From NCBI RefSeq assembly GCF_016863295.1, contig NZ_BOOP01000007.1:62001-126000 (forward strand): a stretch of DNA of 64,000 nucleotides. Direction: 5' to 3'. The notes beneath the pieces were generated by a model. That model had not been told where the DNA came from. It saw only the letters and a list, made by a program, of their open reading frames with translations, and did not search any database. The translations under genes and the position numbers were made by a program. Positions 1-64,000 of the stretch are shown here, piece by piece; positions within the stretch are counted from its first letter, which is position 1; every line of letters begins with the position of its first letter. This stretch comes from Planotetraspora phitsanulokensis. GTDB taxonomy: Bacteria; Actinomycetota; Actinomycetes; Streptosporangiales; Streptosporangiaceae.

Positions 1-2
1 TG

Positions 3-1079
3 GACCGGCTGTGCTTCCTCGGATTCCTCGGCATGGCCGATCCCGTGCGCCCGACCGCCGCGCGAAGCGTGCAGGGCCTGATGAAGGCGGGCGTCCGGGT
101 GATCATGCTGACCGGCGACCACCCGAGTACGGCCGAGGCCATCGCGGCCGAGATCGACGCCGTCAACGGCCTGCGGGTCATGACGGGCCCCTCGCTCGAC
201 GTGCTCGACGACGAGGAGCTGGTCAAGATCCTTCCTGAGGTGTCGGTGTTCGCGCGGACCACGCCCGCCCACAAGGCCCGCATCGTCGCGGCCCTGCGGC
301 AGTCGGGCAACGTCGTCGCCGTCACCGGGGACGGCGCCAACGACGTGCCCGCGATCCGCCTCGCCGACGTGGGCGTCGCCCTCGGCTCCCGGGCCACGGC
401 GGCGGCCCGGGCCGCCGCCGACATCGTCGTGACCGACGACCGCATCGAGACGATCATCGACGCGATCGTCGAGGGCAGGGCCATGTGGGGCTCGGTCCGC
501 GACGCGCTGGGCATCCTGCTCGGCGGGAACATCGGCGAGATCATCTTCACCGTGGGATCGAGCCTGCTGACCGGCCGCAGCGCTCTGAACGCCCGGCAGC
601 TCCTGCTGGTCAACCTGCTCACGGACATGTTGCCCGCCATGGCGGTCGCCGTACGGCCGCCGAGCGCCGCCAGCCCGGAGAAGGTCCTGGCGGAAGGGCC
701 GGAGAGCTCCCTCGGCACGGCGCTGACCAGGGACATCAACGTGCGCGCCGTGACGACCGCCTCCGCCGCGGGGGCCGCGTGGCTGGCCGCCCGGATGACC
801 GGCACCCGGAGCCGGGCGGACACGGTCGCGCTCGTGGCCCTGGTGTCGGCCCAGCTGCTCAGGACCCTCGGCGCCGGCGGCCGGGACCGCACGGTCACGA
901 TCGCCGCGATCTCCTCGATGGCCGCGCTGATGGTCATCGTGTCGACTCCCGGCGTCAGCCAGTTCTTCGGATCACGCCCGATCGGCCCGTTCGGCTGGGG
1001 AATCGGGCTCGGATCGGCCGCGGCGGCGGGACTGATGGGCGGCACGGTCGAAAAGACGATCGAGAGGATGTATGGCTGA
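3..1079 (+). CDS. Cation-translocating P-type ATPase, C-terminal part (5' end outside window)
   Basis: This is the C-terminal portion of a P-type ATPase; the reading frame is open to the left edge, so the actuator domain and the DKTGT phosphorylation site lie outside the window. Visible are the end of the P domain, with the TGDHPSTA and TGDGAND motifs (the second near nt 325-345, supplying the Mg-binding hinge aspartates), followed by a membrane part rich in Ala, Leu and Gly. The stretch around LGGNIGEIIF and NLLTDMLPAMAVA resembles actinobacterial CtpI-like pumps. Such pumps move a cation across the plasma membrane using ATP; the ion cannot be read from this part. The gene stops just before a possible microprotein and a stress-type CsbD gene. 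Family confidence is high, substrate unknown. Confidence 0.93.
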   Translation, partial: DRLCFLGFLGMADPVRPTAARSVQGLMKAGVRVIMLTGDHPSTAEAIAAEIDAVNGLRVMTGPSLDVLDDEELVKILPEVSVFARTTPAHKARIVAALRQSGNVVAVTGDGANDVPAIRLADVGVALGSRATAAARAAADIVVTDDRIETIIDAIVEGRAMWGSVRDALGILLGGNIGEIIFTVGSSLLTGRSALNARQLLLVNLLTDMLPAMAVAVRPPSAASPEKVLAEGPESSLGTALTRDINVRAVTTASAAGAAWLAARMTGTRSRADTVALVALVSAQLLRTLGAGGRDRTVTIAAISSMAALMVIVSTPGVSQFFGSRPIGPFGWGIGLGSAAAAGLMGGTVEKTIERMYG

Positions 1080-1135
1080 CGACCATCGATCGTTCACCAT
1101 CGGTTAACCAAATATGTACCGATATGGTCAGTTTT

Positions 1136-1309
1136 ATGCGACACTATGCCGTGGAATGCAAGTTTCCAGCCATGAGGTATCTAGTGTCCGAGTTTCTTAG
1201 CGCGATGCTGGCCAGGGCTGTCCTGATGGTGCTGGAGGCGCTGCTCATGCGCCTGATCCAGTCGTTCGTGACGTCCGGCTTCCGTATCAGCTTCCCGCAG
1301 GCGGCCTGA
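1136..1309 (+). CDS. Possible hydrophobic microprotein (57 aa or shorter)
   Basis: A small open frame follows the ATPase. Its central part is a Leu/Met/Ala-rich amphipathic or membrane helix (about residues 18-45) with a few Arg and Glu, and it ends FPQAA. Of the 36 codons from residue 22 to the end, 34 finish in G or C, as in real genes here; the first 20 codons do not, so translation may begin at the internal ATG at 1172 or upstream at 1124 or 1136. No good ribosome site precedes any of them. A perfect 11-bp stem-loop follows 36 bases after the stop. The antisense frame shares the same third codon positions, so the base bias alone does not fix the strand. No family recognised. Confidence 0.4.
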   Translation: MRHYAVECKFPAMRYLVSEFLSAMLARAVLMVLEALLMRLIQSFVTSGFRISFPQAA

Positions 1310-1344
1310 GGCTTCACGCCCCGGCCCCGACCAGAGAGACCCGG

Positions 1345-1372
1345 CCGGGCCTGGATTTCCGTCCAGGCCCGG
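1345..1372. terminator. Perfect 11-bp stem-loop, probable bidirectional terminator
   Basis: Arms CCGGGCCTGGA and TCCAGGCCCGG are exact reverse complements around a 6-base loop. The structure lies between a + strand microprotein candidate and the convergent CsbD-like gene. There is no T-tract, as is usual for actinomycete terminators. Confidence 0.6.
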
Positions 1373-1445
1373 TTCACAGGCGATTCCACCGTCACTCACA
1401 AGTGCGCCCGCCGTCCCGGCCGCGGCCGAGTTCAGATCTTGAATT

Positions 1446-1640
1446 TCAGCTCTTGAACGCGCCCTTGACCTTGCCTGCGGCGTCCTTGATCTTCTCGCCG
1501 GCCTGCTTGGTCCGGCCCTTGCTCTTGTCGGCCCGGCCCTCGGCCTCGAGATCTTCGTGGCCGCTCGCCCGGCCCGCCATCTCCTTGGCCTTTCCCGCGA
1601 CCTCCTGAGCCTTGTTGCGGATCTTGTCCATGACACTCAT
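1446..1640 (-). CDS. CsbD-like stress-response protein
   Basis: A 64-residue, highly charged protein rich in Lys, Ala, Glu and Gly, with the repeated KAQEVAGKAKE and KQAGEKIKDAAGKVKG pattern of the CsbD family (YjbJ in E. coli, CsbD in Bacillus). Members are small, abundant proteins made in the general stress response and stationary phase; their biochemical role is not settled. The ATG is chosen because GGGAGGGA sits 6 bases upstream and the residues before it look non-coding. It diverges from the SPW-repeat membrane protein. A weak GTTT-N12-GGGGAA match upstream could be an alternative (stress) sigma-factor promoter, but this is only suggestive. Confidence 0.88.
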   Translation of the reverse strand: MSVMDKIRNKAQEVAGKAKEMAGRASGHEDLEAEGRADKSKGRTKQAGEKIKDAAGKVKGAFKS

Positions 1641-1774
1641 CGGTCTTCCCTCCCGGTCATGCGGCTGCAGGACCCCCCTTCCCCTGCTCAGCAGCCCAAA
1701 CGCGCCGTGGCGGTCCACCTGAATCCCATGATTCCGTCACAATCTGGATCAAACGGATGAACGGGGCGTAAGAT

Positions 1775-1794
1775 GGATATAAGTGTTTAAATCC
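1775..1794. promoter_or_regulatory. Imperfect inverted repeat in the csbD/SPW divergent region
   Basis: GGATATAA and TTAAATCC form an 8-bp inverted repeat with one mismatch and a 4-base spacer, 27 bases before the SPW gene. It is an A/T island in a GC-rich region and includes a TATAAG that could serve as a -10 box. It may be an operator or simply promoter sequence. Confidence 0.3.
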
Positions 1795-1820
1795 ACGCCT
1801 TCAGAAGGGTGGTGTAACAG

Positions 1821-2348
1821 ATGACGCATAGCACTGACATCGGGACGCATCCCGACATCGTGCAGATGCGTGCGCGGTATGAGGCCGCCGCGGCCAATCC
1901 CGTCGCTCAGGGAGCCGACGGCCTCGCGCTGCTAAGCGGCATGTACCTCGCGCTCTCGCCCTGGATCGTAGGGTTCAGCGACAGGGGTCCGCTCACCGTC
2001 AACAACCTGATCACGGGTCTCGTCGTGACGCTCCTCGCGCTGGGGTACAGCTCGATGTACGGCCGCACCTACGGCATCGCGTGGGTCCTGCCCCTCATCG
2101 GGATCTGGACCATCATCGCTCCCTGGGTAATCCGGGGGGACATGGCATCAGCCAGGACCATCTGGAGCAACGTGGTCGTCGGCGCGATCATCCTGGCCCT
2201 CGGTCTGGCCACCATGCGCTTCGGCATGGCCAAGCACGACCGGACGGGCCGCGGGTTCGGCAAGCCGAGGATGACCGAGCACACGACGTACGGTCAGGAC
2301 CGCACGAACTACGGTCAGGACCGTCCAGGCCCGACCTCTCGGACCTGA
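1821..2348 (+). CDS. SPW-repeat membrane protein
   Basis: A 175-residue membrane protein with four hydrophobic segments between about residues 33 and 138, arranged as two similar halves. Each half has the family's Ser/Ala-Pro-Trp signature (LSPWIVGF near residue 47, IAPWVIRG near 99), which identifies the SPW repeat family. Function is unknown; such proteins are common in actinobacteria. The N terminus (about 30 residues) is soluble. The C-terminal tail is hydrophilic and contains a short duplication, TTYGQDR / TNYGQDR, likely exposed to solvent. The ATG is preceded by AAGGGTGGTG at good spacing. It is divergent from the CsbD-like gene and may share its stress control (inference). Confidence 0.85.
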   Translation: MTHSTDIGTHPDIVQMRARYEAAAANPVAQGADGLALLSGMYLALSPWIVGFSDRGPLTVNNLITGLVVTLLALGYSSMYGRTYGIAWVLPLIGIWTIIAPWVIRGDMASARTIWSNVVVGAIILALGLATMRFGMAKHDRTGRGFGKPRMTEHTTYGQDRTNYGQDRPGPTSRT

Positions 2349-2487
2349 CCCGGTCCGATGACGCCTCTCCGATAGGAGGAGGCATCCGACGTGGGGCATC
2401 CGCAGCCGTCCCGGCTCCGGACGCCCCACGGCCGGTTTGAGGAGCCGTTTCCGGAGCGGTCCTCTCGACTACACGGGCCGCGTCAGA

Positions 2488-4134
2488 TCACGCGGTCACC
2501 CATATCAGCGTCGGCCGGTCGGCGCCGAACGCCCTCATGACCTCGGCTCCCGCTTCCGGCGCGGTCACCCGGACGCCGTGGCAGCCCATGGCCTCGGCCG
2601 CCGCGGCCAGGTCCGCGGGAGGCTGACCGGACGCCCAGGCGGCGTCCGCGGAACCGTCGCCGCCCGCACTCTCCTGACCCCCGGCGACCACCACGGGAAG
2701 CGGCAGATCGAGCGCGGCGGCCGCCGCCAGCTCGGTCAGCGCCGACATCGCCCCCTGCTCGTCCAGCACCGCGACCACCGGTGCGCACGGATCCGCGATC
2801 TTCGCCCCGACCGCCGCCGGAAGTCCGAACCCGGCGGTCGCGTCGCCGTACAGGAACGCGCCGGGGTGGTAGGCGGGCAGGTTGGACAGCACGCCGTACG
2901 TGGAGATCTCCGCCGCGCCCGAGGCGACGACCGCGTCGCGCGGCAGGGCCGCGGCCAGGGCGTCGACGAGTTCGAGCCACTCCGCCCCCTCCGCGCGCGA
3001 CTCGGCCCGCTTCCGCCGGCGCCATTCGTCGCGGATCTGGTCGCGCACCTTGTCGTCGGCCGGGTCCGGCTCGCCGTCGCCGGCGTAAGGGTCGCCGCCC
3101 AGGCGCTCGTCCAGACGCCCGAACAGGCCGCGCAGCGCCTGCGCCGCGTCCGCGACCACGGCCACCTCGGGAACGGCGCCGGTGACGATCTGCGCCGGGT
3201 CGAGGTCGATCCGGGCCAGCCTGCCGTAGAGGGGAAGCGGGCCGTTCCACAGGTCCGAGGGGGCGAGTTCGGTGCCGACGACCAGCACGGCGTCAGCCTG
3301 TTCCACCAGGTCATGGATCGTGCGGAGGTGCGTGCCCGCACCGAGCGCGAGCGGATGGTTGTCCCAGATAACCCCCTTGCCGCCCGCGGTCGTGACCACG
3401 AGCGCGCCGAGCCGTTCGGCCACCGCGCGCAACTCTCCCCCGGCCCCTCGCGCCCCGCCGCCCGCCACGATCACCGGCCGTTCGGCCGCGGAAAGGAGAT
3501 CGGCGGCCGCGTCCAGGTCCTCGTCCCGCGCCGCCGGTACGGCGAGCCGGATCGGAGTGACGGGCGGGGCGGCCCCGAGCGGCTCCGACAGGTCGGCGGG
3601 CACCTCGATGTGCGCGGGCCGGGGACGTCCCGACGTCATCGCCGCGAACGCGCGGGCGACGGCGGCCGGGATCTCCGCCACACTCGCCACCCGGTGGCTA
3701 TGCGCGGTGACGGCGCCCATCGCCGCCGCCTGGGCGCGGATCGCCTGTCCGCCTCCGCAGGACACGAGCAACACCGGCACGGAGTCGCGATACGCCTGGG
3801 CCACCGCGCCCATGGCGTCCAGGGTGGGCGTTCCGGAGGCGAGCAGGCACACGCCCGGCCGGCCGGCGACCCTCGCGTGTCCGTACGCGGCGTGGACCGC
3901 CCCCTGCTCACGCCGCATGCTCACGTGCCGGACGCCGAATCCGTGCAGATGACGGTAGGCGGGGAGCCAGTGCGTCCTCGGGGTGCCGAACACGGTGTCC
4001 ACGCCATGCGCCGCCAGCGCCCGGATCAGCGGCTGTCCCGCCATGGCTCCGTCCGGGCCCACCCGCAAGAGATTGATCTCGATCTCCTCGACGTCCGGCC
4101 GCGCGGCAGGGCGCCGCGAGGCCGCGGACACCAC
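2488..4134 (-). CDS. Thiamine-diphosphate-enzyme family protein (acetolactate synthase/decarboxylase-like), atypical cofactor motif
   Basis: A 548-residue protein with the three-domain layout of ThDP-dependent decarboxylases and synthases: a Pyr domain (about 25-190) with the conserved glutamate in RREQGAVHAAYG, a central Rossmann-like domain (about 210-340) and a PP domain (about 380-548). In the PP domain the usual GDG-X25-NN metal/diphosphate motif reads LDE ... GG: the Asp is kept but the flanking glycines and the Asn pair are lost. Catalysis with ThDP is therefore uncertain. The substrate is unknown. The start could be the GTG used here or an internal ATG about 30 codons later (MAGQPLIRAL), which matches the usual N terminus better. 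It stands alone, followed by DoxX on the same strand. Confidence 0.75.
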   Translation of the reverse strand: MVSAASRRPAARPDVEEIEINLLRVGPDGAMAGQPLIRALAAHGVDTVFGTPRTHWLPAYRHLHGFGVRHVSMRREQGAVHAAYGHARVAGRPGVCLLASGTPTLDAMGAVAQAYRDSVPVLLVSCGGGQAIRAQAAAMGAVTAHSHRVASVAEIPAAVARAFAAMTSGRPRPAHIEVPADLSEPLGAAPPVTPIRLAVPAARDEDLDAAADLLSAAERPVIVAGGGARGAGGELRAVAERLGALVVTTAGGKGVIWDNHPLALGAGTHLRTIHDLVEQADAVLVVGTELAPSDLWNGPLPLYGRLARIDLDPAQIVTGAVPEVAVVADAAQALRGLFGRLDERLGGDPYAGDGEPDPADDKVRDQIRDEWRRRKRAESRAEGAEWLELVDALAAALPRDAVVASGAAEISTYGVLSNLPAYHPGAFLYGDATAGFGLPAAVGAKIADPCAPVVAVLDEQGAMSALTELAAAAALDLPLPVVVAGGQESAGGDGSADAAWASGQPPADLAAAAEAMGCHGVRVTAPEAGAEVMRAFGADRPTLIWVTA

Positions 4135-4261
4135 CGGCGCGGCGCCTTCCTGGGACCTGTGGGACGCCGGAGGACGTCACCATCGGTCTTGATGGGGAGG
4201 GAGGATACGCAACCCCGCGATCACCGCCGCATCCGGGTCCGCCTTCCCGGGAAAGTTGGAG

Positions 4262-4723
4262 CTACAACTCTTGGGACCTCGGCAACGTCGTCCGCTCGCG
4301 GAAGCGCCCGCCCAGTGGAGCCCGGCGCCGCCACAGGCCGTCGACGGCCAGGACCCCGCCGCCGCTGAACGCGATGAGCAGGCACGCTCCCGCGAGCGCC
4401 AGCACGTATTCGTAGCCGCCGTTCTCCGAGCTCAGGCCGTGGGGTCCGTGAACGAAGACGATCGCACCGAACATGTCCATCGCCAGCAACGTCGCGAACA
4501 GCGGCAGCGCCGCGCCGAGGATCAGGGCGGCCCCGCCGACCAGTTCCAGCAGCGCGACCCCGGGGCCGGCGATCCCGGACAGCGGGATGCCCACGTCCTC
4601 GAACATCTGGGCCGTCCGGGCCAGTCCCATGTCGGCGACCTTCATCCAGCCGTGGAAGACGAAGATCACACCGATGATCACCCTGCCGGCGAGCGTCGCT
4701 ACGCTCCGCGCCCGATCGAACAT
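4262..4723 (-). CDS. DoxX family membrane protein
   Basis: A 153-residue integral membrane protein with four predicted helices and the typical DoxX start: a short Arg-rich head, then a helix ending in HGWMK, followed by the loop with GIP...AGPGVALLELVGGAALILG. DoxX/MauE-like proteins are small membrane proteins linked to redox processes such as quinone or thiol metabolism; the exact reaction here is unknown. The ATG is preceded by GGGGGAG six bases upstream. The 156-base gap to the divergent FAD oxidoreductase would hold promoters for both genes. The C-terminal tail of about 20 residues is charged and probably cytoplasmic. Confidence 0.87.
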   Translation of the reverse strand: MFDRARSVATLAGRVIIGVIFVFHGWMKVADMGLARTAQMFEDVGIPLSGIAGPGVALLELVGGAALILGAALPLFATLLAMDMFGAIVFVHGPHGLSSENGGYEYVLALAGACLLIAFSGGGVLAVDGLWRRRAPLGGRFRERTTLPRSQEL

Positions 4724-4879
4724 GACGACTCCCCCGATATCGCGTGTCCCCTGACCGCGGTCCCCCGCTCCGGCGCGGGCACGGCCTGAACCATTCAACG
4801 GGGAAGCGGCGCACGTCCGGGGCGCGCAACGCCGTGAGACGGGCGGACCGCTGACGACGGTCCCTGCGACGATGCGGGT

Positions 4880-5989
4880 ATGCGAACGGACATTTCCATC
4901 GTCGTGGTCGGAAGCGGAATCGTCGGAGCGAGCGCCGCCTACCATCTCAGCCTCGTCGGCGCCGCCGTGACCCTGGTCGACCGTCCGGCCGCCGGAGAGG
5001 CGACCGCGGCGGGCGCGGGCATCCTGTGCCCGTGGGTCGACCACGAGGGCGAGGGCGACTGGTACAGGCTGGCCCTCGACGGCACGCGGTATTACGACCG
5101 CCTGATGGAGTCGCTCGCGGAGGACGGCGAGCACGACGCCGGGCACACGAGGACCGGCGCGCTCCTCGTGGCGGACCGGCCGGACGAACTGGGCGGGCTC
5201 GAGTCGCTTCTGCGGAGCAGGCGGGCGGCGGCGCCCGACATGGGGTCGGTCTCCGCGGTGGACCGGCCCGAGGACCTCTTCCCCCCGCTGCGTCCCGGCC
5301 TGGCCGCGCTGCACATCGAAGGACCCGCCCGCGTCGACGGAAGGGCCGTCCGGGACGCCCTGCTCCGGGCCGCGGCCGGGCGCGGAGCCCGCACGGTCAC
5401 CGGGACCGCGTCGTTCACGGCGTCGGGCGCGCTGCTGGTCGACGGCTCGCCGCTCGCGGCGGACGCCGTCGTCGTGGCGGCAGGGGCGTGGGCCGGCGAG
5501 CTGTGCGGGCCTCTCGGGCTCGAGGTCGCCGTCGGGGCGCGCCGGGGTCAGATCGCGCACACGGAGCTGCCCGGGGCCGACACGTCGGGCTGGCCGATCG
5601 TGCTGCCCCGGCGCGGGCCGTACATGCTGGGCTTCCCCGGCTCGCGCGTGGTGCTCGGAGCCACGGTCGAAGACGCCGGGTTCGACGCCCGGGTGACAGC
5701 CGGGGGCATCGGCGAGGTGCTCGCGACCGGTGTGGAGCTCGCGCCCGGGCTCGCGGCAGCGACGCTCCTCGAGACACGCGTGGGGCTCCGCCCGGTGACG
5801 TCGGACGGCCTGCCCCTCATCGGGCCACTCACCGGCGGCGTCGTGCTGGCCACGGGGCTCAGCGCCTACGGCCTGACCGCCGGGCCGTACGCCGGGCTGC
5901 TCGCGGCGCATCTCGCTTTGGGGGAGGCCACGCCGTCCGACGTGAGCGCGTTCTCACCGCACCGGCCCGTGGCGGATCACGACGGCTGA
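4880..5989 (+). CDS. FAD-dependent amine/amino-acid oxidoreductase (DAO family)
   Basis: A 369-residue flavoenzyme of the D-amino-acid oxidase / glycine oxidase (ThiO, SoxB-like) family. The N terminus carries the FAD Rossmann motif VVVGSGIVGASAAYHL (GxGxxG, about residues 9-24), then ATAAGAGIL typical of DAO proteins, and a C-terminal FAD contact region, RPVTSDGLPLIG, followed by the final GLSAYGLTAGPYAG helix. The family oxidises primary or secondary amines with oxygen, giving an imine and hydrogen peroxide; the amine cannot be predicted. There is no signal peptide, so it is cytoplasmic. No thiamine-synthesis partner genes are nearby, so a ThiO role is not supported. Divergent from DoxX. 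Confidence 0.87.
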   Translation: MRTDISIVVVGSGIVGASAAYHLSLVGAAVTLVDRPAAGEATAAGAGILCPWVDHEGEGDWYRLALDGTRYYDRLMESLAEDGEHDAGHTRTGALLVADRPDELGGLESLLRSRRAAAPDMGSVSAVDRPEDLFPPLRPGLAALHIEGPARVDGRAVRDALLRAAAGRGARTVTGTASFTASGALLVDGSPLAADAVVVAAGAWAGELCGPLGLEVAVGARRGQIAHTELPGADTSGWPIVLPRRGPYMLGFPGSRVVLGATVEDAGFDARVTAGGIGEVLATGVELAPGLAAATLLETRVGLRPVTSDGLPLIGPLTGGVVLATGLSAYGLTAGPYAGLLAAHLALGEATPSDVSAFSPHRPVADHDG

Positions 5990-6103
5990 GACGTCTCCGC
6001 ACCAGGACGCCTCACGGCGGGCGTCTATCCTCGAAACACCCGCGCGTGCCTCCCCGGACGCATCCCATACGGCACGCGCGCGAACCTCCCCAGAGGAAGG
6101 ACC

Positions 6104-7078
6104 GTGCCGATGACAACCCCCGTCGCGAGCCCGGTGGACTTCGCCGCCTACGGCGACTACTCGTTGAAAGCGCCCGTCCGCGAGGACGGCTCGTTCGTAC
6201 GACCCCTGTACCGCTTCCAGGGGCGGATCACCGCGGACGGAGAGAGCGGCTACCGCGCCCAGCCCGGCCGGTACCACCTCTACGTGTCGTACGCCTGCCC
6301 GTGGGCGCACCGGACGATGATCGTGCGGTCCCTGCTGGGCCTGGAGGACGTCGTGAGCCTGTCGGTCGTCGACCCGGTCCGCGACGGCCGCGGCTGGGCC
6401 TTCCGGGAGGGCCCTGGGCACGGGCCGGACGAGCTCAACGGCTTCACCCTGCTCCGCGCGGCCTACGAGGCGACGGAGCCCGGCTACGACGGCCACGTGT
6501 CGGTGCCCGTGTTGTGGGACCGCGAGAGCGGCCGGATCGTCAGCAACAACTTCCCCGACATCACCATCGACCTGGGCACCCAGTTCGCCGAGTGGGCCGA
6601 CCCGGAGGTCGACCTGTACCCGGCCGCGCTGCGCGCCGACATCGACGCCCTCAACGAGCAGGTCTACGCGACCGTCAACAACGGCGTGTACCGCTGCGGC
6701 TTCGCGACGAGCCAGGAGGCGTACGACTCGGCCGTGTCCGCGCTGTTCTCCACCCTCGGAGAGCTGGAGCTGCGCCTGGTCGATCGCCGCTACCTGTTCG
6801 GCGACCGGATCACCGAGGCCGACGTCCGGCTGTGGGTGACGCTGGCCAGGTTCGACAGCGTGTACGTCACCCACTTCAAGGCCAACATCCGCCGCCTGGT
6901 CGACCAGCCCAACCTGTGGCGTTACGCGCGCGACCTCTACCGGCTCCCGGCCTTCGGCGGGACCACCGACTTCGACCACATCAAGCGGCACTACTACGGC
7001 ACCCATCCCGGGATCAACCCGACCCGCGTCGTTCCGGCGGGGCCGATCCTCGACTGGTCCCTACAGCGGTCGCAGTAG
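6104..7078 (+). CDS. Glutathione S-transferase family protein, glutathionyl-hydroquinone reductase-like (Xi class)
   Basis: A 324-residue protein with the thioredoxin-fold domain followed by an all-helical GST C-terminal domain. The active-site motif YACPWAHR (cysteine near residue 65), the NNFPDI element and the C-terminal FGGTTDFDHIKRHYY region match glutathionyl-hydroquinone reductases (YqjG/ECM4). These enzymes use the cysteine to remove glutathione from glutathionyl-hydroquinones. Actinomycetes generally use mycothiol rather than glutathione, so the natural thiol is probably different (inference). The GTG start is preceded by AGAGGAAGG at good spacing; an ATG two codons later is an alternative. 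It lies between a DAO oxidase and a two-component system with no obvious link. Confidence 0.88.
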   Translation: MPMTTPVASPVDFAAYGDYSLKAPVREDGSFVRPLYRFQGRITADGESGYRAQPGRYHLYVSYACPWAHRTMIVRSLLGLEDVVSLSVVDPVRDGRGWAFREGPGHGPDELNGFTLLRAAYEATEPGYDGHVSVPVLWDRESGRIVSNNFPDITIDLGTQFAEWADPEVDLYPAALRADIDALNEQVYATVNNGVYRCGFATSQEAYDSAVSALFSTLGELELRLVDRRYLFGDRITEADVRLWVTLARFDSVYVTHFKANIRRLVDQPNLWRYARDLYRLPAFGGTTDFDHIKRHYYGTHPGINPTRVVPAGPILDWSLQRSQ

Positions 7079-7135
7079 TCGCGGCCGGTACGTGGGGACG
7101 ACGAGCGTGGTGCGGGGCGGCCCTAGCGTGGACGG

Positions 7136-8341
7136 GTGCACCACCTGAGAGCGTCCCTGAAAGAGGCACTGCGGGCGCGGCCGTACATCTTCGACACCGC
7201 CGTGGCCGTCTGCGTGTACGCGGTCATCCTCACGGCGTCGTCCGCCAGGCCCCGCCCGCGGCCGGAGCTGACGCCGGGACTGGCGGTGGCCGCACTGGTG
7301 GTGTGCGGCGCCCTCGCGTTCCGGCGGCGGTGGCCGCTCGGCGTCCTCGCCGTCACCGTGACGGGGACCGTCGTGTACGACGCGGCCACGTCGTCCCAAA
7401 GCCCTCTGATCGTCGTCGCGATGGTGGCCACGCTGTCCACCGCGACACTCGTGCCGCGCAGAACCGCGTGGACCGCGGGCACGGCGGGCGCGCTCGCACT
7501 GGCGGCGAGCCGCGTGTTCACCTCCGGGGAGGCCTGGCTCCATCCCGAGGTCGTCGGGCTGATCGCCTGGATGGGCATGGCGACCGCGGCGGGCGACGCG
7601 CTGCGCAGCCGGCGCGCCTATGTGGCCGCCGTCGAGGAGCGGGCGCGCCGCGCCGAGCAGACCCGGGAGGAAGAAGCCGAGCGCAGGGTGATGGAGGAGC
7701 GTCTGCGCATCGCCAGGGAGCTTCACGACGTGCTCGCGCACCACATCGCCCTCATCAACGTCCAGTCGCAGGTCGCCGCGCACGTGCTCGACGACGAACC
7801 CGACCAGGCGCGCGAGGCGCTCGGCCACATCAGGCTCGCCGGCCGCGCCGCCCTGGAGGAGCTGCGGACCACTGTGGGCCTGCTCCGCCGTCCGGGCAGT
7901 CCGGACGAGCCGCCCGGCGAACTGGTCACCGAGCCGGCGCCTGGGCTGGACCGGCTCGCCGACCTGATCGGCTCGTTCACGGCGGCCGGGCTGGCCGTCG
8001 ACTTCCGGACGGAGGGCGATCCGCGCCCGCTCCCCGCGCCGGTGGAGCTCGCCGCCTTCCGGGTGACGCAGGAGGCGCTGACCAACGTCAGCAAGCACGC
8101 CCCGCGTGCCCGTGCCACCGTTCGGATCGTCTACAGGCCGCGGGATCTCGTGGTGGACGTCGCCGACGACGGAGGCCCGCTCAAGGCGCCCGCCGGCGCC
8201 GGTCACGCGGGCCACGGGCTGGTCGGCATGCGCGAACGCGCCCTGTCCGTGGGCGGGACGTTCACCACCGGCCCGTCGGTGACGGGCGGCTTCCGGGTGC
8301 TGGCCGTGCTCCCCGCGGCCCTGGGGGTGAGCTCGCCGTGA
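7136..8341 (+). CDS. Sensor histidine kinase, NarL/LiaS type (HisKA_3)
   Basis: A 401-residue membrane kinase. Residues about 15-155 contain several hydrophobic helices with very short loops, so the sensing part is mainly intramembrane with no large extracellular domain. A coiled segment rich in Arg and Glu leads to the HisKA_3 phosphoacceptor region RIARELHDVLAHHIA (His near residue 197) and a HATPase domain with N box EALTNVSKH (about 312) and GHGLVGMRER (about 360). It overlaps the response regulator by four bases (GTGA), so the two are translated together as a pair. The nearby RND exporter is a plausible target. The signal is unknown; membrane stress is common for this kinase type. Confidence 0.92.
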   Translation: MHHLRASLKEALRARPYIFDTAVAVCVYAVILTASSARPRPRPELTPGLAVAALVVCGALAFRRRWPLGVLAVTVTGTVVYDAATSSQSPLIVVAMVATLSTATLVPRRTAWTAGTAGALALAASRVFTSGEAWLHPEVVGLIAWMGMATAAGDALRSRRAYVAAVEERARRAEQTREEEAERRVMEERLRIARELHDVLAHHIALINVQSQVAAHVLDDEPDQAREALGHIRLAGRAALEELRTTVGLLRRPGSPDEPPGELVTEPAPGLDRLADLIGSFTAAGLAVDFRTEGDPRPLPAPVELAAFRVTQEALTNVSKHAPRARATVRIVYRPRDLVVDVADDGGPLKAPAGAGHAGHGLVGMRERALSVGGTFTTGPSVTGGFRVLAVLPAALGVSSP

Positions 8342-9021
8342 CGGGGACCACCCCGATCCGCATCGTGATCGCCGACGACCAGGCGCTGGTCAGGGCGGGG
8401 TTCCAGATCCTCGTCGACACCGCGCCCGACCTCACGGTGGTGGGCCAGGCGGCCACCGGCGACGAGGCCGTACGGCTCGCGCGGTCGACCCGGGCCGACG
8501 TCGTGCTGATGGACATCCGCATGCCCGGGATGGACGGCTTGGCCGCGACCCGGGCGATCACCTCGGACGGCGAGCTCTCCGCGGTCAAGGTGCTGGTGCT
8601 GACCACCTTCGAGATCGACGAGTACGTGTTCGCCGCGCTGCGGGCGGGAGCGAGCGGGTTCCTCGGCAAGAGCGTGGAGGCCGGCGAGCTCCACGACGCG
8701 ATCCGGCTGATCGCGCGCGGCGACTCCCTGCTGTCGCCGGTGGCGACCAAGACTCTGATCGCCCGGTTCCTCGCCGGTCCGGCGTCCACCGTGGAGCACG
8801 TGCCCGAGGACCTCGACTCCCTCACCGACCGCGAACGCGAGGTCATGACGCTCGTGGCGGCCGGCCTGACCAACGACGAGATCGCCGACCTCCTCGGCAT
8901 CAGCAGGACGACGGCGAAGACGCACGTCAACCGGGCGATGCTCAAGCTCGGCGCGCACGACCGCGCGCAGCTGGTCATCATCGCGTACGAGACCGGGCTG
9001 GTGCGCCCGGGATCCCGGTGA
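8338..9021 (+). CDS. LuxR/NarL-family response regulator
   Basis: A 227-residue regulator with an N-terminal receiver domain (IVIADDQALVRAGF near the start; phospho-acceptor Asp in VLMDIRMPGMDG near residue 59; conserved Lys in GFLGKS near 112) and a C-terminal LuxR helix-turn-helix (about 160-222: LTDREREV, ISRTTAKTHV). It is the partner of the kinase whose stop codon it overlaps. It probably controls the RND exporter that begins 177 bases downstream, because the intergenic region contains a repeated GCGGTAC element, but this has not been shown. Confidence 0.93.
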   Translation: MTGTTPIRIVIADDQALVRAGFQILVDTAPDLTVVGQAATGDEAVRLARSTRADVVLMDIRMPGMDGLAATRAITSDGELSAVKVLVLTTFEIDEYVFAALRAGASGFLGKSVEAGELHDAIRLIARGDSLLSPVATKTLIARFLAGPASTVEHVPEDLDSLTDREREVMTLVAAGLTNDEIADLLGISRTTAKTHVNRAMLKLGAHDRAQLVIIAYETGLVRPGSR

Positions 9022-9048
9022 CGCGGCCTCCGGTGTAACCGCCGGAGA

Positions 9049-9070
9049 GCGGTACTGCGATCGCGGTACC
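9049..9070. promoter_or_regulatory. GCGGTAC direct repeat with GGTAC/GTACC inverted arms before the RND gene
   Basis: GCGGTAC occurs twice at a 14-base interval, and the inner GGTAC...GTACC arms form an inverted repeat around the palindrome GCGATCGC. It sits between a response-regulator gene and an RND exporter, so it is a possible NarL-type binding site. No experimental support. Confidence 0.3.
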
Positions 9071-9198
9071 CGAAGACCGTCCTCGCGTCGGACGAGCAGG
9101 CTCCCGGCGCGCGCGAGCCTTGATGCGTCACGACGGGCAGCCGTCGCCCCCGGGCCGCAATCGCATGAGCCCCGGGTCCCATGAAGAGAAGTGGAACG

Positions 9199-12100
9199 AT
9201 GTCCTTTCTGGCCAGATTGAGCCTCGCCAACCGGGGGCTGGTCGCGCTCCTGACCATCATGGTGGTCGGGTTCGGCGCGTACACGATCCCGGCGATCAAG
9301 CAGCAGCTGCTGCCCTCGATATCCCTGCCCTCCGTGTCGGTCGTGTCGTCGTACCCCGGGGTGGCGCCGCAGATCGTCGAGGAGCAGGTGACCATGCCGC
9401 TGGAGGACGCGGTCCGCGGCCTGGCGGGAGTCACCGGGGTCACCTCGATATCCAGGGAGTCCGGCTCGACGGTCGGGGTGGCGTTCGACTTCGGCGCCGA
9501 CATCGACGCCGCGCAGGCCCAGATCCAGCAGGCGATCGGCCGGGTCTCCGCGCAACTGCCCGACGGAGTCGAGCCCCAGGTCCTCGCCGGAAGCACGGAC
9601 GACCTCCCGGTCGTCCAGCTCGCCGCCGGCTCGACCGGGGACCAGCGGGCGCTCGCGGCGAAGCTGAACTCGCAGGTCGCCCCGGCGCTCAGCGGGATCG
9701 ACGGGGTCAGGGACGTGTCCGTCAGCGGCGCGCGCGACCAGGTCGTCACCGTCACGCCGGACGACGACGAGCTGGCCCGCCACGGGTTGACCGCGGCGGC
9801 CGTCACGAGCGCCATCCAGGCGGCCGGCTCCTCCGCGCCCGCCGGCACCCTGACCCAGTCGGACCGGACGCTGACCGTGCAGGTGGGCAAGGGCTTCACC
9901 GGCGTGGACGACCTGAAGAACCTCTACCTCACCGCCGCGCCGGCGGCCTCGGCCGGTGGGACCGCCGGTCCGCCCGCGGGTCGTCTGACGGGGCGCCGGA
10001 CGGCCGCCCCCGCGCCGGTGCGGCTCGGCGACGTCGCGAAGGTCTCCCTCGGCCTCGCCGACTCCACCACGCTGACCAGGACGAACGGCAAGCCGAGCCT
10101 GGCCGTGTCGATCACGATGAAGTCGGGCGGCAACGCGGTGTCCATCTCGGACGCGGTCCGGTCGAAGCTGCCCGAGCTCACCCGGACGCTCGGCGGGGAC
10201 GCCCAGCTCACCGTGGTGTTCGACCAGGCGCCCTCCGTGCGGGAGGCCATCGAGAGCCTGACCACCGAAGGACTGCTCGGCCTGGTGATGGCCGTCCTGG
10301 TCATCCTCGTGTTCCTCCTGTCGATCCGCTCGACGATCGTGACGGCGTTGTCGATCCCGCTGTCGGTGCTCATCGCGCTGATCGCCCTGTGGGCCCGGGA
10401 CTACTCGCTGAACATGCTGACCCTCGGCGCACTGACCATCGCGATCGGCCGCGTCGTGGACGACTCGATCGTGGTGCTGGAGAACATCAAGCGCCACCTG
10501 TCGTACGGCGAGGCCAAGCGGCAGGCGGTGGAGAACGCCGTCCGCGAGGTGGCGGGCGCAGTGACCGCGTCGACGCTGACGACGGTCGCGGTCTTTCTGC
10601 CGATCGCGTTCACGGGCGGTCTCGTCGGCGAGCTCTTCAGCCCGTTCGCGGTCACGGTGACCGTCGCGCTGCTGGCCTCGCTGCTCGTGGCCCTCACCAT
10701 GGTCCCGGTGCTCGCCTACTGGTTCATGAAGGCGCCGCGGGGCGCCGACGCGGAGACGATCCGGGTCCAGGCCGAGGAGCGGGAGCGGAACGGATGGCTC
10801 CAGCGGGCGTACGTCCCGGTCATCCGATACGCGACCGAGCACAGGCTCAGGATCGTGGCCGCGGCTCTGGTCGTCTTCGTGGGGACGCTCGCCCTCGTCC
10901 CCCGGATCCACACGAGTTTCATCGACCAGTCCGGCCAGGCGACGATCAACATCACTCAGACCTTGCCGGTCGGCACGTCCCTCGCGACCGCGGACGCGAA
11001 GGCCAAGCAGGTCGAGCAGGTGGTCACGAGCACGAAGGCGGTCGAGTCCTACCAGGTCACCGTCGGCGGGAGGAACAACCTCGGCCCCGGAGCCAACTCC
11101 GGCGGAGGCGGAGCGGCCCGCGCGGGCTACTCCCTCACGCTCAAGGAGGGCAGCGACACCGCCGCGGTCGAGACCTCGCTGCGCGACCGCATCGGCAAGC
11201 TGCCCGAGATCGGCGAGATCCAGGTAGGGCAGTCCGGCGGTCTCGGCGGCGACGGGCTCGAGGTCGTGGTCCAGGCCGCCGAGCAGGACGCCCTCGCGGC
11301 CGCGACGAAGCAGGTACAGCAGGCCATGACCGGGATGCCCGGCGTGACCGAGGTGACCACCACCATTGCCGACACCGCCCCTCGGGTCGAGGTGACGGTG
11401 GACCGGAAGAAGGCCGCCGCGCGTGGGCTCACGGAGATCGCCGTCGGGCAGGCGGTGACGCAGGCGCTGCGCGGCAGCACCGTCACGCAGCTGAACCTCG
11501 ACGGAGGGACCGCCGCCGTGATCGTGCGGCCGGTCGGCACCCCCGCGTCGCTGACCGCGCTCCGGAACCTCACGCTCGTCGGCACGACCACCGTCTCCGA
11601 CGTGGCGACCGTCCGCGAGGTCGAGGGGCCGGTGTCCCTCACGCGCATCGACGGCAAGCGGAGCGCCACCGTGTCCGGCAAGGCCGGCGGCTCCGACCTC
11701 GGCGCCACTTCGACCGAGCTGAAGAAGCGGCTCGAGGCGCTCACGTTGCCGGGCGGCGCCACCTACGAGATCGGCGGTGTCAGCGCGGACCAGGAGGAGG
11801 CGTTCGGCAGCCTCGGTCTCGCCCTGGTCGCGGCGGTGGCGCTCGTGTTCCTCATCATGGTGGCCACCTTCCGCAGCCTGATCCAGCCGCTGGTGCTCCT
11901 GGTCTCCATCCCGTTCGCCGCGACGGGCGCGCTCGGGCTGCTGCTGATCACCGGCACGTCGCTCGGTCTGGCCGCGATGATCGGCATGCTGATGCTCGTC
12001 GGCATCGTGGTGACCAACGCCATCGTCCTGCTCGACCTGATCAACCAGTACCGGGACCAGGGCATGTCCCTGCACGAGGCCGTGGTCGAGGGCGGCAGGA

Positions 12101-12372
12101 GGCGGTTGCGCCCGATCCTGATGACCGCTCTGGCCACCATCTTCGCGCTGCTGCCCATGGCCCTCGGCATCACCGGGGGCGGCGGATTCATCTCCAAGCC
12201 ACTCGCCGTCGTGGTGATCGGCGGCCTGGTCAGCTCCACGGTGCTCACGCTCATCCTGGTCCCGACCCTCTACACCATGGTCGAGAACCGCAAGGAGAGG
12301 CGGCGGCTCCGGCGTGCCGTACCGCCGGTTGCGGAGCGGACCCCCGAGCCCGTGGGCACCGCGGCGGGTTAG
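9199..12372 (+). CDS. RND-family efflux transporter permease (AcrB/HAE1-like)
   Basis: A protein of 1057 residues with the two-fold duplicated RND layout: helix 1 near residue 12-30, a large extracytoplasmic porter loop (about 35-325), helices 2-7, a second large loop (about 555-830), then helices 8-12. The helix-4 proton-relay pair is present in GRVVDDSIVVLENI (about residue 420), and helix 6/7 and 11 regions (ASTLTTVAVFLPI, GIVVTNAIVLLDLI) match AcrB-type pumps rather than MmpL proteins. It uses the proton gradient to export hydrophobic compounds; substrate unknown. No adaptor or outer-membrane partner is encoded nearby, as expected in a Gram-positive. MSFLARLSL is preferred as the start by homology; an in-frame ATG lies six codons earlier. 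Confidence 0.9.
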   Translation: MSFLARLSLANRGLVALLTIMVVGFGAYTIPAIKQQLLPSISLPSVSVVSSYPGVAPQIVEEQVTMPLEDAVRGLAGVTGVTSISRESGSTVGVAFDFGADIDAAQAQIQQAIGRVSAQLPDGVEPQVLAGSTDDLPVVQLAAGSTGDQRALAAKLNSQVAPALSGIDGVRDVSVSGARDQVVTVTPDDDELARHGLTAAAVTSAIQAAGSSAPAGTLTQSDRTLTVQVGKGFTGVDDLKNLYLTAAPAASAGGTAGPPAGRLTGRRTAAPAPVRLGDVAKVSLGLADSTTLTRTNGKPSLAVSITMKSGGNAVSISDAVRSKLPELTRTLGGDAQLTVVFDQAPSVREAIESLTTEGLLGLVMAVLVILVFLLSIRSTIVTALSIPLSVLIALIALWARDYSLNMLTLGALTIAIGRVVDDSIVVLENIKRHLSYGEAKRQAVENAVREVAGAVTASTLTTVAVFLPIAFTGGLVGELFSPFAVTVTVALLASLLVALTMVPVLAYWFMKAPRGADAETIRVQAEERERNGWLQRAYVPVIRYATEHRLRIVAAALVVFVGTLALVPRIHTSFIDQSGQATINITQTLPVGTSLATADAKAKQVEQVVTSTKAVESYQVTVGGRNNLGPGANSGGGGAARAGYSLTLKEGSDTAAVETSLRDRIGKLPEIGEIQVGQSGGLGGDGLEVVVQAAEQDALAAATKQVQQAMTGMPGVTEVTTTIADTAPRVEVTVDRKKAAARGLTEIAVGQAVTQALRGSTVTQLNLDGGTAAVIVRPVGTPASLTALRNLTLVGTTTVSDVATVREVEGPVSLTRIDGKRSATVSGKAGGSDLGATSTELKKRLEALTLPGGATYEIGGVSADQEEAFGSLGLALVAAVALVFLIMVATFRSLIQPLVLLVSIPFAATGALGLLLITGTSLGLAAMIGMLMLVGIVVTNAIVLLDLINQYRDQGMSLHEAVVEGGRRRLRPILMTALATIFALLPMALGITGGGGFISKPLAVVVIGGLVSSTVLTLILVPTLYTMVENRKERRRLRRAVPPVAERTPEPVGTAAG

Positions 12373-13274
12373 GGACCGATCGCGGCCGTGCCGGGCACAT
12401 GCTGATCCACGAGATCGAGCAGCGCGCGCACGGCCGCGTTCGGCCGCCGCGTCGAGACTGTCGCCACCGAGAGCGACCAGGTCAGCGTGACGTCGGAGAG
12501 GCTCAGGACGGCCAGGTCACGGGCGTCCGGCACGGCGAACTCCGGGAGGAAGGCGATGCCGAGGCCGTGCCGTACGAACGCGGCCCCCGTGGCGATGTCG
12601 TGGACCTCAGCCGTGACGCGGCGCTCGGCTCCCGCCGCCGCGAACGCGCGGTCGACGATCGCGCGGTTGCCGTATCCGGGCGGGAAGTCGATGAACTCCT
12701 CGTCCACGAGACGGGTGAGCGGGACGCTCCGCTCACTCGCGAGCGGGTGGTCGGCGCGCACCACGAGCACCAGCGGAACCGCCGCGAGCCGCCGCAGGGC
12801 CACCCCCGTGGGCGGAGGCCCCGGCAACGACAGGAAGGCCACGTCGAGCTCACCGGACACCAGCGCCTGCGCGAGCCCCGAGGAGCCGCTCGGCGCCACG
12901 CGAATGCGGATCGTCACCCCCGGGTGCTCGCGGCGGAATTGGCCGAGAAGCCCGGGCAGGTCGACGATCGGGACGGAGGTCATGCTGCCGATGTTCACCG
13001 TCCCCCGCAGTCCCTGGCCGACGGCCTGCACCGCCTCGCGCGCCGCCCGGGCCGCGTCGAGGGTCGCGCGGGCCTCGGGGAGGAGGGCGGCGCCCGCGTC
13101 CGACAGCACCACCCGCTGAGAGGTCCGGTCGAAGAGCGTGACGCCCATCTCGCGCTCCAGGGACCGGATGGCCGCCGAGACCCCCGACTGTACGACGTGC
13201 AGCCGGCGCGACGCCCGGGTGAAGTTGAGCTCCTCCGCGACCGCGACGAAGTACTCCAGGTGACGTAACTCCAT
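12369..13274 (-). CDS. LysR-family transcriptional regulator
   Basis: A 301-residue LysR regulator: N-terminal winged helix-turn-helix (MELRHLEYFVAVAEELNFTR... with SGVSAAIRSLE as recognition region, residues 1-60), a linker helix, and a periplasmic-binding-protein-like effector domain (about 90-290). Regulators of this type bind T-N11-A sites upstream of their own and a divergent gene, and respond to a small-molecule coinducer. The divergent MFS transporter, 114 bases away, is the likely target. Its 3' end overlaps that of the convergent RND gene by four bases, so no terminator separates them. Confidence 0.92.
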   Translation of the reverse strand: MELRHLEYFVAVAEELNFTRASRRLHVVQSGVSAAIRSLEREMGVTLFDRTSQRVVLSDAGAALLPEARATLDAARAAREAVQAVGQGLRGTVNIGSMTSVPIVDLPGLLGQFRREHPGVTIRIRVAPSGSSGLAQALVSGELDVAFLSLPGPPPTGVALRRLAAVPLVLVVRADHPLASERSVPLTRLVDEEFIDFPPGYGNRAIVDRAFAAAGAERRVTAEVHDIATGAAFVRHGLGIAFLPEFAVPDARDLAVLSLSDVTLTWSLSVATVSTRRPNAAVRALLDLVDQHVPGTAAIGP

Positions 13275-13388
13275 GACCCAAGTATCACGGGGAGAGATGG
13301 AGCCAAGCAGGAACAGTCATTGGACGCGATCGCTTCCCGGCCACCACCCTGGTGAGGTACGACCGCCAGCCAAGTGATCGGATGACCC

Positions 13389-14720
13389 GTGCCCGCTGTC
13401 TCCCCCGCCGACAAGCGGGACGTTTCCACCCAGCGTCCGCACACGGCGGCGGCCTCAACGGGGAGCGCCGCGGCGGCGGGCGGTAAGACGACGGTCGGTG
13501 AGGTGGCGGGCGGCGGGTCCGGCTCCCCCGGAAGGGCCCGCGCCTCCCACGGCACCGCCTTCTGGTTCGCGGCCGGGGCGTTCGCCACGCAGATGGGCTT
13601 CGGCACCGCGCCCACGCCGCTGTGGCCGCTCTATGAGGCGCGGGACGGGTTCGGCCCGACGACGGTGACCGTGGCCTTCGCGTTGCTCGTCGTCGGCGCC
13701 TCGGCCGGCTTCCTCGGCCTGGGACACCTCTCGGACGTCCATGGTCGCCGCCGCGTCATCGCGTCCGCGCTCTCGGTGGCCATCGCGTCGGCCGTGGTGC
13801 TCATCGCGTGGCCCTCGCTGCCCGGCCTACTGGTCGGGCGTGTGCTCACCGGCGTGGGAATCGGCCTGATGGCGTCCACCGCGACCACCTATATCGCCGA
13901 CCTTTACAGCCGATCACATCCAGGCCGGTCGGCCTCGGGAGTCCCGGGGATCGTGACGACCGCCGCCAACCTGGGCGGACTGGCACTCGGCCCTCTGATC
14001 GCGGGGATCATCGCCGAGTGGGCGCCGGTGCCGCTGGTCGCCACCCAGGCCGCCTTCGGCGCTGTCATGGCGGTGTTCCTGGTGCTGGTCCTCCTCAGCC
14101 CGGAGACCGTCGACTCCGGCTCGGCCGCGCGCGAGCGGCCCGCCCGGTTCGCCCTGCGACCGGCGGGTGCGGGCATGTTCACCGGCGCCAGCGGCATGGC
14201 CTTCGTCGCGTTCGCCGCACTCGGCCTGTTCTCGTCGCTGGGCGCCGTCATGATCCGCGGCCAGCTCGGCATCGCCTCTCCGCTCGTGAGCGGCGTCGCG
14301 GGCTTCATCTCCTTCGGCTCGGCGGCCGTCGGGCAGCTCACGATGGGCAGGGCGGCCGTCCGCCGCTTGCTGGGGGTCGGAATCATCCTCTTCCCGGTGG
14401 GCTTGGCCCTCGTCGCCGTCTCGCTCTCGCATCCGGCGTTGTGGTTGTACCTCATCGCGTCCGCCGCGGCGGGAGCCGGCTCGGGGCTGCTGTTCAAGGC
14501 GAGTGTCGGCCAGGTCGCGAGCGTGGCCGTGCCGGAGTCCCGGGCGGGAGTGCTGGCGGTGTTCTTCGTCATCGCCTACATCGGGATGGGCGTACCCGTC
14601 ATCCTGTTCAGCCTCGCCACCCAGTGGGCCGGGATCGAGCCCGCCATCATCGGTTTCGCCGTCCTGCTGTCCGCGGGCGCGGCCATTTCGGTCGCCACCG
14701 TACGGCGACGCCTGGCCTGA
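13389..14720 (+). CDS. MFS transporter
   Basis: A 443-residue major facilitator with twelve predicted helices. The loop 2-3 motif A appears as GHLSDVHGRRRVI (about residue 115), and helix 4/5 contains GRVLTGVGIGLMAS. It probably exports a drug or metabolite or imports a small organic compound. The first 55 residues are a Ala/Gly/Ser-rich soluble tail, unusually long, so the true start could be later; the GTG used here follows no strong ribosome site. It is divergent from, and probably controlled by, the LysR regulator. Confidence 0.88.
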   Translation: MPAVSPADKRDVSTQRPHTAAASTGSAAAAGGKTTVGEVAGGGSGSPGRARASHGTAFWFAAGAFATQMGFGTAPTPLWPLYEARDGFGPTTVTVAFALLVVGASAGFLGLGHLSDVHGRRRVIASALSVAIASAVVLIAWPSLPGLLVGRVLTGVGIGLMASTATTYIADLYSRSHPGRSASGVPGIVTTAANLGGLALGPLIAGIIAEWAPVPLVATQAAFGAVMAVFLVLVLLSPETVDSGSAARERPARFALRPAGAGMFTGASGMAFVAFAALGLFSSLGAVMIRGQLGIASPLVSGVAGFISFGSAAVGQLTMGRAAVRRLLGVGIILFPVGLALVAVSLSHPALWLYLIASAAAGAGSGLLFKASVGQVASVAVPESRAGVLAVFFVIAYIGMGVPVILFSLATQWAGIEPAIIGFAVLLSAGAAISVATVRRRLA

Positions 14721-14824
14721 GGGCGGGGCGCGGCCGCTGGTCCGAGGTGACCCGGTAGCCGTCGGCCTGGGTGCCAGCGCGGGCGCGGGGCCGGAGTTTC
14801 GGGCGGCGGGCGGGGTCGAAATAT

Positions 14825-14836
14825 TTGAGTGCTCAA
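14825..14836. promoter_or_regulatory. Inverted repeat TTGAG-TG-CTCAA
   Basis: A 5-bp inverted repeat with a 2-base spacer, 72 bases before the DUF2218 start, in the most A/T-rich part of this gap. It is followed by a longer palindrome five bases further on. The pair may form an operator for a repressor encoded elsewhere. Confidence 0.35.
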
Positions 14837-14841
14837 GTTTG

Positions 14842-14857
14842 TCGGCACTAGTGCCGA
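14842..14857. promoter_or_regulatory. Perfect 16-bp palindrome TCGGCACTAGTGCCGA
   Basis: Exact palindrome 51 bases upstream of the DUF2218 start. Its position between likely promoter sequence and gene fits an operator. No cognate regulator is recognisable in the neighbourhood. Confidence 0.4.
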
Positions 14858-14908
14858 ACGCTCTCCGGGCTTTGCCCTCGAGGGCCTGATCATAGGAGGC
14901 TGTCGACC

Positions 14909-15202
14909 ATGCCCAGTTCGACCGCGCACGTCGCCACCGACGCCGCCGCCCGGTACGCCAAGCAACTCGCGTCCCACCTCGGCCGCAAGGCCCCGGTCGA
15001 GGACCTGCCCGGCGACGGGTTCCGGCTCACTTTCGCCGCCGGGGAGGGAACCCTGACTCCGGAGGCGGATCGCCTGATCATGCGGGCAACCGCCGAGGAC
15101 GCGGAATCCCTCGCCACCGTGCAGGATGTCCTCGGCCGCCATCTGGAGCGCTTCGGCCAGCGGAACGAACTCGTCGTGACCTGGCAGGAGGACCCCTCGT
15201 GA
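14909..15202 (+). CDS. DUF2218 domain protein
   Basis: A 97-residue soluble protein matching DUF2218 in length and pattern: an N-terminal helix (ATDAAARYAKQLASHL), a beta segment ending in GDGFRLTF, then EADRLIMRATAEDAESLATVQDVLGRHLERFG and a final VVTWQ. Family members are often near siderophore or iron genes in proteobacteria, but function is unknown. The ATG is preceded by a strong AGGAGG. It begins a run of three genes on the + strand with a metallophosphoesterase and a phosphopantetheinyl transferase; with two palindromes upstream it is likely to be regulated. Confidence 0.85.
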   Translation: MPSSTAHVATDAAARYAKQLASHLGRKAPVEDLPGDGFRLTFAAGEGTLTPEADRLIMRATAEDAESLATVQDVLGRHLERFGQRNELVVTWQEDPS

Positions 15203-15238
15203 CCGGCGCCACGGCGTGAGTCGCCGCGAGGCCGCCCG

Positions 15239-16069
15239 GTGACCGGGACGCTGTACGGCATCAGCGACCTACACGTCGGCTATCCGGAGAATCGTGAGAT
15301 CGTCGCCGCACTCCGCCCGGAGGCGCCGGGCGACTGGCTGATCGTCGCCGGTGACGTCGCTGAGACGCCCACCGACATCGAGTGGGCGCTCGGCACGCTC
15401 GCCGACCGGTACGCGAAGGTGATCTGGGCTCCCGGCAACCACGAACTGTGGACCACGGCATCCGATCCGATCACTCTGCGCGGCGTGCAGCGTTATGAGC
15501 ACCTTGTTCGCATCTGCCGTGATCTGAAGGTGGCCACGCCCGAGGATCCGTATCCCGTGTGGCAAGGTCCGGACGGGCCGGTCGCCGTCGCTCCCCTGTT
15601 CGTGCTCTACGACTACAGCTTCCTTCCCGCCGGAACCTCGACGAAGGTCGAGGGCCTGGACTACGCGCATGGGACGGGCGTCGTCTGCTCCGATGAGTTC
15701 GTCCTGCATCCGGACCCCTATCCCTCGCGAGAGGCCTGGTGCCACGCGAGGGTCGAGCACACGGAGCACCGCCTGGCGGAGATCGGGCTGCCCACTGTTC
15801 TGGTCAACCACTTCCCGCTGGTGCGCGAGCCGACGGCCATCCTGCGCCACCCCGAGTTCGCCATGTGGTGCGGCACCGAGGGGACCGCCGACTGGCACAC
15901 GCGTTTCCGGGCGGAAGCCGTCGTCTACGGCCACCTGCATATTCCCCGGACTACCTGGTACGACGGTGTCCGGTTCGAGGAGGTCTCCTTGGGCTACCCA
16001 CGGGAGTGGCGGTTGCGGGACGACGGGCCGTCCCAGCCGCGCGCCATACTGCCCGGGAGCTCCGCATGA
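15239..16069 (+). CDS. Metallophosphoesterase (calcineurin-like)
   Basis: A 276-residue phosphoesterase with the full five-part dinuclear metal signature: DLH (residues 10-12), GDV (about 39), GNHE (about 66-69), NHFP (about 185) and GHLH (about 231). It hydrolyses a phosphomonoester or phosphodiester in the cytoplasm; substrate unknown. Its ATG-TGA overlap with the following phosphopantetheinyl transferase indicates translational coupling. The pairing suggests a shared role, perhaps handling of coenzyme A or a phosphopantetheine product, but this is inference. Confidence 0.9.
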   Translation: MTGTLYGISDLHVGYPENREIVAALRPEAPGDWLIVAGDVAETPTDIEWALGTLADRYAKVIWAPGNHELWTTASDPITLRGVQRYEHLVRICRDLKVATPEDPYPVWQGPDGPVAVAPLFVLYDYSFLPAGTSTKVEGLDYAHGTGVVCSDEFVLHPDPYPSREAWCHARVEHTEHRLAEIGLPTVLVNHFPLVREPTAILRHPEFAMWCGTEGTADWHTRFRAEAVVYGHLHIPRTTWYDGVRFEEVSLGYPREWRLRDDGPSQPRAILPGSSA

Positions 16070-16737
16070 TCGGAGACATCCTTCCTCCGTGGGTGGTCGT
16101 CGCCGAGCGCTTCGATGACGTGCCCGAGGACTCGCTGTTCCCCGAGGAGGAACCGCTGATCGCCCGCGCTGTGGAGAAGCGCCGGCGCGAGTTCGTCACC
16201 GGCCGGTACTGCGCCAGGACGGCGCTCGCCCGTCTGGGGGTGCCCCCCGGGCCGATCCTTCGCGGCGAACGGGGTGCGCCGCAGTGGCCATCCGGCACGA
16301 TCGGAAGCATCACTCACTGTGCCGGCTATCGCGCCGCCGCCGTCGCGACTTCTACGTCCGGGATCACTATCGGCATCGATGCCGAACCGGGCGGACCCCT
16401 GCCCGACGGGGTGCTCGAAACCGTCGCCTCACCAGAGGAGATCGCCACCCTCGGCCGATTCCGGGACGAGGATCCACGCGTGAACTGGGACAGGATCCTG
16501 TTCAGCGCAAAGGAGTCGGTCTACAAGGCCTGGTTTCCACTCACCGGGCGATGGCTCGACTTCACGGAGGCCGTGGTCGATATCGAGCCTTCTGGAGAAT
16601 TCACCGCGACGCTGCTGATCTCCGATCCCCGGATGGGGACCGACCGGCTGACGGGCAGATGGATCGTCGCCAGCGGGCTGCTCGCCACCGCCATCGCGCT
16701 CCCCCGTGTCGCACCGGAGCGCCACCGCTCTGGGTGA
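16066..16737 (+). CDS. 4'-Phosphopantetheinyl transferase (EntD/Sfp superfamily)
   Basis: A 223-residue enzyme that transfers the phosphopantetheine arm from coenzyme A to a serine of carrier proteins in polyketide, peptide or siderophore synthases. Recognised from the EntD-like layout: GSITHC (about residue 84), the Mg-binding GIDAEP (about 102-107) and the FSAKESVYKAWF signature (about 145-156, the W/FxxKE..K motif). The N-terminal RRREFVTGRYCARTAL stretch is typical of EntD-like members. No carrier-protein gene is in the window, so it is probably a global or remote-acting transferase. It starts inside the stop codon of the metallophosphoesterase. Confidence 0.92.
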   Translation: MIGDILPPWVVVAERFDDVPEDSLFPEEEPLIARAVEKRRREFVTGRYCARTALARLGVPPGPILRGERGAPQWPSGTIGSITHCAGYRAAAVATSTSGITIGIDAEPGGPLPDGVLETVASPEEIATLGRFRDEDPRVNWDRILFSAKESVYKAWFPLTGRWLDFTEAVVDIEPSGEFTATLLISDPRMGTDRLTGRWIVASGLLATAIALPRVAPERHRSG

Positions 16738-16749
16738 TGGCCGTGTGAT

Positions 16750-16774
16750 GGCGGGCCTTGGACGCCGGCCCGCC
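16750..16774. terminator. Stem-loop between convergent genes, probable terminator
   Basis: GGCGGGCC and GGCCCGCC form a perfect 8-bp GC stem with a 9-base loop, located between the phosphopantetheinyl transferase and the convergent DUF222/HNH gene. Confidence 0.5.
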
Positions 16775-16811
16775 GCATGTGCATGGCGGATGGCCCGCCC
16801 TTCCCGTGGGT

Positions 16812-18785
16812 TCAGAAGGGCGGGATGTCGTTGTCCGGCGTGGTGGGTGATCGGGTGGGCGGTCTGGCGTTGAGGTGGGTTTGATGGCGGCTGGTTGGGT
16901 GGGGTTCGGTCCAGATGGGGGTGGGCTCCCAGGGGTGAGGTACGGGGTCGGTTTCTGCCGGGTCATGGTCGGTGGTCTGCGGGTTAGGTTCGGGGAGGGG
17001 CTCGATGACGGGCGGGGGCTGAACGGGGTAATGGTGGCCGGTCCTGCTGATCCACGTCAGGTGGCCGGGTGCGGTCTGGGTGAGTTGCCAGCCGTGGTCG
17101 CGGAGGTCGTGGTCGTGGGTGCAGGTGGCGGCGAGGTTGGTATGGGTGGTGGGTCCGCCGTCGCCATATGCCTGGGTGTGGTCGAGTTCGGTACGGGTGG
17201 CCGGTGCGCGGCAGCCCGGGTGGCAGCAGACGCGGTCGCGGATCTGGATCCATCGGCGTAGCCGGGTGGTGGCGAAGCGCCGCCGCTCGCCGGTGTTGAC
17301 GGGGTCGGAGTTCGGTTCGGTCTGGTCGAGCTGGCCGATGATGTCGGCGATGACGGGCGCCCAGCCGCCGAGGGCGGGCAGGTCCGTCTGCCATAGGCGG
17401 AGCAGGGCGAGCGGGATCTGCAGCTCGACGATGCCCCGGCTGCGCGCCGACGCTCGACGCCGCTTTGTCACCGAGTCTGCTGCCGACCCTGGTCCTGGGG
17501 CTGGTGTAGACGAGCGAGCAGGGTGGCGGGGCCAGCCGCGGGGTCGGTGGCGGGTGATTCCGGCGTGGAGGAGCCGCCCGTCGTGGTCGCAGACGGCGTA
17601 GCGCCATTCGCTGTTGACCTGGGCTTTGGTCATGCGGCGGGCCAGATGGGCGTGGAGAGGTCCCCATCCGGCGAGTTCAGCCGGAAGGTCGTCCAGGTGC
17701 ATCAGGGTCGACAGCTGGACCCGTATCTCACCCGCCGCGAATCCCGCTTCCAGCCCTGCTGGCAGGCCACGGGCGGACTTTGGTGCGGACTCCTCCATGG
17801 ATGACGGTCCGGCATCCGATCCACCATCGGACTTGCCGTCAGGCCCATCGCCTGGCCCCACCCCAAGTCCGCCGCCGTCCGTCCCCGTGTCAGGTCCGTC
17901 ACCGGGTTCGTCACGGGGTCCGTCGTGGGGGTTGTCGAGGAGTTGGTCGTCGTAATCCTCTTCGTCGGGGCAGGGGCGGCCGGCCTGAAGGAGGGCGGCG
18001 GCGATCTGGGTGTCGTCCAGCCCAGTGAAGCTGCCGTCGAGCAGGCCGAGGAAGATGTCGGCGCGGATGTGGTCGATCGGGGTGTGCAGTCCGGCGCGTT
18101 TGGCCTGCTGAGCGATGGCGTCGACGCGGACGATCGCGGCGGCGGCCTGGTCGAGGGGCAGTTGGTGGCCGGTGATGCCGGCGGTGCCGTCGGGCAGGAG
18201 GGTGCCTTCGACCCGGCGGCGTTGCAGCGCACGTTCGTAGCGACGGCGGGCCCAGCTCGGGTCGGCGGCCAGCAGCAGGCGTTTGATCTTGTCTTTGAGC
18301 TGGCTGGTGGTGAGCCGTCCGGCGGTGGGCAGCACATGGTCGGCCACGGTACGGGCGAGGTCGGCCGGGACGTCCTCGAGCCAGTCGCAGAACACCAGCG
18401 CGCGGGGCTTGTCGATCCGCCCGGCATCCAGGGCGTCGCGTACGGCAGGCAAGCGGGTGGCCAGAGCATGGGCGAAGGCATATTCCCGTTCGGCGGCCCG
18501 CCGGGTCAGCGTCAACGCGGCGCGTATTTCGTCAGCCGAGCATTTGTCCGGAACGGCCATTTTCGTCATATCGCCCGGCGCAGGGACATACAGCCCGACC
18601 TCGGCCATTATTGCGGCTTTCCTGGCTTGAACATGTGCTTCCAGCCGGGCGTAGGCCTGCAGGACGACCACCGCGTCATACCCGCTCAACCGCGCGAGAT
18701 CCAGGCCGCCCAGCGCCGCAGCGAGCTCCGGACCCGGCGCCATCTCGGCCAGGCCCTCCGCGATCAGCTCCCGCTCGACAATCAC
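16812..18785 (-). CDS. DUF222 / HNH endonuclease-domain protein (13E12-repeat type)
   Basis: A 657-residue protein with an N-terminal DUF222 domain (about 15-270: LSGYDAVVVLQAYARLEAHV, helical region with repeated Arg) and a C-terminal HNH nuclease fold (about 525-575) with two CxxxC/C-type zinc pairs (CCHPGC) and the ELDHTQAYGDGGPTTHTNL catalytic segment. Between them is a linker of about 65 residues rich in Asp, Gly and Pro with short DGP repeats, and the C-terminal tail is Pro/Thr/His-rich. Such proteins occur in many copies in mycobacteria and other actinobacteria; DNA cleavage is likely from the fold, but the biological role is unknown. No recombinase or mobility gene adjoins it. The upstream 200 bases are A/T-rich and probably carry its promoter. 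Confidence 0.87.
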   Translation of the reverse strand: MIVERELIAEGLAEMAPGPELAAALGGLDLARLSGYDAVVVLQAYARLEAHVQARKAAIMAEVGLYVPAPGDMTKMAVPDKCSADEIRAALTLTRRAAEREYAFAHALATRLPAVRDALDAGRIDKPRALVFCDWLEDVPADLARTVADHVLPTAGRLTTSQLKDKIKRLLLAADPSWARRRYERALQRRRVEGTLLPDGTAGITGHQLPLDQAAAAIVRVDAIAQQAKRAGLHTPIDHIRADIFLGLLDGSFTGLDDTQIAAALLQAGRPCPDEEDYDDQLLDNPHDGPRDEPGDGPDTGTDGGGLGVGPGDGPDGKSDGGSDAGPSSMEESAPKSARGLPAGLEAGFAAGEIRVQLSTLMHLDDLPAELAGWGPLHAHLARRMTKAQVNSEWRYAVCDHDGRLLHAGITRHRPRGWPRHPARSSTPAPGPGSAADSVTKRRRASARSRGIVELQIPLALLRLWQTDLPALGGWAPVIADIIGQLDQTEPNSDPVNTGERRRFATTRLRRWIQIRDRVCCHPGCRAPATRTELDHTQAYGDGGPTTHTNLAATCTHDHDLRDHGWQLTQTAPGHLTWISRTGHHYPVQPPPVIEPLPEPNPQTTDHDPAETDPVPHPWEPTPIWTEPHPTSRHQTHLNARPPTRSPTTPDNDIPPF

Positions 18786-19017
18786 GCCGCAAAACTAACA
18801 ACCACCGCCGACAAAATCGCTCGAGCTTCAAGCGCCGCCCGGAAATCGATTTCACACACCAAGAAAACATTACATAACACCAAATAATCCATTTCACCCA
18901 ACATCGACCCACCCGTTCACGGCGGGAACCGGCCCCGGACGACTCATCCGACCAGCCGATGGCCACCGGCACCCTGATGACGGGCTATCGTCCCGAGATG
19001 TGAGGACGCGCCTGCCC

Positions 19018-19680
19018 ATGACCATGCCGACGACCGTCCGCGAGGCCGAGGCCATCCAGGAGGAGCTCCGCCCGCGGCTCGATCTCGTCGGGCCGGGCGA
19101 GCGTCATCCGGCGAGGGTGGCGGGTGTCGACGTCGCCTACACCGACGATCGGCTCGCCGCCGCCGTCGTGGTCCTCGACGGCACCACGCTCCAGGTCCTC
19201 GACCAGGTCTCCCTGCCCGGCCGGGTCGCCTTCGAATATGTGCCGGGCCTGCTGGCCTTCCGAGAGCTGCCCAGCGTCATCCAGGCGCTCGATCGGCTCT
19301 CCGTCACTCCGGACCTGGTCGTCTGCGACGGGTACGGCATCGCCCACCCACGGCGGTTCGGCCTGGCCTGCCATCTGGGCGCGCTCACCGGTCTGCCCGC
19401 CATCGGCGTCGCGAAGACGGCGTTCGTGGGCACCTACGACGATCCGGCGCACGGGCGGGGCGCCTGGAGTGAGCTGCGTCTCGAGGGCGACGTCGTCGGG
19501 CGCGTGCTCCGGACTCAGGACGGCGTCAAGCCGGTCTTCGTCTCGGTCGGCCACGCGGTCGACCTGGACACCGCCTGCCACAACGTCCTGGCGCTCACGC
19601 CGCGCCATCGCCTCCCGGAGACGACGAGAGCCGCCGACCGGCTGTCCCGGGAGGCGCTGCGAGCGGCCTCCGGGACCTGA
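19018..19680 (+). CDS. nfi: Endonuclease V (deoxyinosine 3'-endonuclease)
   Basis: A 220-residue DNA-repair nuclease that cuts the second phosphodiester bond 3' to deoxyinosine, starting repair of deaminated adenine. Family motifs are clear: GVDVAY (first catalytic Asp, about residue 41), RVAFEYVPGLLAFRE, the DGYGIAHPRRFGLACH signature (second Asp, about 105) and the VKPVFVSVGHAVDL segment. Length matches E. coli Nfi. The ATG chosen gives the usual N-terminal length; an upstream GTG six codons earlier is possible. It stands alone, convergent with the YjbR gene 32 bases away. Confidence 0.95.
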   Translation: MTMPTTVREAEAIQEELRPRLDLVGPGERHPARVAGVDVAYTDDRLAAAVVVLDGTTLQVLDQVSLPGRVAFEYVPGLLAFRELPSVIQALDRLSVTPDLVVCDGYGIAHPRRFGLACHLGALTGLPAIGVAKTAFVGTYDDPAHGRGAWSELRLEGDVVGRVLRTQDGVKPVFVSVGHAVDLDTACHNVLALTPRHRLPETTRAADRLSREALRAASGT

Positions 19681-19712
19681 CTACCGGGGAGTACTGGGCC
19701 CTTGCGAGTCGC

Positions 19713-20063
19713 TCAGCGCGGCCCTTCCGCGAGGTAGGCGGCGGCGACCCGCTTCGGGACGACCATGCGCCACGCGTCGACGACCAGCTCCTCCATCTCG
19801 GCGTGGTCGAGCGCGGAGAGCCAGGCACGGACCCAGTTGTAGCGCTCGTCCGACGGGCGGGGCATGTGAAACTTGTCCGGCTCCGCCGCGATGAGCGCGG
19901 CCCGCTCCTCCTTCGGGAAGCCGAAGCCCATCGACGTCTCGTCCGCGGAGATCGTCACGTAGACGAGACGGCCGACGCGGAACGTGACCCGGTCTCTGAC
20001 CAGCTTCTCCTCGGTGCGCGGCAGTGCCGCGGCCACCTCGCGGATCTCAGCAGCGGTTATCAC
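19713..20063 (-). CDS. MmcQ/YjbR family protein
   Basis: A 116-residue protein of the MmcQ/YjbR family (double-wing DNA-binding-like fold). The family pattern is visible: an N-terminal helix ending in ALPRTEEKL, a strand run [11 protein letters not shown], the [20 protein letters not shown] segment, then the [26 protein letters not shown]-terminal helices. Function is not established. It overlaps the upstream thiamine-binding protein by four bases, so both are translated from one message. Confidence 0.88.
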
Positions 20064-20371
20064 GACTCCGCCAGGTGCCGCTCGATTGCGGCCACCTTGG
20101 CGTCGAGCCGGCCGCCGCCGGAACGCGAGTCCGCCTTGAGGACGACGCTCACCCGGGAAGCCCGTGCCTCGACGGCGGCGACGGCGGCGACGGCGGCCGT
20201 GACCACCGCCAGGACCTCCTCCCAGGTCTCACCCTCGACCGTGGTGAACATGGCGTCCGTGCGGTTCGGCAGGCCGGACTCGCGCACGACGCGGACCGCC
20301 TCAGCCACCAGCTCTCCGACGTCCTCCCCGGTCCCGATCGGCGTGACGCTGAACGCCACCAGCACCGACAT
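20060..20371 (-). CDS. MTH1187/YqgV family thiamine-binding protein
   Basis: A 103-residue protein of the MTH1187 (UPF0045) family with a ferredoxin-like fold. It begins with [24 protein letters not shown], followed by the [15 protein letters not shown] and [11 protein letters not shown] elements that match the family; members of this family have been described as binding thiamine or related compounds. It is the first gene of a two-gene operon with the YjbR-like protein. No thiamine transport or synthesis gene is nearby in this window. Confidence 0.88.
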
Positions 20372-20523
20372 GGCTCCCCCTCACAGCTGCGACCCCGAGC
20401 CGTCCGACCCGGCACCCGCGAGCGTATCCCGCACAACCGACAAAGCCGCCGAGGGACAAAACCGCCGACGGGCACAGCCGAACCGAGGGAAGCCGGACGC
20501 CCGGCACGTTGTTGACCACCGCC

Positions 20524-21654
20524 GTGAGCACCACCGCAATCGGCTCGGCCGCGAGCACGCCCCCGACTGACGCCGCGCCGACGGAGGTCGACGTCGTCGT
20601 CATCGGCGCCGGCCAGGCCGGGCTGTCCAGCGCGTACTTCGTGCGCCGTTTCGGGCTCGGATTCGTGGTCCTGGACGCCGAGCCGGGACCGGGCGGCGCG
20701 TGGCGGCACCGGTCGCCGACGCTCACCATGGAGAAGATCCACGACATCTTCGACCTGCCCGGTGTACACCGCACTCCGGAGATCGACCCCGCTCTCCTGG
20801 CCGCCGACGTGGTGCCCCGATACTTCGCCGACTACGAAAGACGAACAGGACTGCCCATCCTCCGGCCCGTTAAGGTGCGTTCGGTGACGCGCCATGAGGG
20901 CGGCAGGCTCCTCGTCACCGCCGAGCGGGCATCGGCCGACGCCGCACCCCGGACATGGGCGGCACGTGCGGTGATCAACGCCACGGGCACCTGGACCCGG
21001 CCCCACTGGCCCTACTACCCCGGGGCCGCCGACTTCCGGGGCAGGCAGCTGCACTACGCCGACTATCGGGGACCCGAGGAGTTCGCCGGGGCGAAGGTGG
21101 TCATCGTCGGCGGGGGCGCCTCCGCCACACATGTGTTGTCCGAGGTCGCGGACGTCGCCGAGACGACCATCTGGGTGACACGCAGCCCGCTGGTCTTCCA
21201 TGACGGCGCGTACGGCGAGGACCGCCGGCGGGCGGCCGTCGCGCGGGTGGAGGAACGCGTGCGGGCGGGGCTGCCGCCCCAGAGCGTGGTGAGCGCGACG
21301 GGCCTCGCCTACACGAAGGTGATACGGGACGCCATGGACAAGGGGGTCTTCAACCGGCTCCCCATGTTCAGCCGCATCACCCCCGACGGCGTGATGTGGG
21401 ACGACGGGCGGACGGCCGAAGCCGATGTGATCATCTGGGCGACCGGGTTCCGCTCGGCCATCGGCCATCTCGCACCGCTCAAGCTGCGGGGCCCGGGCGG
21501 CGGCATCCAGATGGACGGCACCCGTGTGGTCGCCGAACCCCGCCTCCATCTGGTCGGCTACGGCCCCTCGGCCAGCACCGTCGGGGCGAACCGCGCCGGC
21601 CGCACGGCCGCCCAGGAGATCCGCCGCCTGCTGGCCGCCCCTCACGCCGCCTGA
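20524..21654 (+). CDS. FAD/NAD(P)-dependent monooxygenase-like oxidoreductase (flavin-containing monooxygenase family)
   Basis: A 376-residue flavoprotein with two Rossmann motifs: FAD-binding VVVIGAGQAGLSSAY near residue 25 and NADP-binding VVIVGGGASATHVLSEVA near residue 200, with the ATGTWTRPHWP linker and a terminal IIWATGFRSAIGHL segment. This arrangement is that of group B flavin monooxygenases such as YUCCA/FMO-like and putative flavoprotein CzcO-like enzymes. Substrate unknown; cytoplasmic. The start is uncertain: GTG here, or a TTG five codons earlier, neither with a strong ribosome site. Convergent with the SDR gene across a terminator hairpin. Confidence 0.85.
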   Translation: MSTTAIGSAASTPPTDAAPTEVDVVVIGAGQAGLSSAYFVRRFGLGFVVLDAEPGPGGAWRHRSPTLTMEKIHDIFDLPGVHRTPEIDPALLAADVVPRYFADYERRTGLPILRPVKVRSVTRHEGGRLLVTAERASADAAPRTWAARAVINATGTWTRPHWPYYPGAADFRGRQLHYADYRGPEEFAGAKVVIVGGGASATHVLSEVADVAETTIWVTRSPLVFHDGAYGEDRRRAAVARVEERVRAGLPPQSVVSATGLAYTKVIRDAMDKGVFNRLPMFSRITPDGVMWDDGRTAEADVIIWATGFRSAIGHLAPLKLRGPGGGIQMDGTRVVAEPRLHLVGYGPSASTVGANRAGRTAAQEIRRLLAAPHAA

Positions 21655-21666
21655 TCCCCACCGCCC

Positions 21667-21689
21667 CACCGGCTCCGGAGAAGCCGGTG
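21667..21689. terminator. 8-bp stem-loop between convergent genes
   Basis: CACCGGCT and AGCCGGTG are exact reverse complements with a 7-base loop, filling the 37-base gap between the flavin monooxygenase and SDR genes. Probably a shared bidirectional terminator. Confidence 0.6.
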
Positions 21690-21691
21690 TC

Positions 21692-22636
21692 CTAGGAGAC
21701 CAGCGCTTCGGTGGACACCTGCCAGAGCAGTGTGGCCGCCTCCGGGTCGAGCGCCCAGGGCGCGACACCCCGCCGGGTGCCCGGCTGGTTCGGCTCCGCC
21801 TCGTTGCAGTCCTCGAAGTAGCGGCCGCCGACGCCTTCGAGCAGAGGCGACGCCGCGAGAAGCACGGACGTCGCGGCGCCCTGCTCCGGCGTCTTCCACG
21901 ACACTCCCGCCGCGCCCCTCTGGGCCCTCAGCCGCTCGAGCTCCTCATCGGAGACGTACCGCTGGAGGTTGGTCCGGATCCCGCCCGGCATCAACGCGTT
22001 GGCGGTGATGCCGTCGTCCGCCCACAGCCGGGTCGCCTCGACCGCCATCAGCACGTTGGCGGTCTTGGACTGCCCGTAGGCGGACCAGGGCTCGTACTCC
22101 CGCTCACGGAAGTGGATGTCCTCGAAGACGACCGGCGAGCGCAGGTGCGCGCTCGAGCTGACCGACACGACGCGGGCGCCGCCGGCCGCCGCGAGCGCCC
22201 GGTGCAGTCCGGTGGTGAGCGCGAAGTGCCCGAGGTGGTTGGTGGCGAACTGCATTTCCCAGCCCTCCGGTGTGCGCATCTCGGGCGACGCCATCATTCC
22301 GGCGTTGTTCACGAGGATGTGCAGCGGGCCGTCCCACGAGGCGGCGAACTCCGCAACGGAGGCCCGGTCGGCGAGGTCCAGCCGCGCCACGCGGACCTGC
22401 TCGTTTCCGGTGGTCGCGACGATGTCCCCGGCTGTGCGCTCTCCCGCCGCGAGGTCGCGGACCGCCAGGGTCACCTCGGCGCCCGCACCGGCGAGCGCCC
22501 GCGCGGTCTCGATGCCGATGCCGGAGGCCGCGCCGGTGACGATGACGCGACGGCCGGTGAGGTCGACGCCGGCGACGACCCCGGCAGCGGTCGACTCGGC
22601 GGTGAACGGCGTGGTGATGCGTGTGGTCGCGGTCAT
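21692..22636 (-). CDS. Short-chain dehydrogenase/reductase
   Basis: A 314-residue classical SDR of the retinol-dehydrogenase/WWOX-like subgroup. It has the cofactor motif VTGAASGIGIETARAL (about residues 33-48), NNAGMM (about 109), the catalytic serine region VVSVSSSAHL and the YGQSKTAN active site (Tyr and Lys, about residue 182). It would interconvert an alcohol and a ketone or aldehyde with NAD(P); substrate unknown. Promoter region shared with a divergent TetR gene contains two identical operators, so expression is very likely repressed by that regulator and released by a ligand, perhaps the enzyme's substrate. Confidence 0.9.
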   Translation of the reverse strand: MTATTRITTPFTAESTAAGVVAGVDLTGRRVIVTGAASGIGIETARALAGAGAEVTLAVRDLAAGERTAGDIVATTGNEQVRVARLDLADRASVAEFAASWDGPLHILVNNAGMMASPEMRTPEGWEMQFATNHLGHFALTTGLHRALAAAGGARVVSVSSSAHLRSPVVFEDIHFREREYEPWSAYGQSKTANVLMAVEATRLWADDGITANALMPGGIRTNLQRYVSDEELERLRAQRGAAGVSWKTPEQGAATSVLLAASPLLEGVGGRYFEDCNEAEPNQPGTRRGVAPWALDPEAATLLWQVSTEALVS

Positions 22637-22701
22637 GTTCTTTCCTGTCTCGCCAGGTCCTGCCAGGGCATGCGGACCGGGGGCCCTGCCGGTACGCTGA
22701 A

Positions 22702-22719
22702 AACGGAGGAACCTCCGTT
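22702..22719. promoter_or_regulatory. TetR operator 1 (AACGGAGG-AA-CCTCCGTT)
   Basis: An 8-bp perfect inverted repeat with a 2-base centre. A second copy of the 14-base core lies with its centre 33 bases away, about three helical turns, so two dimers would bind the same DNA face. It is 66 bases upstream of the SDR start. Confidence 0.75.
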
Positions 22720-22736
22720 ACGCTCCCGACTCTAAT

Positions 22737-22750
22737 CGGAGGAACCTCCG
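22737..22750. promoter_or_regulatory. TetR operator 2 (CGGAGG-AA-CCTCCG)
   Basis: Same 14-base core as operator 1. It is closer to the TetR gene (64 bases before its start) and probably mediates autoregulation. Confidence 0.75.
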
Positions 22751-22813
22751 TTTAGCAAGTTCGGCCTGCGCCCAGGACAATGAACCGCGAACACGCCGAC
22801 GAGGAGGACAGAC

Positions 22814-23392
22814 GTGCCACCCGCCCGACCGCTTCGCGCGGACGCCCGCCGCAACCGCGACCGGCTGCTGGAGGTCGCCGTGCGCGCGTTCTCCCAGGAC
22901 GGGCCGGATGTCACGCTTGAGGCGATCGCGAAGGAGGCGGGCGTGGGCATCGGCACGCTCTACCGCCACTTCCCCACCCGGGAGGCGCTCGTCGAGGCCG
23001 CCTACCGCAACGAGCTCGCGAGACTGTGCGACGCGGCCGGGGAACTCCTCGAGGCCAAGGCGCCCGACCAGGCGCTGCGCGACTGGATGGACCGCTTCGT
23101 CGACTACGGGGCGGCCAAGCGCGGCATGGCCGACGCACTGCGGGCGGTCGTGGCGTCGGGCGGCAACCCCTACGCGCACAGCCGGGACAAACTGATCGAC
23201 ACAATCGGCACGCTGCTCGAGGCGGGCGGCGCCGCCGGGAGGCTGCGGACCGATGCCCGGGCCGACGACGTGCTCGCGAGCCTCAGCGGCATCGGTCTCA
23301 TCACGGGCGACCCCGGACGGCGCGAGCAGGCCGACCGCCTGCTCGACCTGCTGATGGACGGCCTGCGCTACCGGCCGGCGAACGAGGCGTGA
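22814..23392 (+). CDS. TetR/AcrR family repressor
   Basis: A 192-residue TetR regulator: N-terminal helix-turn-helix (RNRDRLLEVAVRAF, VTLEAIAKEAGVGIGTLYRHF, about residues 13-55) and a C-terminal ligand-binding helical domain. The HFPTREALVEAAYRNELARL stretch is typical of the AcrR-like subgroup that controls neighbouring reductases and exporters. The GTG start follows a GAGGACAGAC ribosome site. Divergent from an SDR gene with two matching operators in between. Confidence 0.93.
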   Translation: MPPARPLRADARRNRDRLLEVAVRAFSQDGPDVTLEAIAKEAGVGIGTLYRHFPTREALVEAAYRNELARLCDAAGELLEAKAPDQALRDWMDRFVDYGAAKRGMADALRAVVASGGNPYAHSRDKLIDTIGTLLEAGGAAGRLRTDARADDVLASLSGIGLITGDPGRREQADRLLDLLMDGLRYRPANEA

Positions 23393-23474
23393 CCGCGAAC
23401 CAAGCGTGACCGTGAGCGGAGCCTGGCCGTGAAAAAAGCCTGACGCCCGGCACGGCAGGCAGCAGAAGGCCAGG

Positions 23475-24533
23475 TCAGGCCAGCCGCAGGGCCTCGGCGG
23501 CGACGGCGTGGCGCAGGTCCCGGATGCCGGGCCGTCCCCGCAGCGGATGGACGTTGTTGGTGAGCAGGACGGCGGTCACCCCGCGGCCGGGATCCACGGC
23601 GACCGACGTCCCGGTGAAGCCGGAGTGCCCCCACGCGTCCACGAGCGGGCCGACGACGGCCGGATCGCCGATCCGCACGCCGAGCCCCTGGCGGAAGGCG
23701 CAACCGGCGGCCGCGTGGTCGCGCGTCATCTCGGCGACCGCCTCGCGGGAGAGGATCCCGTCCCCGCCGCCGCGCAGCGCCTCACAGAAGCGGACCAGGT
23801 CCGCGGCCGTGGAGAACAGCCCCGCGTGGCCCGCGACCCCGCCGAGCGCGTGGGCGGTCTCGTCGTGGACCTCTCCCCTGACGCAGGCCGCCGCGAGCTC
23901 TCCCGGACGTTCCCGCGCCGTGCGCTCGGGCTTGTGCTCGGTCGCCACGATCCTCGGCAGCCGGGCCGGGTCCGGCCGGTAGCCCGTGTCGGACAGGCCG
24001 AGCGGCGTCGTGATCCGCTCCCGGACGAGCACGTCGAGGGGTGCGTCTCCCGCGATCTCGGCGACCCGTCCCGCGGTGATCATGCCGACGTCGGAGTAGA
24101 CGTGCGTGCCGGCGGGGCCGGAAGCAGGCGTGGACAGGATCATGTCCCAGCGGCTCTCGGGGGGCTCCTTCTCGACCCGCCGCCCGGACGGCAGGCCCGC
24201 CGTGTGGGTCAGCAGGTGTCTCAGCGTGATCTCCGGCCGGTCGCCGTAATGCTCGGGCAGCCAGGTCGCCACCGGTTCGTCGACGGACACCCTGCCGTCG
24301 TCGGCGAGCGACAGGAGCACGACGGTGGTGAACAGCTTGGTGATCGAGGCGAGGTCGAAGATCGAGTCCAGCGCGACCGGCGGACGCTCCCGGGCAGGCG
24401 ACTCAGACGAGTCCGCGTAGCGCACGGCCTCGCCCACGGCCGCCTCGGCCACGGTCCGCCCGTCCACGGCGATCACCGCTACAGCCCCGGACGCGACCTC
24501 CGGAACCGCCGCCCGGAGAAGGTCGCCGAGCAT
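23475..24533 (-). CDS. Serine hydrolase of the class C beta-lactamase family (YbbE/AmiE-like candidate)
   Basis: A 352-residue serine hydrolase with the SxxK catalytic motif in DLASITKLFT (Ser near residue 64), the Tyr motif in VYSDVGMI (about 146) and HSGFTGTS (about 305) in place of KTG. No signal peptide is visible, so it is probably cytoplasmic. It is six bases downstream of murQ and in the same operon. In Bacillus subtilis a protein of this family (YbbE, AmiE) belongs to the MurNAc operon and removes the L-Ala-containing peptide from muropeptides; that role here is inference. It could instead be a plain esterase. A true beta-lactamase is unlikely. Confidence 0.82.
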   Translation of the reverse strand: MLGDLLRAAVPEVASGAVAVIAVDGRTVAEAAVGEAVRYADSSESPARERPPVALDSIFDLASITKLFTTVVLLSLADDGRVSVDEPVATWLPEHYGDRPEITLRHLLTHTAGLPSGRRVEKEPPESRWDMILSTPASGPAGTHVYSDVGMITAGRVAEIAGDAPLDVLVRERITTPLGLSDTGYRPDPARLPRIVATEHKPERTARERPGELAAACVRGEVHDETAHALGGVAGHAGLFSTAADLVRFCEALRGGGDGILSREAVAEMTRDHAAAGCAFRQGLGVRIGDPAVVGPLVDAWGHSGFTGTSVAVDPGRGVTAVLLTNNVHPLRGRPGIRDLRHAVAAEALRLA

Positions 24534-24539
24534 GGGCCG

Positions 24540-25565
24540 TCAGCCGGCCTTGCCGCGGCGCCGCGGCTCCCGAGCCCGCGACTCCCGAGAATGCCCCCGA
24601 CCCGGCGTATCGCCCGAATGCACGCCTCCGTTGCCGGAATGCGCTCCCCCGGGCGCCTGACCGGACCCGGCGTGCAACGCGGAGTCGAGCCTGCCACCGC
24701 GGTCGGCGAGGAACTCGCGGGCCCGGGCGGCGTCGAAGCCGTACTGGATCATCACGACGGCGGTCTTCACGTCGTGGCCGGCGCCTTCGAGGGCCTCGCG
24801 GGCGACCGGGGTGTCGGCCCCCGTGACCTCGGCGACGATCCGCACGGCACGGTCGACGAGCTTCGAGTTGCTCGCCGACACCTCGATCATGCGATTGCCG
24901 TACGTGCGGCCGCACCTGATCATCGTGATCGTCGAGATCATGTTGAGGACCAGCTTCTGGGCCGTTCCCGCCTTGAGCCGGGTCGACCCGGTCACGATCT
25001 CCGGTCCCACGATCACCTCGACGGCGTGATCCGCCTCCGCGGCGAGCGGCGTGCCCGTGTTGCAGGCCAGCGCCACGGTCAGGGCGCCGCGCCTGCGCGC
25101 CTCCGCGACCGCCGCCACCACGTACGGCGCACGCCCGCTGGCGGAGATCCCCACGACCGAGTCCTGCGGGCCGACGTCCTTCGCCCGGATGGCCTCCGCG
25201 CCCGCCTCCGCGTCGTCCTCGGCGCCCTCGACGGACCGGGTGAGCGCGGGCTCGCCTCCCGCGATGATGCCCTGGACCAGGTCGGGGTCGGTGCCGAAGG
25301 TCGGCGGGCACTCCGAGGCGTCGAGCACCGCGAGCCGTCCCGACGTGCCGGCGCCCACGTAGAGCAGGCGGCCGCCGGCGGCGATCCGCGCGGCGATGCC
25401 GTCGACCGCGGCCGAGATCACCGGGACCGCGGTGGCCACTGCGGCCGGCACGGCGGAGTCGGCCTCGTTCATCAGCCGCGCGATCTCCTCCGTCGGAAGC
25501 GTGTCGATCCGGCTGTAGCGGGGATCGCTCTGTTCGGTGGCGAGAGCCGCAAGTGATTTCATCAT
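24540..25565 (-). CDS. murQ: N-acetylmuramic acid 6-phosphate etherase
   Basis: A 341-residue MurQ enzyme, which removes the lactyl ether from MurNAc-6-phosphate to give GlcNAc-6-phosphate and D-lactate. The SIS-fold signature is clear: VGAGTSGRLAVLDASECPPTF (about residues 70-90; its Glu is the proton donor/acceptor), SVEGAEDD (second Glu, about 117), ISASGRAPYV, and the C-terminal NRMIEVSASNSKLVDRAVRI region. After about residue 295 there is a Gly/Ser/Arg/His-rich tail of some 45 residues that the family normally lacks. Only 29 bases separate its start from the divergent namZ. It forms an operon with the serine hydrolase. Confidence 0.96.
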   Translation of the reverse strand: MMKSLAALATEQSDPRYSRIDTLPTEEIARLMNEADSAVPAAVATAVPVISAAVDGIAARIAAGGRLLYVGAGTSGRLAVLDASECPPTFGTDPDLVQGIIAGGEPALTRSVEGAEDDAEAGAEAIRAKDVGPQDSVVGISASGRAPYVVAAVAEARRRGALTVALACNTGTPLAAEADHAVEVIVGPEIVTGSTRLKAGTAQKLVLNMISTITMIRCGRTYGNRMIEVSASNSKLVDRAVRIVAEVTGADTPVAREALEGAGHDVKTAVVMIQYGFDAARAREFLADRGGRLDSALHAGSGQAPGGAHSGNGGVHSGDTPGRGHSRESRAREPRRRGKAG

Positions 25566-25594
25566 AAATATCCTATTTGGAGTATTTTATCCTG
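25566..25594. promoter_or_regulatory. A/T-rich divergent control region of murQ and namZ
   Basis: The 29-base gap is almost entirely A and T, in a genome near 70% G+C, with an imperfect inverted repeat AAATATCC...GGAGTATTT. Ribosome sites for both genes lie within it, so their promoters must overlap each other or the coding ends. The AGGATAAAATACTCC element is a candidate site for the RpiR regulator of the cluster. Confidence 0.5.
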
Positions 25595-26707
25595 ATGATT
25601 CGAGTCCGGACGGGGCTGGAAGAACTGGTCGCGGCGCCGCGGCCAGCGAGTCACGGCCGTGCCGGCCTCATCACCAACCCCACCGGAGTCCTGCCCGATC
25701 TGACCCCGTCGGCAACGGCCCTGCTGTCGGCGGGAATCCGGCTGACCACGCTCTTCAGCCCAGAACACGGCCTCCGGGGCACGGCGCAAGCGGGCGCGGG
25801 CGAGGGCGACACGACCGATCCGGTGACCGGCCTGCCGGTCGTCGACACCTACCGAAGATCGCCCGAGGAACTCGCCGATCTCGTCGCGTCCGCGGGCGTC
25901 GACGTGCTCGTGTTCGACGTGAGCGACGTCGGCACGCGTTTCTACACCTATATCTGGACGATGTACGACCTCATGGTGGCCGCCGCCCGGCTGGCCCTGC
26001 GGTTCGTCGTGCTCGACCGGCCCAACCCGATCGGCGGGGTCACGGCCGAGGGACCGATGCTCGACCCGGCCTGCGCGAGCTTCCTCGGCCGCGCCCCCAT
26101 CCCCGTACGGCACGGCCTGACACCCGGGGAGCTGGCCCTGTTCGTCAACCGGACGATCGACGCGGACCTGCACGTGATCCCGCTCAGCGGCTGGCGGCGG
26201 GAATGGCTCTTCGACGAGACGGGCCTGCCCTGGGTGATGCCGTCGGCCAACATGCCCACGCTGGACACCGCGTTCGTCTACCCGGGGACGGGCCTGTTCG
26301 AGGGCACGAACGTCTCCGAGGGGCGCGGCACGACCCGGCCGTTCGAACTGGTCGGCGCGCCGTACGTGGACGAGCGCCTCGCCCTCGCGCTCAACGATCT
26401 CGGCCTCGCCGGGGTGCGCTTCCGCGACACGTGGTTCACCCCCACCTTCGGCAAGCACGCGGGCCTGCAGGTGCGCGGCGTCCAGGCGCACGTCTGCGAC
26501 CGGTCCGCGTTCCAGCCGGTCCTCGCCGGGGTGTCCATGCTCCACTGCATGCGCGCGCTGTATCCGGGTGAGTTCGCCTGCGATCCGTTCCTCGACCTGT
26601 TGTGGGGGTCGGACTCGCTGCGCCTGCGCCTCGACGCGGGCGAAGACCCGCGCGGCCTCTGCGCGCCGGTCTCCTGGTTCGACCAGGTGGAGTTGCTCTA
26701 CGGCTGA
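25595..26707 (+). CDS. namZ: Exo-beta-N-acetylmuramidase NamZ (DUF1343, GH171)
   Basis: A 370-residue member of DUF1343, the family shown in Bacillus subtilis to release MurNAc from the non-reducing end of peptidoglycan fragments. Family motifs are seen: GLITNPTG (about 30), FSPEHGLRG with the conserved Glu (about 57), VFDVSDVGTRFYTYIWTMYDLM (about 110-131), VLDRPNPIGG (about 147), PSANMPTLDTAFVYPGTGLFEGTNVSEGRGTTRPFE (split elements about 218-252). Unlike secreted homologues it has no signal peptide, suggesting it works in the cytoplasm on imported disaccharides. The ATG is used because the upstream TTG has no support. Divergent from murQ and convergent with the GNAT gene, ending two bases from it. 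Confidence 0.93.
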   Translation: MIRVRTGLEELVAAPRPASHGRAGLITNPTGVLPDLTPSATALLSAGIRLTTLFSPEHGLRGTAQAGAGEGDTTDPVTGLPVVDTYRRSPEELADLVASAGVDVLVFDVSDVGTRFYTYIWTMYDLMVAAARLALRFVVLDRPNPIGGVTAEGPMLDPACASFLGRAPIPVRHGLTPGELALFVNRTIDADLHVIPLSGWRREWLFDETGLPWVMPSANMPTLDTAFVYPGTGLFEGTNVSEGRGTTRPFELVGAPYVDERLALALNDLGLAGVRFRDTWFTPTFGKHAGLQVRGVQAHVCDRSAFQPVLAGVSMLHCMRALYPGEFACDPFLDLLWGSDSLRLRLDAGEDPRGLCAPVSWFDQVELLYG

Positions 26708-26709
26708 CA

Positions 26710-27576
26710 TCAGCCCAGGTCGCGGCGGTAGAGCCAGAAGACCCGCTCGACGCGCGCGCCGAACGCCAGCGAGTAGAACCGGACGGGGCCGACCCAGCCG
26801 ATCTGGACCTCGCGCAGGCCGGCCGCCCTCTGCTCGGCGAGGCACCGCCGCGCGAGGACCCGGCCCACCCCGAGCCCCCGGGCCTCCTCGGCCGTGCCCA
26901 TCGGGCCGAACCACAGCGGCCGGGAGCCCCACGCGGCGAACCCGAGGATCTCCCCGCCACGCGACGCGTAGTGGCAGCCGGTCGCCTGCTCGGCCTCCCA
27001 GGCCCACGCCTCGTTCCAATGAGCCCGGGCGAAGGCGGCCACCGCCTCGCGCTCCCCCGCGGGTGCGGCGTGGACGGTCACACCGGCCGAGGCCAGCCGC
27101 GCGGACGCCGCGTCGTCCTCGTCGAGCAGGGATCCCATGGCCGCGACGTCGGCCGTCATGTTCCAGGCGACCCGGTACCGGTCGTACCCGAGGCTTTCCG
27201 CAAGGCACGCCGCTGGTGTGTAGCGCACGTCGATGCCGGGCCAGGCGTAGCACGGCGGGTTCCCGGCGATCCTGGCCTCGGTGGCGCCCTCGGAGCGCAG
27301 CCACTCCTGCGCCGCCTCGGCGAGGGCACGGCCGATCCCCCGTCCCCGGGCGGCGGGATCGACGGCGATCAGGTCGAGGTGGCCGACGCCGGCCTCCGAC
27401 ATGGACGCGAACACCACGCCGTCGAGGTCGGGGGTGGCCAGTGCGGTCCACCGGCGCCCCTCTGGTGGCGTCGCCAGCCGTCTCACCAGCGCGGGAGCCT
27501 CGGCGTCCGCCCAGAGGGCGCGCGCCGCCAGGTCCTCCACGCGGACGTCCGGCGTCACCGGCGCGATTCCGGTCAC
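26710..27576 (-). CDS. Tandem GNAT-family N-acetyltransferase
   Basis: A 288-residue protein with two GNAT folds. The first (about 20-125) has the acetyl-CoA loop VDPAARGRGIGRALAEAA; the second (about 150-288) has EARGLGVGRVLARRC. It transfers an acyl group from acyl-CoA to an amine; acceptor unknown. It is the last gene of the importer operon and its GTG overlaps the stop of the upstream ATPase, so it is made together with the transporter. In an amino-sugar salvage context a glucosamine or peptide amine acceptor is conceivable, but this is inference. Confidence 0.87.
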   Translation of the reverse strand: MTGIAPVTPDVRVEDLAARALWADAEAPALVRRLATPPEGRRWTALATPDLDGVVFASMSEAGVGHLDLIAVDPAARGRGIGRALAEAAQEWLRSEGATEARIAGNPPCYAWPGIDVRYTPAACLAESLGYDRYRVAWNMTADVAAMGSLLDEDDAASARLASAGVTVHAAPAGEREAVAAFARAHWNEAWAWEAEQATGCHYASRGGEILGFAAWGSRPLWFGPMGTAEEARGLGVGRVLARRCLAEQRAAGLREVQIGWVGPVRFYSLAFGARVERVFWLYRRDLG

Positions 27577-28595
27577 GCCCGCACTCCCTGCGGGATCACG
27601 CTCCTGCTCCTGGGGTGGAAGCAGGCGTGCAGTTGTTCGGTGTCCTCGCCGCCCTCGCCGCCGTCGTGGCCCAGCACCGGCCGCTCGGCCTCGCACCGGG
27701 CCGTGCTGAAGGGACATCGGCGGGTGAACAGGCAGCCCTCGTCCGCCTGCGCCTCGTCGAGCGCCTCGGTCGGCACGACCTGCTCGGCGCCCGGCCGTTC
27801 CAGCCCGTGCAGCACCGGGATCGCCGACAGCAGCGACTGCGTGTACGGATGCACCGGGTCAGCGATGATCGTCTCGGTCGATCCCCGTTCGACGACCTGG
27901 CCGCGGTAGATCACGTAGAGCTCGCCCTCGTCCCCGATGTACCGGGCGGTGGCGATGTCATGGGTGATGAACAGGACGCTCACGCCCAGCCGTTCGCGCA
28001 GGTCGCGGAGGAGGCCGAGGATGCCGAGCCGCAGCGACACGTCGATCATCGAGACGGCCTCGTCGGCGACGAGCACCTCGGGGTCCATGGTGAGCGCCCG
28101 CGCGATGACCACGCGCTGGCGCATGCCCCCGGACAGCTGGTGCGGGTAGCGCGGCAGCACGTACCCGGGGTCGATCCCCACGAGGCTGAGCAGTTCCTCC
28201 GCGCGCGCGTCGACCCACGACCGGGGACGGCCCGTCTGGCGGGCCCGCAGCCGCAGCGGCGCCTCCAGGGTCTGGTGGATCGTGCGGGTGGGGTTGAGCG
28301 CCGAGTAGGGATCCTGGTGGATGAGCTGGATCCTGCGGAAGTACGGCTGGCGGTGGCGGTGGGACAGGCCCGACATCGCGACATCGTCGATGACGATCTC
28401 GCCCGAGTCGTAGGTCTCCAGTCCCGCGATGATCCGGCCGAGGGTGGTCTTGCCGCAGCCCGACTCCCCGATGAAGGAGACCGCCCCGCCCTTCTTGATG
28501 GCGAAGTCGACCCCGCGCAGCGCCGGGACCTCTCGCTTACCGAGGACGTTGCCCCGCTGCTTGAACGTCTTGGTGATCGCAGTGCCCGTGATCAC
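27573..28595 (-). CDS. Oligopeptide-type ABC transporter ATP-binding protein (DppF/OppF-like)
   Basis: A 340-residue ATPase with Walker A GESGCGKTT (about residue 46), Q-loop HQDPYSALNP, signature LSGGMRQRV (about 160), Walker B VLVADEAVSMID and H-loop ITHD. The Walker B region reads ADEAVSMID rather than the more usual LDEPTSALD; the catalytic Glu is kept. The C-terminal oligopeptide extension is present, with Cys residues (CLFTRRCPF ... CF) of the OppD/F family. GTG start overlaps the stop of the first ATPase; GGAGGGA precedes it. It pairs with DppD-like partner to power the importer. Confidence 0.93.
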   Translation of the reverse strand: MITGTAITKTFKQRGNVLGKREVPALRGVDFAIKKGGAVSFIGESGCGKTTLGRIIAGLETYDSGEIVIDDVAMSGLSHRHRQPYFRRIQLIHQDPYSALNPTRTIHQTLEAPLRLRARQTGRPRSWVDARAEELLSLVGIDPGYVLPRYPHQLSGGMRQRVVIARALTMDPEVLVADEAVSMIDVSLRLGILGLLRDLRERLGVSVLFITHDIATARYIGDEGELYVIYRGQVVERGSTETIIADPVHPYTQSLLSAIPVLHGLERPGAEQVVPTEALDEAQADEGCLFTRRCPFSTARCEAERPVLGHDGGEGGEDTEQLHACFHPRSRSVIPQGVRA

Positions 28596-29611
28596 GCGTA
28601 TTCCCTCCGCTTCACCGGCGCCGGGCGTCCGGCGGCGTGGCAGGCGACCGACCTGCCGTCGTAGGTCGCCGTCGCGGGCTCGACCGTCTCGCAGATCTCC
28701 ATGCGCTTCTCGCAGCGCTCCCGGAACACACACCCGGCGGCCGGGAGCGTGCCGAGCGTGGGGGGCCTGCCGGGCAGTGCCCTGGCGAGAGAGATGTCTC
28801 CGGAGAGGCGCGGGATCGCCCGGATCAGGCCCTGGGTGTAGGGGTGCCGGGGCGCGCCGAGCACCTCGGCGATCGGCCCGTGCTCGACCACGCGCCCGCC
28901 GTACATCACGGCGAGGTCGTCGGCCACCTCGGCGACCGCTCCGACGTCGTGGGTGATGACGAGAGTGGTGAGCGCCCGCTCCTCGTGCACCTCGCGGATG
29001 ATCCGCAGGATCGTCGCCTGCGTGATCATGTCGAGCGCCGTCGTCGGCTCGTCGAGCACGACCACCTGGGCGTTCAGCACGAGCGCGAGCATGATCCCGA
29101 CGCGCTGGCGCATCCCGCCCGACAGTTCGTGCTGGTGGGAGTCGAGCACGCGGGCGCCGTCGAGGCCCATCCGGGACAGGAGCGCCTTCGCGTCGGCGAC
29201 GAGCGCCCGAAGGTCTTCGACGTCGTGCGAGCGGCCGAGGTCGAGCAGCTGCTTCCCGATGGTCTTCAACGGGTTCAGGGAGTTCTGCGCGGCCTGGAAG
29301 ACGTAGCCGACCTTGCGGCCGCGGGTGCGGCGCAGGTCCTCGCCGTCGAGGCGGAGGACGTCCCCGAGGCCGTCGATCTCGACGCTGCCCTCGGCGATCC
29401 TGCCGGGCGGCTGCACGGCGTTGAGCAGGGACAGCGCCAGGGTCGACTTGCCGGAGCCCGACTCCCCGACGACGCCCGTGATCGTGCCCGGGGTGAGTGT
29501 GAGGCTCACGTGGGACACCGCCGGCAGCTCGCCCGCCGGCGTGTTGTAGACCACGGTGAGGTCGCGGATGCGTACCTCTGGCGCGGCGGAATCTCTGGAC
29601 AACCGGGTCAC
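28592..29611 (-). CDS. Oligopeptide-type ABC transporter ATP-binding protein (DppD/OppD-like)
   Basis: A 339-residue ATPase with Walker A GESGSGKST (about residue 50), Q-loop FQAAQNSLNP, signature LSGGMRQRV (about 162), Walker B VVVLDEPTTALD and H-loop ITHD. The C-terminal extension HPYTQGLIRAIPRL and the cysteine region CVFRERCEKRMEIC are those of the oligopeptide subfamily. It forms a heterodimer with the next ATPase. GTG start overlaps the second permease's stop. Confidence 0.94.
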   Translation of the reverse strand: MTRLSRDSAAPEVRIRDLTVVYNTPAGELPAVSHVSLTLTPGTITGVVGESGSGKSTLALSLLNAVQPPGRIAEGSVEIDGLGDVLRLDGEDLRRTRGRKVGYVFQAAQNSLNPLKTIGKQLLDLGRSHDVEDLRALVADAKALLSRMGLDGARVLDSHQHELSGGMRQRVGIMLALVLNAQVVVLDEPTTALDMITQATILRIIREVHEERALTTLVITHDVGAVAEVADDLAVMYGGRVVEHGPIAEVLGAPRHPYTQGLIRAIPRLSGDISLARALPGRPPTLGTLPAAGCVFRERCEKRMEICETVEPATATYDGRSVACHAAGRPAPVKRREYA

Positions 29612-30519
29612 TCCTCACGCAGGCGGGGATTGAAGATCTCGTCCATCGCGTCGACGATCAGCACGATGCCCAGCGTGAGCAGCAGGATCGCGAGCAGCGG
29701 CGCCAGCAGGTACGGCAGCGCCGCGGGGGTCGTGAGCGCCCCGCCGCTGAAGACGGCGAGGTTCAGCATCACGCCCCAGTTGTTGGCGTCGAAGGGCAGG
29801 ACGCCGAGGAAGAACAGGCCCACCTGGGCGTAGACGGCGCCGGTCACCGCGATCAGCATGTTCATCGCGATGTAGGGCGCCATGCTGGGCAGCAGTTCGC
29901 GCCCGATGATGTGCCTGGTCGGCAGGCCGAGCCCTCTCGCCGCCTCGATGAAGCCGCGTTCCCGCAGCGACAACGTCTGGGACCGGACGGCACGGGCCAC
30001 GCCGCCCCATCCGAGCAGCCCGAGGACCAGGCCCATCTCGAGCGGGCTGGTGAACTTCCACACGGTCGACAGGACGAGCAGCAGGGGCAGGCCGGGGATC
30101 GCGAGGTTCAGGTCGGTCAGCCGCATGAGCGCGCTGTCCCACCTGCCCCGCCTGAACCCGGCGAACAGGCCGATGACCGTGCCGAGCGCGACGGTGATGA
30201 CCGCCGTCGCCAGGCCGGTGAGCAGGACGTACCGGGCGCCGGTGACGACGAGCGCGAGGACGTCGGTGCCCTCGAAGTCCGTGCCGAACAGGTGCTGGAG
30301 GCTCGGGGGCGCGTAGAGCGCGTTGTCGTCCCGTGGCAGGTTGGCCGGGTACAGCAGCGGCCCGATCACGCCCATGACGGCGAAGCCGAGCACGATGATC
30401 ACGCCTGCCATCCGGCTGGGCTTGCGGAGCAGCACCCGCCACACGCCGCGCCAGAAGTTGCGCCGCAGCGTCGCCCGGGTGGTGCCCGTGGCCATGTCGG
30501 GCATGACGGTTACGGTCAT
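29608..30519 (-). CDS. Oligopeptide-type ABC transporter permease (DppC/OppC-like)
   Basis: A 303-residue inner-membrane permease. A cytoplasmic head of about 38 residues leads into helix 1, then the substrate-facing DNALYAPPSLQHLFGTDFEGTDVLALVV segment typical of OppC, five further helices, and the EAA loop EAARGLGLPTRHIIGRELLPSM (about 195-216), which contacts the ATPases. The ATG overlaps the stop of the first permease. Confidence 0.94.
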   Translation of the reverse strand: MTVTVMPDMATGTTRATLRRNFWRGVWRVLLRKPSRMAGVIIVLGFAVMGVIGPLLYPANLPRDDNALYAPPSLQHLFGTDFEGTDVLALVVTGARYVLLTGLATAVITVALGTVIGLFAGFRRGRWDSALMRLTDLNLAIPGLPLLLVLSTVWKFTSPLEMGLVLGLLGWGGVARAVRSQTLSLRERGFIEAARGLGLPTRHIIGRELLPSMAPYIAMNMLIAVTGAVYAQVGLFFLGVLPFDANNWGVMLNLAVFSGGALTTPAALPYLLAPLLAILLLTLGIVLIVDAMDEIFNPRLREE

Positions 30520-31550
30520 GACGCCTCCCCGCTCCTGACCCGGGGGTCGATCGCCGTGTACAGCAGGTCGGCGACGATGTTGGCCACGACGATGCCCACT
30601 GTGATCACCAGGAAGGTCCCGCCCATCAGCGCGTAGTCACGGGTGCTGATGCTGTTGACAAGCAGCAGCCCGAGCCCGGGATAGTTGAAGATCTCCTCGA
30701 TGAAGATCGATCCGCCGAACAACATGCCGATCGACAGGGCGAGGATCGTGAACAGCGGCAGGATCGCGTTGCGCGCCAGGTAGCGGAACACGATGCCGCG
30801 TTTCAGGCCGCGCAACTCGGCCGCCAGGATGAAGTCGTCGCCGAGCACGGCGACCACGTTCGACTTCATCGCGAGGATCCAGCCTCCGTAGCTCGCCAGC
30901 GTGTACGTCACGACGGGGAGCACGGCGTGGTGGATCAGCGAGCCGATGTACCCGGGGTTGAACCCGGGCACGAACGCGACGTCGACCGGCCCGCCCGAGG
31001 GCAGGATCGGCCACAGGGTCGTGAAGATCGCCACCAGCAGGAGCCCGATGACATACACCGGGATGCCGTGAAGCAGCGAACCGGACAACGCGAGCAGGTC
31101 GCCGAGCTTGCCCGAGCGCTTGATCGCGGCGTAGACGCCCATGGTCACGCCGAGCAGAAAGCTCAGCAGTGTGCCCGCGAGGACGGGCAGCACGGTCCAC
31201 TGGGCGGCCGAGCCGATCAGGCTCGTCACCTTCACACCCGGCGTGCTCAGCGACCGGCCGAGGTCGAGGTGGAGCAACGACCCCATGTACCCGACGTACT
31301 GGTCCCAGAGACTGCCCGTCGGCAGGAACCCGTACAGCACGGCCGTCGCCCGTTCCGCCTGGTCGGGGGACATGCCCTTCTGCAGCAGGCTCTCGTACAT
31401 GCCCTGGACGGGGTCGCCGGGGATCTCCCTGATGATGACGAAGCTGATCGTCGCGACGACCCAGATCATGACCAGGCCGCGTACGACGTGCCCCGCCACC
31501 CTGCGGGCCAGGGCGGCTCCGCGGGGCCGTTCCCGCACCGCTTTCGTCAT
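30516..31550 (-). CDS. Oligopeptide-type ABC transporter permease (DppB/OppB-like)
   Basis: A 344-residue permease with six helices. Helix 1 ends in the conserved REIPGDPVQGM element; the EAA loop appears as AAELRGLKRGIVFRYLARNAILPLFT (about 235-260), and GSIFIEEIFNYPGLGLLLVNSISTRDYALMGG is the family's C-terminal signature. The ATG is confirmed by an ATGA overlap with the binding-protein gene and a GAGG ribosome site; residues read upstream of it in frame are not coding. Confidence 0.94.
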   Translation of the reverse strand: MTKAVRERPRGAALARRVAGHVVRGLVMIWVVATISFVIIREIPGDPVQGMYESLLQKGMSPDQAERATAVLYGFLPTGSLWDQYVGYMGSLLHLDLGRSLSTPGVKVTSLIGSAAQWTVLPVLAGTLLSFLLGVTMGVYAAIKRSGKLGDLLALSGSLLHGIPVYVIGLLLVAIFTTLWPILPSGGPVDVAFVPGFNPGYIGSLIHHAVLPVVTYTLASYGGWILAMKSNVVAVLGDDFILAAELRGLKRGIVFRYLARNAILPLFTILALSIGMLFGGSIFIEEIFNYPGLGLLLVNSISTRDYALMGGTFLVITVGIVVANIVADLLYTAIDPRVRSGEAS

Positions 31551-33349
31551 GCCTGCCTCTTCCTGATCATGCCGAGCTGCATCCACACGCCCGACGAAAG
31601 CCGTAGCGCCTGGCTGTCGTCCGGGGGGAAGCCCGTGTACCGGGATGTGTTCACGAACTGGGTGTTGACGTAGTCCCACAGCTGGATCACCGGCAGCTGC
31701 TCGTTTGACACCTTCGCCAGCGTCCCGACGATCTGCTTCTGCTCGGCGGGCGGGGCGAAGTTGAGCCTGCTGGTCAGCGCTCCCGGATCGACCTTCGTGC
31801 CGGAGACGGTGACCGTCTCGGGGCCGCCCATCCAGTTGCCCTCGGTGCCCGGCGCGACGTGCTCGAGCCTGCCGCCGAACATCTGCCAGCCGTTGGCCTG
31901 GCCGTACAGGCGCTGGAAGATGTTGTACGGCGAGGGCCCGAGGCCCATCAGCCAGAAACCAACATCGTACTTCCCTGCCGCGAGCTCACTGAGATAGAGG
32001 GTGTAGTCGGCGGCGGTGACGACCGTCGCGTCGATCCCGTGGTCGTTGAGCTGGCTGGTGATCGACTTGGCCGCGGAGATCCAGTCGGAGAACGACGCGG
32101 GCACGTGGATCTCGACCTTCCACGGCCGGCCGTCGGGCAGCGCCCACTTGTTCCCCCGCCGGGTCATGCCGGCCGCCTTGAGCTCGGCCGCGGCCTTGGC
32201 CGGGTCGAGGCGGTAGGGGTCGAGGCCGTTGAACTCCGCCCCCAGCCAGACCTTGGCCGCCTCGGCGTGGATGCCCGAGGTGGTGAGGGACGGCGTTCCG
32301 CCCTCGGGTGAGGCGATCTTGGTCACCTGTGCCCGGTCGATCAGATAGGCCAGCGCCCGTCGCACGTGCACGTTGTCGTACGGCTTGCGCGCCTGGTTGA
32401 ACGCCAGCGACGTGGACACGGGCGAGAAGCCCTTGATGACCTTGTTGCCCCTGACCGCGCGGATGCGGTCCAGGACGGCCGACGGCACCGACGTGAAGGG
32501 CGCGTTGTCCAGCTTCCCGGCGATCAGGTAGTTCCAGATCTGCTGGTTGCCCGAGTAGTTGAGCAGCTCGACCTTGTCGGGCCCGATCAGTTTGCCGTCG
32601 TAGAAGTACGGGTTGCGCCTGAGCAGCGCCGCGCCCGGGTTGACCCGCTCCAGCACGAACGGCCCCGCGGACACGTCATGGCGCGGCGCGAAGGCGATGA
32701 CCTTGTCGGCCAGACCGGTGATCTCGGTCTTCGCCCGCTCGGCCGGCGCGCCCTTCCCGTCCTGGGCGACCTTGAGCGTGTGCCAGAAGTCGCGGGGCAG
32801 CAACGAGCCGTAGACGTGGGCGGGCACCACGACGGTCGACAGCAGGTTGCTGAGGAACGTGTTGCTCTTGTTGGCGCCCTGGGTGATCCGGATCGTCGTC
32901 GGGTCCACCACCTGGATGGTGGCCGCGGCGCCCGCCGCCTTGGGGTCGAGCGCGTAGGCCGTACCGCCCTGGGTGTAGGCCAGACCGATCGAGACGCGGA
33001 CGTCCTCGCTGGTCACCGGCTTGCCGTCCGACCATCGGGCGTTCGGCTGCAGGTGGATCACGGCCTCCGACTCGTCGGGAGTGATCGTCCAGCTGCGCGC
33101 GATCGCCGGATAGAACTGGTTCGGGTCGATCGGGTCGTTCTTCGGCCAGGCGAGTGCCATCCCGTTGTAGCCGTCGAACACGGAGCCCACTGGGTTGAAG
33201 GGATTGATCGGCGCGCTCGCGTTGATCTGCTTGCTGCCGTCGATCGTGGTGTAGATCCCCCCCTGCCCCGCATCCTCCTGGCCGGTACTTCCACACGCGG
33301 TGGCGGTGGCGATCGACGCCAGAGCCGCGATCGCCGCGAGTCGCTTCAT
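31547..33349 (-). CDS. Extracellular solute-binding lipoprotein, family 5 (oligopeptide type)
   Basis: A 600-residue binding protein of the SBP_bac_5 family, anchored outside the cell. The signal peptide MKRLAAIAALASIATATAC ends in a lipobox cysteine (residue 19). Typical family-5 elements follow: ARSWTITPDESEAVIHLQPNARWSDGKPVTSEDV (in parts, about 90-125), PYDNVHVRRALAYLID (about 330) and the C-terminal domain. It delivers ligand to the adjacent permeases. The cluster (MurQ, NagZ, NamZ, kinase) argues for muropeptides or amino-sugar disaccharides as ligand instead of ordinary peptides (inference). AGGAG sits six bases before the ATG. It has its own promoter. Confidence 0.9.
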   Translation of the reverse strand: MKRLAAIAALASIATATACGSTGQEDAGQGGIYTTIDGSKQINASAPINPFNPVGSVFDGYNGMALAWPKNDPIDPNQFYPAIARSWTITPDESEAVIHLQPNARWSDGKPVTSEDVRVSIGLAYTQGGTAYALDPKAAGAAATIQVVDPTTIRITQGANKSNTFLSNLLSTVVVPAHVYGSLLPRDFWHTLKVAQDGKGAPAERAKTEITGLADKVIAFAPRHDVSAGPFVLERVNPGAALLRRNPYFYDGKLIGPDKVELLNYSGNQQIWNYLIAGKLDNAPFTSVPSAVLDRIRAVRGNKVIKGFSPVSTSLAFNQARKPYDNVHVRRALAYLIDRAQVTKIASPEGGTPSLTTSGIHAEAAKVWLGAEFNGLDPYRLDPAKAAAELKAAGMTRRGNKWALPDGRPWKVEIHVPASFSDWISAAKSITSQLNDHGIDATVVTAADYTLYLSELAAGKYDVGFWLMGLGPSPYNIFQRLYGQANGWQMFGGRLEHVAPGTEGNWMGGPETVTVSGTKVDPGALTSRLNFAPPAEQKQIVGTLAKVSNEQLPVIQLWDYVNTQFVNTSRYTGFPPDDSQALRLSSGVWMQLGMIRKRQA

Positions 33350-33377
33350 GGGCTGCTCCTGGTTCCCGGTTGCCTGG

Positions 33378-33406
33378 ACAATACGGGCGCCCGGCGGCAG
33401 CGTCAA
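33378..33406 (-). promoter_or_regulatory. Housekeeping-type promoter of the importer operon
   Basis: On the minus strand, TTGACG (33406-33401) and TATTGT (33383-33378) are separated by exactly 17 bases, and the -10 box lies 28 bases before the ATG of the binding protein. An A/T island directly upstream of, and overlapping, the -35 box may be a regulator site. Confidence 0.7.
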
Positions 33407-33436
33407 TTTTTTCCGTCTATGGACGTACTCATGAAG

Positions 33437-34372
33437 TTAATTTTTACCCAGGCCGCCCACCTGCGGAGACGTCTGGCGATGGCGGTGACGGGTGTCCTCG
33501 AGGAACCGATCCAGCGCTCCCTTGGTGGCTTTCAGAGCTCCTTCGGACGCCTCGAAGGTCCGGTGCGCGACGCCGACGAAGACGCAGTCGACGATGAGCA
33601 ACTGGCTGATGCGGCTGGCGAGCGCGCCCGGCCGGAACTCCGTCTCGCGACCGGCCGACACGAGCACGTGTTCGGCCGTCTCCGCGAGCGACGACCGGGG
33701 GTTGTTGGTGATCGCGACCGTCGCCGCTCCCGCCCGCCGGGCCGTCCGCATCGGCTCGAGCACGTCGGGCGTCTCCCCGGTGCAGCTCACGCCGATCGAG
33801 ACGTCCGAGGGCCCGGCCACGGCCGCCGCCGTGAGAGCGAGGTGGACGTCGGTGAAGGCATGGGCGGAGACGCCGATCCGCAGCAGCTTCTGCGCCATGT
33901 CGGCGGCGACCAGGCCCGACGCCCCCACGCCGTAGACGCTCACCCGCCGGGCGTCCGCCACGGCCTTGACGACCGGGCCGAGCAGTTCCGGGCTGAGCTG
34001 CGCCGCGGTGTCCGCCAGCGCTTCCGACTCCGCCCTGGCGACCTTGGCGATGACGTCGGCGAGCGGGTCGCCTGGAGCGAGGTCTCCCGGCACCAGCCGG
34101 TCCGGCCGTTCGCGCGCCGACGCCGCGGCCAGGGCCAGGCGCAGCTGGGAGTATCCCGTGAATCCGAGGGCGCGGGCGGTCCGCACGATCGTCGCCTGGC
34201 TGGTGCCCGAGGCCTCGCTCAGCTCGGTGATCGTGCTCCTCGCGACCGTGGCCGGGTCGTCCAGGATCAGCCTGGCGATCGAGCGCCCGGCGGGGGTGAG
34301 CGAGGGCAGCACCGCGCGCACCGTGGCGACGAGGTTCGCGGACGCGGGTCCGCCTGCTGAGGGCTCCTTCAT
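33437..34372 (-). CDS. RpiR/MurR-family transcriptional regulator
   Basis: A 311-residue regulator: an N-terminal RpiR helix-turn-helix (about 20-90: TITELSEASGTSQATIVRTARALGFTGYSQLRLALA) and a C-terminal SIS sugar-phosphate-binding domain (about 125-290, VYGVGASGLVAADMAQKL and GVSCTGETPDVLEPM). SIS-domain regulators of this family, such as MurR, sense phosphorylated sugars; MurNAc-6-phosphate is the natural candidate here. It sits between nagZ and the importer genes on the same strand. Start supported by AGAAGGAG. Probably represses the cluster until MurNAc-6-phosphate builds up (inference). Confidence 0.92.
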   Translation of the reverse strand: MKEPSAGGPASANLVATVRAVLPSLTPAGRSIARLILDDPATVARSTITELSEASGTSQATIVRTARALGFTGYSQLRLALAAASARERPDRLVPGDLAPGDPLADVIAKVARAESEALADTAAQLSPELLGPVVKAVADARRVSVYGVGASGLVAADMAQKLLRIGVSAHAFTDVHLALTAAAVAGPSDVSIGVSCTGETPDVLEPMRTARRAGAATVAITNNPRSSLAETAEHVLVSAGRETEFRPGALASRISQLLIVDCVFVGVAHRTFEASEGALKATKGALDRFLEDTRHRHRQTSPQVGGLGKN

Positions 34373-34486
34373 GGGGCTCCTTCTGGGGAGGGTGAGACGG
34401 GGGAATCGGGGGTGGAGGGGTTACGGGGAACGGAGGGTCGTGACGGGGTTCTGCCGGGTCCCACGGGCCGGGGAGGCACGGGAGCG

Positions 34487-35977
34487 TCAGGCAGACTCCT
34501 GCGGGCGGATGGCGGTCAGCAGGCGGGCGGCCGCGCGCGCGGACACCGCGGAGCCGCCATGGGTGGCGAGGTACACGGCGCCTGCGGGGGTGCCCGGCAC
34601 GCCCGTCTCGACCACGACGGCGTCGGGGCGCACCTCCAGGGCTCGTGCCATCGACCGCTGGATCCATTCGTGCCGGTTGGCGTCGCGCACGACGAGGACG
34701 ACCGGGCGGCGGACGTCGGTGAGGTCGGGGAGGTCGTCTCCCTCGGCCACTTCCGCGAGGAGGGTCCCCGGCATGATCTCGCCGATCGCCGCGCCGAAGG
34801 AGACCGGCGCGGCCCGTCCCACGGCCTGGCTGGGGCGCGCGGCCATCTCCACGACCAGCGGGGCGACCTTCAGCACCGGACGGGAGGGGGTGCCGATCAC
34901 GCGCAGGGCGGCCGTCGCGGTCTTCAGGCCGACGCCCTCGTCCACGTCGCGGGCGGCCGCCGCCCTGGCGGGAGCCTGGTCCGCGTGCCACCGGGCGAGG
35001 TCGAGCACCCGGCCCGCGGCCTCGGCCAGCCGGCCCTCGGGCAGGCGCCCCTCGCGGACGGCGGAGACGATCGCGTCCCGGAGCGCGTAAACGCTCTCAC
35101 CGCCCGGCGAGGAGACGCCCACGCAGATCGCGTCCGCGCCCGCCGCCAGGGCCCGGACGGTGATCTCCTCGGCGGTGTGAAGCGCGGCCACCGCGCGCAT
35201 CTCGATGGCGTCGGTGACGACGAGGCCTCCGAACCCGAGCTCTTCCCGCAGCAGGCCGGTCAGCGCAGCGCGGCTCATCGTGACGGGAGAGCGATCCAGG
35301 GCGGGCACGAGGAGATGGCCGCACATGATCGCTCGCACACCGGCCTTGATCGCGGCACGGAACGGCGGCAGATCCCGCCGTTCGAGGACCTCGCGGGAGG
35401 CCCGGACCTCCGGGAGAACAAGGTGGGAGTCGGTCACGGTGTCCCCGTGCCCGGGGAAGTGCTTCGCGCAGGCGGCCACGCCCGCCCCCTGGAGCCCCTC
35501 GATCCACGCCACGGTGTGCCGCCGGACCCGCTCGGGGTCCGAGCCGAACGACCTGACGCCGATGACCGGGTTGCGAGGGTCGGCGTTCACGTCGACGACG
35601 GGCGCGTAGTCCAGGGTGACGTCCACGGCGCCGAGCATGCGCCCGATCTGCCGGGCGACCCGCTCGGTCGCGCGCACGTCGTCGGCGACGCCCAGGGCGA
35701 GGTTGCCCGGCCAGGAGCTGCCGGTCCGCGCCTCCAGCCGGGTGATCGCGCCCCCCTCCTCGTCGATCGCGACGATCACGCCGGGGTTCTCCCGGCGCAT
35801 GGCGGCCACCAGCTCGGCGGTCTGCGCGGCGTCGGCGAGGTTGCGGGTGAACAGGACGGCGCCGCCCAGACCGTCGGCGAGCGCCCGCCGCAGCCAGTCC
35901 GGCGGCTCCGCCCCCTCGAAACCCGGCTGGAGCACGGTCATCGCGAGCCGGCAGAGCTCGCGGGATCGCGTTCTCAT
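34487..35977 (-). CDS. nagZ: Beta-N-acetylhexosaminidase, GH3
   Basis: A 496-residue NagZ. It removes non-reducing GlcNAc from GlcNAc-MurNAc(-peptide) fragments. The diagnostic KHFPGHGDTVTDSH loop (about residues 175-188) holds the catalytic Asp-His dyad specific to NagZ, DYAPVVDVNADPRNPVIG precedes it, and the nucleophile Asp lies in VVTDAIEM (about 250). An extra C-terminal domain (about 340-496) is present beyond the TIM barrel, as in some Gram-positive NagZ. No signal peptide or lipobox, so it acts in the cytoplasm. ATG overlaps the kinase stop codon and has GGAGGGA at seven bases. Transcribed with the kinase. Confidence 0.95.
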   Translation of the reverse strand: MRTRSRELCRLAMTVLQPGFEGAEPPDWLRRALADGLGGAVLFTRNLADAAQTAELVAAMRRENPGVIVAIDEEGGAITRLEARTGSSWPGNLALGVADDVRATERVARQIGRMLGAVDVTLDYAPVVDVNADPRNPVIGVRSFGSDPERVRRHTVAWIEGLQGAGVAACAKHFPGHGDTVTDSHLVLPEVRASREVLERRDLPPFRAAIKAGVRAIMCGHLLVPALDRSPVTMSRAALTGLLREELGFGGLVVTDAIEMRAVAALHTAEEITVRALAAGADAICVGVSSPGGESVYALRDAIVSAVREGRLPEGRLAEAAGRVLDLARWHADQAPARAAAARDVDEGVGLKTATAALRVIGTPSRPVLKVAPLVVEMAARPSQAVGRAAPVSFGAAIGEIMPGTLLAEVAEGDDLPDLTDVRRPVVLVVRDANRHEWIQRSMARALEVRPDAVVVETGVPGTPAGAVYLATHGGSAVSARAAARLLTAIRPQESA

Positions 35978-36996
35978 CGTCCCTCCGGAACCGGAACGCG
36001 CTCGATCAGCCGCACGTGCGCCTCGTGCGCCCGGTCGGCCGGCAGAGCCGCCCTGAGCGCCAGCGCCGCAGCGCCGACGGCCCCGTCGCGTGCGGGCGTC
36101 CACGGAGCCCGCTCCCCCAGCGCGGCCCGCACCCTGCGCGCCAGCTCCGTCGGCTCGGTCAGCAGCGAGCCCGCCAGCACCAGCGGGCCGCCGAAGTCAT
36201 CTCCGTCGTCCTCGTCCCGCTCGGGGTCGCGGCCGGCGACCTTCGCCGTACGGCTCAGCCGGTGCGCGGCCTCGTCGAGGATGTCGCCGGCGACCGGGTC
36301 GCCCTTCCTGGCGGCGTCGTCGACCACGGGAGACAGGGTGCCCAGCCAGGCCGCGCCCTTCGACGCCACCCGTTCGTAGACGACGTCGATGAGCCGCGCG
36401 GTGAGCTCCCGCGACCATTCCGGGGTGGGCTCGTGGGCCGGGGCCGCGCGGCCGAGGACGGCCGCCGCGACCAGGTCGACCAGCAGGGTCGGCGGGGTCC
36501 TGCCGTCGAGGGCCGTGAGCGCGCGGGTGAGGGCGTGTCGCCCGATCCACACTCCGGAGCCCTCATCGCCCAGCAGCCACCCCAGGCCGTCGGCGCGCCG
36601 GACGACGGCGCGGTCCCGGATCCTGGCCGCCATCGCGCCGGTCCCCGAGACCAGCACGGTGCCGTCGGGCTCGGGGGTGGCGCCGCAGAAGGCGACGAGC
36701 ACGTCCGGCACCACCACCGGGAGGCCGGGCAGCCCGGCGGCCCGCCACGCCTGGACGGCCGGCGCCTCGCCCCGGGCGACTCCCGCGAGGCCGAACACGC
36801 CTCCGGCCACCCGTGACCGGTTGAGGCCCTCCAGCGCGGCGGTCAGCGCCGCCAGCAGGCTGGCGGCCGGGTCGGGAGCGGACAGCACGTTGGCACCGCC
36901 CGAACGCCCGCGCCCGGCGACCTCTCCGGTCTCCCCGGCGACGACGCAGCGAGTGCTCGTACCACCGCCGTCCACACCGACGAACAGAGCCGTCAC
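35974..36996 (-). CDS. BadF/BadG-type amino-sugar kinase (MurNAc/GlcNAc kinase candidate)
   Basis: A 340-residue kinase of the BadF/BadG/BcrA/BcrD ATPase family, which includes eukaryotic N-acetylglucosamine kinase and the Clostridium MurK that phosphorylates both GlcNAc and MurNAc at O6. Phosphate-1 motif LFVGVDGGGTSTRCVVA (about 4-20), phosphate-2 motif VLVSGTGAMAARI (about 115) and GDEGSGVWIG (about 143) are visible. It contains an acidic insertion (ERDEDDGDDF) near residue 270. As the cluster has MurQ but no PTS enzyme, this kinase is the obvious source of MurNAc-6-phosphate. First gene of the nagZ operon; GTG start. Confidence 0.9.
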   Translation of the reverse strand: MTALFVGVDGGGTSTRCVVAGETGEVAGRGRSGGANVLSAPDPAASLLAALTAALEGLNRSRVAGGVFGLAGVARGEAPAVQAWRAAGLPGLPVVVPDVLVAFCGATPEPDGTVLVSGTGAMAARIRDRAVVRRADGLGWLLGDEGSGVWIGRHALTRALTALDGRTPPTLLVDLVAAAVLGRAAPAHEPTPEWSRELTARLIDVVYERVASKGAAWLGTLSPVVDDAARKGDPVAGDILDEAAHRLSRTAKVAGRDPERDEDDGDDFGGPLVLAGSLLTEPTELARRVRAALGERAPWTPARDGAVGAAALALRAALPADRAHEAHVRLIERVPVPEGR

Positions 36997-37122
36997 GACC
37001 GCCCCTTGCGTAGATACCTTCCGACAAGTTACAAGAGAGCGAAGATTTTCTACAACGAGTGCTGTGACGGAGAAGACCCGTCCCGCGGACCCGATGCGGG
37101 CCCGCGGGCTTCGAGTGCAGGG
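36997..37122 (-). promoter_or_regulatory. Upstream region of the kinase-nagZ operon
   Basis: No gene in these 126 bases. On the minus strand a TTGTAGAAAATCTTC element at about 37055-37041 stands out against the GC-rich background and resembles the TTGTAGTAAAATTACAA type of site used by some RpiR-family regulators. A clear -35/-10 pair could not be fixed. Confidence 0.4.
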
Positions 37123-37347
37123 TTACCTGGTGTTGTCGGCCAGGTCTGCCAGGTCCGCCGCCATCCGGAAGAGCCTGTTGCGGCCCAGGTCGCCGATCGT
37201 CTTGATGTTGAAGGCCTGCTTGAGGAGCTCGCCGTCCTTCTCGCTGATGCCCGACATCGCGTGAACCGGGGCCTTGAGCAGGTCCGACAGGCTCATGTTC
37301 TCGTAGTCCCGATCGAGCAGCTTCGCCAGATCCGCTGTCACCGTCAT
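37123..37347 (-). CDS. Small helix-hairpin-helix-like conserved protein
   Basis: A 74-residue soluble protein. The segment SGISEKDGELLKQAFNIKTIGDLG (about residues 32-55) has the spacing of a helix-hairpin-helix or SAM-like element, followed by NRLFRMAADLADLAD. Similar small proteins are common in actinobacteria; function unknown. The ATG has a very G-rich ribosome site, GAGGGGGGG, which is part of a strong stem-loop, so translation may be controlled by RNA structure. It lies 77 bases downstream of the molybdenum oxidoreductase operon on the same strand. Confidence 0.75.
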   Translation of the reverse strand: MTVTADLAKLLDRDYENMSLSDLLKAPVHAMSGISEKDGELLKQAFNIKTIGDLGRNRLFRMAADLADLADNTR

Positions 37348-37351
37348 GGGT

Positions 37352-37391
37352 CCCCCCCTCGACTCGGGCCAGAGGCCCGTACTTCGGGGGG
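37352..37391 (-). promoter_or_regulatory. Two-part hairpin covering the ribosome-binding site of the small HhH-like gene
   Basis: On the minus strand, CCCCCC (37391-37386) can pair with the GGGGGG that forms the ribosome-binding site, and inside it CGGGCC and GGCCCG pair around a 3-base loop, with a small internal loop between. It could block initiation or, alternatively, terminate transcription from the upstream oxidoreductase operon. Confidence 0.5.
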
Positions 37392-37424
37392 TGCCCAAAC
37401 CGGTTGTTTTCTATGCGAGTTTGC

Positions 37425-39524
37425 TCACACGGCCCCGCCGATCAGGCGGTCCAGGCGGATCGGCAGGTCGCGGACCCGCAGGCCGGTGGCGTGGTACACC
37501 GCGTTAGCGACGGCGGCGGCCGTGCCCACGATGCCGATCTCGCCGATGCCCTTCGACCCCATCGGGTTCAGCTCGGGATCCTCCTCCTCGATCCAGAACG
37601 CGTCGACGTCGCGGACGTCCGCGCAGGCGGCGAAGTGGTACTGCGCCAGGTCGCGGTTGAGGTAGTCGCCGAACTCGACGTCCATGACGCTCTCCTCGAA
37701 CAGCGCCATCGACAGGCCCATGGTCATGCCTCCGATGAACTGCGACCGCGCGGTCTTGGGGTTGATGATCCGGCCGGCCGCGAACGCCCCCAGCAGGCGC
37801 AGCACCCGCACCTCCCCCGTGTCGAGGTCGACGCCGACCTCGGCGAACTGGGCGCCGTACGCGTGCCTGGAGAACGGCCGCTGCGACCGCAACTCCTCGG
37901 CCGTGTCCACGCTCGCCTCGAGGCCGCCCGGCGGCACGTCGCCCGCGCGGCGGTGGAGGACGTCCGTCAGCGCCTCGCAGGCCCGCACGACGGCGGTGCC
38001 CCACGAGGCCGTCCCCGACGACCCTCCGGCGACCGAGGCCCGGGGCAGCGCGCTGTCCCCGACCTCCATCCGCACCTGGGCCGGCGCGACGCCCAGCGCG
38101 TCGGCGGCGATCTGCGTGAGGACGGTCCTCGCCCCGGTCCCGATGTCGGCGGCGGCGATCTTGACCGTGAAGCCGCCGCCGGGCTCGGCCCGGGCGGTGG
38201 CCTGGGAGGGCAACCGGTAGACCGGGTAGGTCGACGACGCCACCCCCGTGCCGATCAGCTGCCGGCCCCTGCGGCGGACGCCCGGCTCGGGGTCGCGCCC
38301 CGCCCACCCGAACCGGGCGGCGCCCTCGCGCAGGCAGGCGACGAGGTTGCGGGAGCTGAACGGCAGTCCGCGCTCCGGATCGACGGTGGGCTCGTTTCGG
38401 ACGCGCAGCTCGACGGGGTCGATCCCGCAGGCGACGGCCAACTCGTCCATGGCCGACTCCAGCGCGAACATCCCGGGCGTCTCCCCGGGCGCGCGCATCC
38501 ACGTGGGGACCGGCACGTCGAGCCGGACCAGGCGGTGCGAGGTCCGGCGATGCGGAGCCGCGTACATCATCCGCGTGACGACGGTCGTCTGCTCGGCGAA
38601 CTCCTTGACCGTGGCGGTCTGCTCGAACGCCTCGTGCACGACCGCGCTCAGCCTCCCCTCCTCGTCCGCGCCGAGCCGTACGCGCTGGACGGTGGGGGTC
38701 CGGTAGCCGGTCACGGCGAACATCTGCCGCCGGGTGGCGGCCAGCTTCACCGGGCGGCCCACCTGCTTGGCCGCCAGCGCCGCGAGCACCACCTGGGCGT
38801 GTGGGGCGCCCTTGGACCCGAATCCGCCGCCCACGTACGGCGACACCACCCGAACGCTCTCCGGCGGCAGGCCGAACAGTGGGGCGATCGTGGCGCGCAC
38901 CGCCGAGGCGCTCTGGGTGGAGTCGTACAGCGTGAGCCCGTCCGCGTCCCAGACGGCGACGGTGGCGTGCGGCTCGATCGGGTTGTGGTGCTGCGCCGGC
39001 GTGGTGTACGTCGCGTCCACGACGACGGGCGCGAAGCCGAGGGCGGCCTCGGGATCGCCGAGTTCGCTGTCCGTGGCGTAGTCGGGGTTGACGTGGTCGG
39101 GCCGGTACATCCCCGGATGATCGGCGCGCAGTTCGACGTCGTGCGGTTCAACCTGGTAGTCCACCCGCAGGAGCCGGGCCGCCTCGGTGGCGCTCTCGAT
39201 GGTCTCCGCCACCACGACCGCCACCACCTGACCGCGGTACGCCACCCGCGGCGACTGAAGGACGGTGAGCTCCGCGTCTTCGATCGGGGCCACCCGGGGC
39301 GCGTTCTCGTGCCAGATCGCGGCGATGATCCCGGGAAGCTGGAGCACCGAGTCGGCGTCGACCACGCGGACCGCTCCCCTGGCGATCGTGGACTGGACGA
39401 CCACGGCGTAGGCCAGGTCGTCTGGGGCGTGCTCGTAGGCGTACCTCGCCCGGCCCGTCACCTTCTCCGGGCCGTCGACCCGGTCCAGGGCCGTCCCGGA
39501 GTACGGCGCGGCGACGGTGGTCAT
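37425..39524 (-). CDS. Molybdenum-cofactor subunit of xanthine/aldehyde oxidoreductase (YagR/PaoC-like)
   Basis: A 699-residue large subunit of the xanthine oxidase family that binds molybdopterin and carries out hydroxylation of an aldehyde or heterocycle. Motifs: GTALDRVDGPEKVTGRARY at the start, YVGGGFGSKG (about 243), the MRAPGETPG loop (about 340), and GSKGIGEIG near the end with the catalytic Glu (about 658). Size and operon order (FeS, FAD, Mo) match the YagTSR/PaoABC aldehyde oxidase rather than the larger XdhB. Its ATG overlaps the FAD-subunit stop. No XdhC/PaoD-type cofactor-insertion chaperone is visible in the window. Confidence 0.93.
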   Translation of the reverse strand: MTTVAAPYSGTALDRVDGPEKVTGRARYAYEHAPDDLAYAVVVQSTIARGAVRVVDADSVLQLPGIIAAIWHENAPRVAPIEDAELTVLQSPRVAYRGQVVAVVVAETIESATEAARLLRVDYQVEPHDVELRADHPGMYRPDHVNPDYATDSELGDPEAALGFAPVVVDATYTTPAQHHNPIEPHATVAVWDADGLTLYDSTQSASAVRATIAPLFGLPPESVRVVSPYVGGGFGSKGAPHAQVVLAALAAKQVGRPVKLAATRRQMFAVTGYRTPTVQRVRLGADEEGRLSAVVHEAFEQTATVKEFAEQTTVVTRMMYAAPHRRTSHRLVRLDVPVPTWMRAPGETPGMFALESAMDELAVACGIDPVELRVRNEPTVDPERGLPFSSRNLVACLREGAARFGWAGRDPEPGVRRRGRQLIGTGVASSTYPVYRLPSQATARAEPGGGFTVKIAAADIGTGARTVLTQIAADALGVAPAQVRMEVGDSALPRASVAGGSSGTASWGTAVVRACEALTDVLHRRAGDVPPGGLEASVDTAEELRSQRPFSRHAYGAQFAEVGVDLDTGEVRVLRLLGAFAAGRIINPKTARSQFIGGMTMGLSMALFEESVMDVEFGDYLNRDLAQYHFAACADVRDVDAFWIEEEDPELNPMGSKGIGEIGIVGTAAAVANAVYHATGLRVRDLPIRLDRLIGGAV

Positions 39525-40519
39525 GACGCCTCCACGAGGTCGAGCAGCGTGCGGACCACCACGTTGCGGGCGAGCGGCACCTTGAACGCGTTGTGCGGAA
39601 GAGGGGTCGCCTGGGCCAGTTCCTCGTCGGCGGCCTGGGCGAACGCCGCCTCGGTCGCGGGCGAGCCGCGCAGTGCGGACTCGGCCCGTTCCGCGCGCCA
39701 GGGGACGTGGGCGACTCCGCCGAGGGCGATCCTGCAGTCCCTGACCATGCCGTCCTCGACGTCCAGCGCCGCGGCCACCGACACGACCGCGAACGCGAAC
39801 GACGCGCGGTCGCGCACCTTGCGGTAGCGGGATCGGACGGCGAACGGCAGCGGCGGCAGTTCGACCGCGGTGATGAGGTCGCCGGGTTCGAGCACGGTGT
39901 CACGCTCCGGCGTGTCGCCGGGCAGCCGGTGGAGACCGGGCATCGGCACCTTCCGGCTGCCGCCCGGGCCCTCGATGTGGACGATCGCTCCCAGCGCGGC
40001 CAGTGGCACCGCCATGTCCGACGGATGAGTGGCGACGCAGGACTCCGACTGGCCGATGACGGCCAGGTTGCGGTGGTCGCCGTTCCGCGCCGGGCAGCCG
40101 GAGCCTGGCGCCCGCTTGTTGCACGGTTTGGTCACGTCCTGGAAGTACGAGCAGCGGGTGCGCTGCAGGAGGTTGCCTCCGACGGTCGCCATGTTGCGGA
40201 CCTGGCCGGAGGCTCCGGCCACGACCGCCTGGGTCAGCATCGGGTAGCGCCGCCGTACGAGAGGGTGGGCGGCCAGGTCGCTGTTGCGCATGGCGGCGCC
40301 GATGAGCAGGCCGCCGCCCGCGGTCTCCTCGACCCCGTCGAAGGGCAGGCGTGTGACGTCGACGAGGACTCCGGGCGAGACGACGCCGAGCCGCATCAGA
40401 TCGACGAGGTTCGTGCCCCCGCCGAGGTAGACGGCGCCGGCTCCGTCGGCCATGCCTGCCGCGCAGGCGGCGACCGCCGACCGGACGTCGGCGGCGCGTT
40501 CGTAGGCGAAGGGTCTCAT
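39521..40519 (-). CDS. FAD-binding subunit of xanthine/aldehyde oxidoreductase (YagS/PaoB-like)
   Basis: A 332-residue FAD subunit. The PCMH-type FAD fold shows [16 protein letters not shown] (about 33-48) and [17 protein letters not shown] (about 110). Next comes an insertion with cysteines RTRC, KPCNKR and GSGC, the pattern that in E. coli PaoB binds an additional [4Fe-4S] cluster, absent from ordinary xanthine dehydrogenase FAD subunits. It passes electrons between the FeS clusters of the small subunit and an acceptor. Overlaps both neighbours by four bases, giving one translation unit. Confidence 0.93.
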
Positions 40520-41061
40520 GCGCCCACCTGCCGGATCGCCGCGACGATGTTGACGTAGGCGCCGCATCTGCACAGGTTGCCGCTCATCCGCTCGCGGATC
40601 TCGTCGTCGTCGAGCGCCACCGGACCCGACACGTCGGCCGTGACCGCGCTGGGCCATCCGTCGGCGACCTCGCGCACCATCGCGACGGCCGAGCACAGCT
40701 GGCCGGGGGTGCAGTAGCCGCACTGGAAGGCGTCCCGCTCGACGAACGCCGCCTGCATCGGGTGCAGGGCGCCGTCGACGGCGAGCCCCTCGACCGTGGT
40801 GATCTCCCGGTCGTCCACCGTCACCGTCAGGGTCAGGCAGGATTTGACCCGTCTGCCGTCGACGAGGACCGTGCAGGCGCCGCACTGGCCGTGGTCGCAG
40901 CCCTTCTTGGCTCCGATGAGATCCAGGTGTTCCCGCAACGTGTCGAGGAGCGTCTCCCTGGTGTCCACCGTGACGGGGTGCTCGTCTCCGTTGACCGACA
41001 GCATGAGGTCGGCCGTGATGGGGTCCGCGAAGACCGGACCGCTGTTTCCTTCGCCGTTCAC
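40516..41061 (-). CDS. [2Fe-2S] subunit of xanthine/aldehyde oxidoreductase (YagT/PaoA-like)
   Basis: A 181-residue iron-sulfur subunit with two [2Fe-2S] clusters: a plant-ferredoxin type ([12 protein letters not shown], with a further Cys in SCLTL) and a helical-bundle type ([10 protein letters not shown] and NLCRCGAY). It passes electrons from the molybdenum site to FAD. The first 18 residues ([18 protein letters not shown]) are not a Tat signal, unlike periplasmic E. coli PaoA, so the complex should be cytoplasmic. First gene of the three-gene operon. Confidence 0.94.
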
Positions 41062-41118
41062 GCGCGTGCCTTACCCAGTTGCCGCCGTGCGTATCGCGGC
41101 ATGGCCCTCCCCCCGCGA

Positions 41119-41137
41119 GTAAAATCACTCGATTTAC
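41119..41137. promoter_or_regulatory. Near-palindrome GTAAAATC-ACTC-GATTTAC
   Basis: An inverted repeat with one extra A in the left arm, placed between the oxidoreductase operon and the divergent DUF6400 gene, in an A/T-rich stretch. Candidate operator for either side. Confidence 0.4.
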
Positions 41138-41201
41138 CCCAAAAGGCCATATATCGTGCATGACGGGATAAAACTTCGACCGTGGATGGGAAAAGCACCC
41201 C

Positions 41202-41450
41202 ATGCCCCAGCACGACGACGGCGTACACGCCGTGTTCGAGATCGACCTCACCCTCGAGGAGGCCCGGCGCCGCGCCGAGGTGGTCACCGCACTCGGGAGC
41301 GACTGGAACCCGATGGAGGCCATGCGGGCGGAGGAGGAGGCCTACGACGCCCTCTACTCGAATCTCGACGCGCGGCAGCAGGAGACCTACGACATGCTCG
41401 TGGCCGCCGGCGTGCTGCCCCGGCGGAGGCCCGGCCATGCTGCCGATTGA
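41202..41450 (+). CDS. DUF6400-like small protein
   Basis: An 82-residue acidic soluble protein. The body FEIDLTLEEARRRAEVVTALGSDWNPMEAMRAEEEAYDALYSNLDARQQETYDMLVAAGVLP (read in parts) resembles the actinobacterial DUF6400 family: a beta strand, a helix, a WNP turn, and two more helices ending in Tyr-rich segments. Function unknown. Its 3' end overlaps by 14 bases a second small gene in another frame, so the two are translationally linked. Confidence 0.7.
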   Translation: MPQHDDGVHAVFEIDLTLEEARRRAEVVTALGSDWNPMEAMRAEEEAYDALYSNLDARQQETYDMLVAAGVLPRRRPGHAAD

Positions 41451-41664
41451 CCCCCACGCCGACCTGGGCCGCCGCGCCTGGGTGCCCTGCCCCCGGTGCC
41501 GCGACGACAAGGACTGCGCGGAGTGCGGAGCCGGCCGCAACTGCCGTGACCATTGGCGTTACCTCCTGAGCACCAGCGGGAGCCTCCTCCACGTGCAGTG
41601 CCCCGGCTGCGCCCACCTCTGGGACCACGAGACCCGGTTCCGGCACGGCACCCGCCACCACTGA
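41437..41664 (+). CDS. Small zinc-ribbon protein
   Basis: A 75-residue protein with Cys pairs VPCPRC, DCAECG, NC and QCPGC, plus several His (HLWDHE, HGTRHH), a pattern for one or two structural zinc sites. The start ATG is preceded by GGAGG and lies inside the end of the DUF6400 gene. Function unknown; small actinobacterial zinc ribbons often bind RNA or RNA polymerase, but nothing here proves that. High GC at third codon positions supports it as a real gene. Confidence 0.7.
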   Translation: MLPIDPHADLGRRAWVPCPRCRDDKDCAECGAGRNCRDHWRYLLSTSGSLLHVQCPGCAHLWDHETRFRHGTRHH

Positions 41665-41682
41665 TCCGCGGCGGGCTCCGAC

Positions 41683-41780
41683 GGTCGCGCGGGCCGCTTC
41701 CGCGCCGACGGCAGGGGCGACGCGGTCGCGCGGGACGGTTCCGCGCCGACGGTCGGGGCGAAGCGGTCGCGTGGGACGGC
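41683..41780. repeat. Tandem repeat with 41-bp period (about 2.4 copies)
   Basis: GGTCGCGCGGG recurs at 41683, 41724 and (with one change) 41765. The first two 41-base units are nearly identical; the third keeps only its first part before diverging to GCGTGGGACGG. Non-coding, between the zinc-ribbon and YfhO genes. Confidence 0.7.
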
Positions 41781-41809
41781 TGCGTGGGACGGCTTTGGGC
41801 AGGAAGATC

Positions 41810-41831
41810 ATCTCGCCGGAGCCGGCGAGAT
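41810..41831. terminator. 10-bp perfect stem with 2-base loop
   Basis: ATCTCGCCGG and CCGGCGAGAT are exact reverse complements separated by AG. It lies after the 41-bp repeats and 77 bases before the YfhO gene; terminator for the upstream pair or a protein-binding palindrome. Confidence 0.45.
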
Positions 41832-41907
41832 ATCCGGTGTTCACCTGCAGGTCAACATGATCGGCTAGGGTGCCTCTGGCCGATTCCCACCCATGCCATG
41901 AGGATCC

Positions 41908-44571
41908 GTGACCACGCAGGAACTCGACCGCACGCCCGCGATCGCGGCCCCTTCCCTCACGGTGAACCGTGCCCGCCGCCCTGTCCTCCGCAGATCGGCC
42001 GCCGCTCTCATGGCGGCGCTGCTGGCCGCCGCCGGGCTCTGCGCGGGCGACGCCGTCGCCGGGTTCTTCCCCTTCGGGCCCGCGTCCCGCAGCATCAGCG
42101 ACCTCGGCAACCAGTACGTCCCCTTCTACGCGTACTGGTGGGACGTGCTGCACGGGCACGCCCGCGGCGACCTGATCGTCAACTGGGCCTCGGGGTTCGG
42201 CTCCAGCTACCTGCCCGACGTGTTCTACTACCTGGCCAGCCCCTTCTCCCTCCTGGTCGCGCTGTTCCCCCGCGCCGAGGTCGACCTCGCCGTCTACGTG
42301 ATCACCGCGGCCAAGATCGCGGCGGGCGCCGCCGTCATGGCCTGGTACCTGCGCGGGCTCCGCGTCCGCGGGCCGTTCCGTTCCGGCCTGGCGGCCGTCT
42401 TCGGCGCCGCGTACGGCCTGTGCGGCTGGGCCGTCACCGACGCGGCCTACAACCCCATGTGGCTCGACGGCCTGATCGCCTTCCCCCTGCTGTGCATCGT
42501 CGGGGAGTGGGCCATGGCCGGGCGCAGGCCGGTGCTCGGCCCGCTGTGCGTGGTGTTCGCCTTGGTCACGGGCTTCTACACCGCCGCCTTCGCGATGATC
42601 GGCGCCACCGTCGTGCTCCTCATCCGGGCGACGACCGAGGACTCGCCCCTCCGGGCCAGACTCCGCGGATCCGGGCGCGCCGCGCTGTACGTCGGAGCCG
42701 GCCTGGGGGTGGCCGCGCCCGTCGCGCTGGTGGTCTACCTCGCGGCCGCCGACGCCTGGCCCGTCACTCCCCGGCCCTTCACCTCCGTCGGCGTCTCCCC
42801 CATGCTCGGGCGGCTGCTCCCCGGCAGCTACGAGTTCAACTCCCCTGCGATCTTCGTGGGCACCTTCGCGCTCTTCGCGGCGCTCACGCTGCCGTTCAAC
42901 CCGGCCGTCCGGGTGCGTGCGCGGATCGCCTGGACGGTGGCGATCGTCGCCGTTGCGGCCTCGATGTTGTGGGAGCCGACCGTCCGGATCTGGTACGCCT
43001 ACACGACCCCCAACGGCAGCGCCTACCGTGAGGCGTTCGTTCTGTGCGGCATGATCGTCGTTGCGGGATGGACGTCGTTCTCCCGGGGCATGCCGAAGCC
43101 TTACGCGCTGGCGGGAGGCGCGGCGCTGCTCGGTCTCACGATCTGGGTGGCCTCCGATTGGGAGAAGGCCGCCCCGGAGATGCTCCAGTGGACCTGGGCG
43201 GTCGCGGCCGTCGGCGCCGTCCTGTACGGCGTGCTGGCGCTGGCGAAGAAGATCGGCCGGCGGACGTGGCGGATCACCTCCGGCGTCCTGCTCGTCCTGG
43301 TGGCGGCGGCGCAGACGGCCGAGACCGCGGCCAACGTCGCCGACGTCGACACCAAGCGCCAGGCGGCCCTCGGCTACTACGCCCCCTGGGGAACCTGGCA
43401 CGAGCGATTGCGCGCGGCCGTGGCCTCCGCCGACGCGTGGCCGTCCTACCGTACGGACCCGGGCGAGGCCAGGGTGACCGGCAACGATCCGCAACTGGTC
43501 GGCGGCGAGGGGTCCGCCTACTACAGCAGCTTCACCTCCGTCACGCTGATCGGGATGCTCGAGAACCTCGGCTACGGCTGGATCTCCCGGGGCAGGTCGC
43601 CCAAGAGCCTCGACAATCCGGTGACGGACACGGTGTTCTCGATCGCCGCGCGGGCCCATTCGACGGTGACGGGCGCGTCGCAGTCTCGGGGCGGGGACCA
43701 GGCCGACGTGACCCTGACCCGGCGGCAGGTCGCCCCGCTGGTGACCGTGCGGCCGGACTTCCGCCCGCCGCCGCGGTACGGCGCGTCTCCGTTCCGCAAC
43801 CAGGAGCTGCTGCTCGGCACGTCCGTCTACACGGTTCCCGAGGTGCGCTACGAGCGCAAGGACGGCACGGTCATCGGCACGACCGGGCCGCTGGAGACCG
43901 TTCCCGACCCGACCCCCCGCTCCTATCCGTACAACCTGTTCGCCGCCTGCGCTCCCGGCCAGGAGGTGTACCTGTACGCCCCCGACTACGCGGGCGGCGC
44001 CTCGCTGGTGGACAGTGGGATCCGGGTCGGGCTCACCGGCTCCGCCGGGCGGAACCGGGCGCCGATCGAGTGGCTGGGCACGGTTCCCGCGACGGGAAGG
44101 GTCAAGGTCAAACTCCGGCCGATGGATCGCGGGGCCGTGCCGGACCACCCCATCGCCTGCCTGGACACCGCACGCCTGGCCGACGCGGTGAGTCGTCTCC
44201 GGAGCACCGGCGCCACCCGCGTCGAGGTCTCCGGGCACACCGTCAACGCCACGCTGCCCGCCGGCAGCACGGGAACCGCGGTCATGGCCGTACCGGCGAT
44301 CAGAGGATGGACCTGCGCGCTCGGGAGCGCCGGGGCCCGGCCCGCAGGCAGCTTCCTCGGGCTGGTCGCCGTGCCGCTGGACGGCAAGACGACCCGGGTG
44401 AGCTGCTCGTTCACGCCGCCGGGGCTGAAGATCGGGCTGACGATCACCGGGAGCACCGTGCTCGGCGCGGCCGCGCTCTGGATCGGCCTGTTCTTCCTGC
44501 GGCGTGCACGCCGCAGACGGGAAGAGACGGCGCCCGAGACCGCCGTGGCCTCGGGCGCCGCCCCTGCGTGA
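41908..44571 (+). CDS. YfhO family membrane protein
   Basis: An 887-residue integral membrane protein of the YfhO family, large GT-C-like proteins thought to modify cell-envelope polymers with sugars. After a short cytoplasmic head there is a helix and the family's DLGNQYVPFYAYW motif with the presumed catalytic Asp (about residue 67), then YLPDVFYYLASPFSLL and about a dozen helices up to residue 480, a long extracytoplasmic domain (about 490-845), and a final helix followed by a charged tail. In Bacillus and Listeria, YfhO proteins glycosylate teichoic acids; the acceptor here is unknown. GTG start with GAGG upstream. Confidence 0.9.
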   Translation: MTTQELDRTPAIAAPSLTVNRARRPVLRRSAAALMAALLAAAGLCAGDAVAGFFPFGPASRSISDLGNQYVPFYAYWWDVLHGHARGDLIVNWASGFGSSYLPDVFYYLASPFSLLVALFPRAEVDLAVYVITAAKIAAGAAVMAWYLRGLRVRGPFRSGLAAVFGAAYGLCGWAVTDAAYNPMWLDGLIAFPLLCIVGEWAMAGRRPVLGPLCVVFALVTGFYTAAFAMIGATVVLLIRATTEDSPLRARLRGSGRAALYVGAGLGVAAPVALVVYLAAADAWPVTPRPFTSVGVSPMLGRLLPGSYEFNSPAIFVGTFALFAALTLPFNPAVRVRARIAWTVAIVAVAASMLWEPTVRIWYAYTTPNGSAYREAFVLCGMIVVAGWTSFSRGMPKPYALAGGAALLGLTIWVASDWEKAAPEMLQWTWAVAAVGAVLYGVLALAKKIGRRTWRITSGVLLVLVAAAQTAETAANVADVDTKRQAALGYYAPWGTWHERLRAAVASADAWPSYRTDPGEARVTGNDPQLVGGEGSAYYSSFTSVTLIGMLENLGYGWISRGRSPKSLDNPVTDTVFSIAARAHSTVTGASQSRGGDQADVTLTRRQVAPLVTVRPDFRPPPRYGASPFRNQELLLGTSVYTVPEVRYERKDGTVIGTTGPLETVPDPTPRSYPYNLFAACAPGQEVYLYAPDYAGGASLVDSGIRVGLTGSAGRNRAPIEWLGTVPATGRVKVKLRPMDRGAVPDHPIACLDTARLADAVSRLRSTGATRVEVSGHTVNATLPAGSTGTAVMAVPAIRGWTCALGSAGARPAGSFLGLVAVPLDGKTTRVSCSFTPPGLKIGLTITGSTVLGAAALWIGLFFLRRARRRREETAPETAVASGAAPA

Positions 44572-44590
44572 TCAGCGGAGCCTGTTACCG

Positions 44591-45985
44591 TCAGTGCCCG
44601 TGGCCGTGCTCGGGGTACGAGCCCTGGGTCTGCGTGTTGAGCCGGTCCACGCGGACCTTGCTCGCCGAATCGGTCCGACGGTCATCGATCTTGATGACGT
44701 CGAAGCCGCGGTTGAAGTCGCTCGCGTAGACGTAGCCGTTGTAGTAGTACGCGGACCAGAACCCGCCCGAGCCCTCGGCGGCCGGACCGCGCTCGAAGTA
44801 GCCGATCTCCTTCGGGTGCGCGGAGTCGGTGAAGTCCCAGAACGACGCGCCGCCCTGGTACCAGGCCTGGACCATGATGTCGCGGCCCTTGACCGGGATG
44901 AGCGAGCCGTTGTGGGCGACACAGTTCTCCGTGTCCGCCTGGTAACGGGGGATCTTGAAGTAGCTCTTGAAGACCAGCTTGCCCTTCACGATGTCGTAGA
45001 TCGCGTCGGCGCCCCGGTTGGGGCCGATGGCCTCGTTGCAGGTCGCCGCGCCGCCGCCGCCGAGCTCGTCGGTGAAGACGACCTTGGTGCCCTCGTTGTT
45101 GAACGTCGCCGAGTGCCAGAACGCGAAGTTCGGGTCGGTCGTGCGGGCCGTCACCTTGGGCTGCTCAGGGTTGCGGATGTCGAACAGCACGCCGTCGCCC
45201 ATGCACGCGCCGGCCGCGATGCCCTTCTCCGGGTAGACCGTGATGTCGTGGCAGCCGCTCGTGGGGATGAGCAGGCCCGGCTGGGTCTCGTTGCCGCCGT
45301 CGGGGAACACGACCGGGGTGGCCACCACCGACGCGGACGTCGGGTTCTTCAGCGGCACCTTCACGATCGAGATCTTGTCGTGCGGCGGCAGGCAGTCGGG
45401 GAAGCTCGCCGACGGGCTGTAGGACGAGATGTACAGGTAGACGTTGTTCCGCTTCTTGTCCGGAACCAGCGTGTGGGTGTGCGAACCGCAGCTCGTCTCG
45501 ACCGACTTGATGTACTTCGGGTTCGTCTTGTCGCTGACGTCGAAGATGCGGATGCCCTCCCACGACTCCTTGACCGACGCCGGCTGCCCGGTGCTGGCGC
45601 AGGAGTCGTCGTTACGTGAGGAGTCGACCGAGGCGAACAGCAGGTCGCCGTAGACCGACAGGTCCATCTGCGAACCGGGGCAGACGACGGAGCTGACCGC
45701 TTTCGCCTTCTTTGGGTTCTTGATGTCGTAGATGGAGAAACCGCCATAGTTACCGACATAGGCATAATTGCCCTGGAATGCGATGTCGGTGTTGATGGTG
45801 GCCGCGATGGCGGCCGGCTTGGGGACGTTCGTCACGTGCTCGACGTTCGAGCTCATGACGATCTCATCGGTTCCCGGGATGTCCGCGGCCTGAACGGGCA
45901 TCGCAGGCAGCGCGATCGCCGCCGCCGCGCCCACCAGAACGAGGAGGCGGCCGACCGGACCGCCTCTGCGGAGGTTGGACAACAC
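44591..45985 (-). CDS. Secreted LVIVD-repeat protein
   Basis: A 464-residue exported protein. A signal peptide (Arg-rich start, hydrophobic GRLLVLVGAAAAIALPAMPVQA) precedes repeated beta units of the LVIVD type, such as NYAYVGNYGGFSIYDIKNPKK, GIRIFDVSDKTNPKY and GVLFDIRNPEQPKV, which suggest a beta-propeller. It ends in HGHGH, a possible metal site. Function unknown. The GTG start is chosen because AAGGAGGGG precedes it. It is divergent from a DUF305 lipoprotein; this pairing occurs in other actinobacteria, so the two may act together at the cell surface. Confidence 0.87.
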   Translation of the reverse strand: MLSNLRRGGPVGRLLVLVGAAAAIALPAMPVQAADIPGTDEIVMSSNVEHVTNVPKPAAIAATINTDIAFQGNYAYVGNYGGFSIYDIKNPKKAKAVSSVVCPGSQMDLSVYGDLLFASVDSSRNDDSCASTGQPASVKESWEGIRIFDVSDKTNPKYIKSVETSCGSHTHTLVPDKKRNNVYLYISSYSPSASFPDCLPPHDKISIVKVPLKNPTSASVVATPVVFPDGGNETQPGLLIPTSGCHDITVYPEKGIAAGACMGDGVLFDIRNPEQPKVTARTTDPNFAFWHSATFNNEGTKVVFTDELGGGGAATCNEAIGPNRGADAIYDIVKGKLVFKSYFKIPRYQADTENCVAHNGSLIPVKGRDIMVQAWYQGGASFWDFTDSAHPKEIGYFERGPAAEGSGGFWSAYYYNGYVYASDFNRGFDVIKIDDRRTDSASKVRVDRLNTQTQGSYPEHGHGH

Positions 45986-46167
45986 GCAGGTACCCCTCCT
46001 TGGTCGCACGCGTCCGGGCAGACGAAATATCACCAGTTCGTCACCCGAACAGGAATTTGTACGCCATCCTGCCTGCTTCCGGAAAATAGATCAACATTCC
46101 GGGTTTACCCGTTTTTCAGTATTTTGTTAGGGTGCGTGGGCACGGCTAGAGATCACAGGGAGGCTGG

Positions 46168-46797
46168 GTGCGCGCCGCACTCCTCACCGCCATCGTCATC
46201 GGGACGGCCACGCTCGCGGGGTGTTCGGGCTCGTCGGAGCCCACGGAGGCCCGGCCGACCGCCCCGGTCATCGCTCCCGGCAGGCCCGGCGAGCAGGCGA
46301 GGACGCTCAGTCCCACAGAGACCGTGCCGGCCGTGCCGTCCCCGTCCGCGAACGCCGCCGACGTCCTCTTCATGCAGGACATGATCGTCCACCACCGCCA
46401 GGCGCTCGACATGAGCGACCTCGCGCCGACGCGGGCCGCCTCGGACGCCGTGAAGCGCATGGCGGCCCGGATCAACGACGCCCAGGGGCCGGAGATCTCC
46501 GCGATGACCCGCTGGCTGGAGCAGCAGGGGCAGCGGCTTCCCGACCACCATGAGCTCGAGCATCACGACATGCCCGGCATGGCCACCCCCGAGCAACTGG
46601 ACGCTCTACGCAAGGCCGGCGGCGCCGACTTCGACCGGCTGTTCGTGCAGCTGATGATCGCCCATCACATGGGTGCGATCACCATGGCCGCCGACGAGAT
46701 GGAGAAGGGCTCCCACGTGACGGTGCAGGAGCTGGCCCAGGACATCTCGGTCACCCAAACCGCCGAAATCAACCGCCTCCGCCAACTCCAGCCATAA
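46168..46797 (+). CDS. DUF305 lipoprotein
   Basis: A 209-residue lipoprotein with a signal peptide and lipobox TLAGC (Cys about residue 19), a Pro/Thr-rich linker, and a DUF305 ferritin-like helical domain. The domain shows two FMQDMIVHHRQALDM-type units (about 67-82 and again FVQLMIAHHMGAITMAADEM, about 160), and HHELEHHDMPGM between them, so His and Met are abundant; metal (copper) binding has been proposed for the family. GGGAGG precedes the GTG. The gene ends at a long inverted repeat. Confidence 0.9.
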   Translation: MRAALLTAIVIGTATLAGCSGSSEPTEARPTAPVIAPGRPGEQARTLSPTETVPAVPSPSANAADVLFMQDMIVHHRQALDMSDLAPTRAASDAVKRMAARINDAQGPEISAMTRWLEQQGQRLPDHHELEHHDMPGMATPEQLDALRKAGGADFDRLFVQLMIAHHMGAITMAADEMEKGSHVTVQELAQDISVTQTAEINRLRQLQP

Positions 46798-46799
46798 AG

Positions 46800-46889
46800 C
46801 CCCAACCCCTGCGTGATCATGCACAGGTTCGCGCGCGCACCACCCGGCCGGCACGAACCTTGTGCGTTGATCACGGCCAGGGGGTGGGG
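46800..46889. terminator. Long inverted repeat between convergent genes, bidirectional terminator or intergenic repeat element
   Basis: Left arm (46800-46831) and right arm (46854-46889) are reverse complements over more than 30 bases with a few single-base insertions; shared blocks include CGTGATCA, AGGTTCG and CCCC. The 22-base loop is CG-rich. Position between convergent DUF305 and helicase genes fits a strong bidirectional terminator; its length also suggests a dispersed palindromic element. Confidence 0.7.
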
Positions 46890-46894
46890 GCGGG

Positions 46895-48577
46895 TCAGTG
46901 GGCGTCGCGGTCGCGGCGGATGGTCACCTTGCGGCCCTTGATCGTGGTCCTCCTGAGGGCGTCGATGACCTCCTGGACGGCCGACTCGGGGATCTCGACC
47001 AGGGAGAACCGGTCGGCGATCTCGATCGCGCCGATGTCGCGCCCGCTCACCCTCGTCTCCCCCGCGATGGCGCCGACGAGGTCCTGGGGCCGGATCCGCG
47101 CGCTGCGCCCGGCCCCGACGAACAGGCGGGCCATGCCGCCCCTCGACGGGCCGCGCCCCCGCCGGTCGTCCCTCGGCCCCGCGTCGCGTCCGCCTCCGTC
47201 GCGCCGGCCGCGGGTGGGCGACAGGGCGATCTCGGGGATCTCCTCCTCGTCGGCCGCCGCACCGGTGGACTCGTGGGCGAGCTTCACCGCGGCGAGGGCC
47301 ACCTCCATCACGTCGAACTCGTCGGTGAGGGTCTCGACCACGACGCGGAACCGGTCCAGGTCGTCGTCCTCGAGGAGGCTCTCGTGCAGCGCGGCCCGGG
47401 TCAGCTCGAGTCGCCGCGCCAGCAGGTCGGCGATCGTCGGCACCTTCTCGATCTCGATGCGGCTCCGGGTGACCCGCTCGATGGTCTTGAGCATGCGGTG
47501 CTCGCGCGGCTCGGCGAGCGTGATCGCCACGCCTTCCCTGCCTGCCCGGCCGACCCGCCCGATCCGGTGGACGTACGACTCGGGCGCCGAGGGGACGTCG
47601 TAGTTGATGACATGCGTGAGCTGCTCGATGTCGAGACCTCTGGCCGCCACGTCGGTCGCCACCAGCAGGTCGGCGGTGCCGGTCCGCAGGCGTCCCATCA
47701 CGCGGTCGCGCTGCTCCTGGCCCATGCCTCCGTGCAGCGCCTCGGCGCGGTAACCGCGCCCGTTGAGCGTCTCGGTCAGGGAGTCGACCTCGTCACGCGT
47801 ACGGCAGAACACGATCGCGGCCGTCGGCGACTCCACGTCGAGCACACGCCCGAGCGCCGCGGGCTTGTGGGACCGGGTCACGATGTAGGCGCTCTGCCGC
47901 ACCAGCGGGCTCTCCCCCGTGGTGGGACGCTCGTGCTCGATCTTGATCCGTACGGGGTCGGAGAGGTGCCTGCGCGCGATCCCGTCGATGCGGGGCGGCA
48001 TGGTCGCCGAGAACAGCACCGTCTGCCGGTCTTCGGGGGTGTCCTGGAGGATCGCCTCGATGTCCTCGGCGAAGCCCATGTCGAGCATCTCGTCGGCCTC
48101 GTCGAGCACGACCATCCGGAGTCCGCCCAGCGCCAGCGTGCCCCGCCCGATGTGATCGAGAGCACGCCCCGGGGTCGCGACCACCACGTCCACGCCTCGC
48201 TCCAGCGCCCGCAGTTGACGGCCGATGGGCTGCCCGCCGTAGATCGGGAGCACCCGCGCCCCGATGTCCTTGCCGTAGCGGTGCATCGCCTCCGACACCT
48301 GTACGGCGAGCTCCCGCGTGGGGACCAGGATCAGCGCGACCGGCCCGGACTCCTGCTCCCTCTCGGACATCCGCTGCAGCACGGGCAGGGCGAACGCCGC
48401 CGTCTTGCCGGTGCCGGTGGCGGCCTGTCCGAGCAGGTCACGGCCTTCGAGGAGGGGCGGAATCGCCTCCCGCTGAATGGGAGTCGGCTCCTCGTAACCG
48501 AGATCGCCGAGAGCCCGCAGAAGCTCGGGGCGCAGTGCCAGATCCGCGAAGCTCATGGCTTCGTCGGTCACGTTCAC
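46895..48577 (-). CDS. DEAD-box ATP-dependent RNA helicase (CsdA/DeaD-like)
   Basis: A 560-residue RNA helicase. All core motifs are present: Q motif (PTPIQREAIP), Walker A AATGTGKT (about residue 53), PTRELA, TPGR, DEAD (about 158), SAT (about 190), then the second RecA domain with ARGLD and HRIGRVGRAGR (about 335). A linker rich in Arg, Gly and Asp (about 440-475) leads to a DbpA-type RNA-binding domain (about 480-555, MARLFVGAGRSARIRPQDLVGAI). It remodels RNA in ribosome assembly or cold adaptation. GTG start with AGAGGAG upstream; MSFADL a few codons later is an alternative. Confidence 0.95.
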   Translation of the reverse strand: MNVTDEAMSFADLALRPELLRALGDLGYEEPTPIQREAIPPLLEGRDLLGQAATGTGKTAAFALPVLQRMSEREQESGPVALILVPTRELAVQVSEAMHRYGKDIGARVLPIYGGQPIGRQLRALERGVDVVVATPGRALDHIGRGTLALGGLRMVVLDEADEMLDMGFAEDIEAILQDTPEDRQTVLFSATMPPRIDGIARRHLSDPVRIKIEHERPTTGESPLVRQSAYIVTRSHKPAALGRVLDVESPTAAIVFCRTRDEVDSLTETLNGRGYRAEALHGGMGQEQRDRVMGRLRTGTADLLVATDVAARGLDIEQLTHVINYDVPSAPESYVHRIGRVGRAGREGVAITLAEPREHRMLKTIERVTRSRIEIEKVPTIADLLARRLELTRAALHESLLEDDDLDRFRVVVETLTDEFDVMEVALAAVKLAHESTGAAADEEEIPEIALSPTRGRRDGGGRDAGPRDDRRGRGPSRGGMARLFVGAGRSARIRPQDLVGAIAGETRVSGRDIGAIEIADRFSLVEIPESAVQEVIDALRRTTIKGRKVTIRRDRDAH

Positions 48578-48718
48578 GATGTCGGGCTCCTCTGAGAACG
48601 GGCAGGTGTGCGGGGAACTGGTCCCCCCTATGATCCCCCCAACCTGACACTCCTTCGTCAGCGGGCGGCCCTCACCGGCGGAAATCCCGGCCGACGCGGC
48701 GGTGAGAGGGTCCGGCGA

Positions 48719-50191
48719 TCAGCCGCCGGTGCGGCGCGTCCGGCCGTTGCCCGCCACCCCCGGGCGGGTGAGGCGCTCCGGATCGACCACCCTGTCGAAG
48801 AGCCGCTCGTCGACGCCGGACCTCATCGCGGCCTCCTTCAGCGTGAGGTCGTCGGCGATCGCCCGGTGTGCGATCTTCGCGGACTCGTCGTAGCCGATGA
48901 CCGGGCTCAGCGCGGTCACCATCATGACCGAGCGCTCGACGTCGGACTCGAGCTTGGGAGTGTTCAGCCGCACACCTTCGACCAGATACTCCCGGAAATG
49001 ATCCATCATGTCCGCTAAAATCCGGATCGAGTGAAGGACGTTGTTGATGATGACCGGCCGGAACGCGTTGAGCTCGAAGTTCCCTTCCGCCCCGGCCATC
49101 GAGACGGCCCCGTCATCGGCGATCACCTGGACGGCGACCATGAGCATCGCCTCGGCCTGAGTCGGGTTGACCTTCCCCGGCATGATCGAGGACCCCGGCT
49201 CGTTGGACGGCAGGTCCAGTTCGTGCAGGCCTGTTCGCGGGCCCGACCCCAGCCACCGCAAGTCGTTGGCGAACTTGAACAGCGACACGGCCAGGGTGCG
49301 CAGCGCCGCCGAGACGCGGACGAGCGGATCGCACGACGCCTGGGCGGCGAACCTGTTGGGCGCCCCGGTGAACGCGTGCCTGGTCAGCCTGGCGATCTCG
49401 CGGGCGACCTCGTCTCCGAAGCCGGGCGGGGCGTTCAGGCCGGTGCCGACCGCCGTCCCGCCGATCGCCAGCCTGTCGAGCCCTCGTGCCGTGGTTTTCA
49501 GATGCTCGGTGGCGTCCTCGATCTGGGCGACGTACCCCGACCATTCCTGGCCGACCGTCAACGGCGTCGCGTCCTCCAGGTGGGTACGGCCGACCTTGAC
49601 CACGTGCGCCCACTCCCGGCTCTTGCGCCCGGCCGCGTCGCTCAGCCGTGACAACGCGGGCAGCAGCCGTGTCTCGAGTGCGTGGACCACCGCGATGTGC
49701 ATCGCGGTGACGAAGGTGTCGTTGGACGACTGGCCCATGTTCACGTGGTCGTTCGGATGCACCGGATCCTTGCTCCCGAGGCGTCCGCCGAGCAGCTGGA
49801 TCGCCCGGTTCGAGATCACCTCGTTCACGTTCATGTTCGACTGGGTGCCCGAGCCGGTCTGCCAGACGTACAGCGGGAACTCCGAGTCCAGGCGGCCGTC
49901 GATCACCTCGTCGGCCACGCGGGCGATGAGGTCGGCCTTCCAGCGGGGCATACGGCCCGCACGCCCGTTGACGTGGGCCGCCGCCTTCTTGATGTAGCCG
50001 TAGGCGTGGTAGACGGCCTTGGGCATCCGGTCGTCGCCGATGCTGAAGTGGATCAGGGAGCGTTGCGTCTGCGCTCCCCAGTAGTGGTCGGCCGGCACCT
50101 CGATCTCGCCGAGCGAGTCGCTCTCGGTGCGGGTGCCCGTCGCGTCGAGCCCGATCGGCACGTTCAGGATCCGGGGGCCGTTGCGCGTCAT
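48719..50191 (-). CDS. fumC: Fumarate hydratase, class II
   Basis: A 490-residue class II fumarase, the TCA-cycle enzyme that interconverts fumarate and L-malate. The lyase-1 signature GSSIMPGKVNPTQAE (about 325-340), TGSGTQSNMNVNEV (about 103), VGRTHLEDATPLTVGQEWSGY (about 190) and HPNDHVNMGQSSND are all present; the flexible SSIMPGKVN loop holds the catalytic Ser. The ATG follows GGGGAGG. It is two bases downstream of the malic enzyme and cotranscribed, so malate produced or used here is linked to pyruvate. Confidence 0.96.
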   Translation of the reverse strand: MTRNGPRILNVPIGLDATGTRTESDSLGEIEVPADHYWGAQTQRSLIHFSIGDDRMPKAVYHAYGYIKKAAAHVNGRAGRMPRWKADLIARVADEVIDGRLDSEFPLYVWQTGSGTQSNMNVNEVISNRAIQLLGGRLGSKDPVHPNDHVNMGQSSNDTFVTAMHIAVVHALETRLLPALSRLSDAAGRKSREWAHVVKVGRTHLEDATPLTVGQEWSGYVAQIEDATEHLKTTARGLDRLAIGGTAVGTGLNAPPGFGDEVAREIARLTRHAFTGAPNRFAAQASCDPLVRVSAALRTLAVSLFKFANDLRWLGSGPRTGLHELDLPSNEPGSSIMPGKVNPTQAEAMLMVAVQVIADDGAVSMAGAEGNFELNAFRPVIINNVLHSIRILADMMDHFREYLVEGVRLNTPKLESDVERSVMMVTALSPVIGYDESAKIAHRAIADDLTLKEAAMRSGVDERLFDRVVDPERLTRPGVAGNGRTRRTGG

Positions 50192-50193
50192 CG

Positions 50194-51918
50194 TCAGCCT
50201 CCCCTGACCCGGCGGTACTCGGGTCGCCACATCGCGTCCTCCACCTGCTGGATGACGTCGTGCAACTCCACGCGCGCGAGGTTCTCCTTCCCGGCCTCCC
50301 CGGCGACCTCGACCGCGACCAGAGCCGAGATCTCCCTGAGGTTCTCGACCTGCGGCAGCAGGGAGGCGCCCGGTGCCGACACGTCGACCAGGCTCGCCAC
50401 CGCGTCGGCGGCGGCCTGGAACATGCCGTCGCTGACCCGCCGGGCACGCGAGACGGTGACGCCGAGCCCCAGGCCCGGGTACAGCAGGGCGTTGTTCGCC
50501 TGGCCGATGGCGTAGGTGACGCCCTTGTAGGTGACCGGCTGGACCGGGATCCCGGTGGCGACCAGGGCGCGGCCGTCCGTCCAGCGGATCAGGTCGCCCG
50601 GCATCGCCTCGATCCGCTCGGTCGGGTTCGACAGCGGGAAGATGATCGGCCGGTCGGTGTGGGCGGCCATCGCCCGGACGATCTCCTCGGTGAAGGCGCC
50701 GTGGACGGTGGAGGTCCCGATGAGCATGGTCGGGTGGACGCGGCCGACCACCTCGCGCAGCCCGATCCGCCCGTCCTCGCCCTGCCAGCCCGCCACCTCC
50801 GCGGCGGGCCGGGCGTAGGGGGCCTGGTAGTCCCGCAGGTCGTCCATGTCGTCGCTCAGGAGTCCCTGCTTGTCGACCGCCCAGATCATGCGGGTGGCGG
50901 ACTCCTTCTCGAGGCCGGCACGCGTCATCGCGTCTCGCAACTGGTCGGCGATGCCGACGCCCGCCGTACCCGCGCCGAACACGACGATCCGCTGCTCCCT
51001 CATCGGCACGCCCGCGACCCGGGTGGCGCCCAGCGCGGCGGCGAGCACGATCGCGCCCGTGCCCTGCATGTCGTCGTTGAAGGTGCTGATCCGCGTGGTG
51101 TACCTCTCGAGGATCCGCCGGCCGTTGGACGGCCCGAAGTCCTCCCAGTGCAGCAGCGCCTTGGGGAACATGCGGGTGGCGGTGGAGACGTAGGCGTCGA
51201 TGAAGTCGTCGTAGCGCTCGCGCCGCACCCGCGAATGCCTGAAGCCCACGTAGGAGGGGTCGTTGAGCAGCGCCTCGTTGTTCGTGCCCGCGTCCAGCGC
51301 GACGGCGACGACCCGGTTCGGGTGGATGCCCGCGGCGGCCGTGTAGACGGCCAGCTTGCCCACGGCGATGCCGCTGCCCCCGCCGATGCCCCAGTCGCCG
51401 ATGCCCAGGATCTCCTCGGCGTCGGAGGCGACGATCAGGTCGACCTCGTCCGGCCCCAGCCCGAGGTTCTCGAAGGCCCGCTCGATGCCTCCCACGTCGT
51501 CGATTGACAGGTAGACCCCGCGCGGCCTGCGGTACTCGTGGCTGAACGCCTTGATCGCCTGGCCGACGGTGGGGTCGTAGACGACGGGGAGCATCTCCCT
51601 CAGGTGATCGGACAGCAGGCGGTAGAAGAGCACCTCGTTGCGGTCGTGCAGCGCCGTCAGATAGATGTTCTTGCGGAGGTCGTCCGGCTGGGCCTCGTAC
51701 TGCTCGTACGCCCTGCGCGCCTGCTCGTCGAGTGTCTCGACGGCCGGGGGGAGCAGGCCCTCGAGCCCGAGTTCCGCCCGTTCCTCCTCCGTGAACGCCG
51801 TGCCCTTGTTCAGCAGGGGATCGCGCAGGACCTCCAGCCCGCGCGCCGGCGTGACGTAGGTCCCGTCGGTCTCCGTGAAGTTCCGTCCCCCGACTCGCTC
51901 GTTCTTCACCGCGGACAC
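50194..51918 (-). CDS. NAD-dependent malic enzyme (MaeA/SfcA type)
   Basis: A 574-residue large-type malic enzyme that oxidatively decarboxylates malate to pyruvate. The N-terminal domain has LLNKGTAFTEEERAELGLEGLLPP, and KNIYLTALHDRNEVLFYRLLSDH; the active site region YVSTATRMFPKALLHWEDFG, metal-binding TRISTFNDDMQGTGAI (about 250-265) and the dinucleotide motif VVFGAGTAGVGIADQL (about 290) follow. FPLSNPTERIEAMPGD is the C-terminal signature. GTG start. Its promoter region is shared with the NCS1 operon in a 258-base divergent gap. Confidence 0.94.
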   Translation of the reverse strand: MSAVKNERVGGRNFTETDGTYVTPARGLEVLRDPLLNKGTAFTEEERAELGLEGLLPPAVETLDEQARRAYEQYEAQPDDLRKNIYLTALHDRNEVLFYRLLSDHLREMLPVVYDPTVGQAIKAFSHEYRRPRGVYLSIDDVGGIERAFENLGLGPDEVDLIVASDAEEILGIGDWGIGGGSGIAVGKLAVYTAAAGIHPNRVVAVALDAGTNNEALLNDPSYVGFRHSRVRRERYDDFIDAYVSTATRMFPKALLHWEDFGPSNGRRILERYTTRISTFNDDMQGTGAIVLAAALGATRVAGVPMREQRIVVFGAGTAGVGIADQLRDAMTRAGLEKESATRMIWAVDKQGLLSDDMDDLRDYQAPYARPAAEVAGWQGEDGRIGLREVVGRVHPTMLIGTSTVHGAFTEEIVRAMAAHTDRPIIFPLSNPTERIEAMPGDLIRWTDGRALVATGIPVQPVTYKGVTYAIGQANNALLYPGLGLGVTVSRARRVSDGMFQAAADAVASLVDVSAPGASLLPQVENLREISALVAVEVAGEAGKENLARVELHDVIQQVEDAMWRPEYRRVRGG

Positions 51919-52057
51919 CGGGCCTCCCCGTGGCTGAAACTATGCGTTTCCGTCATATACGGCGCATACGGTCCATTACGGGGTTCCCTTCAACGGGAAC
52001 GGCAAGCCAAAGCGGCGCCAAAGGACATCTCAGACATCCATTGCGCACGCCCCCGGG

Positions 52058-52096
52058 CGCGTCCGCCGTACTGCCCCTGTGCGTACGGCGGACGCG
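52058..52096. repeat. Perfect 14-bp inverted repeat with 11-base loop
   Basis: CGCGTCCGCCGTAC and GTACGGCGGACGCG are exact reverse complements. It sits 21 bases upstream of the -35 box of the NCS1 operon, so it is not in that transcript; it may be an operator (for example of the operon's GntR regulator), or terminate antisense transcription. Confidence 0.6.
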
Positions 52097-52116
52097 GGCC
52101 CGATATTTACGGGGTC

Positions 52117-52146
52117 TTGACGCTATATCGCCATAAGTCCTATGTT
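52117..52146 (+). promoter_or_regulatory. Promoter of the NCS1 permease operon
   Basis: TTGACG at 52117-52122 and TATGTT at 52141-52146, 18 bases apart, with the start codon 31 bases beyond the -10 box. Local sequence is A/T-rich for this genome. Confidence 0.65.
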
Positions 52147-52176
52147 TCCCTGAACAAGTTTAGACAGGTAGGGCAA

Positions 52177-53676
52177 ATGGCCAGTACGCAGGGCGAACAT
52201 CAGCAATCCACGACCGCCGCACGAGCGCTGACGATCGAGACCCACGGGCTCGACGTGATCGGCGACGATGAGCGGAAGGGCCGCCCCAGGCAGCTCTTCT
52301 GGCCGTGGTTCGGCGCCAACGTCTCCATCCTCGGGCTGAGCTACGGCTCGTTCGCCCTCGGGTTCGGCATCTCCTTCTGGCAGGCGCTCATCGCGGGTGT
52401 GGTGGGCATCGTCTTCTCGTTCCTGCTGTGCGGCTTCGTCGCGGTGGCGGGCAAGCGGGGCTCAGCCCCCACGATGGTCCTCAGCCGCGCCGCGTTCGGC
52501 GTCGGGGGCAACCGCCTGCCGTCGGCGATCTCCTGGGTGCTGACGGTGGGCTGGGAGACCGTGCTCACCGCCCTCGCCACCCTCGCGACCGCGACGGTGC
52601 TCGGCAGGCTCGGCTGGGGAGGCGGCACCTCGACCAAGGTCATCGCGCTCATCGTGGTGACCGTGCTGATCATCGGCGCCGGGGTCATGGGATTCCACCT
52701 GATCATGCGCCTGCAGACGATCATCACGGTGGTCACCGGCGTCCTGACGGTCGTCTACATCGTGCTGGTCCTCGACCACATCGACTGGGGCACGGTCTCC
52801 GCCGTCCCGAGCGGCTCCTCGCAGGAGTTCATCGGCGCCCTGGTGTTCATGATGACCGGCTTCGGGCTCGGGTGGGTCAACGCGGCGGCCGACTACTCGC
52901 GCTACCTGCCGCGCAGGTCCTCCGGCCGCGGCGTCGTCGGGTGGACGACGTTCGGGGCGTCCGTCGCGCCGATCATCCTGCTGGTCTTCGGCCTGCTGCT
53001 GGCCGGGTCCTCCCCCGACCTGGACAAGGCGATCGCGGGAGACCCGATCGGTGCGCTCGCGGCCGTGCTGCCCACCTGGTTCCTCATCCCGTTCGTGGCC
53101 GTGGCCGTGCTCGGCCTGGTCGGCGGCGCCGTGCTCGACATCTACTCCTCCGGCCTCGCCCTGCTGGCCGCCGGGCTGCGGGTGCCGCGCTACGTCGCCG
53201 CACTGGTCGACGGCGTCATCATGATCGTCGGGACGGTGTACATCGTCTTCATCGCCGACGACTTCCTCGGCCCATTCCAGGGCTTCCTGATCACCCTGGG
53301 CGTCCCGATCGCCGCCTGGTGCGGGATCATGCTGGCCGACATCCTGGTCCGCCGCCGCGACTACGACGAGGCCGACCTGTTCCGGCCCTCCGGCCGGTAC
53401 GGCAACGTCCCGCTGGCGCCCCTCGCGATCATCGTCGTGAGCACCGCCCTCGGCTGGGGCCTGGTCGTCAACACCTACGCCGGCTGGCTCGGATGGCAGG
53501 GCTACCTGCTCGGTGTGCTCGGCCTCGGCGGCAAGGACGGCGCCTGGGCGTACGCCAACCTGGGCGTCTTCGCGGCCCTCGTCGTGGCGTTCGCCGCCAC
53601 CCTGCTGGTGAGGCGGTCACGCGTGCGCGCCCAGGAGAGCCTGTACTCCGCCTCCGCAAAGGAGGTGGCCCCGTGA
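52177..53676 (+). CDS. NCS1-family nucleobase/nucleoside permease (cytosine permease-like)
   Basis: A 499-residue membrane permease with twelve helices. Features of NCS1 (nucleobase:cation symporter-1) are visible: the first helix WFGANVSILGLSYGSFALG (about 48), GKRGSAPTMVLSRAAFGVGGNRLP (about 92-115), GWVNAAADYSRYLPR (about 235-250) and C-terminal AWCGIMLADILVRRRDYD. It imports a nucleobase, nucleoside or hydantoin-like compound with a cation. It begins a five-gene operon; GGTAGGG precedes the ATG. Confidence 0.92.
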   Translation: MASTQGEHQQSTTAARALTIETHGLDVIGDDERKGRPRQLFWPWFGANVSILGLSYGSFALGFGISFWQALIAGVVGIVFSFLLCGFVAVAGKRGSAPTMVLSRAAFGVGGNRLPSAISWVLTVGWETVLTALATLATATVLGRLGWGGGTSTKVIALIVVTVLIIGAGVMGFHLIMRLQTIITVVTGVLTVVYIVLVLDHIDWGTVSAVPSGSSQEFIGALVFMMTGFGLGWVNAAADYSRYLPRRSSGRGVVGWTTFGASVAPIILLVFGLLLAGSSPDLDKAIAGDPIGALAAVLPTWFLIPFVAVAVLGLVGGAVLDIYSSGLALLAAGLRVPRYVAALVDGVIMIVGTVYIVFIADDFLGPFQGFLITLGVPIAAWCGIMLADILVRRRDYDEADLFRPSGRYGNVPLAPLAIIVVSTALGWGLVVNTYAGWLGWQGYLLGVLGLGGKDGAWAYANLGVFAALVVAFAATLLVRRSRVRAQESLYSASAKEVAP

Positions 53677-54236
53677 GCCTGCTGGCCGTCATCGACATGC
53701 AGCGGGTGTTCGCCGAGCCGTCCAGCGCGTGGTTCACACCGCGGTTCGCCGAGACCGTCGGCCCGATCAAGGAGCTGACCCGCGCGTTCGGGTCCAGGGT
53801 CCTCTTCACCCGGTTCATCGCGCCGGACAGCCCCGAGGGGGCCTGGCGCGAGTACTACCGCCGCTGGCCCTTCGCGCTGCAGCCGCCACACGCCCGGATC
53901 TACGAGCTGGTCGACGACTTCCGGGACGGCGCGGGCCCGACGCTGGACGCCACCACCTTCGGGAAGTGGACGCCGGAGCTGGCCGAGGCCGTCGGCCCCG
54001 AAGGACGGCTCGTCGTGGCCGGCGTCTCCACCGACTGCTGCGTGTTGTCGACCGTCGTCGCCGCGGCCGACGCGGGGGTGGAGGTCCAGGTCGTCTCCGA
54101 CGCCTGCGCGGGCATGACCGACGAGAGCCACCGGCAGGCGCTGGACATCATGGCGCTGTACGGCCCTCTGGTGCGGGTGGTGACCTCGGCCGAGGTCCTG
54201 CGCGACATCGAGGACGCCGGGGGAAGGGCTTCGTGA
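53673..54236 (+). CDS. Isochorismatase-family cysteine hydrolase
   Basis: A 187-residue hydrolase. The catalytic triad of the family is recognisable: Asp in AVIDMQRVF (residue 8), Lys in TFGKWTPEL, and Cys in VSTDCCVLST (about residue 116). Members hydrolyse amides or ureido compounds (nicotinamide, N-carbamoylsarcosine, biuret, ureidoacrylate); the exact reaction here is unknown. The order suggests the imported compound or its freed base loses an amide or carbamoyl group. GTGA overlap with the permease; GGAGG ribosome site. Confidence 0.9.
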   Translation: MSLLAVIDMQRVFAEPSSAWFTPRFAETVGPIKELTRAFGSRVLFTRFIAPDSPEGAWREYYRRWPFALQPPHARIYELVDDFRDGAGPTLDATTFGKWTPELAEAVGPEGRLVVAGVSTDCCVLSTVVAAADAGVEVQVVSDACAGMTDESHRQALDIMALYGPLVRVVTSAEVLRDIEDAGGRAS

Positions 54237-54952
54237 CCGGACCTGTCAGGTTGAAGCACCAGCGGATCACCGTCGCCCTGGAGAAGGAGATCCGTTCCGG
54301 CCGGGTCCCGCGTGGGGCCCGGCTGCCGGGCGAGCTCGCGCTCGCCCGGCGCTTCGGCGTGAGCCGCAACACCGTCCGATCGGCTCTCGCCGAGCTCTGC
54401 GAGGCCGGGCTGATCGCCACCCGGACCGGCAAGGGATCCTTCGTGCTGTTCGACGGGCGCCCGCTCGACGATCGGCTCGGATGGGCGCACGCGCTGGCGT
54501 CCCACGGCGTGGAGACCCGGGTCCGCGTGCTCGGCATCACCGCGACGCGCGAAGAGGAGCTGTCCGGCCTGCCGGGGATGGACTGCCCCGACGTCATCGT
54601 CATCGAGAGGGTCCGGGAGATCGAGCCCGCGACCGTCGTCTCCTACGAGCGCAGTTGCGTCCCCGCGATCGGCGGGCTGCGTGAACTGCCCGCGAGCGGG
54701 CTCGGCGGCGACTCGCTCACCGAGGTGCTCACCCGTGCGGGCCTGTACGCCGACCACGGCGAGCAGCACCTGCGCGGGCGCAGAATCGACGCCCGCGAGG
54801 CCGGACTGCTGCAGCGCGAGCCAGGCGCGTGGTTCCTCAACACCCGGCGGACCAGCTGGGCGGCCGACGGCGCGTTCGTCGAACGCGTGGACAGCCTGCT
54901 CGATCCCGAACACTTCCAGCTGCGCCTGGACTTCCGCGAAAGCGCTCCATGA
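54233..54952 (+). CDS. GntR-family regulator, HutC/UTRA type
   Basis: A 239-residue repressor: N-terminal GntR winged helix (LPGELALARRFGVSRNTVRSALAELCEAGLIATRTGKGSFV, about residues 27-68, read in parts) and a C-terminal UTRA effector domain (about 80-235). UTRA regulators bind small molecules such as histidine, GlcN6P or nucleoside derivatives. Being inside the operon it probably controls its own transcription, like YegW in E. coli. GTGA overlap with the hydrolase gene. Confidence 0.92.
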   Translation: MTGPVRLKHQRITVALEKEIRSGRVPRGARLPGELALARRFGVSRNTVRSALAELCEAGLIATRTGKGSFVLFDGRPLDDRLGWAHALASHGVETRVRVLGITATREEELSGLPGMDCPDVIVIERVREIEPATVVSYERSCVPAIGGLRELPASGLGGDSLTEVLTRAGLYADHGEQHLRGRRIDAREAGLLQREPGAWFLNTRRTSWAADGAFVERVDSLLDPEHFQLRLDFRESAP

Positions 54953-55965
54953 CCACGACACGATCGAGAGCCGCCGGCGCCCTCTACGGGCTCGCGATCG
55001 GCGACGCCCTCGGCATGCCCACCCAGATGCTCTCCCGGCCGCAGATCACGGCCCAGTACGGACCCGTCGTCGGCGGCTTCCTCGACGCGCCGCCCGACCA
55101 CCCGCTCGCGGCGGGCATGCCCGCGGGCGCCGTCACCGACGACACCGAGCAGGCGATGGTGCTGGCCGGCCTGCTGATCGACGGCGACGGCAAGGTCGAT
55201 CCCGCCGAACTGGCCCACCGCCTCGTCGTGTGGGAGGAGTCCATGCGGGCGCGCGGCTCCCTCGACCTGCTCGGCCCGTCGACCAAGCGCGCCGTCTCCG
55301 AGGTGGTCGCCGGAGCGGACGTGACGGAGACCGGCCGGTTCGGCACCACCAACGGCGCGGCGATGCGGGTCGCGCCGGTCGGCGTCGCGACGGCTCCGGA
55401 CGACCTGGACGCCCTCGTGGACAGGGTCGTCGAGACGAGCATGGTCACGCACAACACGGGGGTCGCGCTCGCGGGCGCGGCGGCCGTCGCGGCGGCCGTC
55501 TCCGCCGGGGTCGCGGGGGCCACCGTCGGCGAGGCCGTCCACCTCGCCGTGGTCGCCGCGCGGCTCGCGGCCGGGCGTGGGCACTGGGTCGCCGCCGCCG
55601 ACGTGGCGGAGCGCATCGCCTGGGCGACCGAACTCGTCGACGGGTTGTCCGACGAGGAGGTGTGCGAGCGCGTCTACCTGCTGGTGGGCACGAGCCTCGC
55701 CACCCAGGAGTCCGTCCCCGCGGCGTTCGCCGTCTTGTGGGCGTGCCGCGACGATCCGTGGCGGGCCTGCCTGCTGTCCGCGTCGGTCGGCGGCGACTGC
55801 GACACCATCGCCGCGATGGCCGGAGCCGTCGGCGGCGCCTGTCACGGCGTGGACGCCTTCCCCGCCGACGCCCGCCGGACCATCGCGCGGGTCAACGGCC
55901 TGCGCCTCGACGAGACCGCCGACGGCCTGCTGGCGCTCCGCTCTCCCGCGGGACACGGACGCTGA
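54949..55965 (+). CDS. ADP-ribosylglycohydrolase-family protein (DraG/YegU-like)
   Basis: A 338-residue all-helical hydrolase of the ADP-ribosylglycohydrolase family. Dinuclear-metal motifs: GDALGMPTQ (about residue 18), TDDTEQAMV (about 63) and GGDCDTIAAMAGAVGGA (about 281), all with the conserved acidic ligands. The fold breaks N- or O-ribosyl bonds. With a PfkB kinase next door it probably splits a riboside into base and ribose rather than modifying proteins, as suspected for E. coli YegU. ATGA overlap with the GntR gene. Confidence 0.92.
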   Translation: MTTTRSRAAGALYGLAIGDALGMPTQMLSRPQITAQYGPVVGGFLDAPPDHPLAAGMPAGAVTDDTEQAMVLAGLLIDGDGKVDPAELAHRLVVWEESMRARGSLDLLGPSTKRAVSEVVAGADVTETGRFGTTNGAAMRVAPVGVATAPDDLDALVDRVVETSMVTHNTGVALAGAAAVAAAVSAGVAGATVGEAVHLAVVAARLAAGRGHWVAAADVAERIAWATELVDGLSDEEVCERVYLLVGTSLATQESVPAAFAVLWACRDDPWRACLLSASVGGDCDTIAAMAGAVGGACHGVDAFPADARRTIARVNGLRLDETADGLLALRSPAGHGR

Positions 55966-56918
55966 TGGCGGCCGGCCGGTTGCTCCACGTGGGCAACGTC
56001 GTCGTGGACCTCGTGCTCGACGTGCCCGCCCTGCCGGAACGCGGGGGCGACGTGCTGGCGACGAGGTCCGCCCGCGCCCCCGGCGGCGGGTTCAACGTGA
56101 TGGCGGCCGCGGCCAGGCAGGGACTGCGCGTGGCGTACGCGGGCGCCCACGGCACCGGCCCCTTCGGCGACCTGGCCCGCACGGGCATGCGCGAGGCAGG
56201 GATCGAGGTCCTCCATCCCGCACGGGCCGCTCTCGACACCGGCTTCGTGGTCGCCGTGGTCGACGACGGAGGCGAGCGCACGTTCCTGACCAGCCCGGGA
56301 GCGGAGGCGACGCTGACCGGCCGGGATCTCGACGCGGTCACCACGGGCGCGGGCGACATCGTCTGCGCCTCCGGGTACGGCATGCTCCACGCGTCCAACC
56401 GGGTGGCGCTGGCCGGCTGGCTGCCCCGCATCCCCGGCGACGTCCCGCTGGTCTTCGATCCGGGGCCGCTGGTCGGGCAGATCCCGGCCGAGGTCATGCG
56501 GGCCGTCCTCCCCCGGGTCGACTGGTGGACGTGCAACGCCCGCGAGGCGGCCGTCGTCACCGGCCACACGGACGCGATCATGGCGGCGGCGGCCCTGCTG
56601 GAGGTCACCGGCAGGCACGGGGTCCTGGTGCGGACCGGTCCCGGCGGATGCGTCGTCGCTCAGCGCGGCGGGCCGCCCGAGGTGGTGCCGGGGTTCCCCG
56701 TGGAGGCGGTGGACATGAACGGCGCGGGCGACGCCCACACCGGCGTGTTCGTCGCCGCGCTCGCCGCCGGGTCCACCGTCGTGGACGCGGCCCGCACCGC
56801 CAACGCCGCCGCGGCGCTGGCCGTCACCGTGCGGGGGCCCGCCACGGCGCCGGCCGCCGAGGAGTTGTCGGCCTTCCTCCGTCAGCGGGGATTGCCCGCC
56901 TGGAGCCACCGGACGTAG
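55965..56918 (+). CDS. PfkB-family carbohydrate kinase (YegV-like)
   Basis: A 317-residue ribokinase-type kinase. Signatures: GNVVVDLVLDVPALPERGGDV at the N terminus, GGGFNVMAAAARQGL (substrate lobe, about 40-54) and DMNGAGDAHTGVFVAAL (about 251-267) with the catalytic Asp and anion hole. It likely phosphorylates the ribose, or a nucleoside, released in this pathway. Its ATG shares one base with the stop of the ADP-ribosylglycohydrolase (TGATG). The 3' end overlaps the convergent epimerase by 37 bases, so no terminator separates them. Confidence 0.93.
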   Translation: MAAGRLLHVGNVVVDLVLDVPALPERGGDVLATRSARAPGGGFNVMAAAARQGLRVAYAGAHGTGPFGDLARTGMREAGIEVLHPARAALDTGFVVAVVDDGGERTFLTSPGAEATLTGRDLDAVTTGAGDIVCASGYGMLHASNRVALAGWLPRIPGDVPLVFDPGPLVGQIPAEVMRAVLPRVDWWTCNAREAAVVTGHTDAIMAAAALLEVTGRHGVLVRTGPGGCVVAQRGGPPEVVPGFPVEAVDMNGAGDAHTGVFVAALAAGSTVVDAARTANAAAALAVTVRGPATAPAAEELSAFLRQRGLPAWSHRT

Positions 56919-57817
56919 TCGCCGGCCGCGCGGCCGAGGTCGTATTCAGGCTCGAAGCCGGTGTCGCCTCGCAGCCGGTCGACGTCGAGGTGCGCGGCGA
57001 GAGCCGCGCCCGGCCGTCGTCCCTCCGCGAGTCCCGGCACCCAGCCGGGGACGGCTCGTCCGAGGGCCTCGACGACTTCGCGGTTGGTCGTGGTGCGCCC
57101 GCTGCCGACGTTGTAGGTGCGGTGACTCAGCGCCGCCGCCGTCTGCAGCAGCGCGATCGCCCGGCCGCAGTCGCGGACATAGAACATGTCGATCGCGTCC
57201 TCGGCGTACAGCGGTCCCAGGACGGCATGACCGCCGACCGCGGCGTGGACGAGCTGGGGCGCGCCGAAGAACGGCGAGGCCGGCCGGCCGAGCGGGCCCC
57301 AGATCGCCCCGATCCGGACACTGACGACGTCGAGGCCGGTGCTCCCGGAGACGGCGTCCGCCAGGATCTCCGCGCTCTTCTTGTGCGCGGGGATCAGATG
57401 CGCGCTCGCGATCGGCAACGGGACGTCCTCGCGGTAGGCGCCGTTCACGTCCGCCCCGCCGTACACGCCGATCGTGCTGGCCAGCACGACCCGCGCCACG
57501 TCCCACTCCTGAGCGGCGCGAAGCACGTTGAACAACGCCCGTGTGTTCGCCCACAGCTCGTCCATCGGCGAGTCCGCGCCCATGCCGGCGGCGGCGAGAT
57601 GGACGATGCCGGTGATGTGGTGCCGCCTCCCGATGTCGAGGAGGTCGTCGAGGTCCGTGCAGTCCATCCGCTCCGCCACGGCCTGGTCACCGGCCGCGAA
57701 GAGGACCGGCGACCGCTCCGGCCTCCGGCCGCCGATCACGCAGCGCTCCCCCATGTCCAGCAGTGCCCGGCTCGTGTGCGAGCCGATGAAGCCCAGTCCA
57801 CCCGTGACGAGAATCAC
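56882..57817 (-). CDS. NAD-dependent epimerase/dehydratase-like protein lacking the catalytic tyrosine
   Basis: A 311-residue extended SDR. The N-terminal cofactor motif VTGGLGFIGSH (from about residue 4), IVHLAAAG and ASTIGVYGG (Thr/Ser active-site region) are clear. The usual YxxxK, however, reads IPAHKK: the lysine is kept but no Tyr lies four residues before it. It may catalyse another reaction or act as a NAD-binding protein. The GTG start is preferred (AGAAGG upstream) since a longer start would cover the MarR palindrome. Divergent from, and likely controlled by, the MarR gene. Confidence 0.83.
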   Translation of the reverse strand: MILVTGGLGFIGSHTSRALLDMGERCVIGGRRPERSPVLFAAGDQAVAERMDCTDLDDLLDIGRRHHITGIVHLAAAGMGADSPMDELWANTRALFNVLRAAQEWDVARVVLASTIGVYGGADVNGAYREDVPLPIASAHLIPAHKKSAEILADAVSGSTGLDVVSVRIGAIWGPLGRPASPFFGAPQLVHAAVGGHAVLGPLYAEDAIDMFYVRDCGRAIALLQTAAALSHRTYNVGSGRTTTNREVVEALGRAVPGWVPGLAEGRRPGAALAAHLDVDRLRGDTGFEPEYDLGRAAGDYVRWLQAGNPR

Positions 57818-57852
57818 GTCAGTCGTCCTTCTCCGATCGGCGAGACATGTCA

Positions 57853-57864
57853 TTAGCGCGCTAA
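57853..57864. promoter_or_regulatory. Palindrome TTAGCGCGCTAA, probable MarR operator
   Basis: Perfect 12-bp palindrome in the 100-base gap between the epimerase-like gene and the MarR regulator. A half-site-like CGCTAG lies 30 bases further along. Typical position for autoregulation by a MarR protein. Confidence 0.6.
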
Positions 57865-57917
57865 CGACACCGTAGCGGTGGGATCGCTAGCATGCAAACG
57901 ATTCGTACAATGAGCCG

Positions 57918-58355
57918 GTGACCGAACTGATCAGGCTGCTCACGCGGGCGCAGAAGCTGCTTCGGACGGCCTCGGACGACGCGATGAGCCGCCACGGCGT
58001 GCGCGTGGGCCAGAACCTCGTGCTCGAGGTGCTGTGGGAGACGGACGGCCTGACGCCCGGCGAACTGGCCGCGCGCCTGCACGTCACCACGCCGACGGTC
58101 GTCAACACGGCGACCCGGATGGAGAGCGCCGGGCTGCTCGTCCGGCGCCGGGACCCGGCCGACGGCCGCCTGGTCCGCCTGCATCTCACGCCGAAGGCCC
58201 TCGCGGCGCGACAGCCGATCGAGGAGGCCCGCCGGCGGCTCGCCGAGCACGCCACGGCCACGCTCACCGAAGACGAGCGCCGCCACATGCGCAGCGCACT
58301 CGAAAAGATCATCGAGCGGATGACCGAATCCCCGCCCGACCTCGGCGACGCCTGA
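57918..58355 (+). CDS. MarR-family transcriptional regulator
   Basis: A 145-residue MarR protein: winged helix-turn-helix with TPGELAARLHVTTPTVVNTATRMESAGLLVRR (about 50-82) and the wing DPADGRLVRLHLT (about 84-96), flanked by dimerisation helices. Members repress divergent genes and release DNA on binding phenolic or other ligands. The palindrome between it and the epimerase-like gene is the probable site. GTG start. Confidence 0.92.
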   Translation: MTELIRLLTRAQKLLRTASDDAMSRHGVRVGQNLVLEVLWETDGLTPGELAARLHVTTPTVVNTATRMESAGLLVRRRDPADGRLVRLHLTPKALAARQPIEEARRRLAEHATATLTEDERRHMRSALEKIIERMTESPPDLGDA

Positions 58356-58470
58356 CTCACCGCCGTGAGAGGCGTCCGCATTCACGCTGAGGTGTGCGCG
58401 GACGGCCGGCACGGGCACCTGCACTCGCGCGCATTTGCGCCATTCAGGGAATCGGGCATGATCTGGCGCC

Positions 58471-58992
58471 ATGGGTTTCTGGGGATCGATTGTGGTGGCA
58501 CGGCTGGACGTGCCACTGACCGGGCTGCGCGCGTTGAAGGGCTATGACGGACACGCCAAGGAATTGGAGCGTGCGGCGGACGGGTGGCGGATCTGGGAAC
58601 TGAGCGTCGACGATTCCCTGCCGGATCCGGAAGTCCTCGTCGTGGGTGTGTCCGAGGAGACCGGCGCACCGGCTCTCGTCGGATTCGTCATGGACAGCGA
58701 CTGTGTCGCGGTGGCGGCTTTCAGCAGGTCGGCCCGGTCGTGGTCGGCCTGCCTGGCCCGGAACAGCATGGCGGCGTATCTCCGGCCGGACGATTTGAAG
58801 CTGAGCGATGTCTTCCTGCCTCCCGAGGAGGCGGCCGTGCTGGCCGTGAGATGGGCGGCCGACGCGGGATATCAGGTCTCGCCGGTACCGCTCGTCGAAT
58901 TGCTGCATCGTGAGGGCGCCCCCTACGCGGAGCACCTCTTCGCCGAATTCATCGAACGAGTCGGCATCGCACTGAGCCCCGGGGTCGGCTGA
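58471..58992 (+). CDS. Hypothetical protein (MGFWGSIVVAR-type)
   Basis: A 173-residue soluble protein that I do not recognise from a characterised family. It starts MGFWGSIVVARLD, a start seen in a group of uncharacterised actinobacterial proteins, and contains alternating hydrophobic strands in the first 110 residues (VVGVSEETGAPALVGFVMDSD), a W-rich stretch and C-terminal helices ending IERVGIALSPG. No signal peptide or membrane helix. GC at third positions supports it. No clear operon partner. Confidence 0.7.
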   Translation: MGFWGSIVVARLDVPLTGLRALKGYDGHAKELERAADGWRIWELSVDDSLPDPEVLVVGVSEETGAPALVGFVMDSDCVAVAAFSRSARSWSACLARNSMAAYLRPDDLKLSDVFLPPEEAAVLAVRWAADAGYQVSPVPLVELLHREGAPYAEHLFAEFIERVGIALSPGVG

Positions 58993-59019
58993 TCATCCCG
59001 CCGGGCACGGGATCGCGCG

Positions 59020-59880
59020 TCAAGGGAGCGCGGGGGTGAAGACGGGGGTCAGCGCTCCTCCGGCGTCGGGGTCCGTGCTCGCGTCCCGCGGCCAGACCAT
59101 CGACGCCGCGTGCCGCTTCCCGTCCAGCTCCAGCTCGACCCCGATCGTGTACGGCTCTCCCCCCACGGCGCGTGTCACGCTCTCGTTGGGCACCTCGGCC
59201 CGGAACCTGACCTGGCCCTTCGGCCGGCACTCGTCCTCGACCCGGGTGAGCTCGTAGCTCGCCCGGCCGCCGTGCCCGGTGATCGTCAGCGTGGCCGCGG
59301 CCTCCCGCGGCGTCGTGCTCAGGTAGTCGATCCCGAACTCGAACGTGCCGTAGTTGTCCGGCCTGCCGTCGTGGTCGTAGAAGGCGCTCAGGCCCGCCTG
59401 CGGAGCCGGCGTCGAACCGGCGCGGGTCGTGGTGACCGCGAACGCGACGGCGAGGTCTCCCCCTGGCGTCCTGCCGAACAGGTCGACGCGGTACCTCCCG
59501 GGAGGCCCGGCGGGCTCCAACCGCCACGCGCCGGTTCCCGTGGGGACGAGCCGCGCGGGGATCTGCACGTCGCAGGGCTGCGGGAAGGCGACGGCGGGCT
59601 GCAGCTGCGTCGCCTGGAAGGTCCAGTCCTCCAGGGGGAAGGAGACGGTGATCTCGCCGGTCACCGTTCCCAGGTCCGGCAGGTCCTCCGGCCTCCCGTC
59701 GGCGCACGTGTTGCGGTAGCAGTACGTGAACGCGTCAAGGGACACCTGCCGTCCTCCGCCCTGCACGGCCACCGGGGGTGGCTGGGCGGTTCCCATCGCC
59801 TCGAGCGGGTCCGCGCCCGACCCGCAGGCCGTCACCACCGCCGCCAGGGACACGAGCCCGGCCGTCCGTCTCCAGCGCAC
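59020..59880 (-). CDS. Putative secreted lipoprotein
   Basis: A 286-residue lipoprotein: Arg-rich start, hydrophobic AGLVSLAAVVTAC lipobox with Cys about residue 19, then an all-beta-looking domain with Cys pairs (CYRNTCADG and CDV...; DEC near 215). No known domain was recognised. The GTG start is chosen since GGGAGG lies five bases upstream; an upstream ATG nine codons earlier is possible. It would be anchored outside the cytoplasmic membrane. Function unknown. Confidence 0.78.
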   Translation of the reverse strand: MRWRRTAGLVSLAAVVTACGSGADPLEAMGTAQPPPVAVQGGGRQVSLDAFTYCYRNTCADGRPEDLPDLGTVTGEITVSFPLEDWTFQATQLQPAVAFPQPCDVQIPARLVPTGTGAWRLEPAGPPGRYRVDLFGRTPGGDLAVAFAVTTTRAGSTPAPQAGLSAFYDHDGRPDNYGTFEFGIDYLSTTPREAAATLTITGHGGRASYELTRVEDECRPKGQVRFRAEVPNESVTRAVGGEPYTIGVELELDGKRHAASMVWPRDASTDPDAGGALTPVFTPALP

Positions 59881-59953
59881 ATCGGCCTCCCGGCTCCGCA
59901 CCGCCATGCCCTTATGACGGATCGTGCGCCGCAGCGGTTCGCCTCCCCGCCCC

Positions 59954-60601
59954 CTATGCCGACGTACCGGGCGGGTCTCCCGATGCGGGGGCCGCGAGCA
60001 CGCCGGCGGCCACGGCGCGCAGCGACGCCGCCAGCCGCGACGTCTCGCCGCGCTCCAGCAGCCGCAACACCGGTTCGCTCTGAATGCTGCCCAGCAGGAT
60101 GTGCGCCAGGAGTTCCCCGTCCAGGTCGGGCCGCCGCGCGGTGATCAGTGCGCTGATGTGACCGTGCCAGAACCGGTGCAGGGGATGCTCGCCGCCGGCT
60201 TCGTCCCTGTGCTCTCCCTGCTCCCTCGCCGGCCTGGGTGCCGCCGTGGCGGCGTGGCCGAGTGCCGCGAGAAGCCCCTTGTTCCTTCCGACGACGTCGA
60301 CGATCGCGTCCAGGAAGGCCATGAGCCGCTCCTCGGGCGGGGCTCCGGGCCCCAGTGGGGGCGGCCCGGTCGTGACGGCATCCTCCAGGGCGTAGGCCCG
60401 CTCCCGCATCAGCTCGACCATCAGCCCCATCCGGCTCCCGAAACGGTGGAAGACCGTCCCCTTGCCGACCCCGGCCGCCGCGGCGATCTGTTCCATGGAG
60501 ATCTGATCGGGCCGGTGCCGCGCGAGCAACTCCTCGGTGGCCCGCAGGATGGCGCGACGGTTGCGCGCCGCGTCAGCGCGTTCGGGACGTGCCTCAGCCA
60601 T
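59954..60601 (-). CDS. TetR/AcrR family repressor
   Basis: A 215-residue TetR protein: N-terminal helix-turn-helix (RNRRAILRATEELLARH, ISMEQIAAAAGVGKGTVFHRF, about 12-58) and ligand-binding helices. The ATG has AGAGGAGACG upstream. It diverges from a quinone-oxidoreductase gene; the 94-base gap has two copies of TGGACCGNNGGTCAAGT in opposite orientation, so it likely represses both genes. Confidence 0.92.
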   Translation of the reverse strand: MAEARPERADAARNRRAILRATEELLARHRPDQISMEQIAAAAGVGKGTVFHRFGSRMGLMVELMRERAYALEDAVTTGPPPLGPGAPPEERLMAFLDAIVDVVGRNKGLLAALGHAATAAPRPAREQGEHRDEAGGEHPLHRFWHGHISALITARRPDLDGELLAHILLGSIQSEPVLRLLERGETSRLAASLRAVAAGVLAAPASGDPPGTSA

Positions 60602-60624
60602 CGTCTCCTCTTCACATGGACAAC

Positions 60625-60641
60625 TGGACCGCCGGTCAAGT
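60625..60641. promoter_or_regulatory. TetR operator, forward copy (TGGACCGCCGGTCAAGT)
   Basis: Contains the inverted core GACCG-CGGTC with a shared centre. The second copy lies 29 bases away centre to centre in reverse orientation. Confidence 0.72.
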
Positions 60642-60653
60642 AATCTCCATCCA

Positions 60654-60670
60654 ACTTGACCTACGGTCCA
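60654..60670. promoter_or_regulatory. TetR operator, reverse copy (ACTTGACCTACGGTCCA)
   Basis: Reverse complement differs from the forward copy only in the two central bases. It is 25 bases before the oxidoreductase start, where it would block transcription or RNA polymerase binding. Confidence 0.72.
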
Positions 60671-60695
60671 CTTTATCCTTACGAAGGAGGACGGC

Positions 60696-61670
60696 ATGCG
60701 CCGAATCCGCTATCACGCCTACGGCGGCCCCGAGGTGCTCACCCTGGAGGAGACCGAGATCCCGGCACCTGGACCCGGCCAGGTCCGCATCCGCGCCGAG
60801 GTGATCGGAGCCAACTTCGTCGACGTGAAGTTCCGCCAGGGCCCCGACACCGGCGGGATCTACCGCCGCGACCTGCCCGCCGTCCTCACCGGCGACGTCG
60901 TCGGCACGGTCGGCGCGGTGGGACGCGGGGTCGACCCCGGTCTCGTCGGCCGCCGGGTCGCCGCACTGGCGGAGGACGCCTTCGCCGACCACGTGCTCGC
61001 CGAGGCCGAATGGCTCGCACCGGTGCCGGAGGGCGTCGACGACGCCACCGCGAGCATGCTGCCCATGGGCGGCCCCGTCGCGCTCGGCGCGTTGCGCGCC
61101 GCCCGGATGTCCCCCGGCGAGACGGTGCTCGTCCACGCCGCCGCGGGGGGCATCGGCCACCTGGCGGTGCAACTCGCCAGGCTCCGCGGGGCCGGCACCG
61201 TGATCGCCACGGCCGGTTCCGCCGGCAAACTCGACTTCATCCGCGCGCTCGGCGCCGACGCGGCCGTCGACTATTCGGCCGAGGACTGGCCCGAGCAAGT
61301 GCGCGAGCTCGCGCCGAGAGGAATCGACGTCGTCCTGGACTCCGTCGGCGGCCGCGTCCTGCTGCGCAGCCTCGACCTGCTCGCGCCGTTCGGGCGAGCC
61401 GTCGTGTACGGAGCGGCCGGCGGTGAGCTCACCGGCATTCCGCTGACCAGCCTCTTCGCGATGAGATCGGTGGCCGGATTCTCGCTGCTCGCGTGGAGGG
61501 CCGCCGCGCCGAGGCAGGCGCGCGACGACGTGGAAGAGGTGGCGACGCACGCGGCCGAAGGCCGGCTGCGTGCGTCGTTGCACGCCAGGCTGCCGCTCCA
61601 CGAGGCGGCCGAGGCACATCGCATCATGGAGAGCCGCTCCCAGCTCGGTCGCGTCCTCCTCGTGCCCTGA
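60696..61670 (+). CDS. NADPH:quinone oxidoreductase-like protein (zinc-free MDR family)
   Basis: A 324-residue medium-chain dehydrogenase/reductase of the quinone oxidoreductase type. It has the GroES-like N-terminal domain (VIGANFVDVKFRQG, about 35-48), and the Rossmann motif VLVHAAAGGIGHLAVQLARL (about 145-164) followed by ATAGSAGKLDFIRALGA. The zinc ligands of alcohol dehydrogenases are missing. It reduces quinones or alkenals with NADPH. GGAGG precedes the ATG. Regulated by the divergent TetR gene through two operators. Confidence 0.92.
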   Translation: MRRIRYHAYGGPEVLTLEETEIPAPGPGQVRIRAEVIGANFVDVKFRQGPDTGGIYRRDLPAVLTGDVVGTVGAVGRGVDPGLVGRRVAALAEDAFADHVLAEAEWLAPVPEGVDDATASMLPMGGPVALGALRAARMSPGETVLVHAAAGGIGHLAVQLARLRGAGTVIATAGSAGKLDFIRALGADAAVDYSAEDWPEQVRELAPRGIDVVLDSVGGRVLLRSLDLLAPFGRAVVYGAAGGELTGIPLTSLFAMRSVAGFSLLAWRAAAPRQARDDVEEVATHAAEGRLRASLHARLPLHEAAEAHRIMESRSQLGRVLLVP

Positions 61671-61696
61671 CCTGAGCGCCCGTGACGACGTGACGC

Positions 61697-61731
61697 CCGG
61701 GTGGTGGGAGGCGTCCACTCCCACCACCCGG
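61697..61731. terminator. 14-bp perfect stem-loop, bidirectional terminator
   Basis: CCGGGTGGTGGGAG and CTCCCACCACCCGG are exact reverse complements with a 7-base loop, located between the quinone oxidoreductase and the convergent GH3 gene. Confidence 0.75.
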
Positions 61732-61749
61732 AGGCCCGTCCGGGCCGGG

Positions 61750-64000
<2,251 letters not shown>

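Follow-up and report, generated by a model that had tools for sequence, protein, structure and literature searches.

Static hairpins in 5′ leaders that sequester the Shine-Dalgarno sequence (SD) set low translation. The leader described here resembles them in that a stable local hairpin engages both the SD and the start region, and differs in that this hairpin occurs in only four species of one genus and is known as a predicted fold. ROSE and fourU elements, which are RNA thermometers, likewise hold the SD in a hairpin, whereas the GC arms of the present one are predicted to remain unmelted up to 80 °C. With translational riboswitches the leader shares a conserved sequence upstream of the SD; unlike them, it has no Rfam match and a weak common structure across genera. 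Intrinsic terminators, which in actinomycetes may lack a U-tract, are also GC-rich hairpins behind operons; this hairpin, however, besides having no U-tract, extends over the next gene's SD and start codon. Among the papers listed by literature searches none dealt with this small-gene leader, and plasmid records held nothing resembling 37300..37430.

Closure of the ribosome-binding site

The leader lies in a 64-kb window (the whole stretch of DNA that was analysed) with a GC content of 71%. The initial annotation had proposed that a seven-G ribosome-binding site can pair with a six-C run around an inner 6-bp stem. Our analysis confirmed both the coordinates and the pairing, on the minus strand, where the leader preceding the small-gene ATG reads GGTTTGGGCACCCCCCGAAGTACGGGCCTCTGGCCCGAGTCGAGGGGGGGACCCATG and contains the following features.

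37391..37416, minus strand: conserved block GCATAGAAAA-N6-GTTTGGGCAC, a putative promoter or 5′ leader
37397..37394, minus strand: UGGG, partner in the fold of CCCA (37350..37347), whose last base is the A of the ATG
37391..37386, minus strand: six-C run, pairing partner of the G run in the fold
37380..37381, minus strand: TA (of GTACGGG), invariant in 21/21 aligned leaders
37379..37374, minus strand: CGGGCC, 5′ arm of the inner stem
37373..37371, minus strand: TCT, loop of the inner stem
37370..37365, minus strand: GGCCCG, 3′ arm of the inner stem
37358..37352, minus strand: GGGGGGG, the ribosome-binding site (GAGGGGGGG from 37360)
37347..37345, minus strand: ATG start codon of the small gene
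37123..37347, minus strand: small gene of 74 aa, HhH-like, belonging to a conserved family (open reading frame and homologs)

The inner stem is enclosed by the pairing of the C run with the G run, and UGGG/CCCA adds four pairs that extend the hairpin to the A of the ATG. The 81-nt leader has a predicted folding energy of -42 kcal/mol, compared with -30.6 ± 3.4 kcal/mol for 200 dinucleotide shuffles, none of which was equally stable (z -3.34). This is above chance for a window of such GC content, and lies at roughly the 1% level among genes.

The ribosome-binding site itself had been described as locked, and in the predicted RNA it is. Opening the site costs 18.9 kcal/mol in the window species, and equal closure was found in 2 of 308 control genes (median 7.5, 95% point 14.0 kcal/mol), which came from 400 kb of contig C4 plus the window and were called by a simple ORF and SD script with heuristic start choices (309 called). 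The start region was equally stable in 9/308 controls. When only the part upstream of the site was shuffled, none of 200 sequences reached the observed closure. The SD is thus paired in the predicted fold beyond the genome background.

Temperature has little predicted effect on this closure, with the mean unpaired probability of the site rising from 0.14 at 20 °C to 0.15 at 42 °C and 0.24 at 80 °C. An RNA thermometer, which had been raised initially and for which the position of the SD within a hairpin would speak, is scarcely credible for a site predicted to be paired up to 80 °C.

The position at which the RNA begins does matter. The site is still closed in read-through transcripts begun as far up as 37560 (17.8 kcal/mol), and closure is weaker with a start at 37394 or 37391 (13.8 and 13.4 kcal/mol, respectively). 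With a start at 37388 or below, the opening energy drops from 19.5 to 8.7-11.8 kcal/mol, which is in the ordinary range. Because an RNA beginning at or below about 37388 would be without the lock, the transcription start decides the lock question. A promoter scan of 36400..38200 found none, in DNA so GC-rich that almost nothing would be expected.

Distribution of the lock among relatives

We folded 32 leaders, taken from the less distant homologs. Planotetraspora comprises five species according to PMC11431748, and the lock is present in four of them, with opening energies of 18.9 kcal/mol in the window species, 19.8 in P. kaengkrachanensis (leader L002), 17.5 in P. silvatica (L003) and 16.7 in P. 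mira (L004). The exception is P. thailandica (L005), at 9.4 kcal/mol, with 93/308 control genes as closed. The single leader of g94, another genus, gave 5.6 kcal/mol, and 15 leaders of Microbispora (g95; L066 and L064 are identical to those of the named L029 and L030) gave 5.0-11.0 kcal/mol.

Upstream shuffling, applied to 31 of the 32 leaders (L081 left out), gave a similar division. The observed closure was reached by 0, 0, 3 and 3 of 200 shuffles in the four locked species, by 124/200 in P. thailandica and by 122/200 in g94; closure was also beyond most shuffles in L064 (22/200), L066 (14/200), L068 (7/200) and L007 (14/200). The pair probability of the C tract with the site is 0.8-1.0 in the locked species, at most 0.01 in P. 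thailandica and at most 0.15 in g94, and such pairing is substantial in 3 of 15 Microbispora leaders (L060, L061 and L076). Overall, tract-site pairing is possible in nearly all of 21 aligned leaders and predicted to be substantial in only seven.

Among the four locked species the C run, the G run and the inner arms carry no substitution and differ only by one-base length changes; the C run has five C in three other species. The 25-nt block beside the stem shows 0 or 1 change among the same species. In the small gene, 2 of 33 four-fold sites differ between the window species and two of the locked species; in xdhL (the upstream gene) and the kinase gene downstream, comparison of the window species with the other three in turn gives four-fold differences of 0.16-0.24. 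Since the neighbouring block hardly changes and the small gene differs at so few four-fold sites from two of the species, the unchanged arms are no proof of constraint on the stem.

To ask whether the lock is ancient, we aligned 21 leaders, leaving out 11 that could not be aligned by eye (L006, L058, L074, L057, L059, L063, L077, L078, L080, L081 and L007). Their consensus structure is weak (-2.9 kcal/mol), with six pairs that can form in 20 or 21 of the 21 leaders and of which none has a two-sided change. Projecting the lock onto the alignment, 76.4% of cells pair, compared with 74.1 ± 1.2% in shuffles, a level matched by 19/500 shuffles, and 32-63% pair when the lock is slid. Five projected pairs have two-sided changes; 125/500 shuffles do as well, and 95/500 reach the covariation score.

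These data bear on another initial proposal, that of an RNA switch, which we considered in the form of a translational switch that a ligand, a protein or a small RNA would open. The closure is very strong and rare, and a conserved block adjoins it. Two pairings of the 21-leader consensus can also form almost throughout, with C-U changes preserving them: GG with CC/CU in 21/21 leaders, and CYYC with GGGG in 20 or 21. However, a pyrimidine tract is able to pair with any G run, and the covariation is matched by shuffles as given above. Within the five Planotetraspora no pair shows a two-sided change, P. thailandica has no lock, and no clear alternative fold that would free the site was seen by eye in the window species. 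Rfam gave no match in the 64-kb window, nor in 37200..37500 at E up to 5, in a search that is blind to any undescribed RNA family. Taken together, we regard a switch as unlikely, and nothing suggests that the hairpin opens in response to a signal. There is a still slighter chance that the block common to Planotetraspora, g94 and Microbispora represents a cis-acting RNA of an undescribed type. Its GG..CYYC would then alternate between two states, one masking the G-rich ribosome site together with the start codon and the other paired elsewhere, and the four-species lock would be the extreme form of this RNA.

The conserved block and the nature of the lock

Between genera, the conserved feature is a sequence block, made up of GCATAGRWAW, GTTTGGGCAC and the downstream TA. 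GCATAGRWAW-N6-GTTTGGGCAC has one exact match per genome in 5/5 Planotetraspora; the block is also recognisable in g94 and in most Microbispora leaders, with one base fewer between its halves. It would be a promoter or leader of the small gene, and it is a more lasting feature in front of this gene than the lock and a better target for further study. In the L068 leader the element GGCGCTCGCATAGGAA is duplicated in tandem. A regulon reading was rejected: allowing up to three mismatches added one site (in G004), and a reversed control gave one each in G004 and G002.

In a rival reading, which we consider doubtful, transcription would begin within the C run or below it and the lock would never form; the hairpin would then be a side effect of a conserved DNA element, either a promoter or an operator, in a GC-rich leader. 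Consistent with this, what is shared is sequence, with GTTTGGGCAC and the TA (in a codon-like GTA or ATA) kept while the spacing from TA to ATG varies between 28 and 36 nt in the 14 leaders measured; L006 has a similar block at a greater distance from the ATG, as judged by eye; and a start at 37388 or below would bring the opening energy into the ordinary range. Yet a pure DNA element leaves unexplained why closure in four species goes beyond upstream shuffles of the same bases. Also, the hexamers and spacing of the block match no promoter class when compared by eye with consensus sequences, the sigma-70, SigB-like GTTT..GGGTAY and ECF-like GGAA.. candidates all misfitting in one or the other, and we claim no promoter class for it.

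In g94, as in the four locked species, the gene immediately upstream is xdhL, which encodes a molybdopterin-binding oxidoreductase subunit (Pfam MoCoBD). The hairpin had initially been offered, alternatively, as the terminator of this oxidoreductase operon, and a terminator or insulator would fit its place after xdhL in all four locked species, with 34 nt from the stop codon to the C run. Against this, g94 has xdhL directly upstream yet no lock, the hairpin takes in both the SD of the following gene and the A of its ATG, and 36400..38200 contains no terminator-like site on either strand (0.3 expected in shuffles). Moreover, the leader block accompanies the small gene even where its upstream neighbour is not xdhL: in P. 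thailandica the FAD-binding subunit gene xdhM lies directly upstream, and no xdh subunit was found in the two long Microbispora loci. A terminator or insulator is thus very improbable. In the 19-kb P. thailandica locus (L123), xdhM and xdhS are present and xdhL is absent.

We lean towards a lineage-specific static hairpin that damps translation and sits on a promoter or leader block of greater age, an explanation we hold to be somewhat probable. Because the lock is restricted to four closely related species, it resembles a fixed brake of recent date more than a switch, a thermometer or a terminator. We prefer such a brake to a switch, and likewise a nearly neutral outcome of GC-rich drift. Transcription would begin upstream of the C run, placing the hairpin within the 5′ leader of the small gene; as the conserved block reaches the C run, a start just below the GCATAG element would include it. 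According to the predictions, the C run, the G run and the GC inner stem keep the ribosome site closed at every growth temperature, so that the G-rich site and the A of the ATG would be paired most of the time and initiation would be rare. A ribosome terminating on xdhL at 37425 would halt some 20-28 nt short of the hairpin and should not open it. The hairpin may have arisen or strengthened in the ancestor of the four Planotetraspora, atop the older block. We infer all three elements of this model, namely the RNA start upstream of the C run, formation of the fold in the cell and lowered translation. Against a brake, G runs readily find pairing partners when a leader is rich in GC. A working lock would be a translation brake of recent origin inside one genus, with a close unlocked relative alongside, and its effect would be directly testable with the natural leaders.

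The small gene and its neighbourhood

Homologs of the small protein occur in 56 of the 341 genomes of the family; others come from further actinomycetes and from a single Chloroflexota MAG. The label HhH-like, given initially, is compatible with, though not proved by, a weak resemblance of the protein to Y-family DNA polymerases in their HhH region. The protein reached no Pfam or NCBIfam cut-off (top NCBIfam match DNA polymerase IV, E 0.0039). A structure model (mean pLDDT 82) had no Foldseek match at E ≤ 0.001, the best being Y-family DNA polymerases (E 0.26), to which it bears a weak partial likeness (Z at most 4.3). A profile search of solved sequences gave weak matches, the best at E 0.039 (ribosomal L7/L12).

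In the window, a TTG-started extension through the hairpin is an open frame. GGGCA and the ATG lie 49, 49, 48, 47 and 49 nt apart in the five Planotetraspora, and because these indels shift the frame of the extension, so that the extended readings differ, the ATG at 37347 is likely to be the start.

Downstream, the order small gene, BadF/BadG-type ATPase, glycosyl hydrolase family 3, RpiR-type regulator and solute-binding protein (Pfam) is kept in 7/7 long relative loci; in the shorter loci the kinase gene follows the small gene in 14 of 19. The BadF/BadG-type ATPase is probably a sugar kinase. Between the small gene and the kinase gene, 37010..37055 (minus strand) reads TTGTAGAAAATCTTC...GGAAGGTATCTAC and is kept in Planotetraspora, g94 and two Microbispora loci; it looks like a sugar-gene promoter-operator, perhaps for the RpiR-type regulator at 33437..34372. 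A GC-rich dyad at 37082..37108, after the small-gene stop, is matched by a comparable one at the corresponding position in the other three locked Planotetraspora, and could be the end of the small-gene transcript.

Additionally, each of the five Planotetraspora genomes carries a second copy of the small gene, about 50% identical to the first. In the genome of the window this copy lies at G000:C4:279486-279701 (L021), and its leader contains the inverted repeat GGAATC-TGCAAA-GATTCC.
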